From Arthrobacter zhaoxinii (lineage in GTDB: Bacteria; Actinomycetota; Actinomycetes; Actinomycetales; Micrococcaceae): a stretch of DNA of 64,000 nucleotides. The position numbers and the translations under genes are program-made. Positions 1 through 64,000 of the stretch are shown here, in pieces (position 1 is the first letter of the stretch; every line of letters begins with the position of its first letter). The DNA is taken from positions 558,001-622,000 of the forward strand of contig NZ_JANFLT010000001.1 of the NCBI RefSeq assembly GCF_024385505.1. Reading direction: 5' to 3'. The notes below the pieces were generated by a model. That model saw nothing but the letters and a program-made list of their open reading frames with translations, searched no databases and was not told where the DNA came from.

Positions 1-1421
1 AGCGCTCCGGCGTCGTGCAGGAACGTGAGGTCCCCCAGCAGCAGCCGGGTGGGAATACCGTTGGCGAGCGCAATGCCCGTGGCGGTGGAGATGGTCCCGT
101 CGATCCCGGCCAGGCCGCGGTTGGCGTATACATCCAGCGGATGCCAGCCCGGAGCGGCAACCAGGTCCATGTCCCGGATGACGTTGGACGAACCGAGCAC
201 CAGGTTGGCGTCTGCGGCATCCCACACCAGGTCTGCGACCTGGAGCCCGGTCAATTCGGTCTGCTGTTCCAGCAGGTTGTTCAGCGTGTTCATGGCTGCT
301 TCCGAGGCCGCCCGCCACTGCTCCAGCCAGCCGGGCGCACCGGTACCCGCGAACGCGAAGAGCCCGGGAATGTCGCTGATGATGGTTTCCGGACGCCGTC
401 CCTCGGTAAACCAGTTCACCGGCCGGGGCAGGTACAGGGCCGTCTCGACGTCGGTGCGGGCCAACAGCGCCGCCACCGGACGGGAGAGCGTGGGGCGGCC
501 GAACACCACGACGCGTTCAATCATCGGGCCGAGTTCCGGCAGCAGCAGGCGGTAGGCACCCACGGCGTTGGGACCGAAGCGGGCATTGGAAGACGGTTCC
601 GCCAGCAGCGGCAGCCCGGCACGTAGGGCAAAGAGCGCAGCGAGCTCCCCGGCGCCGTCGCCCGCCACCACCACGGTGCGGTGGGTGTCGGGAATGGACT
701 GATCGGCGGCAGGGGCCCGGTCCTCGGCCGGAACCGGAGCGGAGAAGGGCAAAGGCTTCGGAAGGGAGCCGGATTCCAGGAACAAGGGGTCGGTTTCGCC
801 GGGGGTCAGCGGATCCCGGAACTGGAGGTTCACGTGCACCGGCCCCACGGGAACCCCGTTGCCGAGGCGGGCCAGGGCGGCGGAAATGGCTTCGGCAGGA
901 TCGGTGCCGGCCTCCACATCCGCAGCCGTCACCGGGAAGTGGGCAAAGAGGCCCGGCTGCACCGTGGTCTGGTTGGCACCGGTGCCGTGCAGCTCGGCCG
1001 GCCTATCCGCGGAGAGGACCACCAACGGAACACCGGCATGGTGGGCTTCCATCACGGCGGGCATCAGCTCACCCACGGCAGTGCCCGACGTCGTCACGAC
1101 GGCTGCGGGACGGCGCCCGCCGCGGGCGAGGCCCAGGGCAGTGAAGCCGGCAACCCGTTCATCAATCCGTACGTGCACCCGCACCCGGTCCTGCAGTTCC
1201 GCTTCCGCCAGTGCGTAGGCCAGCGGTGCGCTGCGCGATCCCGGGGCCAGGACGACGTCGCGCACTCCTGCGGAAGCCAGGGCGGCGACGGCGGAGCGGG
1301 CTGCCTGGAGGGAGCTCAATCCGGTCCGTGCCGCATCCGCCGGGTCAGGGGTGCCGGTCGCAGAGGAGGCAGACGGCCCGGATGCGGAGGACGGGTTGGG
1401 AGACTTCGAGGTTCCGTTCAC
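1..1421 (-). CDS. menD: MenD, SEPHCHC synthase (partial, C-terminus beyond the window)
   Basis: Thiamine-diphosphate enzyme of menaquinone synthesis: condenses isochorismate with 2-oxoglutarate to give SEPHCHC. Translated from the minus strand, the N-terminal region reads VLAPGSRSAPLAYAL and then RIDERVAGFTALGLARG, with the TSGTAVGEL and SADRP blocks typical of MenD. The last visible residues include GDLTFLHDAG, part of the cofactor-binding region. I place the start at a GTG (1419-1421); the first ATG just upstream runs into a stop after two codons. About 473 residues are present, so roughly the last 100 of a normal MenD lie outside. An Ala/Ser/Pro-rich tail of about 30 residues precedes the conserved core. 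MenC lies on the same strand 3 kb upstream, separated by two plus-strand genes. Confidence 0.93.
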   Translation of the reverse strand, partial: MNGTSKSPNPSSASGPSASSATGTPDPADAARTGLSSLQAARSAVAALASAGVRDVVLAPGSRSAPLAYALAEAELQDRVRVHVRIDERVAGFTALGLARGGRRPAAVVTTSGTAVGELMPAVMEAHHAGVPLVVLSADRPAELHGTGANQTTVQPGLFAHFPVTAADVEAGTDPAEAISAALARLGNGVPVGPVHVNLQFRDPLTPGETDPLFLESGSLPKPLPFSAPVPAEDRAPAADQSIPDTHRTVVVAGDGAGELAALFALRAGLPLLAEPSSNARFGPNAVGAYRLLLPELGPMIERVVVFGRPTLSRPVAALLARTDVETALYLPRPVNWFTEGRRPETIISDIPGLFAFAGTGAPGWLEQWRAASEAAMNTLNNLLEQQTELTGLQVADLVWDAADANLVLGSSNVIRDMDLVAAPGWHPLDVYANRGLAGIDGTISTATGIALANGIPTRLLLGDLTFLHDAGA

Positions 1422-1648
1422 TCTTCCATCCTAGGGTTCGGGGCATCCGGACCGTAGCGCCGCATTGCAGGGGTCACCGGGTGCGTGCTTCCGCTCCGAG
1501 CTGCACGCCCAGCCGAATCCCTTCTTTCTGAGCGGGGCATCATGCTTTGCCGGGAAGGTCTAACCGTACGTTCGTGCCGTCCCTACACTGATGGAACCAG
1601 CACCTTGAGACTCGCACGGCGTATACCGCCGCGACCGAAAGGTCCGCT
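1422..1648. other. Divergent intergenic region menD / tartrate dehydrogenase
   Basis: A gap of 227 bases that must hold divergent promoters. The plus-strand gene is preceded by a good ribosome-binding site, GAAAGG, eight bases before its ATG. I see no convincing paired -35/-10 boxes, no hairpin with a T-run and no small ORF with a ribosome-binding site. Confidence 0.4.
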
Positions 1649-2737
1649 ATGACGCAGACCCACAAAATCGCAACCATTGCCGGCGACGGGATCGGCCAGG
1701 AAGTGGTGCCCGAAGGAATGCGGGCGTTGGCTGCCGCAGCTGAGGCCTTTGACTTCACCTTGAAGAGCACCGACTTCGACTTCGCCAACGGCGACTACTA
1801 CCTCAGGCACGGCAGGATGCTGCCGGACGACTGGGTTGAGCAGCTTGAGGGTTTTGACGCCATCTTCTTCGGTGCTGTCGGCTCCCCCGAGACAGTTCCG
1901 GACCATATATCCCTGTGGGGAAGCCTCCTCCAGTTTCGCCGCCACTTCGACCAGTACGTCAACCTCCGGCCGGTGAAGCTGCTGGCGGGAGTTAGGAGTC
2001 CCCTGGCGGACCGCCGGCCCGGGGACATCGACTTTTACGTTGTCCGTGAGAATACCGAGGGTGAGTACTCCAGCATTGGCGGACGGATATTCGAGGGCAC
2101 CGACAGGGAAACCGTGATCCAGGAAACGGTGATGACCCGGACCGGTGTAGACCGCATCCTCAAGTACGCGTTCGACCTCGCCGGCAGCCGTCCCGAAAAG
2201 CACCTGACTTCCGCCACCAAAAGCAACGGGATTTCGGTGACAATGCCCTACTGGGACGAGCGTGTAGCCCAAATGTCCGGCAATTACGCAGAGGTGAGGG
2301 TCGACAGCTACCACATCGACATCCTGACGGCGCACTTCGTGCTGCATCCCGAAAGGTTTGACGTAGTCGTGGCCAGCAACCTCTTCGGCGACATCCTCTC
2401 GGACCTGGGCCCGGCATGCACGGGCACCATCGGCATCGCGCCCAGCGGCAACATAAACCCCGAACGCCGCTTCCCGAGCCTTTTCGAACCCGTTCACGGA
2501 TCTGCTCCGGACATTGCCGGCCAGGGTATCGCGAACCCCATCGGCCAGATCTGGAGTGCGTCCATGATGCTGCAGCACCTGGGTGAGCCTGCAGCAGCAG
2601 CCGCCGTGGTCCAGGCTTTCGAGAACGTGCTGGCCCGGGCAGACGTCTCCCTCACGCCCGATCTGGGCGGCAGCGGAACCACCGAACAGCTGGGAAAAGC
2701 CATCGCCGATGAAATCAGTGCCGTAGCCGCCGGATGA
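1649..2737 (+). CDS. Tartrate dehydrogenase / D-malate dehydrogenase (decarboxylating) family
   Basis: A 362-residue NAD- and divalent-metal-dependent beta-decarboxylating dehydrogenase of the isocitrate/isopropylmalate dehydrogenase superfamily. Visible family marks are the N-terminal IAGDGIGQEV, the YVVRENTEGEYSS substrate loop, KSNGI followed by MPYWDE, the metal-binding aspartates in ASNLFGDILSDL, and the nucleotide-binding EPVHGSAPDIAGQG. The NTEGEYSS and KSNGI forms fit the tartrate/D-malate branch (TtuC/DmlA) rather than LeuB. The ATG at 1649 follows a GAAAGG ribosome-binding site. A dicarboxylate transporter gene starts 106 bases downstream on the same strand, suggesting uptake and oxidation of a C4 hydroxy-dicarboxylate. 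Which of tartrate, D-malate or a related acid is the substrate cannot be read from sequence alone. Confidence 0.88.
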   Translation: MTQTHKIATIAGDGIGQEVVPEGMRALAAAAEAFDFTLKSTDFDFANGDYYLRHGRMLPDDWVEQLEGFDAIFFGAVGSPETVPDHISLWGSLLQFRRHFDQYVNLRPVKLLAGVRSPLADRRPGDIDFYVVRENTEGEYSSIGGRIFEGTDRETVIQETVMTRTGVDRILKYAFDLAGSRPEKHLTSATKSNGISVTMPYWDERVAQMSGNYAEVRVDSYHIDILTAHFVLHPERFDVVVASNLFGDILSDLGPACTGTIGIAPSGNINPERRFPSLFEPVHGSAPDIAGQGIANPIGQIWSASMMLQHLGEPAAAAAVVQAFENVLARADVSLTPDLGGSGTTEQLGKAIADEISAVAAG

Positions 2738-2843
2738 CCCGTAGGGGTTATCCGGCGGTGGTGCCGCTTCAGTTCCACGGCGGCACACCACGGGCCGCGG
2801 CCCGTCGAACCGAGAAACTGCACCCGATATCCGGAGGACGAAG
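2738..2843 (+). other. Spacer with 14-bp GC palindrome upstream of the transporter
   Basis: The spacer contains a perfect palindrome CGGGCCGCGGCCCG at 2791-2804 and, just before it, an imperfect stem between about 2758 and 2790. A strong ribosome-binding site, GGAGG, lies six bases before the transporter ATG at 2844. The palindrome could be an attenuating hairpin or an operator; there is no T-run, so a classical terminator is unlikely. Confidence 0.35.
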
Positions 2844-4472
2844 ATGTCCCAAAATGCGCCGCTGTCCATGCCGGCCCCGAAGACGCCGGGGTTCACCGAC
2901 GTCAAAGCCGCCCTGCTGGGCGGGAAAACGTTCCGGAGCCTAAGCGAACAATCCCTCTCTCCCCGCGAGGAAAAGTTTGAGCGGGCACGCCAGACCCTGG
3001 GGTTGTTCGTCGCCCCGGCCGTCGCAATCGTCTTCGCACTCCTGCCCACGGCAATGGACCCGACCCAGCAGCTGCTGGCTGCGGTCCTGCTCGGCGTGAT
3101 CATCCTGTGGATCTGCGAACCGGTGCCCATCCCCGTGGGTGGCCTCATAGGGGTTGCCGCCGTAGTGATCCTCGGGATCGCACCGGCCGCGGAGGTCCTG
3201 CAGCCCTTTGGCTCCACAACTATCTTCACGTTTATCGGCGCCTTCATACTGGCCCAGGCGATGCTCAAGCACGGCATCGCGCAGCGGCTGGCCTTCGCCG
3301 TCCTCTCCGTCCCCGGAGTGGCAAAGTCGACGTACCGTATTATCACCGCCTTCGGAGTGATCACCTGCATGCTCTCTGCGTTCGTGTCGAACACCGCAAC
3401 GGTGGCCATGCTGCTGCCTACGGCTCTGGGCATCCTGACGGTCATCGGTGAACTTCTGCAGAACCGTGGCGTCGTCAAGTCCGACTTCGACCCGTTGCGC
3501 CTGCGCGTCGGTGCCGCGCTGATGCTGATGCTGGCCTACGGCGCCAGCGTGGGCGGACTCCTCACGCCTGTGGGTTCTCCGCCGAACCTCATCGGCCGCG
3601 GCCTGATCGAGGAAGCGACGGGCGTGCGCATCTCGTTTGCCCAGTGGGCCGCTACCGCTGCACCGCTCTGTCTCGCCATGTTCATCGTGCTCGCCCTCGT
3701 TATGTTCCTGCTCAATAAGCCCGAAATCCGCAGGATTGAAGGCGTTGACGGGTTCATCAGCGAGAAAAAAGCCGAGCAGGGCAAGATGAAGCGGGCAGAG
3801 GTCAACACCCTGATCGCCTTCGGTTTTACCGTCACTCTCTGGCTGCTCCCCGCGTTCGCGAGCCTTATCTTCGGCACGGAATCCGAGCAGTACATCTTCC
3901 TGGACGACAGGCTGGACGAAGGCATCGTGGCAGTGCTCGGGGCCTCGCTGCTGTTCATCCTCCCCACCGATTGGAAGAAGCGCGAAGCCACCCTCACCTG
4001 GTCCGATGCAGCCAAGATCGACTGGGGAACCATCGTCCTCTTCGGCACGGGCATCATCTTTGGTTCCCTGCTGTCGGCCACGGGTCTGGCAGAAACCATC
4101 GGAACCACCGCCTCCGACACCCTGGGCGTCACCAGCGTCATCACCATCACCGCCTTCTCAGTGATACTGGCTATCCTCATCTCGGAAACCACCAGCAACA
4201 CCGCCTCTGCGGCCGTCGTTGTGCCCATCGTGATTCCCCTATGCGTGGCGATGGATGTGGACCCCTTCATTCCCGCCCTGGCGGCGACTTTCGCGGCATC
4301 CTTCGGCTTTATGCTTCCGGTATCGACGCCGCAGAACGCCATTGTCTACGGGTCCGGAACCATACCCATCACCAGGATGATCCGCACGGGACTCGTCTTC
4401 GACATCCTCGGCGCAGCGCTCATCATCAGCATCGTCCCCATCATGGTCGGGGTCACCGGCATCGGCGGCTGA
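2844..4472 (+). CDS. DASS/SLC13-family sodium:dicarboxylate symporter
   Basis: A 542-residue polytopic inner-membrane transporter of the divalent anion:sodium symporter family. After a soluble N-terminus of about 50 residues come repeated hydrophobic segments. The two inverted-repeat ion/substrate sites are visible as a block containing SNTATVAMLLP around residue 180 and its counterpart containing SETTSNTASAAVVVPI around residue 445; SNT motifs bind sodium and carboxylate in this family. The start is fixed by a GGAGG ribosome-binding site. With the adjacent tartrate/D-malate dehydrogenase it forms a compact uptake-and-oxidation unit. Likely substrates are C4 dicarboxylates such as malate, succinate or tartrate; sulfate is a less likely alternative. 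Confidence 0.88.
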   Translation: MSQNAPLSMPAPKTPGFTDVKAALLGGKTFRSLSEQSLSPREEKFERARQTLGLFVAPAVAIVFALLPTAMDPTQQLLAAVLLGVIILWICEPVPIPVGGLIGVAAVVILGIAPAAEVLQPFGSTTIFTFIGAFILAQAMLKHGIAQRLAFAVLSVPGVAKSTYRIITAFGVITCMLSAFVSNTATVAMLLPTALGILTVIGELLQNRGVVKSDFDPLRLRVGAALMLMLAYGASVGGLLTPVGSPPNLIGRGLIEEATGVRISFAQWAATAAPLCLAMFIVLALVMFLLNKPEIRRIEGVDGFISEKKAEQGKMKRAEVNTLIAFGFTVTLWLLPAFASLIFGTESEQYIFLDDRLDEGIVAVLGASLLFILPTDWKKREATLTWSDAAKIDWGTIVLFGTGIIFGSLLSATGLAETIGTTASDTLGVTSVITITAFSVILAILISETTSNTASAAVVVPIVIPLCVAMDVDPFIPALAATFAASFGFMLPVSTPQNAIVYGSGTIPITRMIRTGLVFDILGAALIISIVPIMVGVTGIGG

Positions 4473-4505
4473 CGCCGACGCCGGCGTGTATGTGCGGATC
4501 GGCAC

Positions 4506-5507
4506 CTAGCGCTGCTCCGCCGTCACCAACTGCGCATGCACCCGTTCCAGCCGGTCCAGCCACCACTGCCGGCGTTCCGGCGAGGCGGCATACCGCTCCA
4601 GCAGCTCCTCGGACACCGGCACGTCGCGTACGGCAAGGGCGCCGCCGTCGGGCAGCAGGGACTCCTCGGTCACGTCCCCTGCCATCAGCGAAAGCGTCCC
4701 CAGCCCGCAGGCATAGGGCAGCTCGGGGAGCGCTGCGGCCAGTGCCACTCCGGTGCGGATCCCCACCGAAGTGTCGATGGCGGAGCTCACCACGGCGGGC
4801 AGGCCGGCCTGCGCAACGATCTGCACTGCGCGGCGCACTCCGCCCAGCGGTGCCGCTTTGATGATGATCAGATCCGCCGCGTCTTCCCGGGCCACCTTCA
4901 GCGGATCGGTTTCCTTCCGCACGCTTTCGTCGGCGGCAATCAGCACCGGAACCCCGCGCCGTCGCAGCTCGGTCCGCACGGCACGCAGGCCCGCAATTCC
5001 GGCCACGGGCTGCTCGGCATATTCCAGCCCGGCCTCCGCCAGCAGGGACAGCGTGTCGACGGCGGTGGGCACGTCCCAGCCTGCGTTCGCATCCACGCGG
5101 ATACCGGCGTCGGGCAGCAGCCGGCGGACCTCGGCCACCCGGGCCAGGTCCTCCTGCGGGGTCTGGCCGGTCTCGGCAACCTTGACCTTCACGGCAGGGA
5201 CATTTCCGAACCGGGCCAGCACGGCTTCCACCGCGTTGACTGCGACAGCGGGAACCGTGCCGTTGACCGGGATGGAGCTGCGCACCGGTTCGGGGTAGCC
5301 CTCCTCCGCGGCTTCCAGGGCGGAGGCGAGCCAGGGTGCGGCCTCGGCGTCGGAGTATTCCGGGAAGGGCGCGAATTCTCCCCAGCCGGCCGGGCCCTCG
5401 ATCAGCAGGGCCTCGCGGTGGAGAATGCCGCGGAACTTCACCCGCATGGGAATGGAAACAACGCGTGCTCCGGCAAGGAGGACGGACAGATCGGGACTCT
5501 TCGGCAC
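4506..5507 (-). CDS. menC: MenC, o-succinylbenzoate synthase
   Basis: Enolase-superfamily enzyme that dehydrates SHCHC to o-succinylbenzoate in menaquinone synthesis. The 333-residue protein shows the acid-sugar-type barrel elements: VKVKV (the KxK catalytic lysine pair), VRVDANAGWD (first metal ligand), EQPV (second ligand), ADES (third ligand) and IIIKAAPLGG with the second catalytic lysine. Length is normal for actinobacterial MenC. It lies 33 bases from the convergent end of the DASS gene and is divergent from the PAP2 gene, and shares its strand with menD. MenB, MenE and MenA are encoded 45 kb away in this window. Confidence 0.94.
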   Translation of the reverse strand: MPKSPDLSVLLAGARVVSIPMRVKFRGILHREALLIEGPAGWGEFAPFPEYSDAEAAPWLASALEAAEEGYPEPVRSSIPVNGTVPAVAVNAVEAVLARFGNVPAVKVKVAETGQTPQEDLARVAEVRRLLPDAGIRVDANAGWDVPTAVDTLSLLAEAGLEYAEQPVAGIAGLRAVRTELRRRGVPVLIAADESVRKETDPLKVAREDAADLIIIKAAPLGGVRRAVQIVAQAGLPAVVSSAIDTSVGIRTGVALAAALPELPYACGLGTLSLMAGDVTEESLLPDGGALAVRDVPVSEELLERYAASPERRQWWLDRLERVHAQLVTAEQR

Positions 5508-5595
5508 CCTGCCAGCCTACGCTTTGACGTCCGGTGCCACGGCTCCGTTCGACCCGAACAGGTAACCATCACAATGATGTGGCAGTCTGGAAGCG

Positions 5596-6504
5596 ATGGA
5601 TACTCGCAACTTGCTGGCACAGCGCGCCCGTGCCCAACGACCGGCTGCGCATAATCCGGCTCTCTTCCTTTTCGCCGCCCTTTTGTGTGCTGCCGGCGTT
5701 GCCGCAACCTACTGGTTCTTCGTCCGCACCACCACCGGCCAGCTCGCCGACGAGTCCGCGTTCCAGGAAGCGGAGCTGATTGCACCTGCCACCGAACGGC
5801 CGGCGATCGCCTTCCTCGACGAGCTGCCGCTGATCTCGGTGTTCATAGCCGTGATCGTGGTCGTGTTTGTGACCATCCTGCGGCACCGCATTTCACCCGC
5901 GGTTATTGCCCTGGGCACCTTCGGGGCCGCGAATGTCAGCAGCCAGCTGCTGAAACGGACAGTGCTGGACCGCCCCGACCGCGGGGTGGTGACCCTGGAC
6001 TTCAATTCGCTGCCGTCCGGCCACACCACGCTGGCCGCTTCTGCTGCTGCTGCGGTCTTCCTCCTTGCCTCGCCGCGCTGGCGGCCGCTCGCTGCGCTCT
6101 TTGGCGGCAGCTATGCCGTGCTCGCCGGTGCTGCCACCTTCCTGAACCTCTGGCACCGGCCGGCCGACGTCGTCGCCTCGCTTCTGGTGGTGGCCGCATG
6201 GACCCTTGTCGGCGGCCTGGTGATGATGCGGACCAACCCTGAGTGGAACTGCTGGCCGGCCAAGGGAGCCGCGCAGGGCTCCGCAAAAGCCATAGCCCTG
6301 CTCTGCGCCGTACCGGGAGTGCTTGCCACGGCCGCGAGCCTGGGCCTGTATTTCTATGCCCGCATGGATCCGGCGGCTGCTACCACGTCCGCACCGCTGT
6401 ATTTCTGGGCGGGCCTGACGCTCATTGTGGGCGTGGGCTATCTGGTCAGCGCCCTCGCCTGCTGGCTTTTCAGCCAGCAGGCCGGAGACCCTGCCCGGCG
6501 CTAG
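5596..6504 (+). CDS. PAP2-superfamily membrane phosphatase
   Basis: A 302-residue membrane protein with a PAP2/PA-phosphatase core. The first motif reads LKRTVLDRPD (K-x6-RP) and the second SLPSGHTT (PSGH). In the third motif, normally SR-x5-H-x3-D, the histidine and aspartate are present in WHRPAD, but the positions of the serine and arginine read A and T. That arginine normally contacts phosphate, so activity may be altered. About six hydrophobic helices are visible, the first at residues 24-46. Probable substrates are lipid phosphates or undecaprenyl pyrophosphate, an inference from the family only. A GGAAG ribosome-binding site precedes the ATG. It is convergent with the next MFS gene. 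Confidence 0.85.
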   Translation: MDTRNLLAQRARAQRPAAHNPALFLFAALLCAAGVAATYWFFVRTTTGQLADESAFQEAELIAPATERPAIAFLDELPLISVFIAVIVVVFVTILRHRISPAVIALGTFGAANVSSQLLKRTVLDRPDRGVVTLDFNSLPSGHTTLAASAAAAVFLLASPRWRPLAALFGGSYAVLAGAATFLNLWHRPADVVASLLVVAAWTLVGGLVMMRTNPEWNCWPAKGAAQGSAKAIALLCAVPGVLATAASLGLYFYARMDPAAATTSAPLYFWAGLTLIVGVGYLVSALACWLFSQQAGDPARR

Positions 6505-6573
6505 CGCAGCACTAAACGGGCAGACTGCGGGGCGCGAAGGCTGGAAGGCTTGGAAAGCTTGGAAAGCCCGGCG

Positions 6574-7803
6574 CTAGCGTCCCCGGGGCACGGCGGCAGA
6601 ACCGGCCGCGGCTTTCGGGCCGGGCACCCAGACCCAGAGCACGACGGCGCCCAGCAGCCCCAGGACCGCGGTGGCCCCGATTCCCGCCGAGAGCGACACC
6701 AGCGCGGTGACCCCGGAGAGAATGCCGGGGCCGCCCATGGTGCCGAGGTCCGCCAGCAGCCGCCAGATCCCCAGGAACTGCGGGCGTCCGGGTGACGGTG
6801 AAAAGTCCGCCCCGAGGGTCATAACAATCCCGGAACCGATGCCGTTGCCGAACCCGATGAGCAGCGCGGCCAGCAGCAGTCCGGTCGCTTCGGACGCCAG
6901 CGGCAGCAGCCCGAGGCCCAGCCCCATGATCAGCATGCAGGGTACTGCCACGGAGCGCCGCCCCCAGGTGTCCATCGCCTTGCCTGCGGGATAGAAAATG
7001 AGCATGTCGATGGCCCCGGAAAGCCCGTAGATCAGCGCCGTCTGCGTGGGATCCAGGCCGATGTGCTGACCCCAGAGCGGAATGACCGCCTGGCGCGTGG
7101 CGCGGACGGCAGCGATCAGCAGCACCCCGATGCCGATGGTCCGGAACACCCTGGCATGGCTGCGCAGGATGGACCGCACCGTGGGCGCGGGGCCGGCGTC
7201 GGCTCCGGAAACCTTCGTCCCGGATCTCCCTGGCCGGACGGCAAGATCGGGGACCTGCAGGCTGAGGATTCCGGCACCGACAGCCGCCGCGGCACCCACC
7301 CAGTACGCTCCCGTGGTGCCGAAGAGGGAGATGGCGCCGGCGGCGGCGAAGGGGCCGATGAAGACGCCGATCCGGTTGACGCCGCCGAGGGTGGACAGGG
7401 CACGCGCCCGGAAGTGCGCCGGGACCGCCTCCGTCAGGTAGCTCTGGCGGGCAAGACCGAATACCGAGCCGGCCATGCCAACCATAAAGACGGCCAGGGC
7501 GAAAACCTCCAGCACCGGGACGGCTGCGGCCAGGACCATTGCCAGCGCGCACCAGGCCGACGCGGCAACCAGCGCCCATTTCTCCCCGAAGCGTGTGGTC
7601 ACAATAGTGGCCGGCACATTGGTCAGGAGCGAACCGACTCCGGTCAGGGTGATGACCAGGGCAGCCAGCGCCACGGTGGCGCCAAGGCCGCGGGCGGTGA
7701 GTGCAATCACCGGCAGGATGGCACCGGTCGCCAGCCCGTAGAGCAGGGTAGGCCCATAGGCCGGAATGGCAATTTTCCGAAGGCTGAACTCGTCTGCTGG
7801 CAC
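6574..7803 (-). CDS. MFS transporter
   Basis: A 409-residue, roughly 12-helix major facilitator with a basic central loop containing RPGRSGTKVSGADAG near residue 200. The loop between helices 2 and 3 reads TTRFGEKW, a degenerate motif A. I cannot name the substrate; the overall pattern fits small-molecule efflux carriers. It stands alone on the minus strand, convergent with the PAP2 gene, 41 bases beyond the metallo-hydrolase stop. The 69-base gap on its 3' side holds a short tandem repeat of GGAAAGCTT-like units and no obvious terminator. Confidence 0.82.
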   Translation of the reverse strand: MPADEFSLRKIAIPAYGPTLLYGLATGAILPVIALTARGLGATVALAALVITLTGVGSLLTNVPATIVTTRFGEKWALVAASAWCALAMVLAAAVPVLEVFALAVFMVGMAGSVFGLARQSYLTEAVPAHFRARALSTLGGVNRIGVFIGPFAAAGAISLFGTTGAYWVGAAAAVGAGILSLQVPDLAVRPGRSGTKVSGADAGPAPTVRSILRSHARVFRTIGIGVLLIAAVRATRQAVIPLWGQHIGLDPTQTALIYGLSGAIDMLIFYPAGKAMDTWGRRSVAVPCMLIMGLGLGLLPLASEATGLLLAALLIGFGNGIGSGIVMTLGADFSPSPGRPQFLGIWRLLADLGTMGGPGILSGVTALVSLSAGIGATAVLGLLGAVVLWVWVPGPKAAAGSAAVPRGR

Positions 7804-7844
7804 GGCCCCAGACTATCGCTGACCGGGTACCGTTCCGGCCCGGA

Positions 7845-8702
7845 CTACTTCGTGAGCCACTTCCACCGGGCGAGGGTCCGCAGGCGGGTGAGCAGTGCGC
7901 GGGACTGGTCCGGACCGTACGGCAGGATGGGAATTGCCTTCGTCATGTCCACCGAGGCCTGGTCCATGGCGCTGCGGGTGACGGCGACGGCGGTGCGCAT
8001 CTTGTTCATCTGGGTGGTGATGAAATCCACGGTAACGGGTTTGCCGTGGCCCGGAACGAACACCGTGTAGAGATCTTCGAGCGCCGCGATCTTCCCCAGG
8101 GTGCGGATCCAGTCCTTCGGGAACGCGTCCTCGAAGGCGGGGTCAGCCCCCTGCTCCACGAGGTCGCCGGTGAAGAGGACATCCCCTGCGCCGACCAGCA
8201 GGTCGTGGTCCGTATGCCCGCGTCCGAGGTGGAAGAGGGTCACGGAGATGCCGCCCAGGTCAAGGTCCACCGGGGTGTCCTCCACCAGCTTCGTGGGTTC
8301 GGCAAGCTCCGTGTTTCCACCCATGGCCACGGCCATTTCCGGTTCCGCGTCAGCGGCCTGCGGCCGGTGGCTGTTCCCGTTTTCCCGGATGCTGGCAGCG
8401 CATCCGGCGGTAGCCCAGATATCCTCCACACCGTTGGCGAGCATCAGGGCGTTGCCGAAGTAATGGTCAAAGTGCGCATGCGTGTTCACCGCCGTCAACG
8501 GCAGGTCCGTCAGCGTCCGGACGGCGTCGTAAATCTCCTGCGCCATTGCGGGGCCTGCACCGGTATCGATGAGCAGGGCCCGCTCGTCGCCGATCACCAG
8601 TCCGGTGTTGACGGCGAAGGCAGCATTGGGGCGCACCCAGATCCGGGGCGCCACCTCCTGCCATCCGTGCTGGGTGGTGACGTGCTGCGGTGTTTCGGTC
8701 AT
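7845..8702 (-). CDS. MBL-fold metallo-hydrolase
   Basis: A 285-residue metallo-beta-lactamase-fold hydrolase. The zinc motif THAHFDH is at residues 74-80 (HxHxDH), with GHTDHD and FTGDLVEQGAD supplying further ligands and PGHGKPV the late histidine. It resembles the beta-lactamase-like/glyoxalase II-type branch, but the substrate is unknown. Its ATG lies 62 bases downstream of the E2 stop on the same strand, so it may be read through from the keto-acid dehydrogenase operon; a thioester-hydrolysing role would fit that context but is only an inference. Confidence 0.85.
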   Translation of the reverse strand: MTETPQHVTTQHGWQEVAPRIWVRPNAAFAVNTGLVIGDERALLIDTGAGPAMAQEIYDAVRTLTDLPLTAVNTHAHFDHYFGNALMLANGVEDIWATAGCAASIRENGNSHRPQAADAEPEMAVAMGGNTELAEPTKLVEDTPVDLDLGGISVTLFHLGRGHTDHDLLVGAGDVLFTGDLVEQGADPAFEDAFPKDWIRTLGKIAALEDLYTVFVPGHGKPVTVDFITTQMNKMRTAVAVTRSAMDQASVDMTKAIPILPYGPDQSRALLTRLRTLARWKWLTK

Positions 8703-8764
8703 GTCAGCTTTCCTTTTCCCCGGCCGGATTCCAACCTATCGCGTATGGCTTCCCGTTCCACGTA

Positions 8765-10321
8765 TTACAGGTCCGCCAGGATGCGGCCGGGATTTTCGAC
8801 GGCGTCTGCGACGTAGCGCAGGAAACCGCCGGCCGTCGCGCCGTCGCAGACGCGGTGGTCGAACACCAGGGTCAGCTGGGTGAGTCTCCGGACCGCAAGC
8901 TGGCCTGAAACCACCCACGGTTTTTCGATGATGCGTCCCACGCCGAGGATGGCCGATTCCGGATAATTGATAATCGCGGCGCTGCCGTCCACACCGTAGA
9001 CACCGTAGTTGTTCAGGGTGAAGGTGCCCGAGGAGAGTTCGGCAGGTGTCGCCTTGCCCGTCTGGGCGGCAGTGGTGAGGCGGCGGATTTCCGTGTCCAG
9101 CCCGCGGGTGGTCAAAGTGTCCGCCCGCCGGACGGACGGGACCATCAGGCCGCGATCGGAGTGGACCGCAATGCCCAGGTTGACGCCGTCGAAGGCTTCA
9201 ATCAGGGCCTGCTGTTCTTCGCCGTCCCCCGCGTTTTCCCGGGACCTCTCCCCGCCGACGTCCCCCGCAGGGACAAAGCGGGTGTTGAGCTCGGGGAAAC
9301 GTGAGAGTCCGGCCAGGGTGAAACGGGCCAGGAAGGCCAGCAGAGAGGGGACGTCCTGGCCCTGCTGCGACAGGTCCGCCCGCAGGTCCATCAGGGCCGT
9401 CGCATCAACATCCACCCAGACGGTAGCTTCCGGGATGAGGCGGCGGCTGCGGCTGAGGTTGGTGGCGATGGCGCGTCGGAGACCGCGCACCGGGGTGCGC
9501 GAGGCGACGTCCAGCCCTGTCCGCACGTCCGTTGGGGCCGCAGCCGTGCCTGCGTCCGCCGGAACTGCTCCTGCCGTCGGAACCACGTCTGCCGCCGGAA
9601 CCGCTCCGGCAGGAGCCACCATCAGCGCTTCGATGTCGCGGCGCAGGATCAGCCCGTCGGGTCCGCTGCCGGACACATCCGTCAGCCTCAGTCCGGCATC
9701 CCGGGCTTGCCGCCGGACCAGCGGAGAGATGCACCGGGGCGCTTCCGCGGGCGCGGATCCTGCGGCATCGGGGCCGGCAGCCGGACCGGCAACCGCCGCG
9801 GCAGCCGCGCCGCGTCGAGGTGCACGGGAACGCCTCGCCGACTGGCCGTTGGCCGGGGTGCCATAACCGATCAGTACGTTCCCCGACCCGGCTTTCTCTT
9901 CCTCCCGGTAGGCCTCCCCCGCCGCGGACGCCCCGGCCGCCCCCGCCGCCCCCGCCGCCGCCGCAGCGACCACTGCCTCGGCCGCTTCCGCAGGCCCCAC
10001 AGCTGCTGCGGGTGCCATCGCTTCGCCCATTCCTGAGACCGTCATCCCGGCGGCCGGCCCGGCTCCCGCCGTTGCGTCAGCGGCAGTCTCCACCGAGATC
10101 AACGGACGCCCGACGTCGACACTCTCACCTGCCCGGCCGTGCAGCTGCGCCACGCGGCCGGCAAAGGGCGACGGAACCTCCACCAGGGACTTGGCTGTTT
10201 CCACTTCCGCCACCGGCTGGTCCACCACCACGGTGTCCCCTACGGCCACCAGCCAGTTGACGAGTTCTGCCTCGGTCAGGCCCTCACCGAGGTCGGGCAG
10301 CAGGAAGGTACGCACACTCAT
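8765..10321 (-). CDS. bkdC: 2-oxoacid dehydrogenase E2 (dihydrolipoamide acyltransferase), branched-chain type
   Basis: E2 core of a 2-oxoacid dehydrogenase complex, transferring the acyl group from lipoate to CoA. The start is the ATG at 10319-10321, which overlaps the E1-beta stop as ATGA; the upstream in-frame extension is a shadow. The 518-residue protein has one lipoyl domain (ETAKSLVE, lipoyl lysine 44), a long Ala/Pro/Gly linker, a peripheral subunit-binding domain beginning ISPLVRRQARDAGL, a second Ala/Val-rich linker, and the catalytic domain ending in FDHRVCDGATAGGFL (HxxxD). A single lipoyl domain and the neighbouring Lrp regulator favour a branched-chain keto-acid substrate over pyruvate. 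No E3 gene is nearby, so lipoamide dehydrogenase must be supplied from elsewhere. Confidence 0.9.
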   Translation of the reverse strand: MSVRTFLLPDLGEGLTEAELVNWLVAVGDTVVVDQPVAEVETAKSLVEVPSPFAGRVAQLHGRAGESVDVGRPLISVETAADATAGAGPAAGMTVSGMGEAMAPAAAVGPAEAAEAVVAAAAAGAAGAAGASAAGEAYREEEKAGSGNVLIGYGTPANGQSARRSRAPRRGAAAAAVAGPAAGPDAAGSAPAEAPRCISPLVRRQARDAGLRLTDVSGSGPDGLILRRDIEALMVAPAGAVPAADVVPTAGAVPADAGTAAAPTDVRTGLDVASRTPVRGLRRAIATNLSRSRRLIPEATVWVDVDATALMDLRADLSQQGQDVPSLLAFLARFTLAGLSRFPELNTRFVPAGDVGGERSRENAGDGEEQQALIEAFDGVNLGIAVHSDRGLMVPSVRRADTLTTRGLDTEIRRLTTAAQTGKATPAELSSGTFTLNNYGVYGVDGSAAIINYPESAILGVGRIIEKPWVVSGQLAVRRLTQLTLVFDHRVCDGATAGGFLRYVADAVENPGRILADL

Positions 10322-11457
10322 CGCGGATCCGTCCCGGTTCCGGCGACCGCGGTGGAACCGGGAGTATCCGGCTCGTCCCACTGCAGCTCATCCACGGCGT
10401 CCAGGATGCGGTCCACCCCGGGAAGGAACCAGTGCTCCAGTTTGGGCGCGGGATACGGAATGTCGAACCCGGTCACCCGCAGCACCGGTGCGGCGAGGGA
10501 ATGGAAGCAGCGTTCGGAGATGCGGGCGGCGATTTCCGAGGCCACGGAGGCGAACCCCGGTGCTTCGGCAACGACGACGGCGCGTCCGGTGCGCCGAACA
10601 GAGGCATCCACGGTCGCGTCGTCGTACGGAACAATGGAGCGCAGGTCGATGACTTCCAGGGACCGTCCTTCAGCTTCCGCTGCGGCCGCCGCAGCCAGCG
10701 CCGTCGACACGGACGGCCCGTAGGCCACCAGGGTTGCATCGGTTCCGGGGCGTGCCACCGCAGCAGTGCCGATACCGCCGGAAATCCGCCCGCCCGTACG
10801 CAGTGCCTCGTCGGCGGCACGGCGCAAAGTGGCCAGATCCACCGTTTCCTTGCTCCAGTAGAGCTTCTTCGGTTCTAGGAACACCACGGGATCATTCAGC
10901 CGGACCGCATCACGCAGCAGCGTATAGGCATCCGCTACGGTTGCGGGCGCGACGACGGTCAGGCCGGGGGTGTGGGCATAGTAGGCCTCGGAGGAATCAC
11001 AGTGGTGTTCCACCCCGCCGATCCCGCCCGCGTACGGAATGCGGATCACCAGCGGCAGTTTCACCTTTCCGCGGGTCCGGTTGGACATCTTCGCCACGTG
11101 GCTGACCACCTGCTCGAAGGCAGGGTAGGCGAAGGCGTCGAACTGCATTTCCACCACCGGACGCAGCCCGTTCATCGCCATGCCCACGGCCATCCCCATG
11201 ATCCCGGATTCGGCCAGCGGAGTGTCGAAGCAGCGGTCGGCACCGAACCGGGCGGTCAGCCCGTCGGTAATCCGGAAAACGCCGCCCAGCGGACCCACGT
11301 CCTCACCGAAGACCACCACCGTCGGATCGGCGGCCATCTCATCGGCGAGCGCGGCGTTAAGTGCTTTGGCGAAGGTCAGGGTTTCCGGCCCGGAGTCCAT
11401 TGCCGCTTCCGGCACCTCCCGTGCCTGGAGCCGGGTGTCCGTGGAGGGTGCTGCCAT
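10318..11457 (-). CDS. bkdB: 2-oxoacid dehydrogenase E1 component, beta subunit
   Basis: Beta subunit of the heterotetrameric, thiamine-diphosphate-dependent E1. Recognised by FGEDVGPLGGVFRIT, the DTPLAESGIMG block, EMQFDAFAYPAFEQ and RIPYAGGIGGVEHHCDSSEAYYAHTPGL. I start it at the ATG at 11457, preceded by GAAAGG, rather than at an upstream in-frame start; this gives 379 residues. About 25 residues at the N-terminus and a Thr/Gly/Pro-rich C-terminal tail lie outside the usual domain. It begins 26 bases after the E1-alpha stop and overlaps the E2 start by four bases, so the three genes form one operon. Confidence 0.92.
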   Translation of the reverse strand: MAAPSTDTRLQAREVPEAAMDSGPETLTFAKALNAALADEMAADPTVVVFGEDVGPLGGVFRITDGLTARFGADRCFDTPLAESGIMGMAVGMAMNGLRPVVEMQFDAFAYPAFEQVVSHVAKMSNRTRGKVKLPLVIRIPYAGGIGGVEHHCDSSEAYYAHTPGLTVVAPATVADAYTLLRDAVRLNDPVVFLEPKKLYWSKETVDLATLRRAADEALRTGGRISGGIGTAAVARPGTDATLVAYGPSVSTALAAAAAAEAEGRSLEVIDLRSIVPYDDATVDASVRRTGRAVVVAEAPGFASVASEIAARISERCFHSLAAPVLRVTGFDIPYPAPKLEHWFLPGVDRILDAVDELQWDEPDTPGSTAVAGTGTDPR

Positions 11458-11483
11458 GGTGCTGCCTTTCGGATCGGGAGGGG

Positions 11484-12710
11484 TCACCGCGAAGCACCTG
11501 CAGTGCCGGAGTTGCCGGGAGTGCCGGGAGTGCCGGGAGTGCCGGGAGTGCCGGGAGCAAGTGCATCGCGTTCCGCCGCGTCCCGCTCCAGTTCGCCGCG
11601 CAGCAGCTCGGCCTGCTCGCGCAGCTGAGCGGTGCGTGCGGTGTAGACATGCTCGAACAGGGCCATTGGATCGGGGTCGACGTCGGTGTTCAGTCCGTTC
11701 CGCATTGCCGCTGCGATTTCCTCGGCTGCCTGGGCCAGCTCTTCCTCCCGGGAGTCGTCCAGCAGCCCGAGGCCGCGCAGATAGCTCCGGGTCCGGACCA
11801 GCGGATCCCGCGGCACCCAGTCCTCCACTTCTTCGGCTGAGCGGTACCGGGTGGCGTCGTCGGCGTTGGTGTGGGCCTGCATGCGGTAGGTATGCGCTTC
11901 GACCAGGGCAGGGCCGCCGCCTTCCCGCGCACGCTGGACAGCCGCTCCGAGGACGGAGAGGAGGGCGGCGACGTCGTTACCGTCCACCCGCTCCCCCGGC
12001 ATCCCGTAACCGACGGCCTTGTGGGCCAGCGACGGAGCCACCGACTGGTTCTTCAACGGCACCGAGATGGCGTACTCGTTGTTCTGGATGAAAAACACCA
12101 CGGGAACATGGAACACCGCAGCGAAATTGAGTGCCTCATGGAAGTCGCCCTCGCTGGTGGCACCGTCACCGCACAGGGCCAGCACCACGGTGTCCTCTCC
12201 CTTGAGCTTGGCGGCGTGCGCGACGCCGACGGCGTGCAGCAGCTGGGTGGCCAGCGGGGTGGCCTGCGGAGCCACCCGGTGCTCGTAGGGGTCATATCCG
12301 CTGTGCCAGTCTCCGCGCAGCAGCGTCAGCACCTGCAGCGGGTCCACTCCGCGGGATATGACGGCAACGCTGTCCCGGTACGTGGGAAACAGCCAGTCCC
12401 GGGTTTCCAGCACCGCAGCGGCGGCCACCTGGCATGCTTCCTGACCGTGGGAAGAGGGGTAGACGGCCAGCCGTCCCTGCCGCACCAGGGCGTTGGCCTG
12501 GTCGTTGATCCGCCGTCCGGCCACCAGACGGGCATACGCCTTCAGCAGCAGGTCCCCGGCGGGAAGCGGGTACCGGGAATCCCGGTGGGCGGCGCCGTCG
12601 GCATCTATCAACCGGACGGGAACGTCCGAGGGCAGCAGGGCACTCACGGCACTCGAACCGCTTTCGGCGCCCACGGCAGCCTGCGGCGTCCTGCCGGTAG
12701 AGATGGTCAT
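11484..12710 (-). CDS. bkdA: 2-oxoacid dehydrogenase E1 component, alpha subunit
   Basis: Alpha subunit of E1, decarboxylating the 2-oxoacid on thiamine diphosphate. The cofactor motif runs from CGDGATSEGDFHEALNF to QNNEYAIS (GDG...NN). YPSSHGQEACQVAA and the phosphorylation-loop region HTYRMQAHTNADDATRYR are typical. Two adjacent ATGs follow a GGAGG ribosome-binding site; the second (12710) has the better six-base spacing, giving 408 residues. The C-terminus ends in a PGT repeat encoded by five identical 9-bp units. First gene of the E1a-E1b-E2 operon and divergent from an Lrp-type regulator. Confidence 0.91.
   Translation of the reverse strand: MTISTGRTPQAAVGAESGSSAVSALLPSDVPVRLIDADGAAHRDSRYPLPAGDLLLKAYARLVAGRRINDQANALVRQGRLAVYPSSHGQEACQVAAAAVLETRDWLFPTYRDSVAVISRGVDPLQVLTLLRGDWHSGYDPYEHRVAPQATPLATQLLHAVGVAHAAKLKGEDTVVLALCGDGATSEGDFHEALNFAAVFHVPVVFFIQNNEYAISVPLKNQSVAPSLAHKAVGYGMPGERVDGNDVAALLSVLGAAVQRAREGGGPALVEAHTYRMQAHTNADDATRYRSAEEVEDWVPRDPLVRTRSYLRGLGLLDDSREEELAQAAEEIAAAMRNGLNTDVDPDPMALFEHVYTARTAQLREQAELLRGELERDAAERDALAPGTPGTPGTPGTPGNSGTAGASR
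11521..11565 (-). repeat. Five perfect tandem copies of a 9-bp unit in the bkdA 3' end
   Basis: GTGCCGGGA is repeated five times without change, and a sixth imperfect unit precedes it. On the coding strand it gives a Gly-Thr-Pro tripeptide repeat at the E1-alpha C-terminus. Because the unit is a multiple of three, copy-number change would not shift the frame. Confidence 0.9.
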
Positions 12711-12835
12711 CATGAGCCTCCGTCCGCAGTGCCCGCGGCATCGTTGCACGCGGAACTTCTGTCTTGCCAGTATGCTTTCGGGCGCTGAATCGTTACCAGC
12801 ATTCCGGCAAATCTTGGACGACTGCGGCGTGCGGG

Positions 12836-12876
12836 AGTAATCTGATGGACACCTTGCAGATGTGACGCAGATTACT
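12836..12876. promoter_or_regulatory. Inverted-repeat operator between bkdA and the Lrp-type regulator
   Basis: AGTAATCTG at 12836-12844 and CAGATTACT at 12868-12876 are perfect 9-bp inverted copies with a 23-base gap, so their centres are 32 bp apart, about three helical turns. They sit in the 176-base divergent gap, 10 bases before the regulator GTG. Lrp/AsnC proteins bind as multimers to repeated palindromic half-sites, and an autoregulatory site that also controls bkd is the natural reading. Confidence 0.7.
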
Positions 12877-12886
12877 TGGGGAGAGC

Positions 12887-13348
12887 GTGGACATTATGAC
12901 GACAACGCAGGTACAGCCTCTTGATGATGTTGACCGGAAGATCCTCGCCGTCCTGCGGGCCGACGGCAGGGCCTCGTTCACCGCCGTCGCGCAGGCAGTC
13001 CACATTTCCCGGGCGCATGCCTATTCACGGATTGCCCGGCTCACCGAGTCCGGTGTACTCAGCCGCTTTACCGCACTGGTGGATCCGGAGAAGGCCGGCC
13101 TGGGCTCCTCCGCCTATGTGACGATGAAGGTCCGCCAGCATGCCTGGCGGGAGCTGAAGGACCGACTCAGCGAGGTTCCGGAGATCCACCACATCGCCCT
13201 GGTGGGCGGATCCTTCGACGTTATTCTACTGGTCCGCGCCGAGGACAACATTCACCTCCGCCGCGTCATCTTCGACCAGCTGCAGTCCATGCCGGGAGTC
13301 CTGGACACCCAGACGTTCCTGGTGTTTGAGGAGCGCGATACCCGCTAG
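12887..13348 (+). CDS. Lrp/AsnC-family transcriptional regulator (BkdR-like)
   Basis: A 153-residue regulator with an N-terminal winged helix-turn-helix (DDVDRKILAVLRADGRASF, then ISRAHAYSRIARL as recognition region) and a C-terminal RAM ligand-sensing domain (YVTMKVRQ, ALVGGSFDVILLVRAED, LDTQTFLVFEE). The GTG at 12887 is only three bases from GGGGAG; an ATG three codons later (12896) is an alternative start. Divergent from the keto-acid dehydrogenase operon across a 9-bp inverted repeat, so it probably controls that operon in response to a branched-chain amino acid or keto acid, as BkdR does in other bacteria. Confidence 0.9.
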   Translation: MDIMTTTQVQPLDDVDRKILAVLRADGRASFTAVAQAVHISRAHAYSRIARLTESGVLSRFTALVDPEKAGLGSSAYVTMKVRQHAWRELKDRLSEVPEIHHIALVGGSFDVILLVRAEDNIHLRRVIFDQLQSMPGVLDTQTFLVFEERDTR

Positions 13349-13365
13349 CCGCGCGGCGGAAAGAC

Positions 13366-13398
13366 AAAAAAGCAGGGCCTGCGGCTGCAGGCCCTGCT
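13366..13398 (-). terminator. Rho-independent terminator, minus strand
   Basis: A perfect 12-bp stem (13371-13382 with 13387-13398) with a four-base loop. On the minus strand it is followed by six T residues, so it ends the small DUF6480-like gene. It may also slow transcription from the convergent Lrp-type gene, which stops 22 bases away, although that side has only two T residues. Confidence 0.85.
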
Positions 13399-13449
13399 TC
13401 AGCGATCGGGCGGGTGGGCAACCACCGCCGGGCGCCGGTGTTCGGCAGC

Positions 13450-13698
13450 TTAGTTTTCGTCGTGGCCCTGATCGGTGCTCATCTGGTCCTCTGCCGGAGG
13501 GGTCTCTCCCGGAGGAACACCGCCGCCGGGCTCGAGGCCGGTGATGTTGCCGTCCATCGGATCAGGATTGGTACTTCCGGCCTTGGCCTCGCTGTGGGCG
13601 TGGTTGCCGGTGCCCTCCTGCGTATCGGAGCCCTTTTGCGCATCCTTCGGCTTATCCGGGTTCGCCGGGTCATTGTTCGGATTGTAGCTGTCGGCCAT
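13450..13698 (-). CDS. Small hydrophilic DUF6480-like protein
   Basis: An 82-residue, very polar protein rich in Pro, Gly, Asn, Asp and Glu with no hydrophobic helix; probably disordered. The segment [18 protein letters not shown] is the hallmark I associate from memory with the DUF6480 family of actinobacterial small proteins. The start is the ATG at 13696-13698, preceded by GGAGGCGGAAC; a longer in-frame version lacks a good ribosome-binding site. Monocistronic, with a strong terminator directly after it. Function unknown. Confidence 0.75.
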
Positions 13699-13831
13699 GT
13701 TCCGCCTCCTCGATGTCTCAGGGTTCTCTAGCGCAGGCAAGCACCTGTTGTAAGCATGCTTACGGGTTAGCTCCAACCTAGCCCGGGGTCCGCCGCATCA
13801 CAAGCCGGTCCGGAACGGGGCCCGGCTTTCC

Positions 13832-13859
13832 AGCCGTCCGGCCAGCTGTCCGGACGGCT
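13832..13859. repeat. Perfect 10-bp hairpin downstream of paaG
   Basis: AGCCGTCCGG and CCGGACGGCT flank an eight-base loop. A second weaker stem of GACGGCCG and CGGCCGTC follows at about 13871-13900. The cluster lies just past the stop of the last paa gene on the minus strand. No T-run follows, so it could be a GC-only terminator, a 3' mRNA stabiliser or a protein site. Confidence 0.5.
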
Positions 13860-13901
13860 ACCCAGTGAGACGGCCGGTCAGCTATCCGGTCGGCCGTCCG
13901 G

Positions 13902-14669
13902 TCAACCCTGGAAAACCGGCCTGCGCTTGCCCAGGAAGGCGTTGATCCCCTCCGCATAGTCGGGGGTGCCGCTGAGTTTTTCCTGCACGGTGTTCTCGGC
14001 ATCCAGCGCCTCCCAGAAGCCCAGCCGCCGGTCCCGGATCTGTGCCACCAGTTCCCGGGACGCCGTGAAAGCCTGGGTGGGTCCCGACGCGACGCGCTCT
14101 GCCGTCGCCCGGGTGCTCTCCAGCAGATCTGCCGGGTCCAGGGCACGGCTGAACAGGCCGCCGGCTACGGCCTCGGCGCCGGTCATCAGGTCCGCGGTGT
14201 AGATCAGGTCCAGGGTGCGGTGCGGTCCCAGCCGTTCGGTGAACAGCCAGTGCCCGCCCGAATCCAGCGCAGCGCCCAGGTTGGCGAACGGCGAGCCGAT
14301 CTTCGCGTCGGCAGCCACATAAACGACGTCGGTGGCCACCAACAGTCCCAGCCCTACTCCCAGGCACGCACCCTGGGCTGCGGCGAAGGTCGGCGCCGGG
14401 AAGCCGGACATCTTCTGCAGCAACGGCAGCAGGTCATCCACGAGGTAGCCGCGGGCGTCGTCGTGTTCCGGGGAGACGGTGGAAAGGTCCCGCCCTGCAC
14501 AAAAGCTCCTGCCCTCCCCGCGCAGCAGGAGGGCCCGCACCCCGGCGGCCGCGGCGTCGTCGTAGGCCGATCCCAGCTCCGCCAGGGCGGAACCGTCCAG
14601 TGCGTTGAGTTTTTTCGGCGCGTTGAGGACAACTTCGGCCACGCCGCCGGAGATGGTCAGGTCGATCAT
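13902..14669 (-). CDS. paaG: Enoyl-CoA hydratase/isomerase of the phenylacetate pathway (PaaG-like)
   Basis: A 255-residue crotonase-fold protein. FCAGRDL forms one half of the oxyanion hole and ACLGVGLGL the other. The catalytic position reads ALDSGG, matching the IPDCGG aspartate of PaaG, which isomerises ring-1,2-epoxyphenylacetyl-CoA to oxepin-CoA, rather than the paired glutamates of hydratases. The C-terminus YAEGINAFLGKRRPVF is family-typical. It is the last gene after paaABCDE, nine bases from paaE. A hydratase role (PaaF) is the main alternative. Confidence 0.82.
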   Translation of the reverse strand: MIDLTISGGVAEVVLNAPKKLNALDGSALAELGSAYDDAAAAGVRALLLRGEGRSFCAGRDLSTVSPEHDDARGYLVDDLLPLLQKMSGFPAPTFAAAQGACLGVGLGLLVATDVVYVAADAKIGSPFANLGAALDSGGHWLFTERLGPHRTLDLIYTADLMTGAEAVAGGLFSRALDPADLLESTRATAERVASGPTQAFTASRELVAQIRDRRLGFWEALDAENTVQEKLSGTPDYAEGINAFLGKRRPVFQG

Positions 14670-14678
14670 TGGGTGCTC

Positions 14679-15812
14679 CTAGGCGTCGTAGTCAACGGTC
14701 ACCTGCGGGCTGGTGGGCCGGCTCTGGCAGGTCAGGACGTAGCCGCGTTCCAGTTCCTCGGGTTCCAGCGCATAGTTTTCCTCCATGTCCACCGTGCCGG
14801 AGACCAGTTTGGCCCGGCAGGTTCCGCAGACCCCGCCGGCGCAGGCGAAGGGCACATCAGGGCGTACGCGGAGGGCCGCATTGAGCACGGATTCACGGGC
14901 ATGGACGGGGCTGGCCACCTTGCCCTGGAGTCCGTCCAGCCGGAAGGTGATGTCGTAGTTCTCCCCCGAGCTGTCGGGGAGGACCGGCCGCCCGGCGGAG
15001 CCTTCCGGCCGGTCGGGACGCCCGGTGGTGAACAGTTCAAAGCGCACCCGGGCCGGGTCGACGCCGCGTTCGGCCAGGGCATCGCGGCAGAGCTGGACCA
15101 GATCGAACGGGCCGCAGAGGAACCATTCATCCACCGTGGCGGCCGGCAGCACGGAGTCGATCAGGGTGGTGAGTTTGCCGGCGTCGAGCCGTCCGCTGAG
15201 CAGCGGCGAGATCCGCTGCTCACGGGAGAGGACATGGTGCAGGGCGAACCGGGACGGATAACGGTCCTTCAGGTCCGCAAGCTCCTCCAGGAACATCACG
15301 TCCATGGCCGCCTTGTTGGCGTAGACCAGATCGAAGCGCGTTGTGGTGGAGGAAGCCAGGACGGTGCGGGCAATCGCAATCACCGGGGTGATGCCGGATC
15401 CTGCGGCCACCGCGGCAAACACCTGCCCCGAGGCCGGACCCGGATCCGGGGTGCCGGGCGCATGCCGGGAGGTGAAACTGCCGGCCGGGCTCATCACGTC
15501 CAGCACATCCCCTGCCTTCAGGTGTTCATTCACCCAGGAGGAAAACAGCCCGCCCAGGTCCCGCTTGACGGCCACCCGCAGTTCGCCGGGCCTCGGCTCC
15601 GCGCAGATGGAGTAGCTGCGCCTCAGTTCCGTCCCATCCAGCACCGTGCGGAGGGCAACATACTGTCCCGGGAGATAGGAGTAGGCCTCCACCAGCCCGG
15701 ACGGCACCGCGAAGGTGACCTCCACGGCGTCGCCGGTTAGCCGGCGGACGGCGGCAACGGTCAGGGGATGGAAGGCTCCGCGGCGGGGCGGGGCATCGGG
15801 AAGAGCGGTCAT
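14679..15812 (-). CDS. paaE: PaaE, phenylacetyl-CoA epoxidase reductase
   Basis: Electron-transfer component that passes electrons from NADPH to the PaaABCD epoxidase. The 377-residue protein has an FNR-like FAD domain (LRRSYSICAEPRPGEL), a nucleotide-binding region (AAGSGITPVIAIARTVL) and a C-terminal plant-type [2Fe-2S] domain with CAGGVCGTC and the later cysteine in LTCQSRP. Domain order FAD-NAD-ferredoxin matches PaaE. It starts four bases after paaD. The linker around residues 255-275 is rich in Arg, Pro, Glu and Gly. Confidence 0.94.
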   Translation of the reverse strand: MTALPDAPPRRGAFHPLTVAAVRRLTGDAVEVTFAVPSGLVEAYSYLPGQYVALRTVLDGTELRRSYSICAEPRPGELRVAVKRDLGGLFSSWVNEHLKAGDVLDVMSPAGSFTSRHAPGTPDPGPASGQVFAAVAAGSGITPVIAIARTVLASSTTTRFDLVYANKAAMDVMFLEELADLKDRYPSRFALHHVLSREQRISPLLSGRLDAGKLTTLIDSVLPAATVDEWFLCGPFDLVQLCRDALAERGVDPARVRFELFTTGRPDRPEGSAGRPVLPDSSGENYDITFRLDGLQGKVASPVHARESVLNAALRVRPDVPFACAGGVCGTCRAKLVSGTVDMEENYALEPEELERGYVLTCQSRPTSPQVTVDYDA

Positions 15813-15816
15813 GGCT

Positions 15817-16473
15817 TCAGAGCACCTTGAAGTAGTCGAACGGTTCCCGGCAGTCGCCGCACACCCACAGCGCCTTGCAGGACGTGGATCCGAACCGGGT
15901 CAGCTCACGGGTATTCAGGGAGGAGCACTGGGGGCATTTCACGCTCAGGCCCACCCGGACCGGACCGGCGGCAGCCCGGCCCGACGGCGGCGCGATGCCG
16001 TAGGCGTCCAGCTTGGCTTTGCCGGCACTGCTCATCCAGTCGGTGGTCCACGCCGGCGCCAGCTCCAGGGAAACCTGCACGCGGGGATAGCCGGCAGCGC
16101 CCAGCGCCGAGGTGACGTCCTGCCGGATGGCGTCCATGGCGGGGCAGCCCGAATAGGTGGGGGTGATGGCCACGTGCACTCCGGCATCGGAAAGTTCCAC
16201 CCGCCGCAGCACACCGAGGTCCTCGATGGTCAGCACGGGAATCTCCGGATCACACACCGTGGCGGCGACGTCCCATGCCGCGGCAGCCGCGGGGTCCGCC
16301 GGACGTTCTGCCGCGTGCTTCGCCGGATGTTCCACCGGATACTCCCCGGCGTGCTCGGCGGCGTGGCCCGGCGGACGTTCACCAGAATGTTCACCGGGAT
16401 GTTCAAAACGCTCGGCGGCACGCCCCGCCGAATGGTCCACGGAACGGAACGGGGACGTCACGGCCGTCACCAC
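15817..16473 (-). CDS. paaD: PaaD, iron-sulfur assembly-like subunit of phenylacetyl-CoA epoxidase, with His-rich N-terminus
   Basis: PaaD is needed to mature the epoxidase complex. The conserved part begins near residue 66 (AAWDVAATVCDPEIPVLTIEDLGVL, a MIP18/SufT-like domain) and ends in a zinc-ribbon-like segment with CPQCSS and CGDC. The 218-residue length exceeds the usual 160-170 because of an N-terminal stretch at about residues 14-65 rich in His, Glu, Pro and Ala (for example EHPGEHSGER). Two overlapping starts exist: GTG at 16473 and GTG at 16470, the latter making a GTGA overlap with the paaC stop. Confidence 0.9.
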   Translation of the reverse strand: MVTAVTSPFRSVDHSAGRAAERFEHPGEHSGERPPGHAAEHAGEYPVEHPAKHAAERPADPAAAAAWDVAATVCDPEIPVLTIEDLGVLRRVELSDAGVHVAITPTYSGCPAMDAIRQDVTSALGAAGYPRVQVSLELAPAWTTDWMSSAGKAKLDAYGIAPPSGRAAAGPVRVGLSVKCPQCSSLNTRELTRFGSTSCKALWVCGDCREPFDYFKVL

Positions 16474-17285
16474 GTGGCACCGGGGTGTTCGCGGGCCAGG
16501 ACCTGCATTTCGGCCAGCAGGTACCCGAGGTGCTCGCTGTGCTGCCCCCTCCGGCCGCCGCCGGGGGCAGCCGGCACCGCAGGCACCTCCAGCTCGGCCT
16601 TGCGCAGCACGGCGGTGATGCCGCGGTCGAAGGGCGGCTTCAGGGCCGAGGGCAGGACCGCCCGGCCGCCGAGCGAGAGCACCAGCTCGTCGTCGTCGAA
16701 CAGTTCACCCACATACGGCCAGGTCAGTTCCAGCGCCCGGATCATGCGGCGTCGGGATTCGTCAGTGCCCAGGCCGAGCCGGAGCACCCACTGGGCGCTG
16801 TGGTCCCGGTGGTAATCCACTTCCTTGACCGCCTTCGCAGCGATCGCGGCAAGGGTCGGGTCGGCGGAGTGCTGCAGCGCGGTGTACAGCTCGAAGGAGT
16901 AGAACGAGACGGCCAGCTGCCTTGCGATGGTCCGGGCAAAGTCGCCGTTGGGCTGTTCCATCAGGTGCGCGGACCGGAATTCGGTTTCCTTCCGCCAGTA
17001 CGCGAGATCGTCCTCAGTGCGGCCGTCCGCACTGCCTGCATAGCTGAGGAAGGAGCGGGCATGACCGATCAGGTCCAGGGCGATGTTCCCCAGCGCCACG
17101 TCCTCTTCCAGCTCCGGGGCACGGGAAATCCACCAGCCGAGCCGCTGCGCCAGGACCAGCGCGTCGTCCCCCAGTCGCAGGGCATAGGCGGCAACGTCCG
17201 GATCGGCACGCGTTCCGGCAGCGGCAATGTCCTCAGGCCGCAGCGCGTTGCCGGGCGTAATGCGGGTGGCACTGTCCGAACTCAC
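16467..17285 (-). CDS. paaC: PaaC, structural subunit of phenylacetyl-CoA epoxidase
   Basis: Non-catalytic ferritin-like subunit that pairs with PaaA in the di-iron epoxidase. The 272-residue protein shows the PaaC pattern LAQRLGWWISRAPELEEDVALGNIALDLIGHARSFL and KAVKEVDYHRDHSAQWVLRLGLGT, lacking a complete di-iron ligand set as expected for PaaC. It starts with GTG, overlapping the paaB stop as GTGA, and its own stop overlaps the paaD start, so the operon is tightly coupled translationally. Confidence 0.94.
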   Translation of the reverse strand: MSSDSATRITPGNALRPEDIAAAGTRADPDVAAYALRLGDDALVLAQRLGWWISRAPELEEDVALGNIALDLIGHARSFLSYAGSADGRTEDDLAYWRKETEFRSAHLMEQPNGDFARTIARQLAVSFYSFELYTALQHSADPTLAAIAAKAVKEVDYHRDHSAQWVLRLGLGTDESRRRMIRALELTWPYVGELFDDDELVLSLGGRAVLPSALKPPFDRGITAVLRKAELEVPAVPAAPGGGRRGQHSEHLGYLLAEMQVLAREHPGATW

Positions 17286-17737
17286 AGGTGCTTCACCCCT
17301 TCCGACTTGGTGTAGTAGGTGGCGTGCCGGTAGTCCTTGCCCTGCGGGGATTCGAAGAACTGTCCCTTGGCATCGGGGTCGCTGGCGATGATGGCCGACG
17401 CCGGCACCACCCAGAGCGACACGCCTTCGTTGCGCCGGGTGTAGAGGTCACGGGCATTGCGTACGGCCATGTCCGCATCCGGCGCGTGCAGGGATCCGGC
17501 ATGTACGTGGGAGAGGCCGCGGGAGGAACGGACGAACACTTCCCACAGCGGCCAGGATGCAGCCGGGGCGGGAGCGGGGGCCGCCGGTGTTGTGTCGGCG
17601 GCAGGTGTTGTGCCGGCGTCGGGCGTTGTACCGGCATCCGGCGTTGTGCCGGCGTCCAGCGTCGTACCGGCGTCTGTCGCCGTGCCTGCCGTGACGGGCA
17701 CGGAACCGTCGTCACCCGTTGTTGATCCACCCGTCAT
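17282..17737 (-). CDS. paaB: PaaB, small subunit of phenylacetyl-CoA epoxidase, with repeat-rich N-terminus
   Basis: The conserved PaaB domain spans about residues 60-151 (WPLWEVFVRSSRGLSHVHAGSLHAPD, then YTRRNEGVSLWVVPASAI). PaaB is normally near 95 residues; here about 58 extra N-terminal residues consist of a DAGTTP-type repeat followed by an Ala/Pro stretch. The extension is encoded by an 18-bp tandem repeat. The start at 17737 is two bases from the paaA stop, consistent with operon coupling; I see no better internal start at the conserved boundary. Confidence 0.9.
   Translation of the reverse strand: MTGGSTTGDDGSVPVTAGTATDAGTTLDAGTTPDAGTTPDAGTTPAADTTPAAPAPAPAASWPLWEVFVRSSRGLSHVHAGSLHAPDADMAVRNARDLYTRRNEGVSLWVVPASAIIASDPDAKGQFFESPQGKDYRHATYYTKSEGVKHL
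17587..17676 (-). repeat. 18-bp tandem repeat in paaB 5' coding region
   Basis: Five consecutive 18-bp units share the pattern GYGTYGTRYCGGCRTC with a few changes. Being a multiple of three they encode a six-residue repeat (DAGTTP-like) and do not disturb the frame. Confidence 0.85.
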
Positions 17738-17739
17738 GG

Positions 17740-18711
17740 CTACGCCGCCCCCGCTTCCTCAGTCGAAAGTGCGTTGTCACGGGCGGCCTGCCGCGCGGCA
17801 TAGGCTGCCGCCGCTTCGCGCACCCAGGCGCCGTCTTCGTGGGCTTCCCGCCGACGGGCCAGACGCTGTGAGTTGCAGGGCCCTCGTCCGGCGAGGACCT
17901 CGGAGAATTCGTTCCAGTCCAGGGGCCCGTGTTCCCAGCGTTCCGTCTCTTCGTTGTATCGGATCCCGGCATCGGGGAGGGTCAGTCCGAGGACCTTCAC
18001 CTGCTCCACGATCATGCCGACAAACCGGGAACGCAGTTCGTCATTGGAGAAGCGTTTGATGTTCCAGGCCATGGACTGCTTGGAGTTGGGCGAGTCGTCG
18101 TCGGGCGGGCCGAACATCATAAGCGACGGTGCGTACCAGCGGTTAATCGAATCCTGGGCCATCTCCCGCTGTGCCGGGGTCCCGTTGGCCAGTTCCAGCA
18201 GGATTTCGAAGCCCTGCCGCTGGTGGAAGGACTCCTCCTTGCAGACCCGCACCATGGCCCGACCGTACGGGCCGTAGGACGCACGGCAGAGCGGGACCTG
18301 GTTGCAGATAGCGGCGCCGTCCACGAGCCAGCCGATGGCGCCCATATCCGCCCACGTGAGCGTGGGGTAGTTGAAGATGCTTGAGTACCGCGCCTTGCCG
18401 GCAATGAGGTCGGCCGTCATCCGGTCCCGGGGAGTGCCCAGGGTCTCGGCGGCGGAATACAGATAGAGTCCGTGGCCCGCCTCGTCCTGAACCTTGGCCA
18501 TCAGGATGGCTTTGCGCTTCAGGGAGGGCGCACGGGTAATCCAGTTCGCTTCGGGCTGCATGCCGATGATTTCCGAGTGCGCGTGCTGCGAGATCTGCCG
18601 GACCAGGGTCTTGCGGTACCCCTCCGGCATCCAGTCGCGCGGCTCCACGCGGGCATCCGCCGCTATCAGCGCGTCAAAATGCTCCTGCCCGTTCACGGTT
18701 TCTCCACTCAT
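17740..18711 (-). CDS. paaA: PaaA, catalytic subunit of phenylacetyl-CoA epoxidase
   Basis: Di-iron oxygenase subunit that epoxidises phenylacetyl-CoA. The 323-residue protein carries the ferritin-like iron motifs [17 protein letters not shown] (ExxH) and [14 protein letters not shown] (ExxH), plus the PaaA N-terminus [24 protein letters not shown] and RAPSLKRK. First gene of paaABCDE-paaG. The ATG at 18711 follows an AGGTAA site. A PaaR-type operator candidate lies about 40 bases upstream. An Ala-rich C-terminal tail of about 30 residues is slightly longer than usual. Confidence 0.96.
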
Positions 18712-18752
18712 CGGTTACCTGCCTCATCACTGCTTGTCGGGCCGCCTCAAAT

Positions 18753-18774
18753 ATTTACCGACCGTTCGTTCAGG
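18753..18774. promoter_or_regulatory. PaaR-type operator candidate upstream of paaA
   Basis: Contains ACCGACCGTTCGTT, matching the core ACCG-N2-CG-N2-CGGT that I recall for actinobacterial PaaR, with one core mismatch. The outer bases also fit, giving 13 of 16 fixed positions over 22 bp. It lies 42-63 bases before the paaA start, where a repressor would block transcription. Similar sites occur before paaI and paaZ. Confidence 0.68.
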
Positions 18775-18850
18775 ATATGGAGGCCGTGCGTGCAGGTCAA
18801 GGGCCCTGCTATGGAAAACTGGAGAGCAGTAACGGTTCGAAAGGAGGGTC

Positions 18851-19513
18851 ATGGGCAATCCCCAGCCCGACGCCGGCAGCCGGGCTTTCCCCTCCGGCAA
18901 GCCTTCCGGCACGCCTTCCGGCGCAGCTTCCGGCAGGGCTTCCGGCGCGGCTTCCGGCAGCAGCGGTCCCCGGGCCCGGCAGGCAGGAACAGAGCAGGCA
19001 GAACCGGGTCAGGCAGAGCGGCCGTCTGTTGCCGCCGTCATCGTGCCCACACTCCTGGGCCTGCTGGGCTTCGTTGCCGTGGCGGCCGCCGTGACCGCTG
19101 ATGCTGCCACGGTCAGCGTCACCGTCCCCGGACTGCTCCTGGCCCTCACCGCACTGGTGGTGGCCGGAATCAGCCCCCTCTATGCAGGGAATCCCACCTG
19201 GGCGTCCCTGCGGCGGCCGGTCTTCTTGCTGGCCATGTGCCTGGCGGCGGAAGCCGCACTGTTCCTCTTCGCTCCGCGGCTGATCCTGTTCTCCGTTCCC
19301 GCATTGCCCCTGGCCCTGGGCGGAGGAGCGGTCCTGATGTCCACCAGCCTGTGGGGCCAGTTCCGCAGAGGCCCCGTCCCGGAACCGGTTCTGCTCCCCC
19401 GCCGCGACGCGGCGGCCCGTCCCTTCGCCTCCACCCTGCTGGTGGTGGCGGTGAACTGGGCGCTCTTCCTTGCCGCCGGAGCTTTCTGCGCGTGGCTGCT
19501 GCTCGGAGACTAG
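18851..19513 (+). CDS. Membrane protein of unknown function with Ser/Gly/Pro-rich N-terminus
   Basis: A 220-residue protein I do not recognise. Residues 1-57 are soluble and low complexity (repeats such as ASGRASGAASGS, encoded by GCTTCCGGC-type repeats). Five or so hydrophobic helices follow at about 61-82, 88-108, 122-140, 142-162 and 193-217, with a basic loop PVPEPVLLPRRDAAARP between the last two. The start is well supported by AAAGGAGG five bases before the ATG. It is divergent from the paa operon, sharing a 139-base gap that contains the PaaR-type site, so co-regulation is possible. Confidence 0.75.
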   Translation: MGNPQPDAGSRAFPSGKPSGTPSGAASGRASGAASGSSGPRARQAGTEQAEPGQAERPSVAAVIVPTLLGLLGFVAVAAAVTADAATVSVTVPGLLLALTALVVAGISPLYAGNPTWASLRRPVFLLAMCLAAEAALFLFAPRLILFSVPALPLALGGGAVLMSTSLWGQFRRGPVPEPVLLPRRDAAARPFASTLLVVAVNWALFLAAGAFCAWLLLGD

Positions 19514-19585
19514 GACGCACTAAGCCGCGAGCATAACGCCAGCGAGGTCCTTCGACGCCGTCGCCCGGATCGATATATTCGAAGT

Positions 19586-21763
19586 ATGACTACTCCTCAG
19601 CCCCCGGTTGCCAAGAAGGTCCCCACCGAACGTACCCGCCACGGCGACACGTTCATTGACAACTACGAGTGGCTCCGGGAGAAGGAAAACCCGGAGGTCG
19701 TGGAACACCTCAAGGCGGAGAACGCCTACGCCGCAGCAATGACCGCGGATCAGGAAGAGCTGCGCGGGGAGATCTTCAACGAAATCAAGAACCGCACCGA
19801 GGAAACGGACCTGTCCGTCCCGGCACGCAAAAAGGGCTGGTGGTATTACACCCGCACCGAGGAAGGCAAGCAGTACGCCATCCACTGCCGCACGGCGGCG
19901 CAGGACACCGGGAACCTCGACGCCGACTGGACACCGCCCGCCGTCGTCCCCGGCGTTCCGGTTCCGGGCGAACAGATCCTTGTGGACGGCAACGCTGAGG
20001 CCGAAGGCAAGCCGTTCTTCTCGCTCGGCGGACTTGCTGTCACCGAAGACGGCAACCTGCTGGCGTACTCCGAGGACAACGCCGGAGACGAGCGCTTCAC
20101 CGTGCGGATCAAGGACCTGCGCACCGGGGACCTGCTTCCGGATGTCATTTCCAATGTCTTTTACTCCCTGGCCTTCTCCCCCGACGGCCGCCGCGTGTTC
20201 TACACAGTGGTGGACGATTCCTGGCGCCCGTACCAGGTCAAGGCCCACACGCTCGGCACCCCGGTTCAGGACGACGTCGTCATCTATCAGGAGGACGACA
20301 TTGCCATGTGGACCGGCTTCGACCTCTCGGCCGACCGCCGGCAGCTGCTGATCGGCATCAGCAGTTCCGAGTACAGCGAATTCCGTGTCCTGGACTTCGA
20401 CGACCCCGCGGACACCGTCCGCACCCTGATCCCCCGCAGCGAACGCATCCTTTACGAAGCCGAGCCGCTGACAGTCGACGGGACGCGCCACTACCTGCTG
20501 ACGCACAACCGCAACGCCCTGAATTCGATGCTGTCGCTCGTCGCCGAGGAGGAATTCTCCAAGCCGCTCGAGGAGCAGCACTGGCAGACCGTCATTGCGC
20601 ATGACGACACCGTGCGCGTTAACGGAGCCGCAGTAACCCGGTCCCATGTGCTCGTCTCGGTCCGCAAGGACACCACCGAGCGGGTGCAGATCCTTCCCGT
20701 GGACGGTCTCGGCACCCCGGCGCAGGGCACTCCCGTGGAACCGGCCTTCGACGAAGAGCTCTACACGGCCAACCTGGCCAATGCCGAGTTCGATTCCCCG
20801 ATCATCCGGCTCAGTTACACCTCCTTCCTCACGCCTCCCCGGGTCTACGACTATGTGCTGGCCACCGGTGAGCTGGAGCTGCGGAAGGAAACCCCGGTGA
20901 AGGGCGGCTACCGTTCCGAGGATTACGTGGCGGAACGGGAATGGGCGACGGCGGCGGACGGCACCCGTATTCCGCTCTCGGTCATCCGGCGGGCAGACCT
21001 GCAGAAGGACGGCAGCAACCCCGCCCTGGTCTATGCCTACGGCAGCTACGAACTGAGCATGGACCCGGGATTCAATGTTGCCCGGCTGTCCCTGCTGGAC
21101 CGCGGCGTGGTCTATGTGGTGGCGCACATCCGCGGTGGCGGCGAGATGGGCCGTGCCTGGTACGACGACGGCAAGAAACTGAACAAGAAAAACACGTTCA
21201 CCGACTTCGTGGATGCCACGGACTGGGTAGCCTCCTCCGGGTGGGCGGATCCGGACCGGATCGCGGCCATGGGCGGCTCCGCCGGCGGTCTGCTGATGGG
21301 CGCCGTCGCGAACCTGGCCCCGGAGAAGTACCGGGCGATTGTGGCGCAGGTGCCCTTCGTGGATGCGCTGACCACCATCCTGGATCCGGACCTGCCGCTC
21401 TCGGCCCTGGAATGGGAGGAATGGGGCAACCCCATCACCGATCCCGAGGTCTACCGGTACATGAAGGAGTACAGCCCGTACGAAAACGTCCGGGCCGTTC
21501 AGTACCCGCAGATTGCCGCGGTCACCAGCTTCAATGACACCCGGGTGCTGTACGTGGAACCGGCCAAGTGGGTGGCGCAGCTGCGTGAGACCACTACCGG
21601 CAGCGAGCCGATCGTACTGAAGATCGAGATGGACGGCGGCCACGGCGGGGCGTCGGGCCGGTACGAAGCCTGGAAGGACCGGGCGTGGGACTACGCCTTC
21701 ATCCTGTCCGCACTCGGCGCACGGGAACTGCTTCCGGCCGCCAGCCGGGAGGACGCCGCCTAG
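19586..21763 (+). CDS. Oligopeptidase B-like S9 prolyl oligopeptidase
   Basis: A 725-residue serine peptidase with an N-terminal beta-propeller (DGRRVFYTVVDDSWRPYQV, a PtrB-type block) and a C-terminal alpha/beta-hydrolase domain. The catalytic triad is visible as Ser565 in GGSAGG, Asp651 in SFNDTRV and His686 in DGGHGG. VYAYGSYELSMDP and HIRGGGEMGRAWYDDGK are typical of oligopeptidase B, which cleaves short peptides after basic residues. No signal peptide, so it is cytoplasmic. It stands alone and is followed by a strong terminator. Confidence 0.92.
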   Translation: MTTPQPPVAKKVPTERTRHGDTFIDNYEWLREKENPEVVEHLKAENAYAAAMTADQEELRGEIFNEIKNRTEETDLSVPARKKGWWYYTRTEEGKQYAIHCRTAAQDTGNLDADWTPPAVVPGVPVPGEQILVDGNAEAEGKPFFSLGGLAVTEDGNLLAYSEDNAGDERFTVRIKDLRTGDLLPDVISNVFYSLAFSPDGRRVFYTVVDDSWRPYQVKAHTLGTPVQDDVVIYQEDDIAMWTGFDLSADRRQLLIGISSSEYSEFRVLDFDDPADTVRTLIPRSERILYEAEPLTVDGTRHYLLTHNRNALNSMLSLVAEEEFSKPLEEQHWQTVIAHDDTVRVNGAAVTRSHVLVSVRKDTTERVQILPVDGLGTPAQGTPVEPAFDEELYTANLANAEFDSPIIRLSYTSFLTPPRVYDYVLATGELELRKETPVKGGYRSEDYVAEREWATAADGTRIPLSVIRRADLQKDGSNPALVYAYGSYELSMDPGFNVARLSLLDRGVVYVVAHIRGGGEMGRAWYDDGKKLNKKNTFTDFVDATDWVASSGWADPDRIAAMGGSAGGLLMGAVANLAPEKYRAIVAQVPFVDALTTILDPDLPLSALEWEEWGNPITDPEVYRYMKEYSPYENVRAVQYPQIAAVTSFNDTRVLYVEPAKWVAQLRETTTGSEPIVLKIEMDGGHGGASGRYEAWKDRAWDYAFILSALGARELLPAASREDAA

Positions 21764-21827
21764 GCAGCCGTCCGGGCGGACGGCCGCTGGACGGGTTCCG
21801 GCGGGCATGTCGGGACGAAGCTTAGCG

Positions 21828-21870
21828 CGAGCAGGTCCGGACCTTTCGGGGTCCGGACCTGCTCGTTTTT
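21828..21870 (+). terminator. Rho-independent terminator after the S9 peptidase
   Basis: A perfect 16-bp stem (21828-21843 with 21850-21865), six-base loop and five T residues, 64 bases past the peptidase stop. The convergent dedA-like gene ends 38 bases further on and lacks a T-run on its side. Confidence 0.92.
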
Positions 21871-21907
21871 CAATGCGGGTTCTGTGGCGAATCCGCCGGG
21901 GGGAGGA

Positions 21908-22870
21908 CTATTCGGCCGCGCCTTCGGCCTTTGGCTTCGGCGTGACAAAACGGCGACCGTCCGCCGGAGCAATGCGGCGGCCCTCCGCCGGCGCCGTGGA
22001 GCGGCCTGCACCCTCGACACCGTTGGGAGCGCGTCCGGCATCAGCGGTGCGTCCGGCGCCGGCGGCATGTCCGGCATCGGAACTGCGGACGGGTCCGGCA
22101 TCGGCTGCGGGGGCAGCCGGTTCCGCGGTGCCGTCCGCGGCCGCGCCGTCCTCGTCGGAGTCATCTTTGGTCACGGCTTTGTGGGACTGGCGCACCACCT
22201 CAATGACGATCGGGATCACGGAGAGCACCACCACGGCCACGAAGATCAGGTCGAGGTTCTCGCGGACAAAGGGCACCCGGTCACCGAGCACGTAGCCCAG
22301 CAGGGTCACCCCCACACCCCAGACGAAGGCACCTACCGCGTTGAAGGAAACGAACGCCTTGTAGTTCATCTCTGCAACGCCGGCCACCACCGGCGTGAAG
22401 GTCCGGACCACAGGTACGAACCGGGCCAGGATCACGGCTTTGCCGCCGTGGCGATCAAAGAACACCTGGGCGCGCTTGACGTTCTCGCGCTTGAAGAGCC
22501 TGCTGTCCGGCCGGTTGAAGACGGCGGGGCCGGCCTTCCTGCCGATGTAATAGCCGGTCTGGTCGCCCACGAAGGCGCTGATGAAGACCAGGACTGCAAG
22601 CAGCCACACGTTGATGTCGATGGTGCCCGTAGCCACCAAGAGCCCGGCAGTGAACAGCAGGGAATCCCCCGGCAGGAAGAAGCCGATCAGGAGCCCGGTC
22701 TCCGCAAACACGATGCCGCAGACCATCAGGACCACCCACGGTCCGAGGGCCGGGTCGGCGAGGAATACCTGGGGGTCCAGCCACTCAGGCAAAAGGGAAG
22801 ATGTTGGAGGGCGGACAGGACCGGAGACGGCTGTGGCCGCAGATAGAGTCACCCCACTAGGGTACGTCAT
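21908..22870 (-). CDS. DedA-family membrane protein
   Basis: A 320-residue protein of the DedA/SNARE-associated family, some of which flip undecaprenyl phosphate or phospholipids. Family marks are FAETGLLIGFFLPGDSLLFTAG, FVGDQTGYYIGRKAGP and FDRHGGKAVILARFVPVVRTFTPVVAG. I start it at the ATG at 22870 rather than at an in-frame start 69 bases upstream. The last about 100 residues form an unusual low-complexity tail rich in Ala, Gly, Asp and Arg, ending in a basic TPKPKAEG segment. Divergent from paaI across 156 bases. Confidence 0.9.
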   Translation of the reverse strand: MTYPSGVTLSAATAVSGPVRPPTSSLLPEWLDPQVFLADPALGPWVVLMVCGIVFAETGLLIGFFLPGDSLLFTAGLLVATGTIDINVWLLAVLVFISAFVGDQTGYYIGRKAGPAVFNRPDSRLFKRENVKRAQVFFDRHGGKAVILARFVPVVRTFTPVVAGVAEMNYKAFVSFNAVGAFVWGVGVTLLGYVLGDRVPFVRENLDLIFVAVVVLSVIPIVIEVVRQSHKAVTKDDSDEDGAAADGTAEPAAPAADAGPVRSSDAGHAAGAGRTADAGRAPNGVEGAGRSTAPAEGRRIAPADGRRFVTPKPKAEGAAE

Positions 22871-22992
22871 GGCCCCCGGTTGCCTCCGGCTGATCCGCAA
22901 GTCCTGCCCCTCGCCGGAGCCCGGACCAGAACGGTCCATGGGCGGAGCCGGCGCGACGCGGCGGTCCTTGACAGCCGGACAGTATCCGGATT

Positions 22993-23014
22993 ACCTAATG
23001 AACATTCGGTAAAG
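22993..23014. promoter_or_regulatory. PaaR-type operator candidate upstream of paaI-paaK-paaR
   Basis: Weaker match (about 10 of 16 fixed positions) with a clear right half-site GAACATTCGGT and an ACC half on the left. It ends 12 bases before the paaI start codon, overlapping where a promoter or leader would be. Confidence 0.5.
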
Positions 23015-23026
23015 AAAAGAGGTCCC

Positions 23027-23521
23027 ATGGCTGACACCGACGTCACCCGGGGCACGGCCCCTGCCCACCCCATCCTGGTTGACGACGCCGCTTCGGCCTG
23101 GCTGGGAATCGTCGTTTTGGACACCGGACCGGGGACGGCGCGCATTTCCATGCGCCTCCGTCCCGAGATGCTGAACGGGTTCGGTATGGGCCACGGCGGG
23201 ATGGTCTTCGCGTTCGCCGATACCGCGTTCGCGCTGGCCTGCAATCCGAAAGGCGGCGGTTCTTCCCTGGAACGGGAAACCATCACGGTCGCTGCCGGCG
23301 CCGACGTCACCTTCATGGCCCCCGCCATGGCCGGCGACCTGCTGACCGCTTCCGCCGAGCACCGTGCCGGCAACGGCCGCAGCGGCGTCTACGACATTGA
23401 GGTCCGGTCCGAACGCCCCGACGGCACCGCCGCCGTCGTCGCCCTCTTCCGCGGACGTTCGCGCACCATCCGCAACCCCGCCCGGACACCGTCTGAGAAC
23501 CCGACAGAAAGCCGCGCATGA
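23027..23521 (+). CDS. paaI: PaaI, hydroxyphenylacetyl-CoA thioesterase
   Basis: Hotdog-fold thioesterase that rescues CoA from dead-end products of the phenylacetate pathway. The 164-residue protein has NGFGMGHGGMVFAFADTAFALACN, the helix with the catalytic Asp and Gly-rich lead of PaaI. The ATG at 23027 has AGAGG upstream; a longer in-frame reading to 22880 would cross the operator region and is unlikely. Its stop overlaps the paaK ATG as ATGA. First gene of paaI-paaK-paaR. Confidence 0.92.
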   Translation: MADTDVTRGTAPAHPILVDDAASAWLGIVVLDTGPGTARISMRLRPEMLNGFGMGHGGMVFAFADTAFALACNPKGGGSSLERETITVAAGADVTFMAPAMAGDLLTASAEHRAGNGRSGVYDIEVRSERPDGTAAVVALFRGRSRTIRNPARTPSENPTESRA

Positions 23522-24882
23522 AAGCCACAGCCGCTCCGATCAAGTCCACCGCCGCAGACCCCTCCACGTGGGACCCGGAGGAACGCATGAGCCGTGACGA
23601 GCTGGAGGCCCTCCAGCTGACGCGCCTGAAGCAGACCCTCGCCTACGCCTACGAACGGGTTCCCCTGTACCGGAGCAAGTTCGACGACGCCGGCGTGCAC
23701 CCCTCCGACCTGCACGAGCTGGGCGATCTGGCCCGGTTCCCGTACACCACGAAGGAAGACCTGCGCTCAACCTATCCATTTGGCATGTTCGCCGTTCCGC
23801 AGCAGCAGGTGGCCCGCATCCATGCCTCCTCCGGAACCACCGGGCGGCCCACCGTCGTCGGCTACACCTCCGGCGACGTGGACCGTTGGGCGACGCTCGT
23901 GGCCCGTTCGCTGCGCGCCTCGGGAGTACAGCCGGGCTCCAAGGTGCACAATGCCTACGGCTACGGGCTCTTCACGGGCGGGCTCGGAGCGCATTTCGGC
24001 GCGGAGAAACTCGGCTGCACGGTGATTCCCGTGTCGGGCGGGCAGACGGAACGGCAGATCCAGCTGATTCTGGACTTCGAACCGGACACCATCCTCTGCA
24101 CTCCGACCTATCTGCTGGCCATCGCGGACGCAATGACTGCAGCGGGCATCGATCCGCGCTCCACTTCGCTGAAGAACGCCGTGCTCGGGGCCGAGCCGTG
24201 GACCGAGGAAATGCGGCACGAACTCGAAACATTGATGGACCTGGACGCGTGCGACATTTACGGCCTCTCGGAGGTCATGGGCCCGGGCGTGGCCGGCGAA
24301 TGCGTGGAAAGCAAGGACGGCGCACATATCTGGGAGGACCACTTCCGGCCCGAAATCATCGACCCGTTCGATGACACCCGGGTTCTGGGCGACGGCGAAC
24401 CCGGCGAGTTGGTCTTTACCTCCCTGACCAAGGAGGCCCTGCCGATCATCCGCTACCGGACGCATGACCTCACCCGCCTGCTGCCCGGCACCGCCCGGCC
24501 GTCCATGCGCAGGATGGGACGTATCACCGGCCGCAGCGACGACATGATCATCCTGCGCGGAGTGAACCTTTTCCCCACGCAGATCGAGGAAATCGCGCTC
24601 CGTATTCCGGCCCTGAGCCCGCACTTCCAGCTCGAAATCACCCGGCCGGAACGCCTGGATGAGCTCACGGTGCGGATCGAGCGCCGGGAGGACTCCTCCG
24701 CACCGGACTCGGCGGCGGCTGCGTTGGAGCTGTCGGCCCAGATCAAAATGCACGTCGGCTCCACCTGCACCGTTCAGATAGTCGAGCCCGGAACGCTGGC
24801 ACGCTCCAGCGGCAAGCTGCGCCGGATTTACGACCTGCGCCGCAGCACCGATCCTGCGCCGGCGCAGGGAAGCGCCAGTTGA
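23518..24882 (+). CDS. paaK: PaaK, phenylacetate-CoA ligase
   Basis: Adenylate-forming ligase that activates phenylacetate to phenylacetyl-CoA, the committing step. The 454-residue protein shows the P-loop IHASSGTTGRPTVVGYT, the AMP site DIYGLSEVMGPG, YRTHDLTRLLPGTARPSMRRMGRITGRSDDMIILRGVNLFPTQIEE (hinge and C-terminal domain), all typical of PaaK. The ATG overlaps the paaI stop by four bases; its own stop lies 18 bases before the preferred start of the TetR gene. Confidence 0.96.
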   Translation: MKATAAPIKSTAADPSTWDPEERMSRDELEALQLTRLKQTLAYAYERVPLYRSKFDDAGVHPSDLHELGDLARFPYTTKEDLRSTYPFGMFAVPQQQVARIHASSGTTGRPTVVGYTSGDVDRWATLVARSLRASGVQPGSKVHNAYGYGLFTGGLGAHFGAEKLGCTVIPVSGGQTERQIQLILDFEPDTILCTPTYLLAIADAMTAAGIDPRSTSLKNAVLGAEPWTEEMRHELETLMDLDACDIYGLSEVMGPGVAGECVESKDGAHIWEDHFRPEIIDPFDDTRVLGDGEPGELVFTSLTKEALPIIRYRTHDLTRLLPGTARPSMRRMGRITGRSDDMIILRGVNLFPTQIEEIALRIPALSPHFQLEITRPERLDELTVRIERREDSSAPDSAAAALELSAQIKMHVGSTCTVQIVEPGTLARSSGKLRRIYDLRRSTDPAPAQGSAS

Positions 24883-24899
24883 CGTGGGAAAATGGCGCC

Positions 24900-25625
24900 A
24901 TGCCTGCTGTCTCTTCCGCGTCGTCCTCCGACCCTGCCCCCGTTCCCGCTGTTGACGCCGGACCCGCCGAGTCTGCAGCAACCGTTGAGCCCGCGGCCGC
25001 CGCTGGGTCTGCAGCCGCCGTCGACCCGGTGTCCGGCCCACGCCGGGGCCGGCCGGGATATGACCAGCAGACAGTACTTAACGTGGCCGTGGACGTCTTC
25101 AACCGGCACGGCTACGAAGCCACATCGATGGGTATCCTGGCCGAGAACCTGGGCATTACGAAGTCCGCGATCTACCACCACGTAACCTCCAAGGGCGATC
25201 TGCTCCGGCTGGCCCTGGACCACGCGCTGGACGGGCTTGAGGCGGTGCTGGATGATCCGCGGGCCTCGTCCGGTGCTGCGGATGCCCGGCTGGAATTTGT
25301 CCTGCGCGGCACCATCAAGGTGCTGACGGAGCGGCTCCCGTTCGTGACGCTGTTGCTGCGCCTGCGCGGCAACACGGAGATTGAACGCAGTGCCCTGGCC
25401 CGCCGCCGGGAGTTCGACCACCGGGTGGCAGGGCTCGTGGACGCGGCGCGCAGCGAGGGATCGGTACGCAGCGACATCGATCCGCGCACCACCACGCGCC
25501 TGTTGTTCGGCACCATCAACTCGATCGTGGAATGGTATCGACCCGGCGGGCCCCTGCCCGCACAGAAACTCGCGGACAACATCATAACCATGGTCTTTGA
25601 CGGGCTGCATACCCGCCGGGCCTGA
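24900..25625 (+). CDS. paaR: PaaR, TetR-family repressor of the phenylacetate genes
   Basis: TetR-family regulator; the helix-turn-helix is at about residues 73-92 (GILAENLGITKSAIYHH) after a 45-residue Ala/Pro-rich leader. I use the ATG at 24900 (241 residues). A TTG at 24879 overlapping the paaK stop, with GGGAAG in front, is a real alternative. The ligand domain includes LLRLRGNTEIER and RLLFGTINSIVEWYRPGG. Position after paaIK and the three PaaR-type sites support a repressor released by phenylacetyl-CoA, as in other actinobacteria. Confidence 0.85.
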   Translation: MPAVSSASSSDPAPVPAVDAGPAESAATVEPAAAAGSAAAVDPVSGPRRGRPGYDQQTVLNVAVDVFNRHGYEATSMGILAENLGITKSAIYHHVTSKGDLLRLALDHALDGLEAVLDDPRASSGAADARLEFVLRGTIKVLTERLPFVTLLLRLRGNTEIERSALARRREFDHRVAGLVDAARSEGSVRSDIDPRTTTRLLFGTINSIVEWYRPGGPLPAQKLADNIITMVFDGLHTRRA

Positions 25626-25733
25626 GCATGTGTCCCCCACAGCGGCTCTGACTTCATCAGGCCGGCTTTGATCTGCGACCGGGCTCCCCGGCACGGCAGC
25701 TGCTGAGCCGGTGCGGCGTGCAAGGATGAGCCC

Positions 25734-26775
25734 ATGATGTCGCCGGCAGAACAGCTCCTTGAGGGACCGCGCGGACGGCGCCTGTGCCTTGAGCTTGCAG
25801 CCGAGCTGAACCAGGACGTCCGCTCCGCGGTGTTCTGGCTGGGCTACGAACTCGACCCGGGCAAAGGAACTTCAACGGTATTGTTCGGCTCCGCCGGCCC
25901 CGATGATCTGCCTTCGCCCGAACACCTCGCCGCCGGAATTCTGTCCCTGGATCTCCGCCGCCTGGATGGCGAACAGATCCAGGCGGCGCTCCAGCGGTCC
26001 GTCGACACGGCCCAGTACTGGCAGGAACCCGACGGGGAGGATGCGCTGGCGGCGCTTCCGGTGATCCGCAGGGCCCTTCGGCCCCTGGCTGAACGGGTGC
26101 TGGAGACACGCGCGGCACAACGGTGGGGGGGAGCCCGGCCCGCCGCAACAGTGGGCCATCGACTGGCGGCCGGCGGAGGACCCGGCGCCCCTGCCCCGGG
26201 ATCCCCGCGGCACCCTGCGCAGGTGGGGTGCGGCCGTCCGCACCGAGGAAGAGCAGGCTCACCGGGACCGCCCGCAGGATCCGCGGGCACCTTTCAGCGG
26301 AACCTGGTGGTCCGCCCCGCTCGGGCTGGTCCGCACCGTGGGGCAGATTCCCGCGGGGCTGAGCCTCGTTGAGGACTCGGCCGGCCTGGAGGAGGCGACG
26401 GTCATCCCGGTCAGCGGCACCGGCAGAACCCTCCGCATCCGCTCCCCTGAAGACTGGATAGCACTGTGCCGCGCCTATCCGCTGGAGGTCACAGCGTCCC
26501 GCAGGCATAACTGGTTCCAAACCACGGGACGCATTGGCCGATGGGTGATCCCGGACTGGGAACAGGCAGCAGAGCGATGGGACGCCGTGCACCTGACGGT
26601 CCTGGGCTACCTTCGTAGCGCAGGGCGTGCGCTCGCGGTCGATGCCGGCACGGCATCCGTGATTGCCGGCTGGGATCCGGACAGCATTCTCTGGCTCACC
26701 GACCGCGTCCGTGAAATTGAAGGGCCGAGGCAGATCTGGAGGCGCTCCGCAGACCAGTTGTTTCGTGCCAGGTAG
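25734..26775 (+). pseudogene. Unknown protein gene, frame interrupted in a G7 tract
   Basis: The ATG-initiated frame reads as a normal protein for about 131 codons, then turns into Arg/Pro/Gly-rich shadow sequence. The original type of sequence resumes in the next frame directly after the seven G residues at 26125-26131 (EPGPPQQWAIDWRPAED onwards) and continues to the stop at 26775. Removing one G joins both parts into about 346 residues. I do not recognise the family: it is soluble, with Trp-rich stretches such as GTWWSAPLGLVR and a C-terminal half with IRSPEDWIALCRAYPLEVTASRRHNW. The N-terminal part is acidic with ELNQDVRSAVFWLGYELDPG. Sequencing error, real mutation or phase variation cannot be told apart here. 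Confidence 0.75.
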
Positions 26776-26838
26776 CCCTGGGGCGGGCCGCCCGGCCTCC
26801 GCACGCCTGATGTCAGGCGGCGGCGGGACGGCGCGCTT

Positions 26839-28140
26839 TCAGGCTGTGGCGGGAACGGGGATGGTGCGCAGCCGCAGGAAGGCGGGGGTGAGCATCGGCA
26901 CCGCGGAGAGCATGAGGCCGAGGGCGCCGATCAGGACTCCGGCGCGGACGCCCAGTGTTTCGCCGACGACGCCGGCCAGCAGGGCGCCCAGCGGAATCGA
27001 GCCGTACATCACCTGGGTATAGGCGCCGGCGGAGCGCGTGAGCTCGTTCCGTGGAATGAGCTGCTGGCGCATCGTGAGTGAGTAGATATTGGCGTTGCCC
27101 TCGCCTATGCCCCGCAGCAGCATGACCGCAGCAATGACAGCCGCCAGGGTCCACCCGGTAACCGGCCAGACCGGCAGCAGCAGCGGCACCGCGCAGGACA
27201 GCAGCAGGGAAACGGCGAATGCCGTTCCCAGGCCTGCTTTGTCGGCCAGGCGAAGTGCGGTCAGCGTCCCGAGCAGACCTCCGACTCCGGCTCCGGCCAG
27301 GGCCAGACCGTACGCGCCAACATCGACGTCCTGCTGTTGCACGGCCCAGAGAATCAGGTTCAGCATCAGGATCTGTTCCGCCGCGTTATAGGCGGCCGCA
27401 TGGACGGTCAAGGCGCGCAGGTGGCGGTCACCGAACAGGATCCGCAGTCCGGTGAGGAGGGTAGGCCGCTTCTGGAGAACCGGGTTCCGGTTCTCCTCCC
27501 CCGCGGGTATCGAGGCCTCTGACGCCGGAGCCGCCGTAACGGAACGTTGTTTCCGCGGGCGGCTGGAGGCCACTCCCGCAGCGGAAGCCAGATGCCCGAG
27601 CATGGTGGCAATCACGGCGCCGGGAGCACCCACCGCCGAGACCAGCAGACCGGCAAGCCCCGGGCCGCTGATCTCCGTGACGGTTCGAGTGGCCTGGACG
27701 GCACGGTTGGCCGGCGCGAGGTCCTGGTCCGCAACGAGCGCGGGCACAAAGGCGAAGGCCGTTAACCCGAAGATCAGCGCGCAGCAGCCGCTGAGGAAGG
27801 TAATGGCTGCGAGCAGGGGGACACTGAGCCATCCTCCGGCCCAGGCAAGCGGGATCTGGGCCAGGAGGACAACCTGGGCAAGATCGGCCGCCACCATGGA
27901 GCGCCGCTGGTCCCGTCCCTGCAGGAGATGGCCGGCCAGCAGCGAGAACAGCAGGTACGGCAGGGTGCCGGCCGCGGCCACAAGGCTGACCGCCGCCGGG
28001 CCGGCATCGAGGGCGATGGCTGTCACCAGCGGAAGAGCGATACCCGTAACCTGGGCCCCGGCACTGGCAGCGCCCTGCCCCAGCCAGTAGCGGCGGAAAC
28101 TGCGGTCGGTGCGCAGCAGCACCCAGCTTGGGTCCTTCAC
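26839..28140 (-). CDS. MFS transporter, EntS/MFS_3-like
   Basis: A 433-residue, about 12-helix major facilitator. I start it at a GTG (28140) with GAGGG upstream: the sequence then begins KDPSWVLLRTDRSFRRYWLGQGAASAGAQVTGIALPLV, the typical opening of the MFS_3 exporter group. The longer in-frame reading overlaps the promoter region of the divergent gene. Substrate unknown; siderophore or drug export is typical of the group. Cytoplasmic loop after helix 6 is long and basic (RPRKQRSV...EENRNPVLQKRP). Confidence 0.82.
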   Translation of the reverse strand: MKDPSWVLLRTDRSFRRYWLGQGAASAGAQVTGIALPLVTAIALDAGPAAVSLVAAAGTLPYLLFSLLAGHLLQGRDQRRSMVAADLAQVVLLAQIPLAWAGGWLSVPLLAAITFLSGCCALIFGLTAFAFVPALVADQDLAPANRAVQATRTVTEISGPGLAGLLVSAVGAPGAVIATMLGHLASAAGVASSRPRKQRSVTAAPASEASIPAGEENRNPVLQKRPTLLTGLRILFGDRHLRALTVHAAAYNAAEQILMLNLILWAVQQQDVDVGAYGLALAGAGVGGLLGTLTALRLADKAGLGTAFAVSLLLSCAVPLLLPVWPVTGWTLAAVIAAVMLLRGIGEGNANIYSLTMRQQLIPRNELTRSAGAYTQVMYGSIPLGALLAGVVGETLGVRAGVLIGALGLMLSAVPMLTPAFLRLRTIPVPATA

Positions 28141-28345
28141 GCCGCGGCCCTCGGCTGTACGGCGGCTGCGGGCGTGACGGGCAATAATGAAGGTATGTGC
28201 CGGATATGGAGACCCGCTGCGACGTGGAATCGAGCCTGGCCGTTGGGACGACGAGCCATCCACAATCGAGCTGATGAGTGCATCGCTGGGTCTCCTGCCG
28301 GCTCGTCCTTTCCGCTGCTTCGGCATACGTTACCGGCAATCAACT

Positions 28346-29026
28346 ATGAGTGGTAACACTTCGGAACAAAACGTTCCCGCGGACAGCGGATACCCGGAGC
28401 CGGGCGGGCGCGCACCGGCCCCTGCTCCTCTGCGGCTCCTCCAGGTGTTCGTCAATACTGCTGACCGGGAAGCCGGAAAGGACGCCCTGGACAGCCCCGG
28501 CGGACTGGCCGCATGGCTGGCCGGCTATGGGCTTGTCAGGGCAGGCACGCAGGCTACTGACGAGGATCTTGCCCTGGCGATCGATCTTCGGGAGGGGCTG
28601 CGCTCCCTCTTCCTTACGCACCACGACGGCGGGCGCAGCGAGGGCGCGCACGACGCCAACGGGTACAGCGAGGCTGCGCACCACGACGGCGGGCACCCGC
28701 ACGGCATGCCGGCTCCCGACGTCGTCGTCGGCCTGCAGCGCCTGGACCGTGCCCTGGAGCAGCTTCCCGTTCGGGTCGTGGTCTCCGGAGGGGTTCCGCG
28801 CGTCGAACCCGTGCCCCGGACTGCCGTCCGCGAGGCACTCGCCCGGATCGGCGCGGTCCTCGTCCACGCCGATCCGGCCCAGCTTCAGCGCCTGAAAGCG
28901 TGCCGGCGGGATGTCTGCCGCTGGGTCTTCTTCGATACCTCCCGCAACCGGGGCGGAACCTGGTGCGCCATGGAGATCTGCGGCGCCCGCACAAAGATGC
29001 AGGCCTACCGGAAGCGGAAGGCCTAG
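28346..29026 (+). CDS. CGNR zinc-finger / ABATE-domain regulator-like protein
   Basis: A 226-residue protein ending in a CGNR-type zinc finger: cysteines 186 and 191 (CRRDVC), then RWVFFDTSRNRGGTWC and 212, where the name-giving CGNR reads CGAR. The N-terminal ABATE domain includes FVNTAD near residue 35. A low-complexity insert at about 91-120 contains two HHDGG copies in imperfect repeats. Such proteins are presumed stress-linked transcription factors. The ATG at 28346 has only a weak ribosome-binding site. It is divergent from the MFS exporter, so it is a candidate regulator of that exporter. Confidence 0.82.
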   Translation: MSGNTSEQNVPADSGYPEPGGRAPAPAPLRLLQVFVNTADREAGKDALDSPGGLAAWLAGYGLVRAGTQATDEDLALAIDLREGLRSLFLTHHDGGRSEGAHDANGYSEAAHHDGGHPHGMPAPDVVVGLQRLDRALEQLPVRVVVSGGVPRVEPVPRTAVREALARIGAVLVHADPAQLQRLKACRRDVCRWVFFDTSRNRGGTWCAMEICGARTKMQAYRKRKA

Positions 29027-29059
29027 CCCGACCGCCTAGCCCTGCCCCCCCTCCGGGAC

Positions 29060-31135
29060 TTACTTCTCCACCAGGGTCAGCACGTCGTAAGTGGCCACCA
29101 GTTCGTCGTTCTGGTTAGTCAGCACGGCGTCCCAGGCCACCTCGCCATACTCGTCCGTTTCACGCGGCGTGATCTTCTTGGCGGTCAAGGTGACGCGGAT
29201 GGAGTCCCCCGCGGCCACCGGCGTGAGGAACCGCAGGTTCTCCAGCCCGTAGTTGGCCAGCACCGGACCCGGCGCGGGATCCACGAACAGGCCCGCACCC
29301 CAGGACAGCAGCAGGTAGCCGTGCGCCACGATGCCCGGGAAGAACGGATTCGCCTCCGCGGCTGCAGCATCCGTGTGGGCGTAGAACGTGTCCCCCGTGG
29401 TCTCCGCAAAGGCAGCGATGTCCTCAAGGGTCACTTCCCTCAGGTCCGACCGCACGGCGTCACCCACCCGCAGTTCCCGCAGCGGCTTGCGGAACGGATG
29501 GCCGGCGTCGAACCGGCGGTCCGCCCCCGAATGCCAGATACCGGTGAGGGCGGTGAGCATATTCGGTGAACCCTGCACCGCGGTCCGCTGCATGTAGTGC
29601 CGCACCGCACGGATGCCGCCCAGCTCCTCGCCGCCGCCGGCGCGGCCCGGCCCGCCGTGCACCAGGTGCGGCACCGGCGACCCGTGCCCCGTGGAACTCC
29701 GGGCGTCTTCACGGTTCAGGATCAGCACGCGGCCGTGGTGTCCGGCGATGCCGGTGAGGATCTCCCGGGCGGTATCCGGGTCATTGGTGCAGACCGTGGC
29801 GACCAGTGAACCTCCTCCGCGGGCGGCCAGCCGGACGGCATCGGCGACGTCGGTGTAGCCCACCACCGAGGCCACGGGTCCGAAGGCTTCGATGCTGTGC
29901 AGGGCATCGGCGTCGCTGTCCGGCCAGGAAAGCAGCAGCGGCTCCATAAAGGCACCGTCCTCTGCCGGTCCCGTGCTTCCGTCGGCACGGACGACGTCGG
30001 GAGCCTCCAGGGACCCCAGCGACAGCTGCGCGCCGGCGGCCAGCATCCGCTGCACTGCTTCCCGGACGCCGTCGAGCTGTTCCCGGGAGGCGAGGGCGCC
30101 CATGGTCACGTTCCCAGCGCGGGGATCGCCCAGGACCACGCGCGCGCGGATGCGGTCCGCGGCGGCGGCAACCACTTCATCGACCAGCCCGGCAGGGACG
30201 ATGGCCCGACGGATGGCGGTGCATTTCTGGCCGGCCTTGGCCGTGATTTCGGTGACCAGGGAGCGGATGAAAGCGTCGAACTCGGGGGTGCCGGGAACGG
30301 CGTCCGGACCCAGAATGGCGGCATTCAGGGAATCGGTCTCGGCAGTGAAGCGGACACCTCCGACGGCGATCTGCGGATGCGCACGCAGGCGTTCGGCGGT
30401 GGAGGCCGAACCGGTGAACGAGACCATATCCCGGTAGTCAAGGTGGTCCGGCAGGTCCCGAGCGGAGCCGGAGATCAGCTGCAGGGATCCGGCCGGAAGG
30501 ATGCCCGAGTCAACGATCATCCGCACGGCCGCTGCCGTGATGTATCCGGTGGGGCTGGCAGGCTTGACGATGCTGGGCACTCCGGCGAGGAACGCCGGGG
30601 CCAGTTTTTCCAGCATGCCCCAGACCGGAAAGTTGAAGGCGTTGATCTGTACGGCGACGCCGGGAATGCGGGTGTAGATGTGCTCGCCGAGGAACGAGCC
30701 GTCCTTGGCGAGCTGTTCCACGGCGCCGTCGATGATCACGGTGGAGTTCGGCAGTTCGCGGCGGCCCTTGGAGCCGTAGGCAAACAGGACGCCGATCCCG
30801 CCGTCAATGTCCACCAGGGAATCGGTCCGGGTGGCGCCGCTGCGGGCGGAGACGGCGTACAGCTCCTCACGCTGCGCATTGAGGTGCATGGCGAGTTCCT
30901 TGAGCAGCAGCGCCCGCAGATGGAAGGTGGACTTCCCCAGTTCGGCCTGGCCCACGGTTCTGGCATGTTCGACGGCGGCGGCGGTGTCCAGGCCTTCGCT
31001 GCTGACCAGGGCCAGCAGTTCGCCGGTGCTGGCATCATGCACCTCGGTGCCGCGGGCGCCGGCGGGATCCGGCATCCACCAGGCGTCCCTGACGTAGCTG
31101 GGAACGGTTTCGACGTCGATGGCGGTTGCCGTCAT
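29060..31135 (-). CDS. paaZ: PaaZ, bifunctional oxepin-CoA hydrolase / 3-oxo-5,6-dehydrosuberyl-CoA semialdehyde dehydrogenase
   Basis: Opens the oxepin-CoA ring and oxidises the resulting aldehyde. Residues 1 to about 520 form an aldehyde dehydrogenase domain ([32 protein letters not shown], catalytic cysteine in [14 protein letters not shown]); from about 545 to 691 a MaoC-like hotdog hydratase domain ([41 protein letters not shown]) follows. The 691-residue length matches PaaZ. I start at the ATG at 31135, after GAAAGG, not at the 152-codon upstream extension, which crosses the operator and reads as low-quality sequence. Confidence 0.95.
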
Positions 31136-31201
31136 TTCGGTACCTTTCGAAACGGGGAGAAACCGCAGCCGTCCTCCGGCTGGCATCCTTGCCATCGGAT
31201 T

Positions 31202-31223
31202 ACTGACCATGCGGTCGGTATAT
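31202..31223. promoter_or_regulatory. PaaR-type operator candidate upstream of paaZ
   Basis: Contains ACCATGCGGTCGGT preceded by ACTG, matching the PaaR core ACCG-N2-CG-N2-CGGT with one core mismatch and 13 of 16 fixed positions overall. It lies 67-88 bases before the paaZ start in the divergent gap with the SGNH hydrolase. Confidence 0.7.
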
Positions 31224-31385
31224 CGCCAGCGTAGCCGAAAGCAAGGAGGAACACACCCGTTGGCGCCCTGCTGCGGCAGATAGCCTCCCCCGCAACCCAA
31301 TAGCCGGGTCTGCGGTTGCCGCGGAAAATCCGCTGCGACAGACTCATGCCCTCGAACGTTTGCAGTACCCCCGCCAAGGAGCACG

Positions 31386-32360
31386 ATGATGAGCCCCAAA
31401 CCGCTGCCTCTCCGCCGTCTGGCTGTCCTGACCCTGACTACCGCTGCCCTCCTGGCCGGAGGCGCTGTCCCGGCGAGCGCCGGCGGCGCCCATGGACCTG
31501 ACTCGCGCGGCGGGCATTCCCTTGAGCACCGCGGCGGACACGGACACGGCGGCAAACCCGGCGGCCACGAGCACGGCGGCGGGCATGGCAAGGGGAATGG
31601 CAGGGTCGATTACGTGGCGTTCGGTGACTCCTATGCCTCCGGCTTCGGCGGCGGCCCCGTACTGGACACCTGCGGCCGCACCGCGCAGGGCTACCCCGCG
31701 CTTCTGGATGCCCTGGACCGGGTGGAGCTGGACGGTAATGTCACCTGTTCGGGCGCCACTGCCCTTCCAACCCCGGCCGACGCGCCGGTGGACCTTCCCG
31801 AGCAGATCGACGACGCCGCTGCCCGGGGTCTGCTGAATCGAAGGACGGACACCGTCACGGTGACCATCGGCGGCGATGACGTCCGGTTCGCTTCCGTGAT
31901 CCTCGCCTGTGCCGGGCCGCAGCTGCCGGCCACCTGTGCCCCGGCCATCGACTCCGCTGTCGCCTATGCACAGACCGTCCTGGCACCGCAGCTGGCAGCG
32001 GAGTTTGCCCGCATCACTGAACTGGCTCCGAAGGCAACCCTGGTGGTGACCGGGTATCCGTACCTGTTTGAAGCCGGAACCCCCGGCCCGATCAGTACCG
32101 AGGGGCAGATCCTCCTGAATGAGGGAACCGATGCCTTGAACGCGGTCATCGCCGGTCAGGTTCCGGACAGCGGGGTGTTCGTGGACGTGGTGGACGAGTT
32201 TGCCGGGCACGGTGTCGGTTCCGCCGATTCGTGGATCATCTTCGAGGGCGGCCAGTTCGACCTGCACCCCACGGAAACGGGGTACCGCGAGGGCTACGCC
32301 GCCGCCATCCTCGAGGACGCGGGCAGCGAGTTCGGAGCCGGCTGCCGCGGACGGCGCTAG
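31386..32360 (+). CDS. Secreted SGNH/GDSL-family hydrolase with His/Gly-rich linker
   Basis: A 324-residue exported esterase/lipase candidate. A Sec signal peptide spans residues 1-32 (RR, hydrophobic core, ASA cleavage site). Residues 33-72 form a Gly/His linker with eight histidines (36, 44, 48, 52, 54, 61, 63, 67). The catalytic domain begins VDYVAFGDSYASGFG (nucleophile Ser82); the oxyanion block that is usually GGND reads GGDD, and the terminal DLHPTETG carries the Asp/His pair. Cysteines in DTCGRT, VTCSGA, LACAGP and ATCAP probably form disulfides. Start follows AAGGAG. The stop overlaps the convergent FAD oxidoreductase stop by four bases. Confidence 0.87.
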   Translation: MMSPKPLPLRRLAVLTLTTAALLAGGAVPASAGGAHGPDSRGGHSLEHRGGHGHGGKPGGHEHGGGHGKGNGRVDYVAFGDSYASGFGGGPVLDTCGRTAQGYPALLDALDRVELDGNVTCSGATALPTPADAPVDLPEQIDDAAARGLLNRRTDTVTVTIGGDDVRFASVILACAGPQLPATCAPAIDSAVAYAQTVLAPQLAAEFARITELAPKATLVVTGYPYLFEAGTPGPISTEGQILLNEGTDALNAVIAGQVPDSGVFVDVVDEFAGHGVGSADSWIIFEGGQFDLHPTETGYREGYAAAILEDAGSEFGAGCRGRR

Positions 32361-33736
32361 ACCGGCAGCGGAACCGCGTGGCCGAACCGGAAGAGGTTTT
32401 GCGGATCGTAGGCGGCCTTGGCTGCCTGCAGCCGCCCGAAAACCTCCGGATCCCACGCAGGCTGGGCGCCCGCCGCCGTGCGTGCCGGTCCGCGAAGGTT
32501 GATCAGCGCACCCGCTGTGTAGGGGCCGACGACGACGTCGAGCCGATCCAGGGCCGCTGCTGTGGCTTCCGCAGCCGGCGGAACATTGAGTCCCACGGAG
32601 TAGAGGTTGTAGGCTGCCTCCCGGCCGGACACAGCATCCTCGAACGGAGGATCCAGGGCCAGTGATCCGCCCATCAACCGGAGTTCCGTCATCATCAGCG
32701 GAGTATGCGATCCCGGCCCCACCTGGCCCAGCAAACCGGCCGCCAGTTCATCGGGCAGCTCGGCCAGCAGGGTCCCGCGGTCCAGGCTGGGCACCGGTTC
32801 GTCCGGATCCATGTGGATGCTGCCTACTGCCCCGTAGTCCATCGGTCCGGCGGTATCCATGAAGGGCGCGGATACATGCCGCATGGGTTCCAGCAGAGTG
32901 TCGCCCTCTTCCCGGCCACCGAACACCGCGAACCGCAGGTGCACCGGCGAGGTACCGCGCAGTTCCTCAGGCAGGAACGGGACGTCCGGCAGGTGCAGGA
33001 ACGCCAGGGACGCTGAAACATCCGTCGGCAGCTGGGGTGTCCAGGCGCGGAACGCAGTCAGGACCTCCGTGCCGGCATCTTCCGGGTACATGATGCCGCC
33101 GCCGTAAAATTCCCGGAACGGGGTCAACCCGAGCGTCATGGACGTGATGACGCCGAAATTGCCCTTGCCGCCGCGCAGCGCCGCGAACAGCCCGGTGTCT
33201 TCGGCACTGCCTGCCTCGAGGTGCCTCAGGCTGCCGTCGGGAGTCACAACATCAATCGCCTGCACATGGTCGCTGGCGAATCCCAGCGCCCGGCCCATCA
33301 GCGGCAACCCTCCGCCGGACGCGTAACCCGCCACTCCTACCGTTCCGGAGGAGCCATGCGGGCCTGTAAGCCCGAGCAGCACGGTCTCCTCCAGCACCGC
33401 GCGCCAGCGGACACCGGCCCCCACGGTGACCGTGCCGGCGTCGGGGTCCACCGCCAGGTCCCGCAGCCGGGACGTGTTGATCAGCAGGCCCTCGTCCATC
33501 GCGGCCGCGGCACCGTGGCCGGTCGCCTGGATCCCGACAGGAATGCCGCGCTCAGCTGCCCAGCGGACGGCGTTCTGTACATCCTCAACGGCGGCTGCAC
33601 CGAGCACCGCGTCGGGACGGTGGATCACCGAGGGGTTGAAGCCGGCGGTGTCGACGGCGTACCCGGGTTCCCCGGGACTGTTCAGCGGGCCGTGGACAAC
33701 CTTGCGGAGGGTTTCGAGGTCGGCTTCCTGGATCAT
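32357..33736 (-). CDS. FAD-binding (PCMH/BBE-type) oxidoreductase
   Basis: A 459-residue flavin oxidase of the berberine-bridge/6-hydroxynicotine-oxidase type. VQNAVRWAAERGIPVGIQATGHGAAA includes the histidine that often carries covalent FAD, with VGAGVRWRAVLEE and GVAGYASGGGLPLMGRALGFASDHV following. The C-terminal BBE segment reads AAYDPQNLFRFGHAV. No signal peptide. Substrate unknown; alcohols, sugars or alkaloid-like amines are oxidised by relatives. Monocistronic. Confidence 0.87.
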   Translation of the reverse strand: MIQEADLETLRKVVHGPLNSPGEPGYAVDTAGFNPSVIHRPDAVLGAAAVEDVQNAVRWAAERGIPVGIQATGHGAAAAMDEGLLINTSRLRDLAVDPDAGTVTVGAGVRWRAVLEETVLLGLTGPHGSSGTVGVAGYASGGGLPLMGRALGFASDHVQAIDVVTPDGSLRHLEAGSAEDTGLFAALRGGKGNFGVITSMTLGLTPFREFYGGGIMYPEDAGTEVLTAFRAWTPQLPTDVSASLAFLHLPDVPFLPEELRGTSPVHLRFAVFGGREEGDTLLEPMRHVSAPFMDTAGPMDYGAVGSIHMDPDEPVPSLDRGTLLAELPDELAAGLLGQVGPGSHTPLMMTELRLMGGSLALDPPFEDAVSGREAAYNLYSVGLNVPPAAEATAAALDRLDVVVGPYTAGALINLRGPARTAAGAQPAWDPEVFGRLQAAKAAYDPQNLFRFGHAVPLPV

Positions 33737-33851
33737 CTTCGGCTCCTTGTGGGCAGGTGTCCGCGGCCGCCGGTCCCGCGGACCGGAGATGCTGTCAAAA
33801 AATGCTAGGCATCGAAGTGCTGCCCTGCCTAGCCCCGCCGAAAAACTTCCG

Positions 33852-34919
33852 CTAGCTGCCGAGCACCTCCGCCAGGTCGAACTTCACCGGTTCCTCCAGC
33901 TGCTCATAAGTGCAGGATTCGGGCGTGCGGTCCTGCCGCCAGCGGGAAAACTGGGCCACATGGCGGAACCGCTCCCCCTCCATGTGGTCGTAGCGGACCT
34001 CCACCACTCGTTCGGGGCGCAGCGGCACAAACGAGAAGTCCTTCTTACCGCTCCAGCGGCTGCCCTCGGAGTTGCGCGGGGTGCGGGTCCCGTTCTCCTG
34101 CTCCCCCTCGGCCCAGGGATGTCCGTCCTCGACGGCGACCAGCGGCTGGAGTTCCTCGAACAGCTCCCGACGGCGGTCCATGGAGAACGAACTGGCCGCG
34201 CCCACATTCACGAGCACGCCGTCGTCGTTGTAGAGCCCCAGCAGCAGGGAGCCGATCAGATCGGGGCCGGACTTGTGGACCCGGTAGCCGGCGAGCACGC
34301 AGTCCGCCGTGCGTTCGTGCTTGAGCTTGGCCATGGTGCGCTTGTTCGGTGCGTACGGGCCGGCCAGGGGTTTGGCCACCAAGCCGTCCAGGCCTGCACC
34401 CTCAAAACGGCCGAACCAGTCCTGCGCCAGGTCGGCGTTGTCGGTGGCTGCGGTGACGGACACCGGTGCCTGCGCCGTTTTCAACGCCTCGACCAAGGCC
34501 TCCCGGCGTTCGGAGAACGGCCGGTCCCGGTAGTCGACGTCGCCCAGGGCCAGCAGGTCGAAGGCCACGAACCGGACCGGGGTTTCCTCCGCGAGCAGTT
34601 TCACCCGGCTGGCGGCGGGATGAATCCGCTGCTGCAGCAGTTCGAAGTCCAGCCGTTTGCCGTCCGGGACCACCATAACGATCTCGCCGTCCAGCACGCA
34701 CCGCTCCGGCAGGTTCTGCCGAAGGGCATCGACGAGTTCGGGGAAGTACCGCGTCATCGGCTTCTCGTTCCGGGAGCCGATCTCGACGTCGTCGCCGTCC
34801 CGGAAAATGATGGACCGGAATCCGTCCCATTTGGGTTCGTACAGGTAGTCCCCGCGGGGCAGGGCGCTGACGGATTTGGCCAGCATCGGGGCAACCGGGG
34901 GCATCACTGGAAGGTCCAT
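33852..34919 (-). CDS. ligC: ATP-dependent DNA ligase, LigC-type
   Basis: A stand-alone 355-residue ATP-dependent ligase. The adenylation motif is EPKWDGFR with lysine 30; later nucleotidyltransferase motifs are LDGEIVMV, FVAFDLLALG, EGLVAKP-like GLDGLVAKPLAG and MAKLKHERTADCVL; an OB-fold domain follows. It lacks the polymerase and nuclease domains of LigD, fitting the mycobacterial LigC group used in base-excision or backup end-joining repair. The ATG at 34919 is chosen because the conserved domain begins a few residues later; the longer frame runs into the neighbouring hydrolase gene. Confidence 0.88.
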   Translation of the reverse strand: MDLPVMPPVAPMLAKSVSALPRGDYLYEPKWDGFRSIIFRDGDDVEIGSRNEKPMTRYFPELVDALRQNLPERCVLDGEIVMVVPDGKRLDFELLQQRIHPAASRVKLLAEETPVRFVAFDLLALGDVDYRDRPFSERREALVEALKTAQAPVSVTAATDNADLAQDWFGRFEGAGLDGLVAKPLAGPYAPNKRTMAKLKHERTADCVLAGYRVHKSGPDLIGSLLLGLYNDDGVLVNVGAASSFSMDRRRELFEELQPLVAVEDGHPWAEGEQENGTRTPRNSEGSRWSGKKDFSFVPLRPERVVEVRYDHMEGERFRHVAQFSRWRQDRTPESCTYEQLEEPVKFDLAEVLGS

Positions 34920-34929
34920 GTGCCCATTC

Positions 34930-35481
34930 TTATCCGATGGCGGCCGGTTCCCCCAGCCCTGCGGTGAACGCGGTGAGCAGGTCGCGGCCCTGCTGCCAGT
35001 AGCCCACACCGCTTTCCTCGTTGATGTGGGCGAGCTCGCCGGCGTTGATGACGGGCAGTTTCCAGGCGGCGGCGATGGCTCCCGCTGCCGGCAGGGCACA
35101 GTACGGATCGCTCTCGCTGGCAATCAGCAGACCGGGCACGGGCAGCTCCTGCAGCCGCGGATTCCGGAATGTTGCGGCGGCCTGCGGAAACGATGCGGCA
35201 ACGGGATCCGGCGGGCTGACCAGGAACACCCCGCGGACGCCGTCGGGGTTCCGCAGCAGCCACTCGGCCGCAGCCAGGCAGCCCAGGCTGTGGGCCACCA
35301 GGACTGTCTGCCCGTTCCGGGCTCCGGCTACCCGGTCCAGTGCCGCCATCCAGTCCTCCAGTTCGGGTTCATCCCACGACGACGGCGCTATGCGGGTGAC
35401 GTCCGGCAGGTCCGCCTCCCAACGGCTCTGCCACTGCTCCGGCGGCGAGCCCTGATAGCCCGGGATCATGGTGATATGCAC
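34930..35481 (-). CDS. RBBP9/YdeN-family alpha/beta hydrolase
   Basis: A 183-residue small serine hydrolase. N-terminal MIPGYQGSPPEQWQSRWE is the family signature; nucleophile serine lies in LVAHSLGCLAAAEWLL, aspartate in ASESDPYC and histidine in GELAHINEESG. Relatives are small intracellular hydrolases with poorly known substrates. Ten bases separate its stop from the ligC start, so the two are probably cotranscribed. Divergent from the LLM flavoprotein gene. Confidence 0.88.
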   Translation of the reverse strand: MHITMIPGYQGSPPEQWQSRWEADLPDVTRIAPSSWDEPELEDWMAALDRVAGARNGQTVLVAHSLGCLAAAEWLLRNPDGVRGVFLVSPPDPVAASFPQAAATFRNPRLQELPVPGLLIASESDPYCALPAAGAIAAAWKLPVINAGELAHINEESGVGYWQQGRDLLTAFTAGLGEPAAIG

Positions 35482-35555
35482 TGGAGCTGCATCCTTTCAC
35501 TGGTTCGGCGCATGTGGGCGGGAATACTGCCGGCCCCTCAGGCGCTGGAGCTTTT

Positions 35556-36575
35556 ATGAAGAAAATAGGGTTCCTGTCCTTCGGACATTACCGGAATGCC
35601 ATCGGGTCCCTGACCCCTTCCGCCGGGGACGCGCTGCGCCAGCAGGTCGACCTGACCGTGGCGGCGGAAGAGATCGGCGTCGACGGCGCGTACCTGCGGG
35701 TCCACCATTTCGCCCCGCAGTTCTCCGCACCGTTCCCGCTGCTGGCAGCCATGGCGGCGCGGACCAGCAGGATCGAGCTGGGTACGGGCGTGATTGATAT
35801 GCGTTACATGAATCCGATCGGGATGGCCGAAGATGCTGCCGCCGCCGATCTGATCAGCGGTGGCAGGCTGCAGCTCGGCATCAGCCGGGGATCCCCCGAG
35901 CCCGCCCTGCGCGGATATGAGTCCTTCGGTTACGTTCCGGGGCCGGATTCCTCCGACGCTGAGATGGCCCGCCAGCACACGGAAGTCTTCCGGGCAGCCA
36001 TTGCCGGAGCCGGCGTGGCGCAGGCGGATCCGGCGATGACCGGCAGCACCGGCACCATGGCTGTCGATCCCCTCTCCCCCGGTCTGCCGGAGCGTATCTG
36101 GTGGGGTTCCGGAACGCGGGCCACAGCCAAGTGGACCGGCGAACAGGGCATGAACCTGATGAGCTCCACCCTCCTGACCGAGGACACCGGCGTGCCGTTC
36201 GATCAGCTGCAGGCTGAGCAGATAGCGGTGTACCGGAAGGCATGGGTCGATGCCGGACATCAGGGCACCCCGCGGGTGTCCGTCAGCCGCAGCATCATTC
36301 CGCTGGTGACCGGGCAGGACCGGCACTACTTCGGGGTGCGGGCGCAGGCCGAGGGCCGGGACCAGGTGGGGCACCTCGACGGCGGACTGGCCCGGTTTGG
36401 GAAGAGCTACATCGGTGAACCGGACGTTATTGCCGCGGAGCTGGCCGCCGATGCAGCGGTGCAGGAGGCCGATACCGTTCTGGTGACCGTGCCGAACCAG
36501 CTGGGCGTGGACTACAACGCGCATCTGCTGGAGAGCATCGTGAAGCTTGTGGCTCCGGGGGCCGGCTGGCGGTAA
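35556..36575 (+). CDS. LLM-class flavin-dependent oxidoreductase
   Basis: A 339-residue luciferase-like TIM-barrel flavoprotein using FMNH2 or F420. YLRVHHFAPQFSAPFPLLAAMAARTSRIELGTGVIDMRYMNP is the characteristic early block, with GGRLQLGISRGSPEP after it. The ATG at 35556 follows GGAG with good spacing. Substrate unknown. A repeated palindrome starts about 20 bases past its stop and may act as its terminator. Confidence 0.87.
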   Translation: MKKIGFLSFGHYRNAIGSLTPSAGDALRQQVDLTVAAEEIGVDGAYLRVHHFAPQFSAPFPLLAAMAARTSRIELGTGVIDMRYMNPIGMAEDAAAADLISGGRLQLGISRGSPEPALRGYESFGYVPGPDSSDAEMARQHTEVFRAAIAGAGVAQADPAMTGSTGTMAVDPLSPGLPERIWWGSGTRATAKWTGEQGMNLMSSTLLTEDTGVPFDQLQAEQIAVYRKAWVDAGHQGTPRVSVSRSIIPLVTGQDRHYFGVRAQAEGRDQVGHLDGGLARFGKSYIGEPDVIAAELAADAAVQEADTVLVTVPNQLGVDYNAHLLESIVKLVAPGAGWR

Positions 36576-36595
36576 GGAACCTTGGCACCCTTCGG

Positions 36596-36659
36596 GGCCT
36601 GGATCCGGCGGCAACGATATTCCCCGCTCGCAGAGCTCGCGGAGAACATTAAAGCCGCC
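36596..36659. repeat. Left copy of a repeated palindromic element
   Basis: The 22 bases at 36596-36617, starting GGCCTGGATCC, are identical to those at 37920-37941. Within the element GGCGGC (36607-36612) pairs with GCCGCC (36654-36659), with further paired segments inside, forming an imperfect hairpin. Together with the right copy it brackets the restriction-fold gene. Confidence 0.8.
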
Positions 36660-36760
36660 TCGTCCAGGCCCCTTCGTTGATGCCGGGATGCTGTTTTTCC
36701 ATGCAGGTTGACCGAAACCCGCTTTATTAGCTCCTCATCGACGGCGAGAGCACCAGAGTG

Positions 36761-37780
36761 CTAAACGGTCTCGGCCTTGTACCAGCGCGCGAAGATCTCA
36801 ACCGTGACTTCAGCGAGACGTCCGAGTTGGTCCCGTGGCACTGTCGTTGTTTTTGGACCGATTGCCCATCCGTCCGTATATCCCTTGGCAAGGTGCAAAT
36901 GTTCTCCGAGGTATCGTTTCGCGAGGGCATTTTTCCACTTTCCAAGTTTCCGGTTACTGTTGCCCGGCGCATGAAAACTCACGAGTAGCTGTTCCTCTTC
37001 GCCTTGAAGCACATCTCTCTGAAGTACGCGGAGGTGCTCAACCCAGCCGGGAATTACATCGGACGTATCCGGGTCGAAGTAGTTATCCCCGTTCTCTGGA
37101 ACTGCGATCCCCACATGGCTAATAAAACGCACAGCGTCCAAGCTCTCAGGCATGCCCCGGCCGGCGACCTCCAGTTGTCCGCGGATTGTTCGTCCGCAGG
37201 CGAGCGCTGGGGACTGAATCTCGATGGATGGCATTCCGCTGCCGCCCCGGCGTATATCGACGCTCCATCCGGGGAGTCTTTCCCCAACCTCAAGCGCTGC
37301 AAGCCAAGCCTCTACGGTGGTCTTCAGGAGCCGCCCTTCGCCGTGGATGTCTTCCATCGTGAGTCTGGAGCCATTGAAACAGGCAAGGGCGTCTTCCCAG
37401 CCGATAATGCTCACGCCGGGAAACTCGGAGAGCCATGCGGGTAAGAAGTCCTTACTCGGCACCAGGACAAAGATCGTCGCGTCTCCACCGAGAGCCTTGA
37501 TTTGATCCCTGACCTGCTCCCTCGTCAGCTCATGATCCAACTTCGCTTCGATGCCGACGATATTATCTTCGAAGTTGAGTTGGACATCGATCCGGACGGT
37601 ACTCTGCGAGGCAGCTCCCACGGGATACTTCACTTCGCACAGCACTTCCCGAAAGGTACCCAAGGACTTACCGCTGACGTCCTCGAGGAAACTCACAAAG
37701 CGGCGGTGATCGTGGCGAATCTCTGCGGCCAGCGCCCGAGTCGCCATCGGCTCGGTGCGGTAGATCGTGTTCTGTGTCAT
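36761..37780 (-). CDS. Unknown protein with PD-(D/E)XK nuclease-like segment
   Basis: A 339-residue soluble protein that I cannot assign to a named family. Residues 64-82 read VRIDVQLNFEDNIVGIEAKLD: an aspartate on one strand and E-x-K on the next, the arrangement of the PD-(D/E)XK restriction-endonuclease fold. IFVLVPS about 30 residues later fits the next core strand. The C-terminal half (FISHVGIAVPENG, LLVSFHAPGNSNRKLGKWKNALAKRYLGEHLHLAKGYTDG) has no motif I know. Base composition is visibly less GC-rich than the flanks. The ATG at 37780 has a weak ribosome-binding site. Bracketed by two copies of a palindromic repeat, which suggests acquisition. A defence or DNA-repair nuclease is possible but unproven. 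Confidence 0.7.
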   Translation of the reverse strand: MTQNTIYRTEPMATRALAAEIRHDHRRFVSFLEDVSGKSLGTFREVLCEVKYPVGAASQSTVRIDVQLNFEDNIVGIEAKLDHELTREQVRDQIKALGGDATIFVLVPSKDFLPAWLSEFPGVSIIGWEDALACFNGSRLTMEDIHGEGRLLKTTVEAWLAALEVGERLPGWSVDIRRGGSGMPSIEIQSPALACGRTIRGQLEVAGRGMPESLDAVRFISHVGIAVPENGDNYFDPDTSDVIPGWVEHLRVLQRDVLQGEEEQLLVSFHAPGNSNRKLGKWKNALAKRYLGEHLHLAKGYTDGWAIGPKTTTVPRDQLGRLAEVTVEIFARWYKAETV

Positions 37781-38234
37781 GCCGTCCAGAATGCCCTAAC
37801 CCGCGTTATGTGCCTCATTCGACCCGCCGGACCGGGCGCCGGTTGGTTGTTCACGTTCAACGCGCGTCTGCTGGAAATCATCGCTTGTAGCTCCGGACGC
37901 CGGAACGTCGACACCTGCAGGCCTGGATCCGGCGGCAACGAAATCCCCGGCGAGCAGGGATTTTCGTTGCCGCCGTTCCGGTCCGCCCGGCGCACACCCA
38001 CCCGCTTGACCGCCGAACGTCCACGAGGTGGTCGGGAAACAGCCCACTGTCGAAATGTCAGCAGCCTCCGCTAGAGTAGTTTTCAGCTTCACGAGATGTG
38101 GCCTTCGCCCGGTAGCCCGGGCACAAAAGCTCCGACTGGCCCCACACCAACCCCACTGTTCGGCGGGTGGTTCGGATGACGAAGCGGCCTGCGTCATTCG
38201 TCGCTGGCAAGGACAACCTGCAAAGGAACCCACT
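37781..38234. other. 454-base gap with palindromic repeat
   Basis: Apart from the palindromic element at 37920-37975 and the ribosome-binding site (AAAGGA) for the next gene, I see nothing coding. Open frames across it lack ribosome-binding sites and normal composition. It should contain the promoters of the divergent genes on either side. Confidence 0.5.
37920..37975. repeat. Right copy of the palindromic element
   Basis: Begins with the same 22 bases as the left copy, and CGGCGGCAACG (37930-37940) pairs with CGTTGCCGCCG (37965-37975). The inner stem (AAATCCC with GGGATTT plus one bulged base) extends it to about 19 pairs. It resembles REP-type or extragenic palindromes. Confidence 0.82.
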
Positions 38235-38639
38235 GTGAGCATTTCCAGTGTCAGCAAATCCGGTCTCAGCAACTGCAGCGGCTTCGCCCCGGGCCACAAC
38301 ATCCATTGGATCCACGGCCGCCGCCTCGAGGGGTGGGAGCAGTGGTCGGACGTCGAAGTCACGGCCGATCCGCAGCTGGACCTCATCTATCTCGTGTCCG
38401 AGGGAACCCAGCAGCTGATGTGGTTCCATAATGTTGGGGCAGTCGCCACTGCGCTCGCGGCCGCCGTCGACACCCCGCAGTGGTGCCAGCGCTATTCCAC
38501 ACTGATGGTGCCGGGCGGATTCGATTCCGATGCCCGGAGCTCTTTTTTCTACTTGGCCCGGCCGGAGCGGGTGGTTCCGTGCAACGGCTCCCTGGTGCGG
38601 GCACCGGAAACTGAGCGGATCGAAAAGGCCGGCTCCTAG
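38235..38639 (+). CDS. Hypothetical protein
   Basis: A 134-residue soluble protein of unknown function starting at a GTG with AAAGGA seven bases upstream. Notable blocks are HNIHWIHGRRLEGWEQWSDVEV, LDLIYLVSEGTQQLMWFHN and SSFFYLARPERVVPCNGS. Rich in Trp and His near the N-terminus, with no membrane helix. A longer in-frame reading exists upstream but lacks a ribosome-binding site. Immediately followed by a hairpin. Isolated between the repeat-bracketed region and a CPBP protease gene. Confidence 0.65.
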   Translation: MSISSVSKSGLSNCSGFAPGHNIHWIHGRRLEGWEQWSDVEVTADPQLDLIYLVSEGTQQLMWFHNVGAVATALAAAVDTPQWCQRYSTLMVPGGFDSDARSSFFYLARPERVVPCNGSLVRAPETERIEKAGS

Positions 38640-38647
38640 CTGCTGCC

Positions 38648-38679
38648 CCGCCCTGGAATCCCGACGCATTCCGGGGCGG
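38648..38679. terminator. Hairpin between convergent genes
   Basis: CCGCCCTGGAAT pairs with ATTCCGGGGCGG through one G-T wobble across an eight-base loop. It sits between the stops of two convergent genes. No T-run, so its strength as a terminator is uncertain. Confidence 0.5.
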
Positions 38680-38712
38680 AGCCAGCCCTGCAGGCGCCTC
38701 GCGGCACGGCAG

Positions 38713-39480
38713 CTACTGCTGCAGCAGCAGCTCCGGCGGCACGGTGTAGATGAGGATGACACCCAACAAGTTCTTCGCGGCGTGTACGCCGTAGGACAGC
38801 ATGAAGTTGTTGCCGGCCCAGACGTAGATGCCCACGAGAGTGGCACCCATCGCCAGGTAGGGCATCAGCACCGGAAGGGACAGGGATTCCTTGCCCACAA
38901 TGTGGATGGAGGCGAACAGCAGGACCGACAGGATGCAGCAGCCCCAGAGGTTCCAGTACCGGCTGAGCTTGCCGATCAGCAGGTGGCGGAAAATGTATTC
39001 CTCCACAAAGGGGGCCAGGACCACCAGCAGCGGAACGACAAGCCAGGGCGAAACGGATCCTACGAATCCCTCCACGGCTTGCTGGTTCACAGCCGTTTCC
39101 ATCTGTCCGGTCAGCAATGCCCCGATCATGGTGACAATGAGCATGGCGATGACGCCGGTGGGAATCAGGGAGAGGGACAGCACCGGCCGAGTGGCAAGTA
39201 TCTTCGTTTCCCGCACCACATAGGGCCGGGCCGCAACAAAGGCCAGCAGTCCGGCAACCCCGTAAAACGCCAGGTTCAGGACGTAGGCGGCTGCCACCGG
39301 CTCGGGCACCAGCATCACCAGGACAGGCATGACGAGTCCGGGCGCAAAGCTCAAGACCAGCAGGAACACTACGTAGAAGCCCGCTGCCACGGCGTCGCGC
39401 CGGGTGTAACGGTAGGAAAGCCAGGGGATCTGCGCCGCAGGGCGCCCCGAGGGGCCGGTCCGGTATTCGTTGGCAGTCAT
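38713..39480 (-). CDS. CPBP-family intramembrane metalloprotease
   Basis: A 255-residue membrane protein of the CAAX/CPBP (Abi) family. Motif 1 reads VEEYIFRHLLIG (EExxxR) and motif 2 FASIHIVG with the conserved histidine, both in hydrophobic helices; about seven or eight helices in all. The N-terminal 25 residues are soluble. Members process membrane substrates or give bacteriocin immunity; the role here is unknown. Monocistronic on the minus strand. Confidence 0.85.
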   Translation of the reverse strand: MTANEYRTGPSGRPAAQIPWLSYRYTRRDAVAAGFYVVFLLVLSFAPGLVMPVLVMLVPEPVAAAYVLNLAFYGVAGLLAFVAARPYVVRETKILATRPVLSLSLIPTGVIAMLIVTMIGALLTGQMETAVNQQAVEGFVGSVSPWLVVPLLVVLAPFVEEYIFRHLLIGKLSRYWNLWGCCILSVLLFASIHIVGKESLSLPVLMPYLAMGATLVGIYVWAGNNFMLSYGVHAAKNLLGVILIYTVPPELLLQQ

Positions 39481-39521
39481 TACCTCAGGATATGGGCCAT
39501 TCCCCCGGGTTACACCCCGCG

Positions 39522-40403
39522 CTAGTTCAGCTCCGCGATCACCGGCGGCATCGCCTCGAGCAGTTCCCGTGCCAGGAAGCTGAGCGGACCCCGCGAGGCG
39601 GAGAGCCGGTCCCCGCTCACGGCATGCAGGTACGTGCCCCAGCAGGCGGCCTGTTCCGGCGTCGCCCCGCGGGCCAGGAACCCACCCACCGCACCGGCCA
39701 GCACGTCTCCGGAACCGGACGTTCCCAGACCGGAGTTCCCGGCAGGCACCTCCCAGCTCCTTCCGTCGGGAGCGGTAATGACGTTGTGCGCGCTGACCAC
39801 CGCGGAATATTTCCGGGCCACCTCCAGGGACGCTTTCGGCAGGTCCAGGGAGTCCTCGTCGGCGTCCTCATCCTCGAGGAGCCGAAGGATTTCGGCGCCG
39901 TTCGGGGTCAGAACCAGCCGTCCGGCCAGGGCATCGTAAAGTTCCGGCAGCCCGGGCAGCACGCCGAGAGCAAAGGCATCCAGTACCACCTGGGTCTTCT
40001 CCCCGAGCAGCGGAACCACTGACTGCAGGAGTGCTGCGGCCTGTTCGGCGTCGTCCAGGCCCGGGCCGATCACCACCGCTGACGCCGTCGAAAGTTCGGA
40101 TTCGAGCACTTTGCCGGCCGCGCCGCCGTCAATCCCGCCGTCTTCCTCGGGCAGTCCCACCACCCCGGATTCGGGGATGGCCACGGCGACGGCGATGGCC
40201 GCCGAATCCGCCAAGGCCATGGTCAGGCGGCCGGCGCCGACGCGCAGCCCGGCAAGCCCGGTCAGCATCACCGCTCCCGGAGTGCTGCGGGCTCCGCCGA
40301 TCACCAGCACGGTGCCGCGGTCCTCCTTGCCGGAGGCTTCCGTGGAAAGCCGCCAGCCGCGCAGCAGCGCGGGGGTAACGAGCTCAGCGGGGGTGGATGT
40401 CAT
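39522..40403 (-). CDS. nnrD: ADP-dependent NAD(P)H-hydrate dehydratase
   Basis: Repairs hydrated NADH and NADPH using ADP (ribokinase-like fold). The 293-residue protein has VLVIGGARSTPGAVMLTGLAGLRVGAGRLTMAL at the N-terminus, LVLTPNGAEILRLL and the catalytic block GTSGSGDVLAGAVGGFLARG. The epimerase domain NnrE is absent, so it is the single-domain form. Its start overlaps the end of the phosphatase gene by 20 bases, implying cotranscription. Confidence 0.92.
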   Translation of the reverse strand: MTSTPAELVTPALLRGWRLSTEASGKEDRGTVLVIGGARSTPGAVMLTGLAGLRVGAGRLTMALADSAAIAVAVAIPESGVVGLPEEDGGIDGGAAGKVLESELSTASAVVIGPGLDDAEQAAALLQSVVPLLGEKTQVVLDAFALGVLPGLPELYDALAGRLVLTPNGAEILRLLEDEDADEDSLDLPKASLEVARKYSAVVSAHNVITAPDGRSWEVPAGNSGLGTSGSGDVLAGAVGGFLARGATPEQAACWGTYLHAVSGDRLSASRGPLSFLARELLEAMPPVIAELN

Positions 40404-41124
40404 CAGTTTCTCCTGCGTGTTCGGTTACGGGTGCTCCGCCGTCCTGCAGGTGGAGCACGCTGTTGAAGGTGTGCAGCTTCCAGGGTCCGGTGCCGTCCGG
40501 ACGCACCAGTCGGGTCACGGAGCCGTTGCGCACGCTGTTCGCGGCTGCGGTGTCCAGCAGTTCCTGCTCGCTCATCCGCTCCAGCACGTAGCGGATCAGC
40601 AGGATCACGGCGTCGTGGCAGACCACGGCCACCCTTTTGCCGTCTTCGTCGTCGTCGAGGTCACGGAACACGGAGCGCAGCCGGAGTGCGACGTCGGCCC
40701 ATGATTCGCCGCCCGGCGGCCGGTACGCGAATTTACCCAGCCAGGACCGTCGTTCGGCTTCCTCGGGGAAACGTGCCGCAACGCCGGCGGAAGTCAGCAG
40801 GTCCAGGATCCCCAGTTCCCGGTCCCGAAGGCGTTCATCGACGCGCATGCCGCCGGCGACGCCGGGCAGCCCCGCCAGTTCGGCCGTTTGCCGGGCCCGC
40901 AGGTAGGGCGAGCACCAGACAGAATCGGGCAGCTCGTCGGCAGGCAGCCCGGCAATCCAGCGGCCAAGCGCCGCAGCCTGCTGCTCGCCGTCGGCGCTCA
41001 GCGGGACATCGGGGTCACGCCAGGAAAGGTCTATACGTTCGGCGCCCTCGCGGCCGGCGCGGGTAGCGGCCACATTGCCGGCAGATTCGCCGTGGCGGAC
41101 CAGAATCAGTTCAGTTGCACCCAT
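40384..41124 (-). CDS. Histidine phosphatase family protein
   Basis: A 246-residue phosphoglycerate-mutase-like phosphatase. The RHG motif reads LILVRHGESAGNVAATR, with catalytic histidine; the second arginine lies in CSPYLRARQTAEL, the acid in DRELGILD, and the late histidine in VAVVCHDAVILLIRYVL. Substrate unknown; SixA/CobC-like or phosphosugar phosphatases are relatives. First gene of a two-gene unit with nnrD. Confidence 0.88.
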   Translation of the reverse strand: MGATELILVRHGESAGNVAATRAGREGAERIDLSWRDPDVPLSADGEQQAAALGRWIAGLPADELPDSVWCSPYLRARQTAELAGLPGVAGGMRVDERLRDRELGILDLLTSAGVAARFPEEAERRSWLGKFAYRPPGGESWADVALRLRSVFRDLDDDEDGKRVAVVCHDAVILLIRYVLERMSEQELLDTAAANSVRNGSVTRLVRPDGTGPWKLHTFNSVLHLQDGGAPVTEHAGETDDIHPR

Positions 41125-41162
41125 GCTCCGACTCTACCCGCCGGGCCCCGGAGGCCAAGGGC

Positions 41163-42395
41163 TCAGGTACCGGAGCGAGTGTCCACCCGGCCGCCGTTGC
41201 GCACCGTGAAGGTCAGCAGCAGGGCGACGGCGGCCAAGGCTGCGAGCAGCATGAGGCCCACGAAATAGCTGCGGTTCGCCGGATCATAGGTTGCCCCCAT
41301 GACCAGCGGCGGGAAGTAGCCGCCGAGCCCGCCGGCGGCGGCAATAATCCCGCCGACGGTACCCACGTCCTGCGCCGGAGCGGCACGGCCCACCCAGGCG
41401 AACACTCCGCCGGTGCCGAGCCCCAGGAACAAGGCCATCAGGATGAACGCCGTACCGTAGACCTCCTCCTCCTCGGGCCGGAGGGCAACAATGACGGCCA
41501 GGACCGCCGTGCCGGCAAAGGACGCGAGCGTGACCAGCTTCGGCCCCACCTTGTCCGCGATGGTTCCGCCGATCGGGCGGGCGATGACAGCGGCCACGGC
41601 GAAGCCTGCGGTCCGGGTTCCTGCCGCGGTCGCGTCGTAATCGTAGACATTGCCCAGATACGTGGGCAGGTAATTGGAGAACGCCACAAACGCACCGAAC
41701 ACCACCCCGTACAGGAAGCACAGCTGCCAGGTGACGCGCAGGGTGAAGGCGTGGGTGATCTTCGGCAGCACCGGTTCCGTGGGTTTTGACCAGGCCGGGG
41801 ATTCACGGAGGATCAGCCAGCTCAGCACTGCCATGGCTGCGACGACGACGGCGATGGTGATGTGGGTGCCCATGTAGCCGACGGCGGCCACCAGCCGCGG
41901 GGTGAAGAACGCCGACACGGCCGTCCCCACCATGCCGGCCCCGAACACCCCGGTCGCGAAGCCCTTCCGGCTGCGTTCGTACCAGGCGGAGCAGAAGGGG
42001 ATGCCGATGGCGAAAACGGTCCCGGCGATGCCGAGGAAGAACGCGATGACCACCAGGAACGGGAAGTTGCCCTGCTGGCCGACGATTCCGGTGAGCAGCA
42101 CCAGCGGCGCCGTCACGCCCAGGATCACGGTGAACATGACCCGGCCGCCGTAGCGGTCCGTCAGGGCGCCGACGGGGATCCGGGCCACCGAGCCCACCAG
42201 GATGGGCATGGCCACAAGGACCGAGGTCTGTCCGGCACCTAGGTCCATGTCTGCGGCGTAGCGGCTGGACAGCGGTCCGATGATCGTCCACGCCCAGAAC
42301 CCCACTGTGGAGGCAATGGTTGCCACGATCAGGTTCCGCAGCTGGCCGGCCCGGAGGTCCGCGCCTGCGGCCGGAGGAAAAGATGCTGTAGACAT
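41163..42395 (-). CDS. narK: NarK-type nitrate/nitrite transporter
   Basis: A 410-residue MFS carrier of the nitrate/nitrite porter family. Features include IPVGALTDRYGGRVMF (motif A), GTVFAIGIPFCSAWYERSRKGFATGVFGAGMVGTAVSAFF (NNP signature region) and the second nitrate signature AAGGLGGYFPPLVMG. It follows narI by 34 bases on the same strand, so nitrate uptake or nitrite export is part of the nar operon. Confidence 0.93.
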   Translation of the reverse strand: MSTASFPPAAGADLRAGQLRNLIVATIASTVGFWAWTIIGPLSSRYAADMDLGAGQTSVLVAMPILVGSVARIPVGALTDRYGGRVMFTVILGVTAPLVLLTGIVGQQGNFPFLVVIAFFLGIAGTVFAIGIPFCSAWYERSRKGFATGVFGAGMVGTAVSAFFTPRLVAAVGYMGTHITIAVVVAAMAVLSWLILRESPAWSKPTEPVLPKITHAFTLRVTWQLCFLYGVVFGAFVAFSNYLPTYLGNVYDYDATAAGTRTAGFAVAAVIARPIGGTIADKVGPKLVTLASFAGTAVLAVIVALRPEEEEVYGTAFILMALFLGLGTGGVFAWVGRAAPAQDVGTVGGIIAAAGGLGGYFPPLVMGATYDPANRSYFVGLMLLAALAAVALLLTFTVRNGGRVDTRSGT

Positions 42396-42429
42396 GGGCT
42401 GCCTGCCTTCCGCCAGATGAACTCAGTTC

Positions 42430-43245
42430 CTAAGGACCGCCCGGACGGTCCCGATCGGGGGTCCCCACGGGGTCCCAGCCGCCGCGCGGCGTCCTCGACC
42501 CCGGAACCGGCCGCCGGCCCCGTGAGCGGTACACGATGTAGGGCCGGAACAAGTAGTGCACGGGCGCGGTAAACGCATGGACCAGGCGGGTGAAGGGCCA
42601 GATGGCAAAGAGCACCAGCCCGAAGACCGTATGGATCTTGAAGGACATGGACGCAGCCGTCATTCCCGTGATGTCGGGCTGCAGGATGAAGACAGAACGG
42701 AACCACGGCGCCACAGTGTCCCGGTAGTTGACGATGTTCGTGTCGAAAACGGAAAAGACCGTGGTCGCCAGTCCGGTCAGGATCGCCGCCAGCAGGAAGA
42801 TGTACATCCCCTTGTCGTTCCGGGTGGTGGCCATGAAGACCGGTCCCGTGGCCCGGCGGCGGTAAATCAACAGCACTATCCCCACCAGCGTGGCTACGCC
42901 GGCCAGGATGCCCACGCTCAGGGCGAAGAAATGGTAGGTGTCCTCGTTGAGTCCGATCGCGTCCATCCAGGTTTTCGGAATCACCAATCCGACGAAATGC
43001 CCCACAATCACCGCCAGGATCCCGAAGTGGAAGAGCGGGGAAGCGATGCGCAGCAGCCTTGACTCGTAGAGCTGGGATGACCGGGTGGTCCAACCGAACT
43101 GGTCATACCGGTACCGCCAGATGGAGCCGAGCACCAGGATGGCCAGCACCAGATACGGCAGCACTCCCCACAGCATGACGTCGTCCACGCCCACCTGCAC
43201 GTCCCCCGGCGGCGGCACGTCCCGAGGTGCAGATACGGCAGTCAT
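42430..43245 (-). CDS. narI: NarI, nitrate reductase gamma subunit (cytochrome b)
   Basis: Membrane di-heme cytochrome b that oxidises menaquinol and feeds NarH. The 271-residue protein has about five helices; candidate heme ligands are in FHFGILAVIVGHFVGL and in IHTVFGLVLFAIWPFTRLVHAFTAPVHYLFRPYIVYRSR, the typical NarI C-terminus. The last 20 residues are Arg/Pro/Gly-rich. The ATG overlaps the narJ stop as ATGA. Confidence 0.95.
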   Translation of the reverse strand: MTAVSAPRDVPPPGDVQVGVDDVMLWGVLPYLVLAILVLGSIWRYRYDQFGWTTRSSQLYESRLLRIASPLFHFGILAVIVGHFVGLVIPKTWMDAIGLNEDTYHFFALSVGILAGVATLVGIVLLIYRRRATGPVFMATTRNDKGMYIFLLAAILTGLATTVFSVFDTNIVNYRDTVAPWFRSVFILQPDITGMTAASMSFKIHTVFGLVLFAIWPFTRLVHAFTAPVHYLFRPYIVYRSRGRRPVPGSRTPRGGWDPVGTPDRDRPGGP

Positions 43246-43940
43246 GGGTGGCTCCTTTCACTCACCGGGAGCAGCCGCGAGCTGTACGGTTCCAGGCCCA
43301 CGGTTTCGGTGGGCGGGCCGTAGCCCGCCGTTCGCATCACGGCGGCCTGGGTCTCGGGCGATACACCGGGAAGGGTGGAGCAGACAAGGGTCAGGACGCC
43401 CTCGTAGGGCAGGCTGTCGTCCCGCAGGGCCAGCCGGAGCAGTTCCACAGACGGACGGTAGCGCTGCAGCAGTTCGTACCCGTCCTCCGGAGACACCTTG
43501 GCGGCGAACTCCAGCACCAGGGGAAGGTAGTCCGGCAGCTCGGTGCCTTCCGGCAGCACGCCGTGGGAGCGGTAGATCTCCTTGAAGGCAGCGAGCGCCT
43601 CGCCCCGGCGGCGGGTATCACCGTCGGTCCAGTAGGTCAGGTGCAGGCTGTGCCGTTTGGACAGGTCGAATTCCTGCACATAGGCCGCCTGCACGTCCGG
43701 CAGCGGCCGGGACGACAACCAGGCGAAGAGAGGTTCCAGCTCCCCGGCCGGCGCCCCGGCTTCGGCCAGGGCCGCGCGGATTCCCGGGATCAGTTCCACC
43801 AGCTGCTCGTCGGGGTACTCGAGCAGCAGGGCCGCGGCCTGCCGGATCACCCGGCTCCGGCCGGGCCGGGCATCGGCGTAGGGCTCGGGCGCGAGGGTGC
43901 CCTTCCCGGGTTTGCCGAGCAGCTTCTCCAGCAGGCTCAT
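43242..43940 (-). CDS. narJ: NarJ, nitrate reductase assembly chaperone
   Basis: TorD-family chaperone that inserts molybdenum cofactor into NarG. The 232-residue protein includes LLLEYPDEQLVELIPGIR, YVQEFDLSKRHSLHLTYWTDGDTRRRGEAL and LPDYLPLVLEFAAKVSPEDG, all typical of NarJ. Its stop and start overlap narI and narH by four bases each. Confidence 0.94.
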   Translation of the reverse strand: MSLLEKLLGKPGKGTLAPEPYADARPGRSRVIRQAAALLLEYPDEQLVELIPGIRAALAEAGAPAGELEPLFAWLSSRPLPDVQAAYVQEFDLSKRHSLHLTYWTDGDTRRRGEALAAFKEIYRSHGVLPEGTELPDYLPLVLEFAAKVSPEDGYELLQRYRPSVELLRLALRDDSLPYEGVLTLVCSTLPGVSPETQAAVMRTAGYGPPTETVGLEPYSSRLLPVSERSHP

Positions 43941-45694
43941 TTATCCGCCCTGCCTTGATCCGAGCCAGGCCCGTCGCCCTCTGCCTGGTCGTATCCCGCA
44001 CCCAGGCCCTCAGCGGCACCTTCATCGGGTGCGCCGCGGTTGTTATTGGCAGGAAACAGCCCCTGCGGGGAGCCCCGCCCGTCCCAGTTGAGCAGGTTCA
44101 CCCGCCCGCCCAGGTTGCCGTTGCCCGTCGGGTCCTCCCCGCGCTGCCGGGCCTGCAGGGCTTCGAAGTTCTCCACCGCCACGGGCATCGGCCGCCCGGA
44201 AGCCTCACCGAAAACCCCTGTCTGTCCCATCCCGGGGCCGCCCTCCACGTCCAGCGAACAGCCGATCTCCTCGAGGTTGTGCGCATCCTCCGCGTGCGCG
44301 GCGGGAATCACGTACCGCTCCTCGTACTTCGCAATGGCCATCAGCCGGTACATCGCAACAATCTGCGCGCCGGTCATACCGACGTCGGCCGCGATCTGCT
44401 CGTCAGGCTCATCGCCCAGGGTGATGTTCCGCATGTAGGCGCGCATGGCGGCAAGCTTCCGCAGCACTGCGGTGACCAGATCCGTGTCTCCGGCAGTGAA
44501 CAGTTCGGCGAGGTATTCCACCGGAATCCGCAGGGCCTCGATGGCGCCGAAGAGATTCTCCGCCGCTTCGCCGTCGTGCCCCTGCTCCTTCAGCACGTCC
44601 ACGATCGGGGACAGCGGCGGCACGTACCAGACCATCGGCATCGTCCGGTATTCGGGGTGCAGCGGCAGCGCCACCCGCATTTCCTTGGCCAGGGCGTAGA
44701 CCGGCGAGCGCCGGGCTGCGTCCAGCCAGTCCTCCGGGATGCCTTCGGCCCGGGCGCCGGCAATGACCTCCGGATCGTTGGGGTCCATCATCAAGTCCAG
44801 CTGGGCCTGGTACAGGTCCTGCTCGTTGGGCACGGACGCGGCGGCAGTGACGCGGTCGGCGTCGTACAGGAAGATCCCGATATACCGCAGCCGGCCCACA
44901 CACGTTTCGGCGCAGACCGTGGGGATGCCCACCTCGATGCGCGGATAGCAGAACGTGCACTTCTCCGCCTTGCCGGAGCGGTGGTTGAAGTACATCTTCT
45001 TATACGGGCAGCCGGTGATGCACTGCCGCCAGCCCCGGCAGCGGTCCTGGTCCACCAGCACAATGCCGTCCTCTTCGCGCTTGTAGATTGCGCCCGAAGG
45101 GCAGGAGGCCATGCAGGAGGGATTCAGGCAGTGCTCGCAGATCCTCGGCAGATAGAACATGAAGGTGGAATCGAACTCCAGCTTCACCTTCTCCTCCGCG
45201 TCCCGGCGCATTTTCTCCAGCACCGGGTCCTGCCCGCCGGTCCGCTCGGATCCGCCCAGGTCATCGTCCCAGTTGGCCGACCAGGTGATTTTCATGTCCT
45301 TGCCGGTGATCAGGGACTTGGGCTTGGCCACCGGAAAGTCGTTGCCGGCCGGTGCGTTGATCAGGTTTTCGTAGTCGTAGGTCCAGGGCTCGTAGTAGTC
45401 GTTCAGCTCCGGCTGGACCGGGCTGGCAAAAATGCCGAAGAGTTTGGCGAGCCTCCCGCCGGCTTTGAGCTTCAGCCTGCCGCGGCTGTTCAGCTCCCAG
45501 CCGCCCTTCCACCGCTCCTGGTCTTCGTACCTGCGCGGATACCCCTGCCCCGGCCGGGTCTCCACGTTGTTGAACCACACGTACTCGGTGCCGGCCCGGT
45601 TGGTCCAGGCCTGTTTGCAGGTCACCGAACAGGTGTGGCAGCCGATGCACTTGTCCAGCGCCATCACCATTGCTGTCTGCGCCATGATCCGCAT
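43937..45694 (-). CDS. narH: NarH, nitrate reductase beta subunit (iron-sulfur)
   Basis: Iron-sulfur subunit carrying three [4Fe-4S] and one [3Fe-4S] cluster between NarI and NarG. The 585-residue protein shows CIGCHTCSVTCKQAW, CEHCLNPSCMASCPSGAI and CRGWRQCITGCPYKK; the tryptophan replacing a cysteine in the last marks the [3Fe-4S] cluster. The ATG at 45694 shares one base with the narG TGA; another ATG three codons later is equally plausible. The longer in-frame extension lies inside narG and is a shadow. Confidence 0.96.
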   Translation of the reverse strand: MRIMAQTAMVMALDKCIGCHTCSVTCKQAWTNRAGTEYVWFNNVETRPGQGYPRRYEDQERWKGGWELNSRGRLKLKAGGRLAKLFGIFASPVQPELNDYYEPWTYDYENLINAPAGNDFPVAKPKSLITGKDMKITWSANWDDDLGGSERTGGQDPVLEKMRRDAEEKVKLEFDSTFMFYLPRICEHCLNPSCMASCPSGAIYKREEDGIVLVDQDRCRGWRQCITGCPYKKMYFNHRSGKAEKCTFCYPRIEVGIPTVCAETCVGRLRYIGIFLYDADRVTAAASVPNEQDLYQAQLDLMMDPNDPEVIAGARAEGIPEDWLDAARRSPVYALAKEMRVALPLHPEYRTMPMVWYVPPLSPIVDVLKEQGHDGEAAENLFGAIEALRIPVEYLAELFTAGDTDLVTAVLRKLAAMRAYMRNITLGDEPDEQIAADVGMTGAQIVAMYRLMAIAKYEERYVIPAAHAEDAHNLEEIGCSLDVEGGPGMGQTGVFGEASGRPMPVAVENFEALQARQRGEDPTGNGNLGGRVNLLNWDGRGSPQGLFPANNNRGAPDEGAAEGLGAGYDQAEGDGPGSDQGRADK

Positions 45695-48600
45695 CAGTAC
45701 TGCACCTCCTGGGAACGTTTGCGCACCACGGACACGATGTCCCGCTGGTTGCCGGTGGGGCCGAGATAGTTGAAGGCCCAGGACAGCTGGGCATACCCGC
45801 CGATCATGTGGGTGGGTTTGACCAGGATCCGGGTCACCGAATTGTGGATGCCGCCGCGCCGGCCGGTGGCCTCGGACTTGGGCACGTCGATGATGCGTTC
45901 CTGCGCGTGGTAGACGTAAATCACTCCGGCCGGCATCCGGCTGCTGACAATCGCCCGGCCCACCAGCACCCCGGAGTTGGACACGCATTCCACCCACTCG
46001 TTGTCCGACACCTCGATCAGCGCGGCGTCCTGGGGGCTCATCCATACCGATGTTCCGCCGCGGGACAGGGAGAGCATCAGCAGGTTGTCCTGGTATTCGG
46101 AGTGGATGGACCACTTGTTGTGCGGGGTCAGGTAGCGCACGGCCACGGAGAGCTCCCCGCGGGTGCCCAGCTGCGGTTCACCGAACAGGCGGTGCATGTC
46201 CAGCGGCGGCCGGTAGATCGGCAGGGCCTCGCCCATGTCCAGGATCCAGTCATGGTCGAGGAAGAAATGCATCCGACCGGTGAGGGTGTGGAAGGGTTTG
46301 AGCCGTTCGATGTTGATCGTGAACGGTGCGTAGCGCCTGCCTCCGGTCTCGGAGCCGGACCATTCCGGGGAGGTCAGCACCGGCGTCGGCCGGTCCTGGG
46401 TGTCCCGGAAGGTGATCTGCCGGTCCTCGGCACCCTCGGCCAGATCCGCCAGCGGGGTGCCGGTCCGTTTCTCCAGGGTCCGGAAGCCCTGCAGTGCCAG
46501 TTCCCCGTTGGTGGTACCGGAAAGCAGCAGGATCGCTTCGGCCATGCGGGCATCGGTATTCACCGCCGGGCGGCCCGCAGCGGCGCCCCGGTCAAAGACC
46601 CCGTGCTTGCGGGCCAGCTGCGCCAGGGGCCGGGATACGTCGTACTTGACGTATTTGGTGGTGAATCCCAGTTTGTCCGCCAGCGGCCCGACGGCGGCGA
46701 ACTTCTCGGCGATGGCCGTATAGTCCCGCTCCACCACGGCGAGGGAGGGAAGGTTTTTTCCGGGGACCGCGGGGATGTCCGTGCCCTTCCAATCCGGGGC
46801 GTGCCCGCCGGGCTGCGCGATCTCCCCGGGAGTGTCATGGGTCAGCGCCGTGGCCACCATGTCCTTCCGCACGCCCAGGTGCGTCGCGGCCTGCCGGGAG
46901 AACTCCTCCGAGAGCAGGCGGAACAGGTCGTAATCCGTCTTCGCTTCCCACGGGGGCGGGATGGCGGGCGTGAACGCGTGGACGTAGGGGTGCATGTCCG
47001 TGGAGGAAAGGTCGTATTTCTCGTACCAAGTGGCAGCGGGGAACACGACGTCGGACAGCAGCGTGGAGCTCGTCATCCGGAAGTCGGCGGAGACCAGCAG
47101 GTCGAGCTTGCCCTGCGGTGCTTCGTCGCGCCAGACGACGTCGTGCGGCCGGGACTCGCTGTGATCCGCACCCATCACGTTGTTCAGCGTGCCGAGCAGG
47201 TGTTTCTGGAAATACTCCTCCCCCTTGGCGGAGGAGCCCAGCAGGTTTGAACGCCACAGGATCAGCGTCCGCGGCCAGTTTTCCGGGGCGTCCACGTCCT
47301 CCACCGCGAACCGCAGCCGCCCGTCCTTGAGTTGCTGCGCCACCCACCCCGGCTCGTCGGTCGCCTCGCCCCGGGCCACCCCGGCAGCCGCCTCGTCGGC
47401 GACGTCGAGGGAGTTCTTCGCATCGAACTGGGGGAAGAAAGGCATCCAGCCCATCCGGGTGGACTTCGCGATGACATCGGCGGTGTGCAGTCCGCGCAGG
47501 TGTCCGCTGGCCAGGGGTGACTGCATCGAGTCGGAGGAGTAGCCGTCGGAACGGAACTGATCGGTATGCATGTACCAGAACGCGGTGCCGATCATGAAGC
47601 GCGGCGGCCGGTTCCAGTCCCCGGCCGAGGCCATGGCCGCCCAGCCGGTGATGGGCCGGCATTTTTCCTGGCCCACGTAGTGGGCCCAGCCGCCGCCGTT
47701 GCGGCCCTGGCAGCCGCAGAGCATCAGCAGCGCCAGGATGGCCCGGTAGGTCACGTCCCCGTGGTACCACTGACAGATGCCGGCGCCGAGGATGATCATG
47801 GACCGGCCGTTCGACTTTTCCGCGTTGGCTGCGAAGTCCCGGGCCGTGCGGATCACGGCTTCCGGGGCCACGTTGGTGATCTCCTGCTGCCACGCCGGAG
47901 TGTAGGGGGTCCCGGCGTCGTCGTAGCCCGCCGACCAGTCCCCCGGCAGGCCGTTCCGCCCGAGTCCGTACTGGGCCAGCATCAGATCGAACACGGTGGT
48001 CACGGTTTTCCCCGCCACGGTGGTCACCGGCACGCCGCGTCGCAGCACGGACCCCGTGCCTCCGGGGTCCGTAAAGGCGGGCAGGTCCACCCGGCTGGTC
48101 CCCTGCCGGACGGAAGCGGCATCCGCGATGGACAGTGCCGGCACCACACCCTGCAGGTCCAGGTTCCATTTGCCGGCGTCAGCCTCGTTGTACCGGAATC
48201 CCACCGATCCGTTGGGCACTACCGGGGTGCCGGAACCGCGGTCCAGCAGGACCGTCTTGAACGCGGAGTCGGAGGTTTTGGCTTCGCGGCGTCCCAGGTC
48301 CGCGGCGGTGAGGAACTTCCCGGGCACCACGGTGCCGTCGGCCCGCTCCTCGAGCGTGACGAGGAACGGCAGGTCGGTGTACTGCAGCACGTAGCCTTCG
48401 AAGAACGTCACGCGCCGGTCCACGAAGTTTTCCTTGAGGATCACGTGTCCCATGGCCATGGCGAGCGCACCGTCGGAGCCGGCGGCGGCAGGCAGCCATT
48501 CGTCCGCGAACTTCGTGTTGTCCGCATAGTCGGGGCTGACGGAGACCACCTTGGTTCCGCGGTAGCGCCCTTCCACCATCCAGTGCGCATCCGGGGTGCG

Positions 48601-49413
48601 GGTCACCGGGATGTTGGATCCCCACATCATCAGGTAGGTGGCATCCCACCAGTCTCCGGATTCCGGGACGTCCGTCTGGTCGCCGAAAACCTGCGGGCTG
48701 GCCACGGGGAGGTCCGCATACCAGTCGTAGAAGCTGTTCATCACCCCGCCGATGAGGTTGATGAACCGCGCTCCGGCCGCGTGCGACACCATGGACATGG
48801 CCGGAATCGGCGAGAAGCCCGTGCAGCGGTCCGGTCCGTAGTTCTTGATCGTCGAAATGTGCGCTGCGGCCGTCATCTCCAGGGCTTCGGCCCAGCTGGA
48901 GCGCACCAGCCCGCCCTTGCCGCGGGCCTGCTGGTACGTCCGGCGGCGCTGCGGGTCGCTGACAATCTCTTCCCAGGCCAGCACCGGGTCCCCCGTACGC
49001 CGCCTGGCCTCACGGTACATTTCCAGCAGCACCCCGCGGATGTAGGGGAACCGGACCCTGGTGGGGGAATAGGTGTACCAGGAAAAGGCCGCACCGCGGG
49101 GGCAGCCGCGGGGCTCATACTCCGGCCGGTCCGGCCCCACCGACGGATAGTCGGTTTCCTGCGCCTCCCAGGTGATGATGCCGTCCTTGACGTACACCTT
49201 CCATGAACAGGACCCCGTGCAGTTCACGCCGTGGGTGGAGCGCACCACCTTGTCGTGACTCCACCGGTTCCGGTAGAAGGCGTCTCCCTCACGGCCGCCT
49301 TCCCGGAACACGGCCCGGCCGTCACCCGTTTCATCCCACCGGGTGAAGAACCTGCCGAGAGAGAGCATTACATCGGATGCGGGGCCATCGATCCCCGAAA
49401 CGGAGCCAGCCAT
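45694..49413 (-). CDS. narG: NarG, respiratory nitrate reductase alpha subunit
   Basis: Molybdenum bis-MGD catalytic subunit that reduces nitrate to nitrite. The 1239-residue protein begins the FS0 iron-sulfur motif at His61 with Cys65 and Cys69 (HGVNCTGSCSW) and PRGCPRGAAFSWYTYSP. NLIGGVMNSFYDWYADLP contains the aspartate region that ligates Mo. No twin-arginine signal, so it faces the cytoplasm as in NarGHI. I start at the ATG at 49413, though its GGAGG is only one base away; further upstream the frame is a shadow of menB. Confidence 0.96.
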   Translation of the reverse strand: MAGSVSGIDGPASDVMLSLGRFFTRWDETGDGRAVFREGGREGDAFYRNRWSHDKVVRSTHGVNCTGSCSWKVYVKDGIITWEAQETDYPSVGPDRPEYEPRGCPRGAAFSWYTYSPTRVRFPYIRGVLLEMYREARRRTGDPVLAWEEIVSDPQRRRTYQQARGKGGLVRSSWAEALEMTAAAHISTIKNYGPDRCTGFSPIPAMSMVSHAAGARFINLIGGVMNSFYDWYADLPVASPQVFGDQTDVPESGDWWDATYLMMWGSNIPVTRTPDAHWMVEGRYRGTKVVSVSPDYADNTKFADEWLPAAAGSDGALAMAMGHVILKENFVDRRVTFFEGYVLQYTDLPFLVTLEERADGTVVPGKFLTAADLGRREAKTSDSAFKTVLLDRGSGTPVVPNGSVGFRYNEADAGKWNLDLQGVVPALSIADAASVRQGTSRVDLPAFTDPGGTGSVLRRGVPVTTVAGKTVTTVFDLMLAQYGLGRNGLPGDWSAGYDDAGTPYTPAWQQEITNVAPEAVIRTARDFAANAEKSNGRSMIILGAGICQWYHGDVTYRAILALLMLCGCQGRNGGGWAHYVGQEKCRPITGWAAMASAGDWNRPPRFMIGTAFWYMHTDQFRSDGYSSDSMQSPLASGHLRGLHTADVIAKSTRMGWMPFFPQFDAKNSLDVADEAAAGVARGEATDEPGWVAQQLKDGRLRFAVEDVDAPENWPRTLILWRSNLLGSSAKGEEYFQKHLLGTLNNVMGADHSESRPHDVVWRDEAPQGKLDLLVSADFRMTSSTLLSDVVFPAATWYEKYDLSSTDMHPYVHAFTPAIPPPWEAKTDYDLFRLLSEEFSRQAATHLGVRKDMVATALTHDTPGEIAQPGGHAPDWKGTDIPAVPGKNLPSLAVVERDYTAIAEKFAAVGPLADKLGFTTKYVKYDVSRPLAQLARKHGVFDRGAAAGRPAVNTDARMAEAILLLSGTTNGELALQGFRTLEKRTGTPLADLAEGAEDRQITFRDTQDRPTPVLTSPEWSGSETGGRRYAPFTINIERLKPFHTLTGRMHFFLDHDWILDMGEALPIYRPPLDMHRLFGEPQLGTRGELSVAVRYLTPHNKWSIHSEYQDNLLMLSLSRGGTSVWMSPQDAALIEVSDNEWVECVSNSGVLVGRAIVSSRMPAGVIYVYHAQERIIDVPKSEATGRRGGIHNSVTRILVKPTHMIGGYAQLSWAFNYLGPTGNQRDIVSVVRKRSQEVQY

Positions 49414-49563
49414 ACCTCCAAGCTTGAGGCAGGGGTGCCCGGAGCCGACAGGGGTAAGCGGAGAACTGCCTCCGGACGGGGGCAGACCGGCGTCCGGCGG
49501 GTGCTTTTGGCGAGCGGGAGCCCGCCGTCCGGCGGTTTTGTCCACTGGCGATAAACTCGGTTT
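49414..49563. other. Divergent gap narG / menB
   Basis: 150 bases. It contains two direct copies of CGTCCGGCGG (around 49490 and 49526) and an inverted pair CGGCGGG / CCCGCCG between them. No FNR-like TTGAT-N4-ATCAA and no Rex-like TTGTGA-N6-TCACAA site was found by eye. Confidence 0.4.
49552..49557 (+). promoter_or_regulatory. Possible -10 element for a leaderless menB transcript
   Basis: TAAACT (TANNNT type) ends six bases before the menB GTG, and no ribosome-binding site precedes that GTG. A start point seven or so bases after the -10 would coincide with the GTG. No good -35 is visible. Confidence 0.45.
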
Positions 49564-50517
49564 GTGAGCACAGAACTTCCAACACAGGTGTCCGATATCT
49601 TCGACCCGCAGCAGTGGCGTCTCGTTTCCGGGTTCGAGGACCTGCAGGACATGACGTACCACCGCCAGGTGGAGCGCGACGCCGACGGCGGCGTCGTCCG
49701 TGATCTGCCGACCGTGCGCATCGCGTTCAACCGTCCGGAAGTCCGCAACGCCTTCCGCCCCGGTACCGTCGACGAACTGTACCGGGCCATGGACCACGCC
49801 CGAATGACACCCGATGTTGCCACCGTGCTGCTCACCGGCAACGGCCCCTCCCCCAAGGACGGCGGCCACTCGTTCTGCTCCGGCGGGGACCAGCGGATCC
49901 GCGGCCGGGACGGGTACCGGTACGCCGAGGGTGAGACAAAGGAAACCATCGACCCGGCACGCGCCGGCCGGCTGCACATCCTGGAGGTGCAGCGCCTGAT
50001 GCGCACCATGCCCAAGGTGGTCATCGCCGTCGTCAACGGCTGGGCCGCCGGCGGCGGGCACAGCCTGCACGTGGTCTCGGACCTGACCATCGCCTCGCGC
50101 CAGCACGGCAAGTTCAAGCAGACCGATGCAACCGTGGGCAGTTTCGACGCCGGCTACGGCTCGGCGCTGCTGGCCCGGCAGATCGGCCAGAAGAAGGCCC
50201 GCGAGATCTTCTTCCTGGCCCGGGAGTACTCCGCCGAGGACATGGTGGCCATGGGCGCCGTCAACGAAGCAGTGGACCACCAAGACCTGGAGAAGGTCGC
50301 CCTGGAATACGCCGCGGACATTGCCCGGCAGTCGCCGCAGGCGATCCGCATGCTCAAGTTCGCGTTCAACCTGGCCGACGACGGCCTGGCCGGGCAGCAG
50401 GTCTTTGCGGGCGAAGCGACGCGGCTCGCCTACATGACGGACGAGGCTGTGGAGGGCAAGGAGGCATTCCTGGCCAAACGCGACCCGGACTGGTCCTCGT
50501 TCCCCTACTACTTTTAG
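49564..50517 (+). CDS. menB: MenB, 1,4-dihydroxy-2-naphthoyl-CoA synthase
   Basis: Crotonase-fold enzyme that closes the naphthoate ring of menaquinone. The 317-residue protein shows FNRPEVRNAFRPGTVDELYRAMDHAR, HSFCSGGDQRIRGRDGY, VNGWAAGGGHSLHVV, DATVGSFDAGYGSALLARQIGQKKAREIFFLAREY and the C-terminal EAFLAKRDPDWSSFPYYF, all diagnostic. Seven bases separate its stop from menE. It starts with GTG and may be leaderless. Confidence 0.97.
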   Translation: MSTELPTQVSDIFDPQQWRLVSGFEDLQDMTYHRQVERDADGGVVRDLPTVRIAFNRPEVRNAFRPGTVDELYRAMDHARMTPDVATVLLTGNGPSPKDGGHSFCSGGDQRIRGRDGYRYAEGETKETIDPARAGRLHILEVQRLMRTMPKVVIAVVNGWAAGGGHSLHVVSDLTIASRQHGKFKQTDATVGSFDAGYGSALLARQIGQKKAREIFFLAREYSAEDMVAMGAVNEAVDHQDLEKVALEYAADIARQSPQAIRMLKFAFNLADDGLAGQQVFAGEATRLAYMTDEAVEGKEAFLAKRDPDWSSFPYYF

Positions 50518-50524
50518 GACCTCC

Positions 50525-51661
50525 TTGGAACTGCTCCCAGTCCTGATTACCCCCGGCTTCGACGCCGGCATGCTGCTCTCCCCGCTGGCCGACGCGCTGG
50601 CCGGGGAAGGCCCCGCGGTGGCACCGCACACCGATCCGGCCCAGACCTTCACCGGTGAACTGCCCAATGACGACATTGCCCTGGTGGTCAGCACCTCCGG
50701 CTCTACAGGCACCCCGAAGCAGACCATGCTCAGCACGGACGCGCTGGCGGCATCCTCGATGGCCACCGCCATGGCTCTGAAGGCCGACGGCCAGTGGCTG
50801 GCTGCCCTGCCGGTCAACTACATTGCCGGCATCCAGGTCCTGGTCCGCTCCCTGTATGCGGGGACGCAGCCGGTCTTCATGGACCTGTCCGTGCCGTTCA
50901 GTGCCGAGGTCTTCACCCGGGCCGCGGAGGACATGACGGACCGTAACCGCTTCACCTCGCTGGTACCCACCCAGCTCCACCGCCTGCTGCAGGATCCGGC
51001 GCCGGAAACCCTGCGCGTGCTGCGCCGGTTCAATGCCATCCTGCTCGGCGGCGCGCCGGCCGGCGCTCCCCTGCTGGAAAAGGCCCGAGGCTACGGGCTG
51101 AACATCGTGACCACCTACGGAATGAGCGAAACGTGCGGCGGGTGCGTTTACGACGGCGTGCCGCTGCCCGGCGTCGACGTCATCCGATGGGAGGGGCGCC
51201 TCTGGATTGCCGGTGACGTCCTTTCGGACGGGTACATGGGCCGGCCGGACCTGACCGAGGACCGTTTCCGGTTCAACTCCGGCCGCCGCTGGTTCCGCAC
51301 GGATGACACCGGCACAGTGGACGAGGCCGGCAAGGTCACCGTCTCCGGCCGGCTGGACGACGTTATTGTCAGCGGCGGGATCAAGATCTCCGCGCAGGCC
51401 GTGGCCGAAGCCGTGGAGACGGTGGACGGCGTCGAACAGGCGTTTGTGCTGGGCCTGGACGACGCCGAGTGGGGCTCCCGTGTGGGCGCCGCCGTCGTCG
51501 GCAGCGTGGATCCGGAACTGGTCCGCAACGCCGTCCGCTCCAGGCTCGGCGCCGCCGCGGTCCCGAAGGTGGTCCTCCTGCTTGAATCCCTGCCCCTGCT
51601 GCCCAACGGCAAGGCGGACCGGATGACCCTGCTGCGGCTGCTTGCCGCGGCGCAGCACTGA
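50525..51661 (+). CDS. menE: MenE, o-succinylbenzoate-CoA ligase
   Basis: Adenylate-forming ligase that activates o-succinylbenzoate. The 378-residue protein, short as usual in actinobacteria, has the P-loop STSGSTGTPKQTM (about 56-68), NIVTTYGMSETCGGCVYDG, WFRTDDTGTVDEAGKVTVSGRLDDVIVSGGIKI and the catalytic lysine in LPLLPNGKADRM. A TTG start at 50525 with AGGA upstream fits the tight spacing from menB. Expressed with menB and probably menA. Confidence 0.93.
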   Translation: MELLPVLITPGFDAGMLLSPLADALAGEGPAVAPHTDPAQTFTGELPNDDIALVVSTSGSTGTPKQTMLSTDALAASSMATAMALKADGQWLAALPVNYIAGIQVLVRSLYAGTQPVFMDLSVPFSAEVFTRAAEDMTDRNRFTSLVPTQLHRLLQDPAPETLRVLRRFNAILLGGAPAGAPLLEKARGYGLNIVTTYGMSETCGGCVYDGVPLPGVDVIRWEGRLWIAGDVLSDGYMGRPDLTEDRFRFNSGRRWFRTDDTGTVDEAGKVTVSGRLDDVIVSGGIKISAQAVAEAVETVDGVEQAFVLGLDDAEWGSRVGAAVVGSVDPELVRNAVRSRLGAAAVPKVVLLLESLPLLPNGKADRMTLLRLLAAAQH

Positions 51662-51710
51662 ACCGCAGTTTTCCCCACCTGTCTCAACTCAAGAACTAAG
51701 GAACAACACC

Positions 51711-52595
51711 GTGGCTACAGCCGCCCAATGGTTAGAAGGCGCCCGCCCCAGGACGCTGCCGATGGCGATCGCGCCGGTCATCATCGGATCCGCCGCCGCC
51801 TACGATCTCGGGGACTTCCACCCCGTCCGGGCCGTCCTGGCGGCCCTGATCGCCGTGCTGCTGCAGATAGGCGTGAACTACGCCAATGACTATTCCGACG
51901 GCATCCGCGGTACCGACGACAACCGGGTGGGCCCGCTGCGGCTGACCGGCGCCCGGCTGGCGTCCCCGAAACAGGTCAAGTACGCGGCGTTCGGCTGCTT
52001 CGCCGCGGCCATGCTGGCCGGAGTGGCCCTGGTGCTCCTGGCCGGTACGCCGTTCCTGATCCTCGTGGGTGTGGGCTGCGTCGCGGCCGCCTGGGGGTAC
52101 ACCGGAGGCAAGAACCCCTACGGCTACCGGGGGCTGGGCGATGTGTTCGTCTTTATCTTCTTCGGGCTGGTGGCCACACTGGGCACCACCTACACGCAGG
52201 CGCTGGAAATCAACACGGCCGCGGTGCTCGGCGCCGTCGGTACCGGCCTAATCGCCATGGCCCTGCTGATGGCCAACAACGTCCGCGATATTCCCACAGA
52301 CCGGGTGGCCGGAAAACGGACCCTCGCGGTACGGCTGGGTGACGGCGGAGCACGGATCAGCTACGTGATGATGCTGGCCCTGGCGCTGCTGCTGCCGCTC
52401 TTCATCGCGGGCAGCTACCCGTGGATCCTGCTGGTGCTGCTGCTCATTCCGGCGTGCATCCTGCCCTGCGGGCTGATGCTCACCGGCAAGAAGGGCTCCA
52501 GCCTGATCCCGGTCCTGAAACACACCGGATTGATCAACCTCGGCTTCAGCGTGCTCTACGGCGCCGGGCTCGTCATCACGCGGCTGCTGGCCTAG
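51711..52595 (+). CDS. menA: MenA, 1,4-dihydroxy-2-naphthoate prenyltransferase
   Basis: UbiA-family membrane enzyme that attaches the isoprenoid chain, yielding demethylmenaquinone. The 294-residue protein carries the aspartate motif NYANDYSDGIRGTDD and the second NNVRDIPTDRVAGKRTLAVRLG, with about eight helices. I start at the GTG at 51711 preceded by AAGGAA; the upstream extension lacks hydrophobic or conserved features. The menE stop is 49 bases upstream. Confidence 0.95.
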   Translation: MATAAQWLEGARPRTLPMAIAPVIIGSAAAYDLGDFHPVRAVLAALIAVLLQIGVNYANDYSDGIRGTDDNRVGPLRLTGARLASPKQVKYAAFGCFAAAMLAGVALVLLAGTPFLILVGVGCVAAAWGYTGGKNPYGYRGLGDVFVFIFFGLVATLGTTYTQALEINTAAVLGAVGTGLIAMALLMANNVRDIPTDRVAGKRTLAVRLGDGGARISYVMMLALALLLPLFIAGSYPWILLVLLLIPACILPCGLMLTGKKGSSLIPVLKHTGLINLGFSVLYGAGLVITRLLA

Positions 52596-52627
52596 CTTCC
52601 GCCGGCGGGCTAAGCCCCGCGGACGCT

Positions 52628-52933
52628 CTACGCCTCGCGGCGGCGGTCGTTGTCGATCCGGACGTCCGGGTTTTCGGCCACCAGGGTGTCCTCGGCCGCC
52701 GAATCGTCCAGTTCGCCGCGGTTGCGCTTGGGTGCGCGTTCCTCAGTGAAGCGCCGCTGCACGGTACGGGCTGCTTCGTCCCGCATATCGCGGGCAAAGA
52801 GGTAGGTCACGCACCAGGCCAGAACTGCGGCGGCAAGCGCCGAGAGCAGGACCCCCAGCTGCAGCAGCATGCAGATCACAAAGAAGACGGCCACCAAACC
52901 CAGGCGGAGAGCAGTAAATTTCCAGAAAGCCAC
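52628..52933 (-). CDS. DUF4229-family small membrane protein
   Basis: A 101-residue protein with two hydrophobic segments at about 8-24 and 27-45, then RDMRDEAARTVQRRFTEERAPKRNRGELDDSAAED, typical of the actinobacterial DUF4229 family commonly encoded beside menA and ccsB genes. Function unknown. Convergent with menA and divergent from the PLDc_N-domain gene. Confidence 0.82.
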   Translation of the reverse strand: MAFWKFTALRLGLVAVFFVICMLLQLGVLLSALAAAVLAWCVTYLFARDMRDEAARTVQRRFTEERAPKRNRGELDDSAAEDTLVAENPDVRIDNDRRREA

Positions 52934-53017
52934 GCCTTCATTCTAGGCGCTCTGCGTCCTGAGCGTTCCTTCGGTTCATCCGGCGCCGCCGGTGGCGGGC
53001 TCCACTACAATGTCCGT

Positions 53018-53398
53018 ATGCCCCGTCTAGTCTTGTTCGGCGTCATCATCGTCGCTGCTGTGATCATTTACGCCGTCATCGACTGCATCATGTCCCGCGC
53101 CGATGAGGTGCGCAGCATCTCCAAAGTGTCCTGGCTGTTCACCATCATCCTGATTCCGGTCCTGGGCGCGCTCCTCTGGTTCCTGTTCGGCCGCCCCTCC
53201 GGCGGTTCCAACGGAGGTTCCGGCCCGCGTGAGCCGCGGCGCCCATCGGCCCCCGACGACGATCCCGAGTTCCTGCGCAACCTGGAGATCCGGCGCCGCC
53301 AGGAACAGAAGGAAGCCGAACTGCGGGCCCGTGAGGCCGAGCTGCGGGCGAAGGAAGGCCGCGGCACACAGAACGACGACGACAAGCCCGGTACGTAG
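53018..53398 (+). CDS. PLDc_N-domain small membrane protein
   Basis: A 126-residue protein. Two hydrophobic helices (about 4-22 and 40-58) with ADEVRSISKVSWLFTIILIPVLGALLWFLFGRP form the phospholipase-D-nuclease N-terminal (PLDc_N) unit. A charged tail follows with an Arg/Glu-rich coiled region (RRRQEQKEAELRAREAELRAKE). The catalytic PLD domain is absent, as is common for these small proteins. The start at 53018 is chosen from the domain boundary. A perfect terminator follows. Confidence 0.82.
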   Translation: MPRLVLFGVIIVAAVIIYAVIDCIMSRADEVRSISKVSWLFTIILIPVLGALLWFLFGRPSGGSNGGSGPREPRRPSAPDDDPEFLRNLEIRRRQEQKEAELRAREAELRAKEGRGTQNDDDKPGT

Positions 53399-53462
53399 GG
53401 GCCTGTTCAACGGCGGGCCTTGCCGCTTCCGGCGCACCGCCTCTGCAGCCGATCAGCCCGTA

Positions 53463-53500
53463 AAAAGACCCGTTCCGGATGGTTCCGGAACGGGTCTTTT
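53463..53500. terminator. Bidirectional Rho-independent terminator
   Basis: A perfect 17-bp stem (53463-53479 with 53484-53500) with a four-base loop; the stem ends in AAAA/TTTT so it has a T-run on both strands. It separates the PLDc_N gene from the convergent ccsB. Confidence 0.93.
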
Positions 53501-53534
53501 CTTTGTACTGCTGCGGGCGGCTCTGCCCCGCGGT

Positions 53535-54563
53535 TTAGACGCCGGAGTAGCTGTGCAGACCGGAGAAGAACATGTTTACGATCGTGAAGTTGAAGACCAC
53601 GCAGAGGTAGCCGACGATCGAAAGCCAGGCGGAACGGGTGCCCGTCCAGCCGCGGGTGGCACGGGCGTGCAGGTAGCCGGCGTAGACCACCCAGATGACG
53701 AAGGTCCACACTTCCTTGGTGTCCCAGCCCCAGTACCGGCCCCAGGCCTGTTCGGCCCAGATTGCTCCGGCCATGAGGGTGAAGGTCCACAGCACGAACG
53801 CCACGGCGTTGATCCGGTAGGACAGGTTCTCCAGGCTCTGTGCAGAGGGCACGATGCGCATGAACGGCAGCCGTTCCTTGCGGCCGGAGCGGATCCGGGT
53901 CTCCCGGTCCGCCTGCAGGAGCTGCAGCACGGACATGGCGAACGTCAGGGTGAACAGTGCCGAGGCGATCACGGCCACGGAGACGTGGATGATCAGCCAG
54001 TAGCTCTGGAGCGCGGGAACCAGGTGGGCCACCGGCGTCGGGAACCCGATGGTGGCGGCCATCATCATAACCAGCACCAGGCCGAGCACCACGGTGCCGA
54101 GGAACCGGAGGTCGCGGCGGGTCAGCACCAGCAGGAACACCACGGCGACAACGAGGGCGCCGGTGGTGCAGAACTCGTACATGTTGCCCCACGGAACCCG
54201 GTGGGCGGCCATGCCGCGGGTGATGACGCCCGCCGCGTGGATAGCGGCGGCGAGCACGGTCAGGGCCACACCCACCCGTGCTGCGTTGCGGCGCGGACCC
54301 GTGTAGCCCATGGCGCTGTCGGCGGTCTGTGCTTCCCGGCTGCCGTCCGCGTCCCAGTCCCGGGCCGAGCCGTTGCCGGCTCCGGCGGGGACGGTTTCCC
54401 GTACGGCGGTCTTTTCTTCGAGCCGGCTCTCCACCGCACGGATGGTTTTGCTGCTCTTGGCGAGGTCCCACGAGAAGGCCAGGAAGGCAATCGTGTAGGC
54501 AAAGGCCGCCAGCAGCATAAAGAGCTCGCTGTAACTGGCGAGGGTGTAATCGATGGAGGGCAT
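53535..54563 (-). CDS. ccsB: CcsB/ResC, cytochrome c heme-attachment protein
   Basis: System II cytochrome c synthase subunit that delivers heme across the membrane with ResB. The 342-residue protein has about eight helices and the tryptophan-rich heme motif WGRYWGWDTKEVWTFVIWVVY, plus conserved histidines in VPWGNMYEF region, IHVSVAVIASALF and YLHARATRGWTG. A soluble insert at about residues 35-95 separates helix 1 from helix 2. Its ATG shares a base with the resB TAA. Confidence 0.95.
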   Translation of the reverse strand: MPSIDYTLASYSELFMLLAAFAYTIAFLAFSWDLAKSSKTIRAVESRLEEKTAVRETVPAGAGNGSARDWDADGSREAQTADSAMGYTGPRRNAARVGVALTVLAAAIHAAGVITRGMAAHRVPWGNMYEFCTTGALVVAVVFLLVLTRRDLRFLGTVVLGLVLVMMMAATIGFPTPVAHLVPALQSYWLIIHVSVAVIASALFTLTFAMSVLQLLQADRETRIRSGRKERLPFMRIVPSAQSLENLSYRINAVAFVLWTFTLMAGAIWAEQAWGRYWGWDTKEVWTFVIWVVYAGYLHARATRGWTGTRSAWLSIVGYLCVVFNFTIVNMFFSGLHSYSGV

Positions 54564-56305
54564 TACCGGTCCTTACGTGGTTCTTCTGCGGCGCTGCTGT
54601 CCGCCGATGCGTTTGCGGGTACGCTGACCCGCCCAACATTGTGTGCCTGCGGGTCCTGAGGTGCCAACCACTTCGCGGCAAACAGCCCGCGGAGGGCAGC
54701 GGCTTCACTGGTGAGCCGGGGATCTTCGCCCCGGGCCAGGAGCCCGTATTCAACCATGACCCGGCCGTCCGGATGCTGGCCTGCCCGGACCCAGACCCGC
54801 CGGCGCGCCAGGAACAGCGACGCCGCGAGGCCGGAGAGGGCAAGCACCGCAAACACGAGGACACCGGTTTTCGCCGGGTCGTAGTGGATGTCCAGTGCGG
54901 CGTACCGCTTGAGGCCGTCGAAGGTGATTGAGCCCTTGCCGTCCGGCAGTTCGTAGGTCTCGTTGGCACCCAGGACAATGCCGCCGGCGTCGAGGTCGCG
55001 GTTGTTCAGCGGCGTCAGGTCTTCGGTCTCCAGCACATAGACGTTGGAGGGCACGCCTTCGTCCAGCCCCAGGTCTCCGAAGTAGGAGTTGAGGTTCAGC
55101 TGGGGGTTGATCGGATCGGGATCACCGGAGTAGCTGACCCCGGCGTCGTCGATCATGGCGGTGGGCAGGAAGAATCCGACGAACCCCAGCTGGTCGGGCT
55201 TGGCGTCCGGCGCCTTGATCACGGCGAGGGAGGTGTACATGGCATCGGTGGGCACCGCTACAACCGGGCCTTCCAGGGCGACGTTGCCCTCGCCGTCGCG
55301 CACGGTCACTACCGGGGCGTAGCCGTTGCCGACCAGGTACACCCGGGTGCCGCCCAGGGTCAGGGGTGAGTTGACCTTCAGGACCTGTTCCTCCGGCTCG
55401 GCGTCCGGGTCTTCCTTCACCGTCACATTGGCGGTGAAGTCCAGGGGCTGGCCGTAGTGGGTTTCGGATTCGCGGTCGAATTCAATGTCGAATTTATCCA
55501 GTGTCAGCGAGTACGGGCTCAGCTGGCTTTCGGAGAAGTTGGAGCCGGGAGTGAAGGTGTCATAGCTGACCAGGGTGTTGACGAAGGACTCCCCCTCCAC
55601 CACGATCTTCTGCCCGCTGTAGCCGAACAGCCCGCCCAGGGCCACGCAGGCCAGGACACCGATAAGGCTGGTGTGGAAGACCAGGTTGCCCAGTTCCTTG
55701 GCGAACCCGCGCTCGGCGCCGACGGAGGGGCGGTCACTGTCCACATCCCTGATATCCACACGGTAGCCGCGGCGGCGCAGGATCTTCGCGGCGTCCCGCA
55801 CGGCGTCCGCCGGGCTCAGCGACGCGTGTGCCGGAACTGCCAGCGTGCCGTATTCGGGCATCCGGGAAAGGCGGCTCGGCGTGCGCGGCGGCTTGGAGCG
55901 CATGGCCTTGTAGTGCGCCTTTGCCCGGGGAATAACGCAGCCGATCAGTGAGATGAACAGCAGCAGGTAGATGGCCGAGAACCAGACGGACGAGTACACG
56001 TCGAAGAGCTGGAAGCGGTCCAGCCACGGTCCTGTTTCGGGATTGTCCTTGAGGTACTGCGTCACCACCGAGGGATCGGCGGGGCGCTGCGGAAACAGTG
56101 ATCCCGGCACGGCGGCGACGGCGAGCAGCAGCAGCAGGAACAGCGCCGTCTTCATGCTGGTCAGCTGGTTCCAGGCCCAGCGCAGCGTGCCAAGCAGCCC
56201 CAGAGCGGGCAGCGCAACGTCGTCCCGGCGTCCCTTGGCGGGGCGGGGGTTGGACGGGCGGGGCTTAGTTGCTTTGTCTGTCACGTCATCCGGTTCCGGG
56301 GTCAA
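54563..56305 (-). CDS. resB: ResB, cytochrome c biogenesis protein
   Basis: Partner of CcsB in System II heme attachment. The 580-residue protein has an N-terminal soluble stretch, helices at about 50-68, 108-130 and 198-218, then a large extracytoplasmic domain and a final helix near 487-505, the usual ResB layout. LRWAWNQLTSMKTALFLLLLLAVAAVPGSLFPQR is typical. The start appears to be a TTG at 56305; no in-frame ATG or GTG lies between it and ccdA. Gap to ccdA is 40 bases. Confidence 0.92.
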   Translation of the reverse strand: MTPEPDDVTDKATKPRPSNPRPAKGRRDDVALPALGLLGTLRWAWNQLTSMKTALFLLLLLAVAAVPGSLFPQRPADPSVVTQYLKDNPETGPWLDRFQLFDVYSSVWFSAIYLLLFISLIGCVIPRAKAHYKAMRSKPPRTPSRLSRMPEYGTLAVPAHASLSPADAVRDAAKILRRRGYRVDIRDVDSDRPSVGAERGFAKELGNLVFHTSLIGVLACVALGGLFGYSGQKIVVEGESFVNTLVSYDTFTPGSNFSESQLSPYSLTLDKFDIEFDRESETHYGQPLDFTANVTVKEDPDAEPEEQVLKVNSPLTLGGTRVYLVGNGYAPVVTVRDGEGNVALEGPVVAVPTDAMYTSLAVIKAPDAKPDQLGFVGFFLPTAMIDDAGVSYSGDPDPINPQLNLNSYFGDLGLDEGVPSNVYVLETEDLTPLNNRDLDAGGIVLGANETYELPDGKGSITFDGLKRYAALDIHYDPAKTGVLVFAVLALSGLAASLFLARRRVWVRAGQHPDGRVMVEYGLLARGEDPRLTSEAAALRGLFAAKWLAPQDPQAHNVGRVSVPANASADSSAAEEPRKDR

Positions 56306-56345
56306 AGTTTTCTCATTGGTCGTGTGTTCTTCACTGGTTTCGGCA

Positions 56346-57143
56346 TCAGATCGGCAGGGTCACGTTACCCAACCAACCTTGGAGCTGGTTGATCCACAGG
56401 TTCCAGACTCCGCTGACCATCAGCAGGCCGAGGGCAATCAGCATGCCTCCGCCGAAACGCTGCAGTGCCAGCCGATGGCGGCGGAAGATGCCCAGGGCAC
56501 CCATTCCCCGGCGGAACCCGATGGCGATGAGCAGGAACGGCAGCCCCAGCCCGAGGCAGTACACGAAGGTCAGCAGTGCGCCCTTGGCGGCGCTGGCGTC
56601 GCTGCCGGAAAAGGAAAGCAGTTGGACGGCGGAGAGTGTGGGGCCGATGCACGGCGCCCAGCCCAGGCCGAAGGTGATGCCCAGCACCGGGGCACCCCAC
56701 AGTCCGGCCGGAGGCTTGGCTTCGATCTTGCGGTCCCGCTGGAACCAGCTCATGCCGCCCATAAAAACGATGCCGAGCAGGATCACGACGAGGCCGAGGG
56801 CCTGCGAGATCCAGGCCTGTTCGGAACCTTTCAGCCATGCGCCCAGCTGCCCGATTCCGGCGCCGAGCGCAACGAAGACCACGGAGAACCCCAGCACGAA
56901 CAGGCCGATACCCGCGAACATCCGGCCCCGGCGCTGCTTCTGCAGGTCAACACCGGTCAGTCCCGTGACGTAACCGAGGTAGCCCGGCACCAGGGGCAGC
57001 ACACAGGGGGAAAGGAAGGATACGAGCCCGGCCAGGGCCGCCACCGGGATGGCCAGCAGCACGGAGCCGTTGAGCACGGTGTCGGCAAACGTATTGGCAG
57101 TGGACTCGGCCACCGGGGCCACGACGGCGGGGAGGAAGGACAC
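56346..57143 (-). CDS. ccdA: CcdA-type thiol-disulfide transporter
   Basis: Membrane protein that carries reducing equivalents to the outer face for heme attachment. The 265-residue protein has six helices; the two reactive cysteines are in FLSPCVLPLVPGY and GLGWAPCIGPTLS. GTG start, five bases after the resA/tlpA stop. Second gene of the cytochrome c maturation operon. Confidence 0.95.
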   Translation of the reverse strand: MSFLPAVVAPVAESTANTFADTVLNGSVLLAIPVAALAGLVSFLSPCVLPLVPGYLGYVTGLTGVDLQKQRRGRMFAGIGLFVLGFSVVFVALGAGIGQLGAWLKGSEQAWISQALGLVVILLGIVFMGGMSWFQRDRKIEAKPPAGLWGAPVLGITFGLGWAPCIGPTLSAVQLLSFSGSDASAAKGALLTFVYCLGLGLPFLLIAIGFRRGMGALGIFRRHRLALQRFGGGMLIALGLLMVSGVWNLWINQLQGWLGNVTLPI

Positions 57144-57148
57144 TGTCC

Positions 57149-57784
57149 CTACGCTGCCAGCGCGTCGGTGATGAGGGCCTTCAAGGTGCCTTTGTCCGCC
57201 AGCCCGAGGATTCGGGCAGCCACGCGGCCCTGCCTGTCCAGCACGAGGGTTGTGGGTACGGCCGACGGCGGAACGAAGTTGGTCATGGCCAGCAGCACGC
57301 CGCCGTCCTTGTCCCGGAAGCTCGGGTACGGAATGTTGAAGTTCCGTTCGAACGCTTCGGCGGTTGCCTTCTCGTCCCGGATGTTCACGCCGTAGAAGCG
57401 CGCGCCGTCGCCGGCAAAGTCATCATGCAGCTCCACCAGGTCCGGGGCTTCCTTCCGGCAGGGAGCGCACGCGGCGTACCAGAAATTGAGCACGACGACG
57501 TCGCCGGCCCAGTCGGACGATGCCACCTCGGTGCCGTCGAACAGGGTTCCCGTGAGCTGCACGGCTTCGCCGCGCTCGGAGGGATCGTATTCGGTCACCG
57601 AGCCGTCTCCGGCAATGTAGTTCTTGTTGTCTCCTGCGTTTGCCTGCTCGGCCAGCGGGTCATCCGTGGAGCAGCCGGCAGCGGTTGCGGCAAAGGGGAC
57701 GGCGAGGGCCAGTCCGGCACCGAGCCGGAGGAAGGAGCGGCGGCCTAAGGACTCCGGTTCAGCAGGGCGTGGGCGGTTCTTCAA
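57149..57784 (-). CDS. resA: TlpA/ResA-like thioredoxin, Tat-type lipoprotein
   Basis: Extracytoplasmic thioredoxin that keeps apocytochrome cysteines reduced. Using a TTG start at 57784 the protein has 211 residues. The signal peptide has a twin-arginine motif GRRSFLRLGAG (Arg15-Arg16) and a lipobox TAAGC with Cys38. The thioredoxin active site is WYAACAPCRK. FVPPSAVPTTLVLDRQGRV supplies the cis-proline region. An upstream GTG in the same frame is the alternative start. First gene of the resA-ccdA-resB-ccsB operon. Confidence 0.88.
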   Translation of the reverse strand: MKNRPRPAEPESLGRRSFLRLGAGLALAVPFAATAAGCSTDDPLAEQANAGDNKNYIAGDGSVTEYDPSERGEAVQLTGTLFDGTEVASSDWAGDVVVLNFWYAACAPCRKEAPDLVELHDDFAGDGARFYGVNIRDEKATAEAFERNFNIPYPSFRDKDGGVLLAMTNFVPPSAVPTTLVLDRQGRVAARILGLADKGTLKALITDALAA

Positions 57785-57843
57785 GGATTTCCAGCTTTCA
57801 TCGCGGCAGGGAGAAGCCACTTCTACAACGCGTAGTAATTCTA

Positions 57844-58506
57844 TTATGCTCCCGGAACATTCGCTGCACCGGGGAGGAGGTCCTCGCTCGGCTCTGCGTA
57901 GCGCACGCCGGTGAGCACGGCGCCGTCGAACTCCAGGGTGGTGACGGAGGTGAGGGTGCACTCGCGCTGGCGGGGATCGTGCCAGAGCTTTTTACCCTCA
58001 GCTGCCAGCCGGGTGACCCAGATGGGCAGCTGGTGGCTGACCAGAACAGCTTCGGCGTTGTCTCCGCCAAGTTCCACGGCGCGCAGTCGTGCGTCGTCGA
58101 CGGCGGACATCACGCGGGCCACCTGCTTGGCATACGGCTCACCCCAGGACGGACGCATGGGATTGCGCAGGAGCGGCCAGTACCGCGGATTTCGCAGCTG
58201 GCTCTTGATGCGGGACATACCTTCAAAGCGGTTCTCCGCTTCGAGGATCCGCTCATCAGTGACGATTTCGAGGTTCAGTGCAGCTGCCAGCGGCGCCGCC
58301 GTTTCCTGGGCACGGGTCAGCGGAGACGCGACCAGGTAGACGAGATTGGCACCCTGACTGCGTTGTTCGACGAAGTGCTCCGCAACCCGGTCCGCCATCT
58401 GGCGTCCCAGGTCCGACAGATGGAACTCCGGGAGGCGGCCGTACAGAACCTTGTCGGGATTGAAGACTTCACCGTGGCGCACGAGGTGTATGGATGAGCG
58501 GGACAT
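57844..58506 (-). CDS. Histidine phosphatase (phosphoglycerate mutase-like)
   Basis: A 220-residue phosphatase: catalytic block IHLVRHGEVFNPDKVLYGRLPEF, second arginine in VASPLTRAQETAAPL, and late histidine in VLVSHQLPIWVTRLAAEG. This form is often found directly before actinobacterial cytochrome c maturation genes. Substrate unknown. ATG at 58506; the resA start is 59 bases downstream on the same strand, so cotranscription is likely. Confidence 0.88.
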   Translation of the reverse strand: MSRSSIHLVRHGEVFNPDKVLYGRLPEFHLSDLGRQMADRVAEHFVEQRSQGANLVYLVASPLTRAQETAAPLAAALNLEIVTDERILEAENRFEGMSRIKSQLRNPRYWPLLRNPMRPSWGEPYAKQVARVMSAVDDARLRAVELGGDNAEAVLVSHQLPIWVTRLAAEGKKLWHDPRQRECTLTSVTTLEFDGAVLTGVRYAEPSEDLLPGAANVPGA

Positions 58507-58665
58507 GTGTCCCAGTTTCGCAGAGTTGGGGCCAGCGGCTAAATCATTGGATCTCGCCGCACATTTCACTTGAACCTTTAACCAAACCGTGCAACACTGT
58601 ATGCAAATGCATGAATATGCCGCCCGGGATCCTCCCGCCGGCACAGCAACCATAAGGAGCTCTCC

Positions 58666-59205
58666 ATGATCCCCAGCGGCCTCACCACCGGAACCTGGAA
58701 TTTCGACGCCTCCCACAGCGAAGTCGGCTTCACCGTCCGCCATGCCGGCATCAGCAAGGTCCGCGGCAACTTCGACAAGGTTGAGGCTACCCTCACAGTC
58801 GGCGAAACCCTGGCGGAAACCACGGTCACGGCCGTAATTGCCGCTGATTCCTTCAACTCCAACGATGCGAACCGTGATGGCCATGTCAAGGGCGCAGACT
58901 TCTTCGACGTCGAGCAGTTCCCGGAACTGACCTTCACCTCCACCGGCATCGAGGGCTCCGACTCCGATTTCAAGGTCACCGGCGACCTGACGATCAAGGG
59001 CATCACCCGCTCGGTAGTCATGGATGCCGAGTTCAACGGTGTGGCCGTGGACCCCTTCGGCGCCACCCGCTCCGGCTTCTCCGCCAGCACCGTGATCAGC
59101 CGCAAGGACTTCGGCCTGACGTGGAACGCCGCGCTGGAAACCGGCGGCGTGCTGGTAGGCGACAAGGTCACCATCAACGTTGACGCAGCCTTCGTAGCTG
59201 CCTAG
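58666..59205 (+). CDS. YceI-family protein
   Basis: A 179-residue lipocalin-like YceI protein thought to bind isoprenoid or other lipid chains. Family pattern: GTWNFDASHSEVGFTVRHAGISKVRGNFDKVEATL, DVEQFPELTFTST and TIKGITRSVVMDAEFNGVAVDPFG. No signal peptide, so cytoplasmic. AAGGAG lies seven bases before the ATG. A link with menaquinone isoprenoids is possible from context but is only inference. Confidence 0.93.
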   Translation: MIPSGLTTGTWNFDASHSEVGFTVRHAGISKVRGNFDKVEATLTVGETLAETTVTAVIAADSFNSNDANRDGHVKGADFFDVEQFPELTFTSTGIEGSDSDFKVTGDLTIKGITRSVVMDAEFNGVAVDPFGATRSGFSASTVISRKDFGLTWNAALETGGVLVGDKVTINVDAAFVAA

Positions 59206-59231
59206 CAACCTCCCCATTCCCCCCCACAGGG

Positions 59232-59266
59232 CAGCCCCGGACCTCTCGGTCCGGGGCTGTATTTTT
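59232..59266 (+). terminator. Rho-independent terminator after YceI gene
   Basis: A 12-bp perfect stem (59232-59243 with 59248-59259), four-base loop, then TATTTTT. It begins 27 bases past the YceI stop. Confidence 0.92.
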
Positions 59267-59410
59267 GCAGCCATCTTTCCGGGACCCCTCACCCTCCGAA
59301 GCCTGCGGCGCTACGCTGGTTACTTGGCTGCGGGGGGCGCCCCCGGCCATTTCCTGCCGACGGCACACCCGTCCAGCCTCTTCAAGCCACCAACCAGCAG
59401 GCAGGCGGAC

Positions 59411-60130
59411 ATGAGTACACCAGAGAACACTCCCGAGCCAGGCCGCGACCCGAATTACCCGAATAATCCCCCGGTGCCCGGCGGCCCCGGGGCTCCCGGA
59501 GGTTCCGGGGCTCCCGGAGGTTCCGGGGCTCCCGGTGGTTCCGGGGCTCCCGGCGGCCCTGCTGATCCCGCGCCTCGACCGGTCCCCCAGTACGGCCAGT
59601 ACGCTCCAGGCCCCTACACCTCCGGCCAGGCCTCTGGCTCCGGATACGGATATCCGACGCCGCCCGTCAACCCTGCAAAGGGCGCCCCTCCGCGCGAGGT
59701 CGTCACCGGTTCGTGGCTGATCATCGCGGCAGGTGTGTTGAGCCTTATCAACAACGTGATCACGTCGTTCAGCCTTCCCTCCCTGCTGACGTCCCAGGAG
59801 CAGCAGACATTCAACGACGCCGGATTGGATGAACGGAGCGTGACCACCTTCCTTATTGCCTTCGGCATTGTCGTAGCCCTGATCAGCTTCGGAATCTACG
59901 TACTGATCGCGCTCTTTGTCCGGCGGGGCAAGAACTGGGCGCGTATCCTCGGCACCGTGTTTGCCGCCTTCTCGCTGATTGGCATCTTCACTATGCTCGG
60001 CGCCTACTTCACCTCACCGCTGAGCCTGATCTCGCTGGCTTCCAGCCTGCTGGGAATTGCGGGCATTGTGATGCTGTACCTGCAGCCGTCCAATCCGTAC
60101 TTCCGCAAGGCTCCGCTGTACCCCTACTAA
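59411..60130 (+). CDS. Four-helix membrane protein with Gly/Pro repeat N-terminus
   Basis: A 239-residue protein of unknown function. Residues 1-95 are disordered and include GAPGGS repeats and a Tyr/Pro/Gly-rich stretch (QYGQYAPGPYTSGQ). Four helices follow at about 100-118, 146-168, 176-199 and 203-222, ending LQPSNPYFRKAPLYPY. Such Pro/Gly-plus-four-helix proteins are common and uncharacterised in Micrococcaceae. The ATG at 59411 is chosen because the upstream part of the frame crosses the YceI terminator region; its ribosome-binding site is weak. Confidence 0.8.
   Translation: MSTPENTPEPGRDPNYPNNPPVPGGPGAPGGSGAPGGSGAPGGSGAPGGPADPAPRPVPQYGQYAPGPYTSGQASGSGYGYPTPPVNPAKGAPPREVVTGSWLIIAAGVLSLINNVITSFSLPSLLTSQEQQTFNDAGLDERSVTTFLIAFGIVVALISFGIYVLIALFVRRGKNWARILGTVFAAFSLIGIFTMLGAYFTSPLSLISLASSLLGIAGIVMLYLQPSNPYFRKAPLYPY
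59489..59560 (+). repeat. 18-bp tandem repeat encoding GAPGGS units
   Basis: Two identical 18-bp units, a third with one change and a fourth partial one. In frame, so copy-number change would only lengthen the linker. Confidence 0.88.
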
Positions 60131-60141
60131 GCAGGCCTACT

Positions 60142-60174
60142 GAGAAGTCCCGGCGGTATCCGCCGGGACTTCTC
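60142..60174. terminator. Perfect 15-bp hairpin
   Basis: 60142-60156 pairs with 60160-60174 around a three-base loop, 12 bases past the stop of the four-helix protein. There is no T-run on the plus strand, so termination would depend on the stem alone. Confidence 0.65.
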
Positions 60175-60308
60175 CCCTGCCGGGCCGGGTTCTGCGGAGT
60201 AGGGGTCACAGGCCGGTCTTGCCCGCGTAGCGTTGTGTTCTCTTCCGGCGATGGGTTGCTTCCGCAGGGCGCGCCGGAGGATGCCGTTCCGCCGTGAAGG
60301 GGAGGACC

Positions 60309-61961
60309 ATGGCCGCACTGCTTCCCAACCCGCCACACCAGAAGAAGCGTCTGCCGCTGCGCTATCTGCACCCATCAGCCGGTGCTCCGGGCAATGCCGG
60401 CATTTTGATTCCCGAACCGCCGGCGTATCCCCCGGCAATATCCGGGAGTACTACAGCATCCGGCGGTTCAGACGAAGCCAGCGCGCCTGCTACCGGCGCC
60501 GGGCCGGACAGCAGCAGGCATGCCGCCTACCTTTGGCTTCAGACGGGGCTGCGAGGTGCCTTCGCCTGGCTGGGGACAGGACTGCGAGGTGCCTTCGCCT
60601 GGCTGGGGACAGGACTGCGAGGTGCCTTCGCCTGGCTGGGCAGCGGGGCACGCGGCGTCTTCGCCTGGGTCCGTGCAGGGGCGCTGGGCACCTATGTCTG
60701 GGTCCGCAGTCTCGCTCACCGTACGTCCGATCACGTCCAATCCGGGGCGCATGCCGTCTCGCTGCAGGTCCAGGCCGGAGCTTCCGCGACGACAGCGGCA
60801 GCACACACCGGCGCTGTTCGGGTACGCAGCGGGGCGCACGCCGTCTCGCTAGGGGTCCAGGCCGGAGCCCGCACAACCTCCGCCGCAGCTCATGCCGGAG
60901 CCAACAGGGTTACCAACTGGGTCCGCACAGCGACCCGCACCGTCTGGAGTTGGATCCAGGCCGCCGCACACGCCGTATCGAAAGCTGCGCGGACCGTGGC
61001 GCACGCCGTCGTTATCTCCGCCCAGGCCACCGCACACGCCACCGCCGTCGCAGCCCGCACCACAGCGCACGCCGTTTCAGTTTCCGCTCAAGCTGTCGCG
61101 CACGCCGTATCGAAAGCTGCGCGGACCGTGGCGCACGCCGTCGTTATCTCCGCCCAGGCCACCGCACACGCCACCGCCGTCGGGACCCGCACCACAGCCC
61201 ACGCCGTCGTCATCTCCGCCCAAACGACCGCGCACGCCACCGCCGTCGGAACCCGCACCACAGCCCACGCCGTTTCAGTCTCCGCCCAAGCCACCGCGCA
61301 CGCCGTATTCATCGCGGCCCGCAGCACGGCACACTTCGTATGGGTCGTAGTTCGCACTGTCGCCCGCATCATTGCATTTACTGTTCGTATCAGTGCACGC
61401 GCCGCCACTATGCTGGTCCGCGCTGTCCAGCGTCATCTGCCGGCAAACACCGGCAATCCCGTTCCTGCCATAGCTGCCGCTTGTGCCTTGATCGCAGGTT
61501 CCGGGCTGGTCAATCTTGGCGGCACTCTCTCTACGGTTTCCCGCATGGCCGTACCCGAGTCGCTGCCGCCGATGCTGGTGCTCCTCGAACGATACGGAGT
61601 CACCGGCACCCACTATGCCAGGACCATCGCCGCCATCGAGATCGCGTATGCCCTGGTGATCCTCGGAATTGCACTACTGCTTGCGGTTACCCTCCGGGAC
61701 AAGCGCCGCTGGGCGCGGATCGTCTCGGCACTGCTTGCGGGAGCAGCCCTCTTCTATGCGCTCAATGCGGGAACGGGGACCCAGGCAGCGGCTGCAGCCC
61801 TCGCCGCGGCAGGAGCCGGCATCACCTTTACCAAGGGAGCAGCGCCGTGGTTCCGCCGGCGGACCTACGAAAGCGAACCGGTCCCGGACGAGCCGGTCCC
61901 GGACGAGCCTTTCCAGACGGATCAGATCCCGGCCGAGCTGCTCCGGGCAGATCGGTCCTAG
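60309..61961 (+). CDS. Hendecad-repeat protein with C-terminal membrane domain, unknown function
   Basis: A 550-residue protein I do not recognise. Residues 1-78 are Pro/Ser/Ala-rich. Residues 80-372 consist of about 26 consecutive 11-residue repeats: three near-identical GLRGAFAWLGT units, several divergent ones, one 7-residue skip (GAVRVRS at 168-174), then a regular series of the form AHAVxxxAxxx. Twelve histidines fall exactly 11 residues apart (221 to 342). Eleven residues are almost three helical turns, so a very long helix with a slowly turning stripe is expected. Three or four membrane helices follow at about 386-404, 437-462, 470-488 and 491-508, then an acidic tail with a VPDEP repeat. 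GGGGAGG precedes the ATG. Convergent with rex, sharing four bases. Confidence 0.8.
   Translation: MAALLPNPPHQKKRLPLRYLHPSAGAPGNAGILIPEPPAYPPAISGSTTASGGSDEASAPATGAGPDSSRHAAYLWLQTGLRGAFAWLGTGLRGAFAWLGTGLRGAFAWLGSGARGVFAWVRAGALGTYVWVRSLAHRTSDHVQSGAHAVSLQVQAGASATTAAAHTGAVRVRSGAHAVSLGVQAGARTTSAAAHAGANRVTNWVRTATRTVWSWIQAAAHAVSKAARTVAHAVVISAQATAHATAVAARTTAHAVSVSAQAVAHAVSKAARTVAHAVVISAQATAHATAVGTRTTAHAVVISAQTTAHATAVGTRTTAHAVSVSAQATAHAVFIAARSTAHFVWVVVRTVARIIAFTVRISARAATMLVRAVQRHLPANTGNPVPAIAAACALIAGSGLVNLGGTLSTVSRMAVPESLPPMLVLLERYGVTGTHYARTIAAIEIAYALVILGIALLLAVTLRDKRRWARIVSALLAGAALFYALNAGTGTQAAAAALAAAGAGITFTKGAAPWFRRRTYESEPVPDEPVPDEPFQTDQIPAELLRADRS
60549..61410 (+). repeat. 33-bp repeat array inside the hendecad-repeat gene
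   Basis: Three near-identical 33-bp units start at 60549, 60582 and 60615. An 82-bp block at 60969-61050 recurs exactly at 61101-61182, a shift of 132 bp or four units. Other units are diverged. The period equals 11 codons, so growth by unit duplication is in frame. Confidence 0.9.
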
Positions 61962-62716
61962 CGAGCCAGGCGTGCCCGGGCGGCAATCTGCGACGCCTGG
62001 GCACGCTGTGCGTGGTACGCCAGGATCTGGAGTTCGGTTGCCATGTCCACCTTGCGGATCTGGACATCCTCCGGCGCCTGGAGCACCACGGGGGCAAAGT
62101 TCAGGATGCTGGTTATGCCACACTCCACGAGTCGGTCGCATAGGTCCTGGGCCACCTCGGCAGGCACCGAGAGCACAGCCATGTTCGCCCTCGTCTTTGC
62201 CAGTACATCCTCCAGCGAGTCCGCCGGGCTGATCCTCAGCCAGCCCACCTCCTGGCCGATCACCATCGGGTCGGCGTCCAACAGTGCCACCACCTCGAAG
62301 CCCCGGGAGCCGAAACCGGGATAGCCTGCCAGCGCCCGGCCCAGGTTGCCTGCACCGACTATGGCCACCCGCCAGTTCAAGGTCAGGCCAAGCGCGGCGG
62401 AAATCTGTCCGCTGAGATACAGGACGTCATACCCCACCCCCCGGGTCCCGTACGACCCCAGGTAGGACAGGTCCTTCCGGAGTTTGGGCGAATTCACGCC
62501 GGCGGCTTCGGCAAGCTCCTCCGAGGACACCCGCTCTCTGCCGTCACTGAGCATGGCGGTCAGCGCACGGAGGTATATGGGCAGGCGGGCCAACGACGCC
62601 GGCGGTATATGCCGCTGGGCAGCGGCACCTGCCGCCGGGGTTCCGGCAGGTGATTCGCCGTTCTCGGTTTCCCGCTCCAGCTCCGTGGGCTTTGAACGGA
62701 TCTCGTCGGGTACCAT
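61958..62716 (-). CDS. rex: Rex, redox-sensing transcriptional repressor
   Basis: Winged-helix repressor that senses the NADH/NAD+ ratio and controls respiratory genes. The 252-residue protein shows the DNA-binding part LPIYLRALTAML to SPKLRKDLSYLGSYGTRGVGYDV and a Rossmann fold VAIVGAGNLGRALAGYPGF, with ALLDADP. The ATG overlaps the stop of the glutaredoxin-like gene as TAATG. The hemA gene that often follows rex in actinobacteria is absent here. Confidence 0.95.
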   Translation of the reverse strand: MVPDEIRSKPTELERETENGESPAGTPAAGAAAQRHIPPASLARLPIYLRALTAMLSDGRERVSSEELAEAAGVNSPKLRKDLSYLGSYGTRGVGYDVLYLSGQISAALGLTLNWRVAIVGAGNLGRALAGYPGFGSRGFEVVALLDADPMVIGQEVGWLRISPADSLEDVLAKTRANMAVLSVPAEVAQDLCDRLVECGITSILNFAPVVLQAPEDVQIRKVDMATELQILAYHAQRAQASQIAARARLAR

Positions 62717-62967
62717 TACGCTCCCAGCAGACGCCGCAGCCGTGATTCGTCGATTGTCCAGAAGTCCCGCTGGACTCCGTCGATAAACAGCACAGGGATC
62801 TCCTCGCCGAAGCGTGCGGCCAGTTCCGGTTCGTCTTCGGCACTGCGTTCCTGCCACGCAACACCAAGGTCCTCCCCCACGCGCTTGAGCACCAGCCTGG
62901 CATCTTCACACAGGTGGCATCCCGGTCGGGTAAGGAGGACGACTTGCGGTCCGGCGGATTCGCTCAT
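62716..62967 (-). CDS. Glutaredoxin-like protein
   Basis: An 83-residue thioredoxin-fold protein with the active site RPGCHLCEDA (CxxC), cis-proline in EEIPVLFIDG and C-terminal FWTIDESRLRRLL. GGAGG precedes the ATG by one base. Its stop overlaps the rex ATG, so the two are translationally coupled. Likely a dithiol glutaredoxin of the DUF836 group often found beside rex. Confidence 0.9.
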   Translation of the reverse strand: MSESAGPQVVLLTRPGCHLCEDARLVLKRVGEDLGVAWQERSAEDEPELAARFGEEIPVLFIDGVQRDFWTIDESRLRRLLGA

Positions 62968-63033
62968 ACCTCCAAAATAGCCCCATATCGTCCTATTACC
63001 GCGCCCGGTACGGGTTTTGCGTAGACTCGAACC

Positions 63034-63846
63034 ATGCCCCGAGCCACTGTAGTCCGAGCCACCGGAACTACTCATGCTGCGGGCAAACCCGGCGAGGCCG
63101 CCTTTTTCGACGTCGACAATACGCTGATGCGGGGCGCGAGCCTGTTCCACGTGGGCCGGAAAATGTACCAGCGAAAAGTCTTCACGATTCGTGAAGCGGC
63201 CGGATTCGCGAGCAAGCAGCTGAGATTCATGCTGCAGGGGGAAAACCTCAAAGACGTCCACTCCGTCCGGGATGCTGCACTGGCTTTCGCCACCGGACTC
63301 TCCTCGGAGGATGTCCGCACGCTCGGCGAAGAAGTCTACGACGAGATGATCGTGTCCAAGATCTGGCCCGGCACGCGGGCGCTGACCCAGCAGCACATGG
63401 AATCCGGCCGGCCCGTCTGGCTGGTGACTGGAACTCCCATTGAAGTTGCCTCCGTCATCGCCAGCCGGCTCAACCTCACCGGCGCCCTCGGCACCGTCAG
63501 CGAGGTCACCGACGGCATGTACACCGGACGCCTGGTCGGCGAATTCCTCCACGGACCGGCCAAGGCGGCCGGCGTCCGGGCGCTGGCGGAAAAGGAAGGC
63601 CTGGACCTGCAGAGCTGCTGGGCGTACAGCGATTCCTACAACGACGTTCCGATGCTGAGCATGGTGGGGCATCCGGTGGCGATCAATCCGGATGCCCGTC
63701 TTCGCCGTCATGCCCGCGACCGCAACTGGCCCGTGTATGACTTCCGCTCCGGCCGCAGGGCGGCGACGCTGGGCCTGAAGTCGGCCACCGTCGCAGGGGC
63801 CGGCTACGGCCTGTGGCGGGGATTCTCCTGGGTCCGGGACCGCTGA
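63034..63846 (+). CDS. HAD-IB family hydrolase (SerB-like phosphatase)
   Basis: A 270-residue haloacid-dehalogenase phosphatase. Motif I is FFDVDNTL with nucleophile Asp26 and acid Asp28, motif II VWLVTGTP, lysine in GPAKAAGV and motif IV YSDSYNDVPML. It belongs to the HAD-IB group with SerB; actinobacterial members of this locus are mostly uncharacterised. Divergent from the glutaredoxin-rex pair across 66 bases. A weakly hydrophobic C-terminal stretch (TVAGAGYGLWRGF) could touch the membrane. Confidence 0.9.
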   Translation: MPRATVVRATGTTHAAGKPGEAAFFDVDNTLMRGASLFHVGRKMYQRKVFTIREAAGFASKQLRFMLQGENLKDVHSVRDAALAFATGLSSEDVRTLGEEVYDEMIVSKIWPGTRALTQQHMESGRPVWLVTGTPIEVASVIASRLNLTGALGTVSEVTDGMYTGRLVGEFLHGPAKAAGVRALAEKEGLDLQSCWAYSDSYNDVPMLSMVGHPVAINPDARLRRHARDRNWPVYDFRSGRRAATLGLKSATVAGAGYGLWRGFSWVRDR

Positions 63847-63865
63847 CCGTTACGCATCACGCGTT

Positions 63866-63905
63866 AAAAACCGGAGCCCGCCTATCCGTGAGGACTGGCG
63901 GGCTC
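63866..63905 (-). terminator. Rho-independent terminator, minus strand
   Basis: GAGCCCGCC (63874-63882) pairs with GGCGGGCTC (63897-63905). On the minus strand, after CGG, five T residues follow. It lies 65 bases past the stop of the gene at the right edge and ends that transcript. Confidence 0.82.
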
Positions 63906-63970
63906 TGCCGTAGCGGATCCGAGACTGCATTTGCAGCCGCGGAACCGTTACAGCGGTCGCTGAGAAGGGT

Positions 63971-64000
63971 CTACTTCTTATTGCGACGCTGGTGACGGGT
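63971..64000 (-). CDS. COX24/AURKAIP1-type small ribosomal protein (C-terminal end only)
   Basis: The minus strand reads TRHQRRNKK and stops with TAG at 63971-63973. This is the C-terminal end of the about 32-residue, very basic actinobacterial protein carrying the AURKAIP1/COX24 domain (a small-subunit ribosomal protein, bS22 type). The N-terminal two thirds lie past the window edge. Identification rests on nine residues plus the downstream terminator and the usual neighbourhood. Confidence 0.7.
   Translation of the reverse strand, partial: TRHQRRNKK

What the first reader, a model, noticed from the sequence alone, without database searches (positions are those of the whole stretch)
60309..61961. 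A long hendecad-repeat helix fused to a membrane domain
About 26 successive 11-residue units run from residue 80 to 372, with twelve histidines spaced exactly 11 apart (221-342), followed by three or four membrane helices. The 11-residue period is seen directly. Hendecads are known from right-handed coiled coils and lipid-surface helices (apolipoproteins, alpha-synuclein, some lipid-droplet proteins). The stripe here is almost uncharged (Ala, Val, Thr, Ser, His with scattered Arg), so a membrane- or droplet-surface helix, or a pH- or metal-sensitive His stripe, is my inference. I know no described protein with this architecture.
Basis: partly seen in the sequence, partly recalled or inferred. 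Interest (0 to 1): 0.8.

Follow-up and report, generated by a model that had tools for sequence, protein, structure and literature searches.

The report
Long hendecad helix on membrane protein
One branch of the bacterial genus Arthrobacter carries, in a small and otherwise ordinary membrane protein, an inserted helix of roughly 300 residues made of repeated 11-residue units, positively charged and nearly free of acidic residues; it may lie along the inside of the cell membrane, but its job is untested.

Summary
The gene (60309-61961, 550 aa) carries 27 hendecads over residues 68-371, with one 7-residue interruption and twelve histidines exactly 11 apart, then a membrane domain of probably four helices. 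Relatives show its origin: of 29 genomes of the genus, 12, one clade, carry the array; 16 of the other 17 have a readable array-free ortholog in the same neighbourhood. Limited searches found no array outside the genus. Across 12 species the period is kept; acidic residues number 0-4 and prolines 0-1 per array (18-28 and 27-39 expected from codon composition); 28 of 29 interruptions are 4, 7 or 14 residues. AlphaFold on the array alone gives helix, but confidently in one of five models. The exact histidine run is not conserved (2-12); the conserved feature is a narrow Arg/Gln plus His/Arg stripe. Only the Trp block is clearly amphipathic; the middle and His blocks are not. Best reading (0.42): a cationic 3-11 helix tethered to the cytoplasmic leaflet, working somewhat like a perilipin-4 or apolipoprotein helix without being one. 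Lipid-droplet and metal/pH readings gain no support here.

The parts
60309..61961 (+). whole gene: hendecad-array membrane protein, 550 aa
   Evidence: start chosen by the Shine-Dalgarno at 60297-60305 and by the MAALLPNP start found in 9 of the 11 array-bearing relatives (MASLLPNR in G016; VAALLPNP behind another start codon in G017)
60297..60305 (+). Shine-Dalgarno AAGGGGAGG
   Evidence: read from sequence; AAGGGGANGACC precedes the start in 4 of 4 named relatives L081-L084
60309..60509 (+). Pro-rich N-terminal tail, residues 1-67
   Evidence: 19% Pro in residues 1-69
60510..60716 (+). Trp block, residues 68-136: hendecads of type TGLRGAFAWLG, amphipathic
   Evidence: 88 units with Trp at position 9 in 12 species, a class that includes some Trp units further along the arrays
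60717..60947 (+). middle block, residues 137-213, hendecads with a 7-residue interruption
60783..60803 (+). 7-residue interruption AGASATT, residues 159-165; the AlphaFold helix is broken at 160-166
60942..60956 (+). V/F-W-x-W-I/M motif at the border of middle and His blocks, residues 212-216 (9 of 12 species, one of them with Gly for the first Trp)
60948..61343 (+). His block, residues 214-345, mostly alternating ..R / ..Q hendecads with 12 His spaced 11 apart
61344..61439 (+). hydrophobic, Arg-rich pre-membrane hendecads, residues 346-377
61440..61862 (+). C-terminal membrane domain, residues 378-518, probably four helices
61863..61958 (+). acidic/Pro C-terminal tail
59411..60130 (+). upstream neighbour: membrane-protein paralogue of the C-terminal domain with a Gly/Pro-rich tail
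60142..60174 (+). perfect 15-bp hairpin with 3-nt loop between the two genes; no U tract and not listed by the terminator scan
   Evidence: z -5.0, 0 of 200 shuffles fold as well

Best explanation
A small membrane protein, probably of four helices, whose cytoplasmic N-terminal tail has in one Arthrobacter clade been replaced or extended by a tandemly expanded 3-11 (hendecad) alpha-helix of 240-399 residues (about 45 nm for the window's 304 residues if continuous, at 1.5 A per residue). The helix is anchored at its C-terminal end by the membrane domain and at its N-terminal end by the Trp-rich amphipathic block, and lies along the anionic inner leaflet with its Arg/His/Gln stripe facing head groups. 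The small Ala/Gly/Thr/Val faces would let neighbouring helices pack side by side. It would work like a perilipin-4 or apolipoprotein helix: many weak hendecads adding up to a stable, length-tunable membrane coat or tether. SHOWN: array, period, mostly helix-compatible interruptions, lack of Pro and acidic residues, restriction to one clade, constraint on the frame. INFERRED: cytoplasmic side (positive-inside rule), membrane-surface position, side-by-side packing, role in shaping or stabilising the membrane.
For: Period and phase: lag-11 identity 10.6-24.1 SD above shuffles in 12 of 12 species; the periodicity of Arg/Lys/His/Gln peaks at 98.25-99.0 degrees (3-11 helix = 98.2) in the helix band in 12 of 12, although in G027 the overall peak lies at 162 degrees. 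Of 341 junctions between successive units 312 are seamless; the other 29 are gaps of 7 (25), 4 (2), 14 (1) and 3 (1) residues. Composition control: D/E 0-4 per array against 18-28 expected from codon positions 1 and 2, below the lowest of 1000 shuffles in 12 of 12; Pro 0-1 against 27-39 expected (no shuffles made for Pro). Arg+Lys is 26-37 per array whatever its length, 240-399 aa. AlphaFold on the array alone, best model: two helices covering 301 of 310 residues, pLDDT 80. Whole-array moment 0.192 against shuffles 0.149 +- 0.017; three of five relatives tested exceed shuffles clearly (G018, G009, G017), G016 slightly. Trp block: moment 0.313, interfacial sum -13 kcal/mol; on the 3-11 wheel its hydrophobic arc is bounded by Trp (position 9) and Tyr/Phe (position 7). 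Membrane domain flanked by RAVQRHLP, RDKRRWAR and APWFRRR, which puts both ends inside if there are four helices. A helix with about 30 positive and almost no negative charges suggests an anionic partner surface (inference).
Against: The middle and His blocks, together about two thirds of the array, are no more amphipathic than shuffled sequence (0.130 vs 0.131 +- 0.032; 0.122 vs 0.125 +- 0.022), and G027's array is hardly above shuffles (0.158 vs 0.144 +- 0.018). Interfacial sums without a helix-folding term are unfavourable for the middle, His and pre-membrane blocks (+12.6, +18.0, +4.3 kcal/mol); they turn favourable only with an assumed -0.4 per residue. Only one of five AlphaFold models of the array was confident (80.0; the others 52.4, 50.5, 49.4, 36.3), and the full-length model had pLDDT 38. 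Two of the four membrane helices are not called by hydropathy, so topology rests on homology. Neighbouring genes recognised by Pfam (YceI, a Rex-like regulator's domains, HAD hydrolase, cytochrome c biogenesis proteins) point to no membrane-shaping pathway. The gaps are partly shared by descent and duplication, so the 29 are not independent events. Units were found with a model trained on this family, so position frequencies are somewhat self-reinforcing; autocorrelation and periodogram are free of that. Perilipin 4 lost droplet targeting almost wholly when its Lys were changed to Arg (PMC8064757, passage), while this array's basic residues are mostly Arg, so the likeness has a limit.
Confidence: 0.42

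Rival explanations
1. Rigid rod or oligomeric coiled coil: the hendecads form a straight or right-handed helical bundle (core positions 3, 6, 7, 10 = a, d, e, h; small Ala/Val/Thr/Ser) that projects from the membrane into the cytoplasm as a stalk or spacer.
For: In 265 non-Trp units R/K/H/Q/N/D/E occur 0, 0, 8 and 0 times at positions 3, 6, 7 and 10, but 258 and 256 times at positions 4 and 11: a regular hendecad register. Middle and His blocks are not surface-amphipathic.
Against: Few acidic residues (0-4), so hardly any inter-helix salt bridges and about 30 like charges per chain. Position 8, on the polar side, is as hydrophobic as the core (mean 0.75; positions 6 and 10: 0.69, 0.66). No terminal cargo domain: a short Pro-rich tail precedes the array.
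Confidence: 0.22
2. Nearly neutral repeat expansion in a linker: the segment between start and membrane domain is hypervariable in this family, and a 33/66/132-bp unit happened to expand in one clade with little specific function.
For: The tail differs widely: Pro-rich in sister species, acidic Pro/Glu repeats in G019, YGQ repeats in some other genera. Units within one array differ with pN/pS 0.35-0.99, near 1 in G027 (0.99), G016 (0.87) and G026 (0.84), although only units of the standard type were compared, which lowers pN. DNA-level tandem copies are present.
Against: Between species the array dN/dS is 0.18-0.36 in five of six pairs and 0.50 in G020/G021, with third-position excess in six of six; the N-tail of the same genes gives 0.36-1.06. 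Pro and acidic residues are nearly excluded in all 12 species and helical phase is mostly kept through insertions.
Confidence: 0.16
3. Desiccation or freeze protectant: an LEA-like 11-mer helix that folds on membranes when water is lost, tethered where it is needed.
For: 11-residue Ala/Thr-rich repeats; the unit TTAHATAVGAR superficially resembles the LEA group 3 unit (recalled, not tested by alignment).
Against: LEA units are rich in Lys/Glu and hydrophilic (recalled); here acids are 0-4 per array and GRAVY is -0.31 to +0.54. No LEA model was returned at E<=10 for the window protein or four relatives, though the filters drop most weak hits.
Confidence: 0.07
4. Binding of another polyanion (nucleoid DNA, RNA, polyphosphate, teichoic-acid precursor) to the membrane by the cationic stripe.
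For: 26-37 Arg/Lys per array, few acids, little changed by array length.
Against: Low charge density, about one Arg/Lys per 8-13 residues (from the counts); position 11 is Gln in 27% of units.
Confidence: 0.08
5. Lipid-droplet coat, as perilipin 4, on neutral-lipid inclusions.
For: Long, weakly amphipathic 11-mer arrays are described for Plin4 (PMC5889406, passages read); other actinobacteria have lipid inclusions whose proteins often carry predicted amphipathic helices (PMC10699116, passages read, which does not mention Arthrobacter).
Against: A polytopic membrane domain is hard to place on a monolayer-bounded droplet (inference); Plin4 uses both charge signs and almost lost targeting on Lys-to-Arg change (passages), while this array's charges are nearly all Arg; I recognised no neutral-lipid gene among the frames, but made no search for one.
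Confidence: 0.03
6. Ice binding: Thr/Ala faces at 11-residue spacing as in type I fish antifreeze proteins.
For: Type I antifreeze helices have 11-residue repeats with Thr and Ala 16.5 A apart (PMC5304152, passages read); positions 2, 6, 10 and 3 here are largely Thr/Val/Gly/Ala.
Against: Predicted cytoplasmic; Thr not invariant (position 2 is Gly 34%, Thr 30% in 270 non-Trp units); no ice-related gene recognised nearby.
Confidence: 0.02

Closest known systems
Perilipin 4 giant amphipathic helix (human)
   Same: Hundreds of residues of tandem 11-mers, lacking bulky hydrophobics, plotted as a 3-11 helix (PMC5889406 passages; PMC8064757 abstract)
   Different: No perilipin profile hit; here almost only basic charge (mostly Arg), a Trp block, 4- and 7-residue interruptions (Plin4's 33-mers have none), and a fused membrane domain. 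Published Plin4 values: moment 0.257, hydrophobic 0.35, charged 0.15; here 0.192, 0.54, 0.094 over residues 70-377 (22-residue windows, so only roughly comparable)
Exchangeable apolipoproteins (Pfam PF01442) and apolipophorin III (PF07464)
   Same: Tandem 11/22-residue helical repeats; lag-22 identity slightly exceeds lag 11 here
   Different: Matches only far below cut-off (PF01442 best 13.2 of 90 bits, PF07464 13.4 of 36.3; none for the window protein); acidic residues nearly missing; membrane-anchored
Hendecad coiled coils (right-handed)
   Same: Regular a, d, e, h register with small residues
   Different: Almost no acidic residues to pair with the basic stripe; polarity confined mainly to two of 11 positions
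Small actinobacterial membrane proteins near DUF6264 (PF19779) and DUF7144 (PF23636)
   Same: One short ortholog tested (G003; DUF6264, E 3e-5, 24.7 bits) and the upstream neighbour (DUF7144, E 4e-5, 24.2 bits) match below cut-off; the C-terminal domain is homologous to both kinds of protein
   Different: No hendecad array; the tails seen are Pro-, Gly- or Gln-rich
Type I antifreeze proteins
   Same: 11-residue Ala/Thr helix (PMC5304152, passages)
   Different: Short fish plasma proteins; no sequence link tested; here a basic stripe and a membrane domain

Membership tests
Apolipoprotein A1/A4/E domain (PF01442) | Profile score above the Pfam cut-off of 90 bits | tested here: not met
   No hit for the window protein at E<=10; three of four relatives 8.5-13.2 bits, one none
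Apolipoprotein A1/A4/E domain (PF01442) | 11/22-residue helical repeats | tested here: met
Perilipin family | Match to a perilipin profile | tested here: not met
   No perilipin model among hits at E<=10 for the window protein and four relatives
Perilipin family | Binding to lipid droplets | not testable with these tools
   needs localisation
LEA group 3/4 proteins | Hydrophilic Lys/Glu-rich 11-mers; LEA profile match (features recalled) | tested here: not met
   Acidic residues 0-4 per array; no LEA hit
Type I antifreeze protein | Regular Thr every 11 residues on an Ala-rich face | tested here: inconclusive
   Thr/Ala/Val face present but Thr not invariant
Hendecad coiled coil | a/d/e/h apolar register with 11-residue period | tested here: met
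Hendecad coiled coil | Oligomerisation | not testable with these tools
   no multimer prediction or experiment available
DUF6264 / DUF7144 membrane proteins (C-terminal domain only) | Score above the Pfam cut-off | tested here: not met
   C-domain of the window protein: neither in its hit list; one short ortholog 24.7 of 31 bits (DUF6264); neighbour 24.2 of 27 bits (DUF7144)
Family of the locus YceI - membrane paralogue - [gene] - Rex-like (defined here) | Same locus and homologous C-terminal domain | tested here: met
   profile comparison of 10 array-type and 7 array-free C-domains: probability 99.4, E 5.3e-22

The most novel reading that the evidence does not exclude
The array is a bacterial under-membrane coat: about 45-nm cationic helices, pinned at both ends to the inner leaflet and packed side by side through their Ala/Gly/Thr faces, that form a length-tunable raft or lamina. 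It arose by repeat expansion in one Arthrobacter clade and is convergent with perilipin-4 coats.
Probability: 0.12. Interest if true: 0.75.

Novelty: new variant of a known kind. Interest (0 to 1): 0.5.

Why it matters
A giant hendecad helix is confined to a single clade, with the array-free ortholog still present at the same locus in sister species and array lengths of 19 to 35 units among the 12 carriers. That makes the birth and growth of a lipid-surface or coiled-coil repeat testable by comparison and by deletion. If the membrane-coat reading is right, it would be a bacterial, polytopic counterpart of the perilipin/apolipoprotein helices. If not, it is still a natural series for studying how a disordered linker becomes a long helix.

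Tried and rejected
Alternative frame: the 636-aa overlapping ORF was rejected on third-position bias between species; base composition by codon position alone did not decide it. His stripe as metal or pH sensor: rejected as a conserved feature. Known families: no Pfam hit at E<=10 for the window protein; NCBIfam only TcpD_dom, 13.7 bits against a cut-off of 24. The C-domain alone gave ten weak Pfam hits, the best CcmD at E 0.01, all below cut-off. No PDB sequence match at E<=10.

Whole-protein structure prediction with five aligned sequences failed (pLDDT 38); the array alone gave a usable model in one of five. No fold search was run, because a single long helix matches any helical rod. PHROGs and PADLOC were not scanned.

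Wider searches for the array with one query matched only the window's own genome among 347 order-level and 396 phylum-level genomes (neither draw held another array genome among the rows listed), and nothing in 72,556 plasmid or 50,697 phage records. These are single-sequence searches with few scored candidates per genome, so a diverged array could be missed. The named-genome scan returned 4 loci only. Promoter scan: 0 found; the terminator scan did not list the 60142-60174 hairpin. Paper searches: 'Arthrobacter' with 'hendecad' gave 0 papers; of the general hendecad searches (11 and 4 papers) I read only titles and starts of abstracts, and saw no protein of this architecture. The apolipoprotein/TadA search held 28 papers, of which 8 were listed; the antifreeze search held 14, 8 listed.

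Full report
WHAT IS THERE. The gene runs from 60309 to 61961 on the + strand and encodes 550 residues, behind a Shine-Dalgarno AAGGGGAGG. Residues 1-67 are a Pro-rich tail; residues 68-371 hold 27 hendecads with one 7-residue interruption at 159-165; residues 378-518 are a membrane domain; an acidic/Pro tail ends the protein. Lag-11 identity is 0.436 against 0.131 +- 0.018 for shuffles, and lag 22 is 0.464. Twelve His stand exactly 11 apart at 221-342. The array has three textures: a Trp block (TGLRGAFAWLG type), a middle block, and a His block of mostly alternating ...R and ...Q units, with a W-x-W motif at the border of the last two (9 of 12 species) and hydrophobic Arg-rich units before the membrane.

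CODING AND CONSTRAINT. In six species pairs the array's dN/dS is 0.25, 0.18, 0.50, 0.27, 0.25 and 0.36, and third-position differences are the most frequent in each. This fixes the frame against the longer overlapping ORF. In the same pairs the N-tail gives 0.36-1.06 and the C-domain 0.16-0.89, the extremes resting on few changes. Array dS exceeds C-domain dS in every pair, as expected if shuffled or converted units are aligned to one another, so array values are rough. Units within one array are less constrained (pN/pS 0.35-0.99), as expected if only residue class per position matters; the high values in three species are also what a neutral reading predicts.

RELATIVES. A search of the 29 held genomes of the genus finds the C-terminal domain in 29 of 29. 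The genus is taken to be Arthrobacter from four loci whose gene is identical in sequence to that of named records: Arthrobacter sp. zg-Y238, zg-Y769, zg-Y844 and A. yangruifuii 785. YceI, the membrane neighbour, Rex-like and HAD genes lie around it in all 28 other genomes fetched (in G023, G005, G001, G015, G006 and G014 the gene itself gave no tblastn hit in that call; an array-free ortholog was then read for five of them, and a broken frame for G023). Pfam supports the names in the window: YceI, E 1.5e-49; for the convergent gene Put_DNA-bind_N and CoA_binding, the domain pair I know (recalled) from Rex; HAD, E 1.6e-26. Twelve of 29 genomes have the array (own, G028, G026, G018, G009, G010, G022, G020, G021, G017, G027, G016). 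Sixteen of the other 17 have a readable ortholog without it: 217-320 aa in 14, 447 aa with acidic Pro/Glu repeats in G019, 419 aa in G014; lag-11 identity 0.07-0.12 in all 16. In a FastTree tree of YceI, SerB-like and Rex-like proteins the branch separating the 12 from the 17 has support 1.000, and the 12 are one clade when midpoint-rooted. The root was not tested otherwise, so loss in an ancestor of the others is not excluded.

DISTRIBUTION. With the first 378 residues as query, 10 of 295 family genomes match at E<=1e-6, all in this genus, 1 of 32 genera (the other two array genomes, G022 and G026, are not among the 24 same-genus rows listed). With a profile of the C-domain, 60 of 295 match at E<=0.001, in 13 of 32 genera; these include neighbour-type paralogues. 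Six such relatives from other genera, of those listed without loci, were read stop to stop: three have YGQ repeats in their tails, the others Pro/Gly/Gln-rich ones, none hendecads (lag-11 0.07-0.11). Order- and phylum-level searches with the array matched only the window's own genome (347 and 396 genomes at E<=1e-5); plasmids and phages gave none. The C-domain profile matches the array-free orthologs' domain (probability 99.4, E 5.3e-22, 44% identity) better than the neighbour's (96.4, E 1.4e-9, 23%), so with the shared place this gene is best read as ortholog of the array-free gene, and the neighbour as an older paralogue.

WHY A HELIX. (a) The periodicity of Arg/Lys/His/Gln peaks at 98.25-99.0 degrees in the helix band in 12 of 12 species, and this is the overall peak in 11 of 12 (G027: 162 degrees). 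(b) Of 341 junctions 312 are seamless; 29 gaps are 7 (25), 4 (2), 14 (1) or 3 (1) residues long. Steps of 4 and 7 roughly keep helix phase; many gaps are shared by descent. (c) Pro is 0-1 per array against 27-39 expected from codon-position composition. (d) AlphaFold on residues 68-377 alone gives two helices, 69-159 and 167-376, the break overlapping the 7-residue interruption, pLDDT 80; but four of five models were at 36-52, and the full-length model is unusable.

WHAT THE STRIPE IS. In 265 non-Trp units R/K/H/Q/N/D/E stand at positions 4 and 11, neighbours on the 3-11 wheel, in 258 and 256; at positions 2, 3, 6 and 10 in 1, 0, 0 and 0. Position 4 is His 60%, Arg 23%; position 11 Arg 54%, Gln 27% over 358 units, five of which lie in the tails before the first Trp unit. 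Acidic residues are 0-4 per array against 18-28 expected, lower than every one of 1000 shuffles in 12 of 12. Arg+Lys is 26-37 whether the array is 240 or 399 residues long. The exact His run varies from 2 to 12. The conserved thing is a narrow basic/polar stripe on an otherwise small, apolar helix.

MECHANISM. The Trp block is amphipathic (moment 0.313 vs 0.184 +- 0.051), with Trp and Tyr/Phe at the two edges of its hydrophobic arc and a favourable interfacial sum; the pre-membrane block is suggestive (0.350 vs 0.189 +- 0.096); the middle and His blocks are not amphipathic (0.130 vs 0.131; 0.122 vs 0.125). Over whole arrays the moment is above shuffles in own, G018, G009 and G017, slightly in G016, hardly in G027 (the other six species were not tested). 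Positive charges beside the membrane helices place array and C-terminus in the cytoplasm if there are four helices (two are weak by hydropathy). A chain with about 30 positive and almost no negative charges suggests a negative partner, and the inner leaflet is the nearest. I therefore favour a helix pinned to the inner leaflet at both ends, with weak middle and His blocks between, possibly packed side by side. Plin4 shows that long, weak hendecads can coat a lipid surface by length and lateral contacts (PMC5889406, passages; PMC8064757, abstract and passages), though it does so with both charge signs and almost loses droplet targeting when Lys becomes Arg. This is likeness, not membership: no perilipin or apolipoprotein profile is met. 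The rod, neutral-linker, protectant, polyanion, droplet and ice readings are weighed in their own sections.

LIMITS. No function is shown. Topology, lipid binding and packing are inferred. Position statistics use units found with a model trained on the same family. Expectations for D/E and Pro treat codon positions as independent. Genomes are mostly one per species, so within-species variation is seen only in own vs G028 (27 vs 33 units).

Noticed in passing
60142-60174: Perfect 15-bp, 3-nt-loop hairpin between the neighbour gene and this gene, without a U tract (not listed by the terminator scan); may separate transcription units.
   Followed up: partly
59411-60130: The upstream neighbour is a paralogue of the C-terminal domain with its own Gly/Pro/Ser repeat tail (repeats at 59477-59559).
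   Followed up: partly
L047 (G019), ortholog between the membrane neighbour and the Rex-like gene: This sister species carries a different insert at the same place: acidic Pro/Glu/Ala/Thr repeats, 447 aa.
   Followed up: no
L044 (G023): The array-free ortholog is frame-broken in this assembly.
   Followed up: no
L119, L120, L121: C-domain relatives in other genera carry tails with YGQ repeats; tails of this membrane-protein family look like a hotspot for repeat invention.
   Followed up: partly
60233-62143: A second, Arg-rich frame on the same strand stays open for 636 codons across the array, whose DNA repeats in multiples of 33 bases; probably a by-product.
   Followed up: yes
54563-57961, minus strand: Cytochrome c maturation cluster: ResB (E 2.9e-144), DsbD-type transmembrane protein (5e-14) and an AhpC/TSA-Redoxin thioredoxin-like protein (2.1e-19).
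   Followed up: partly
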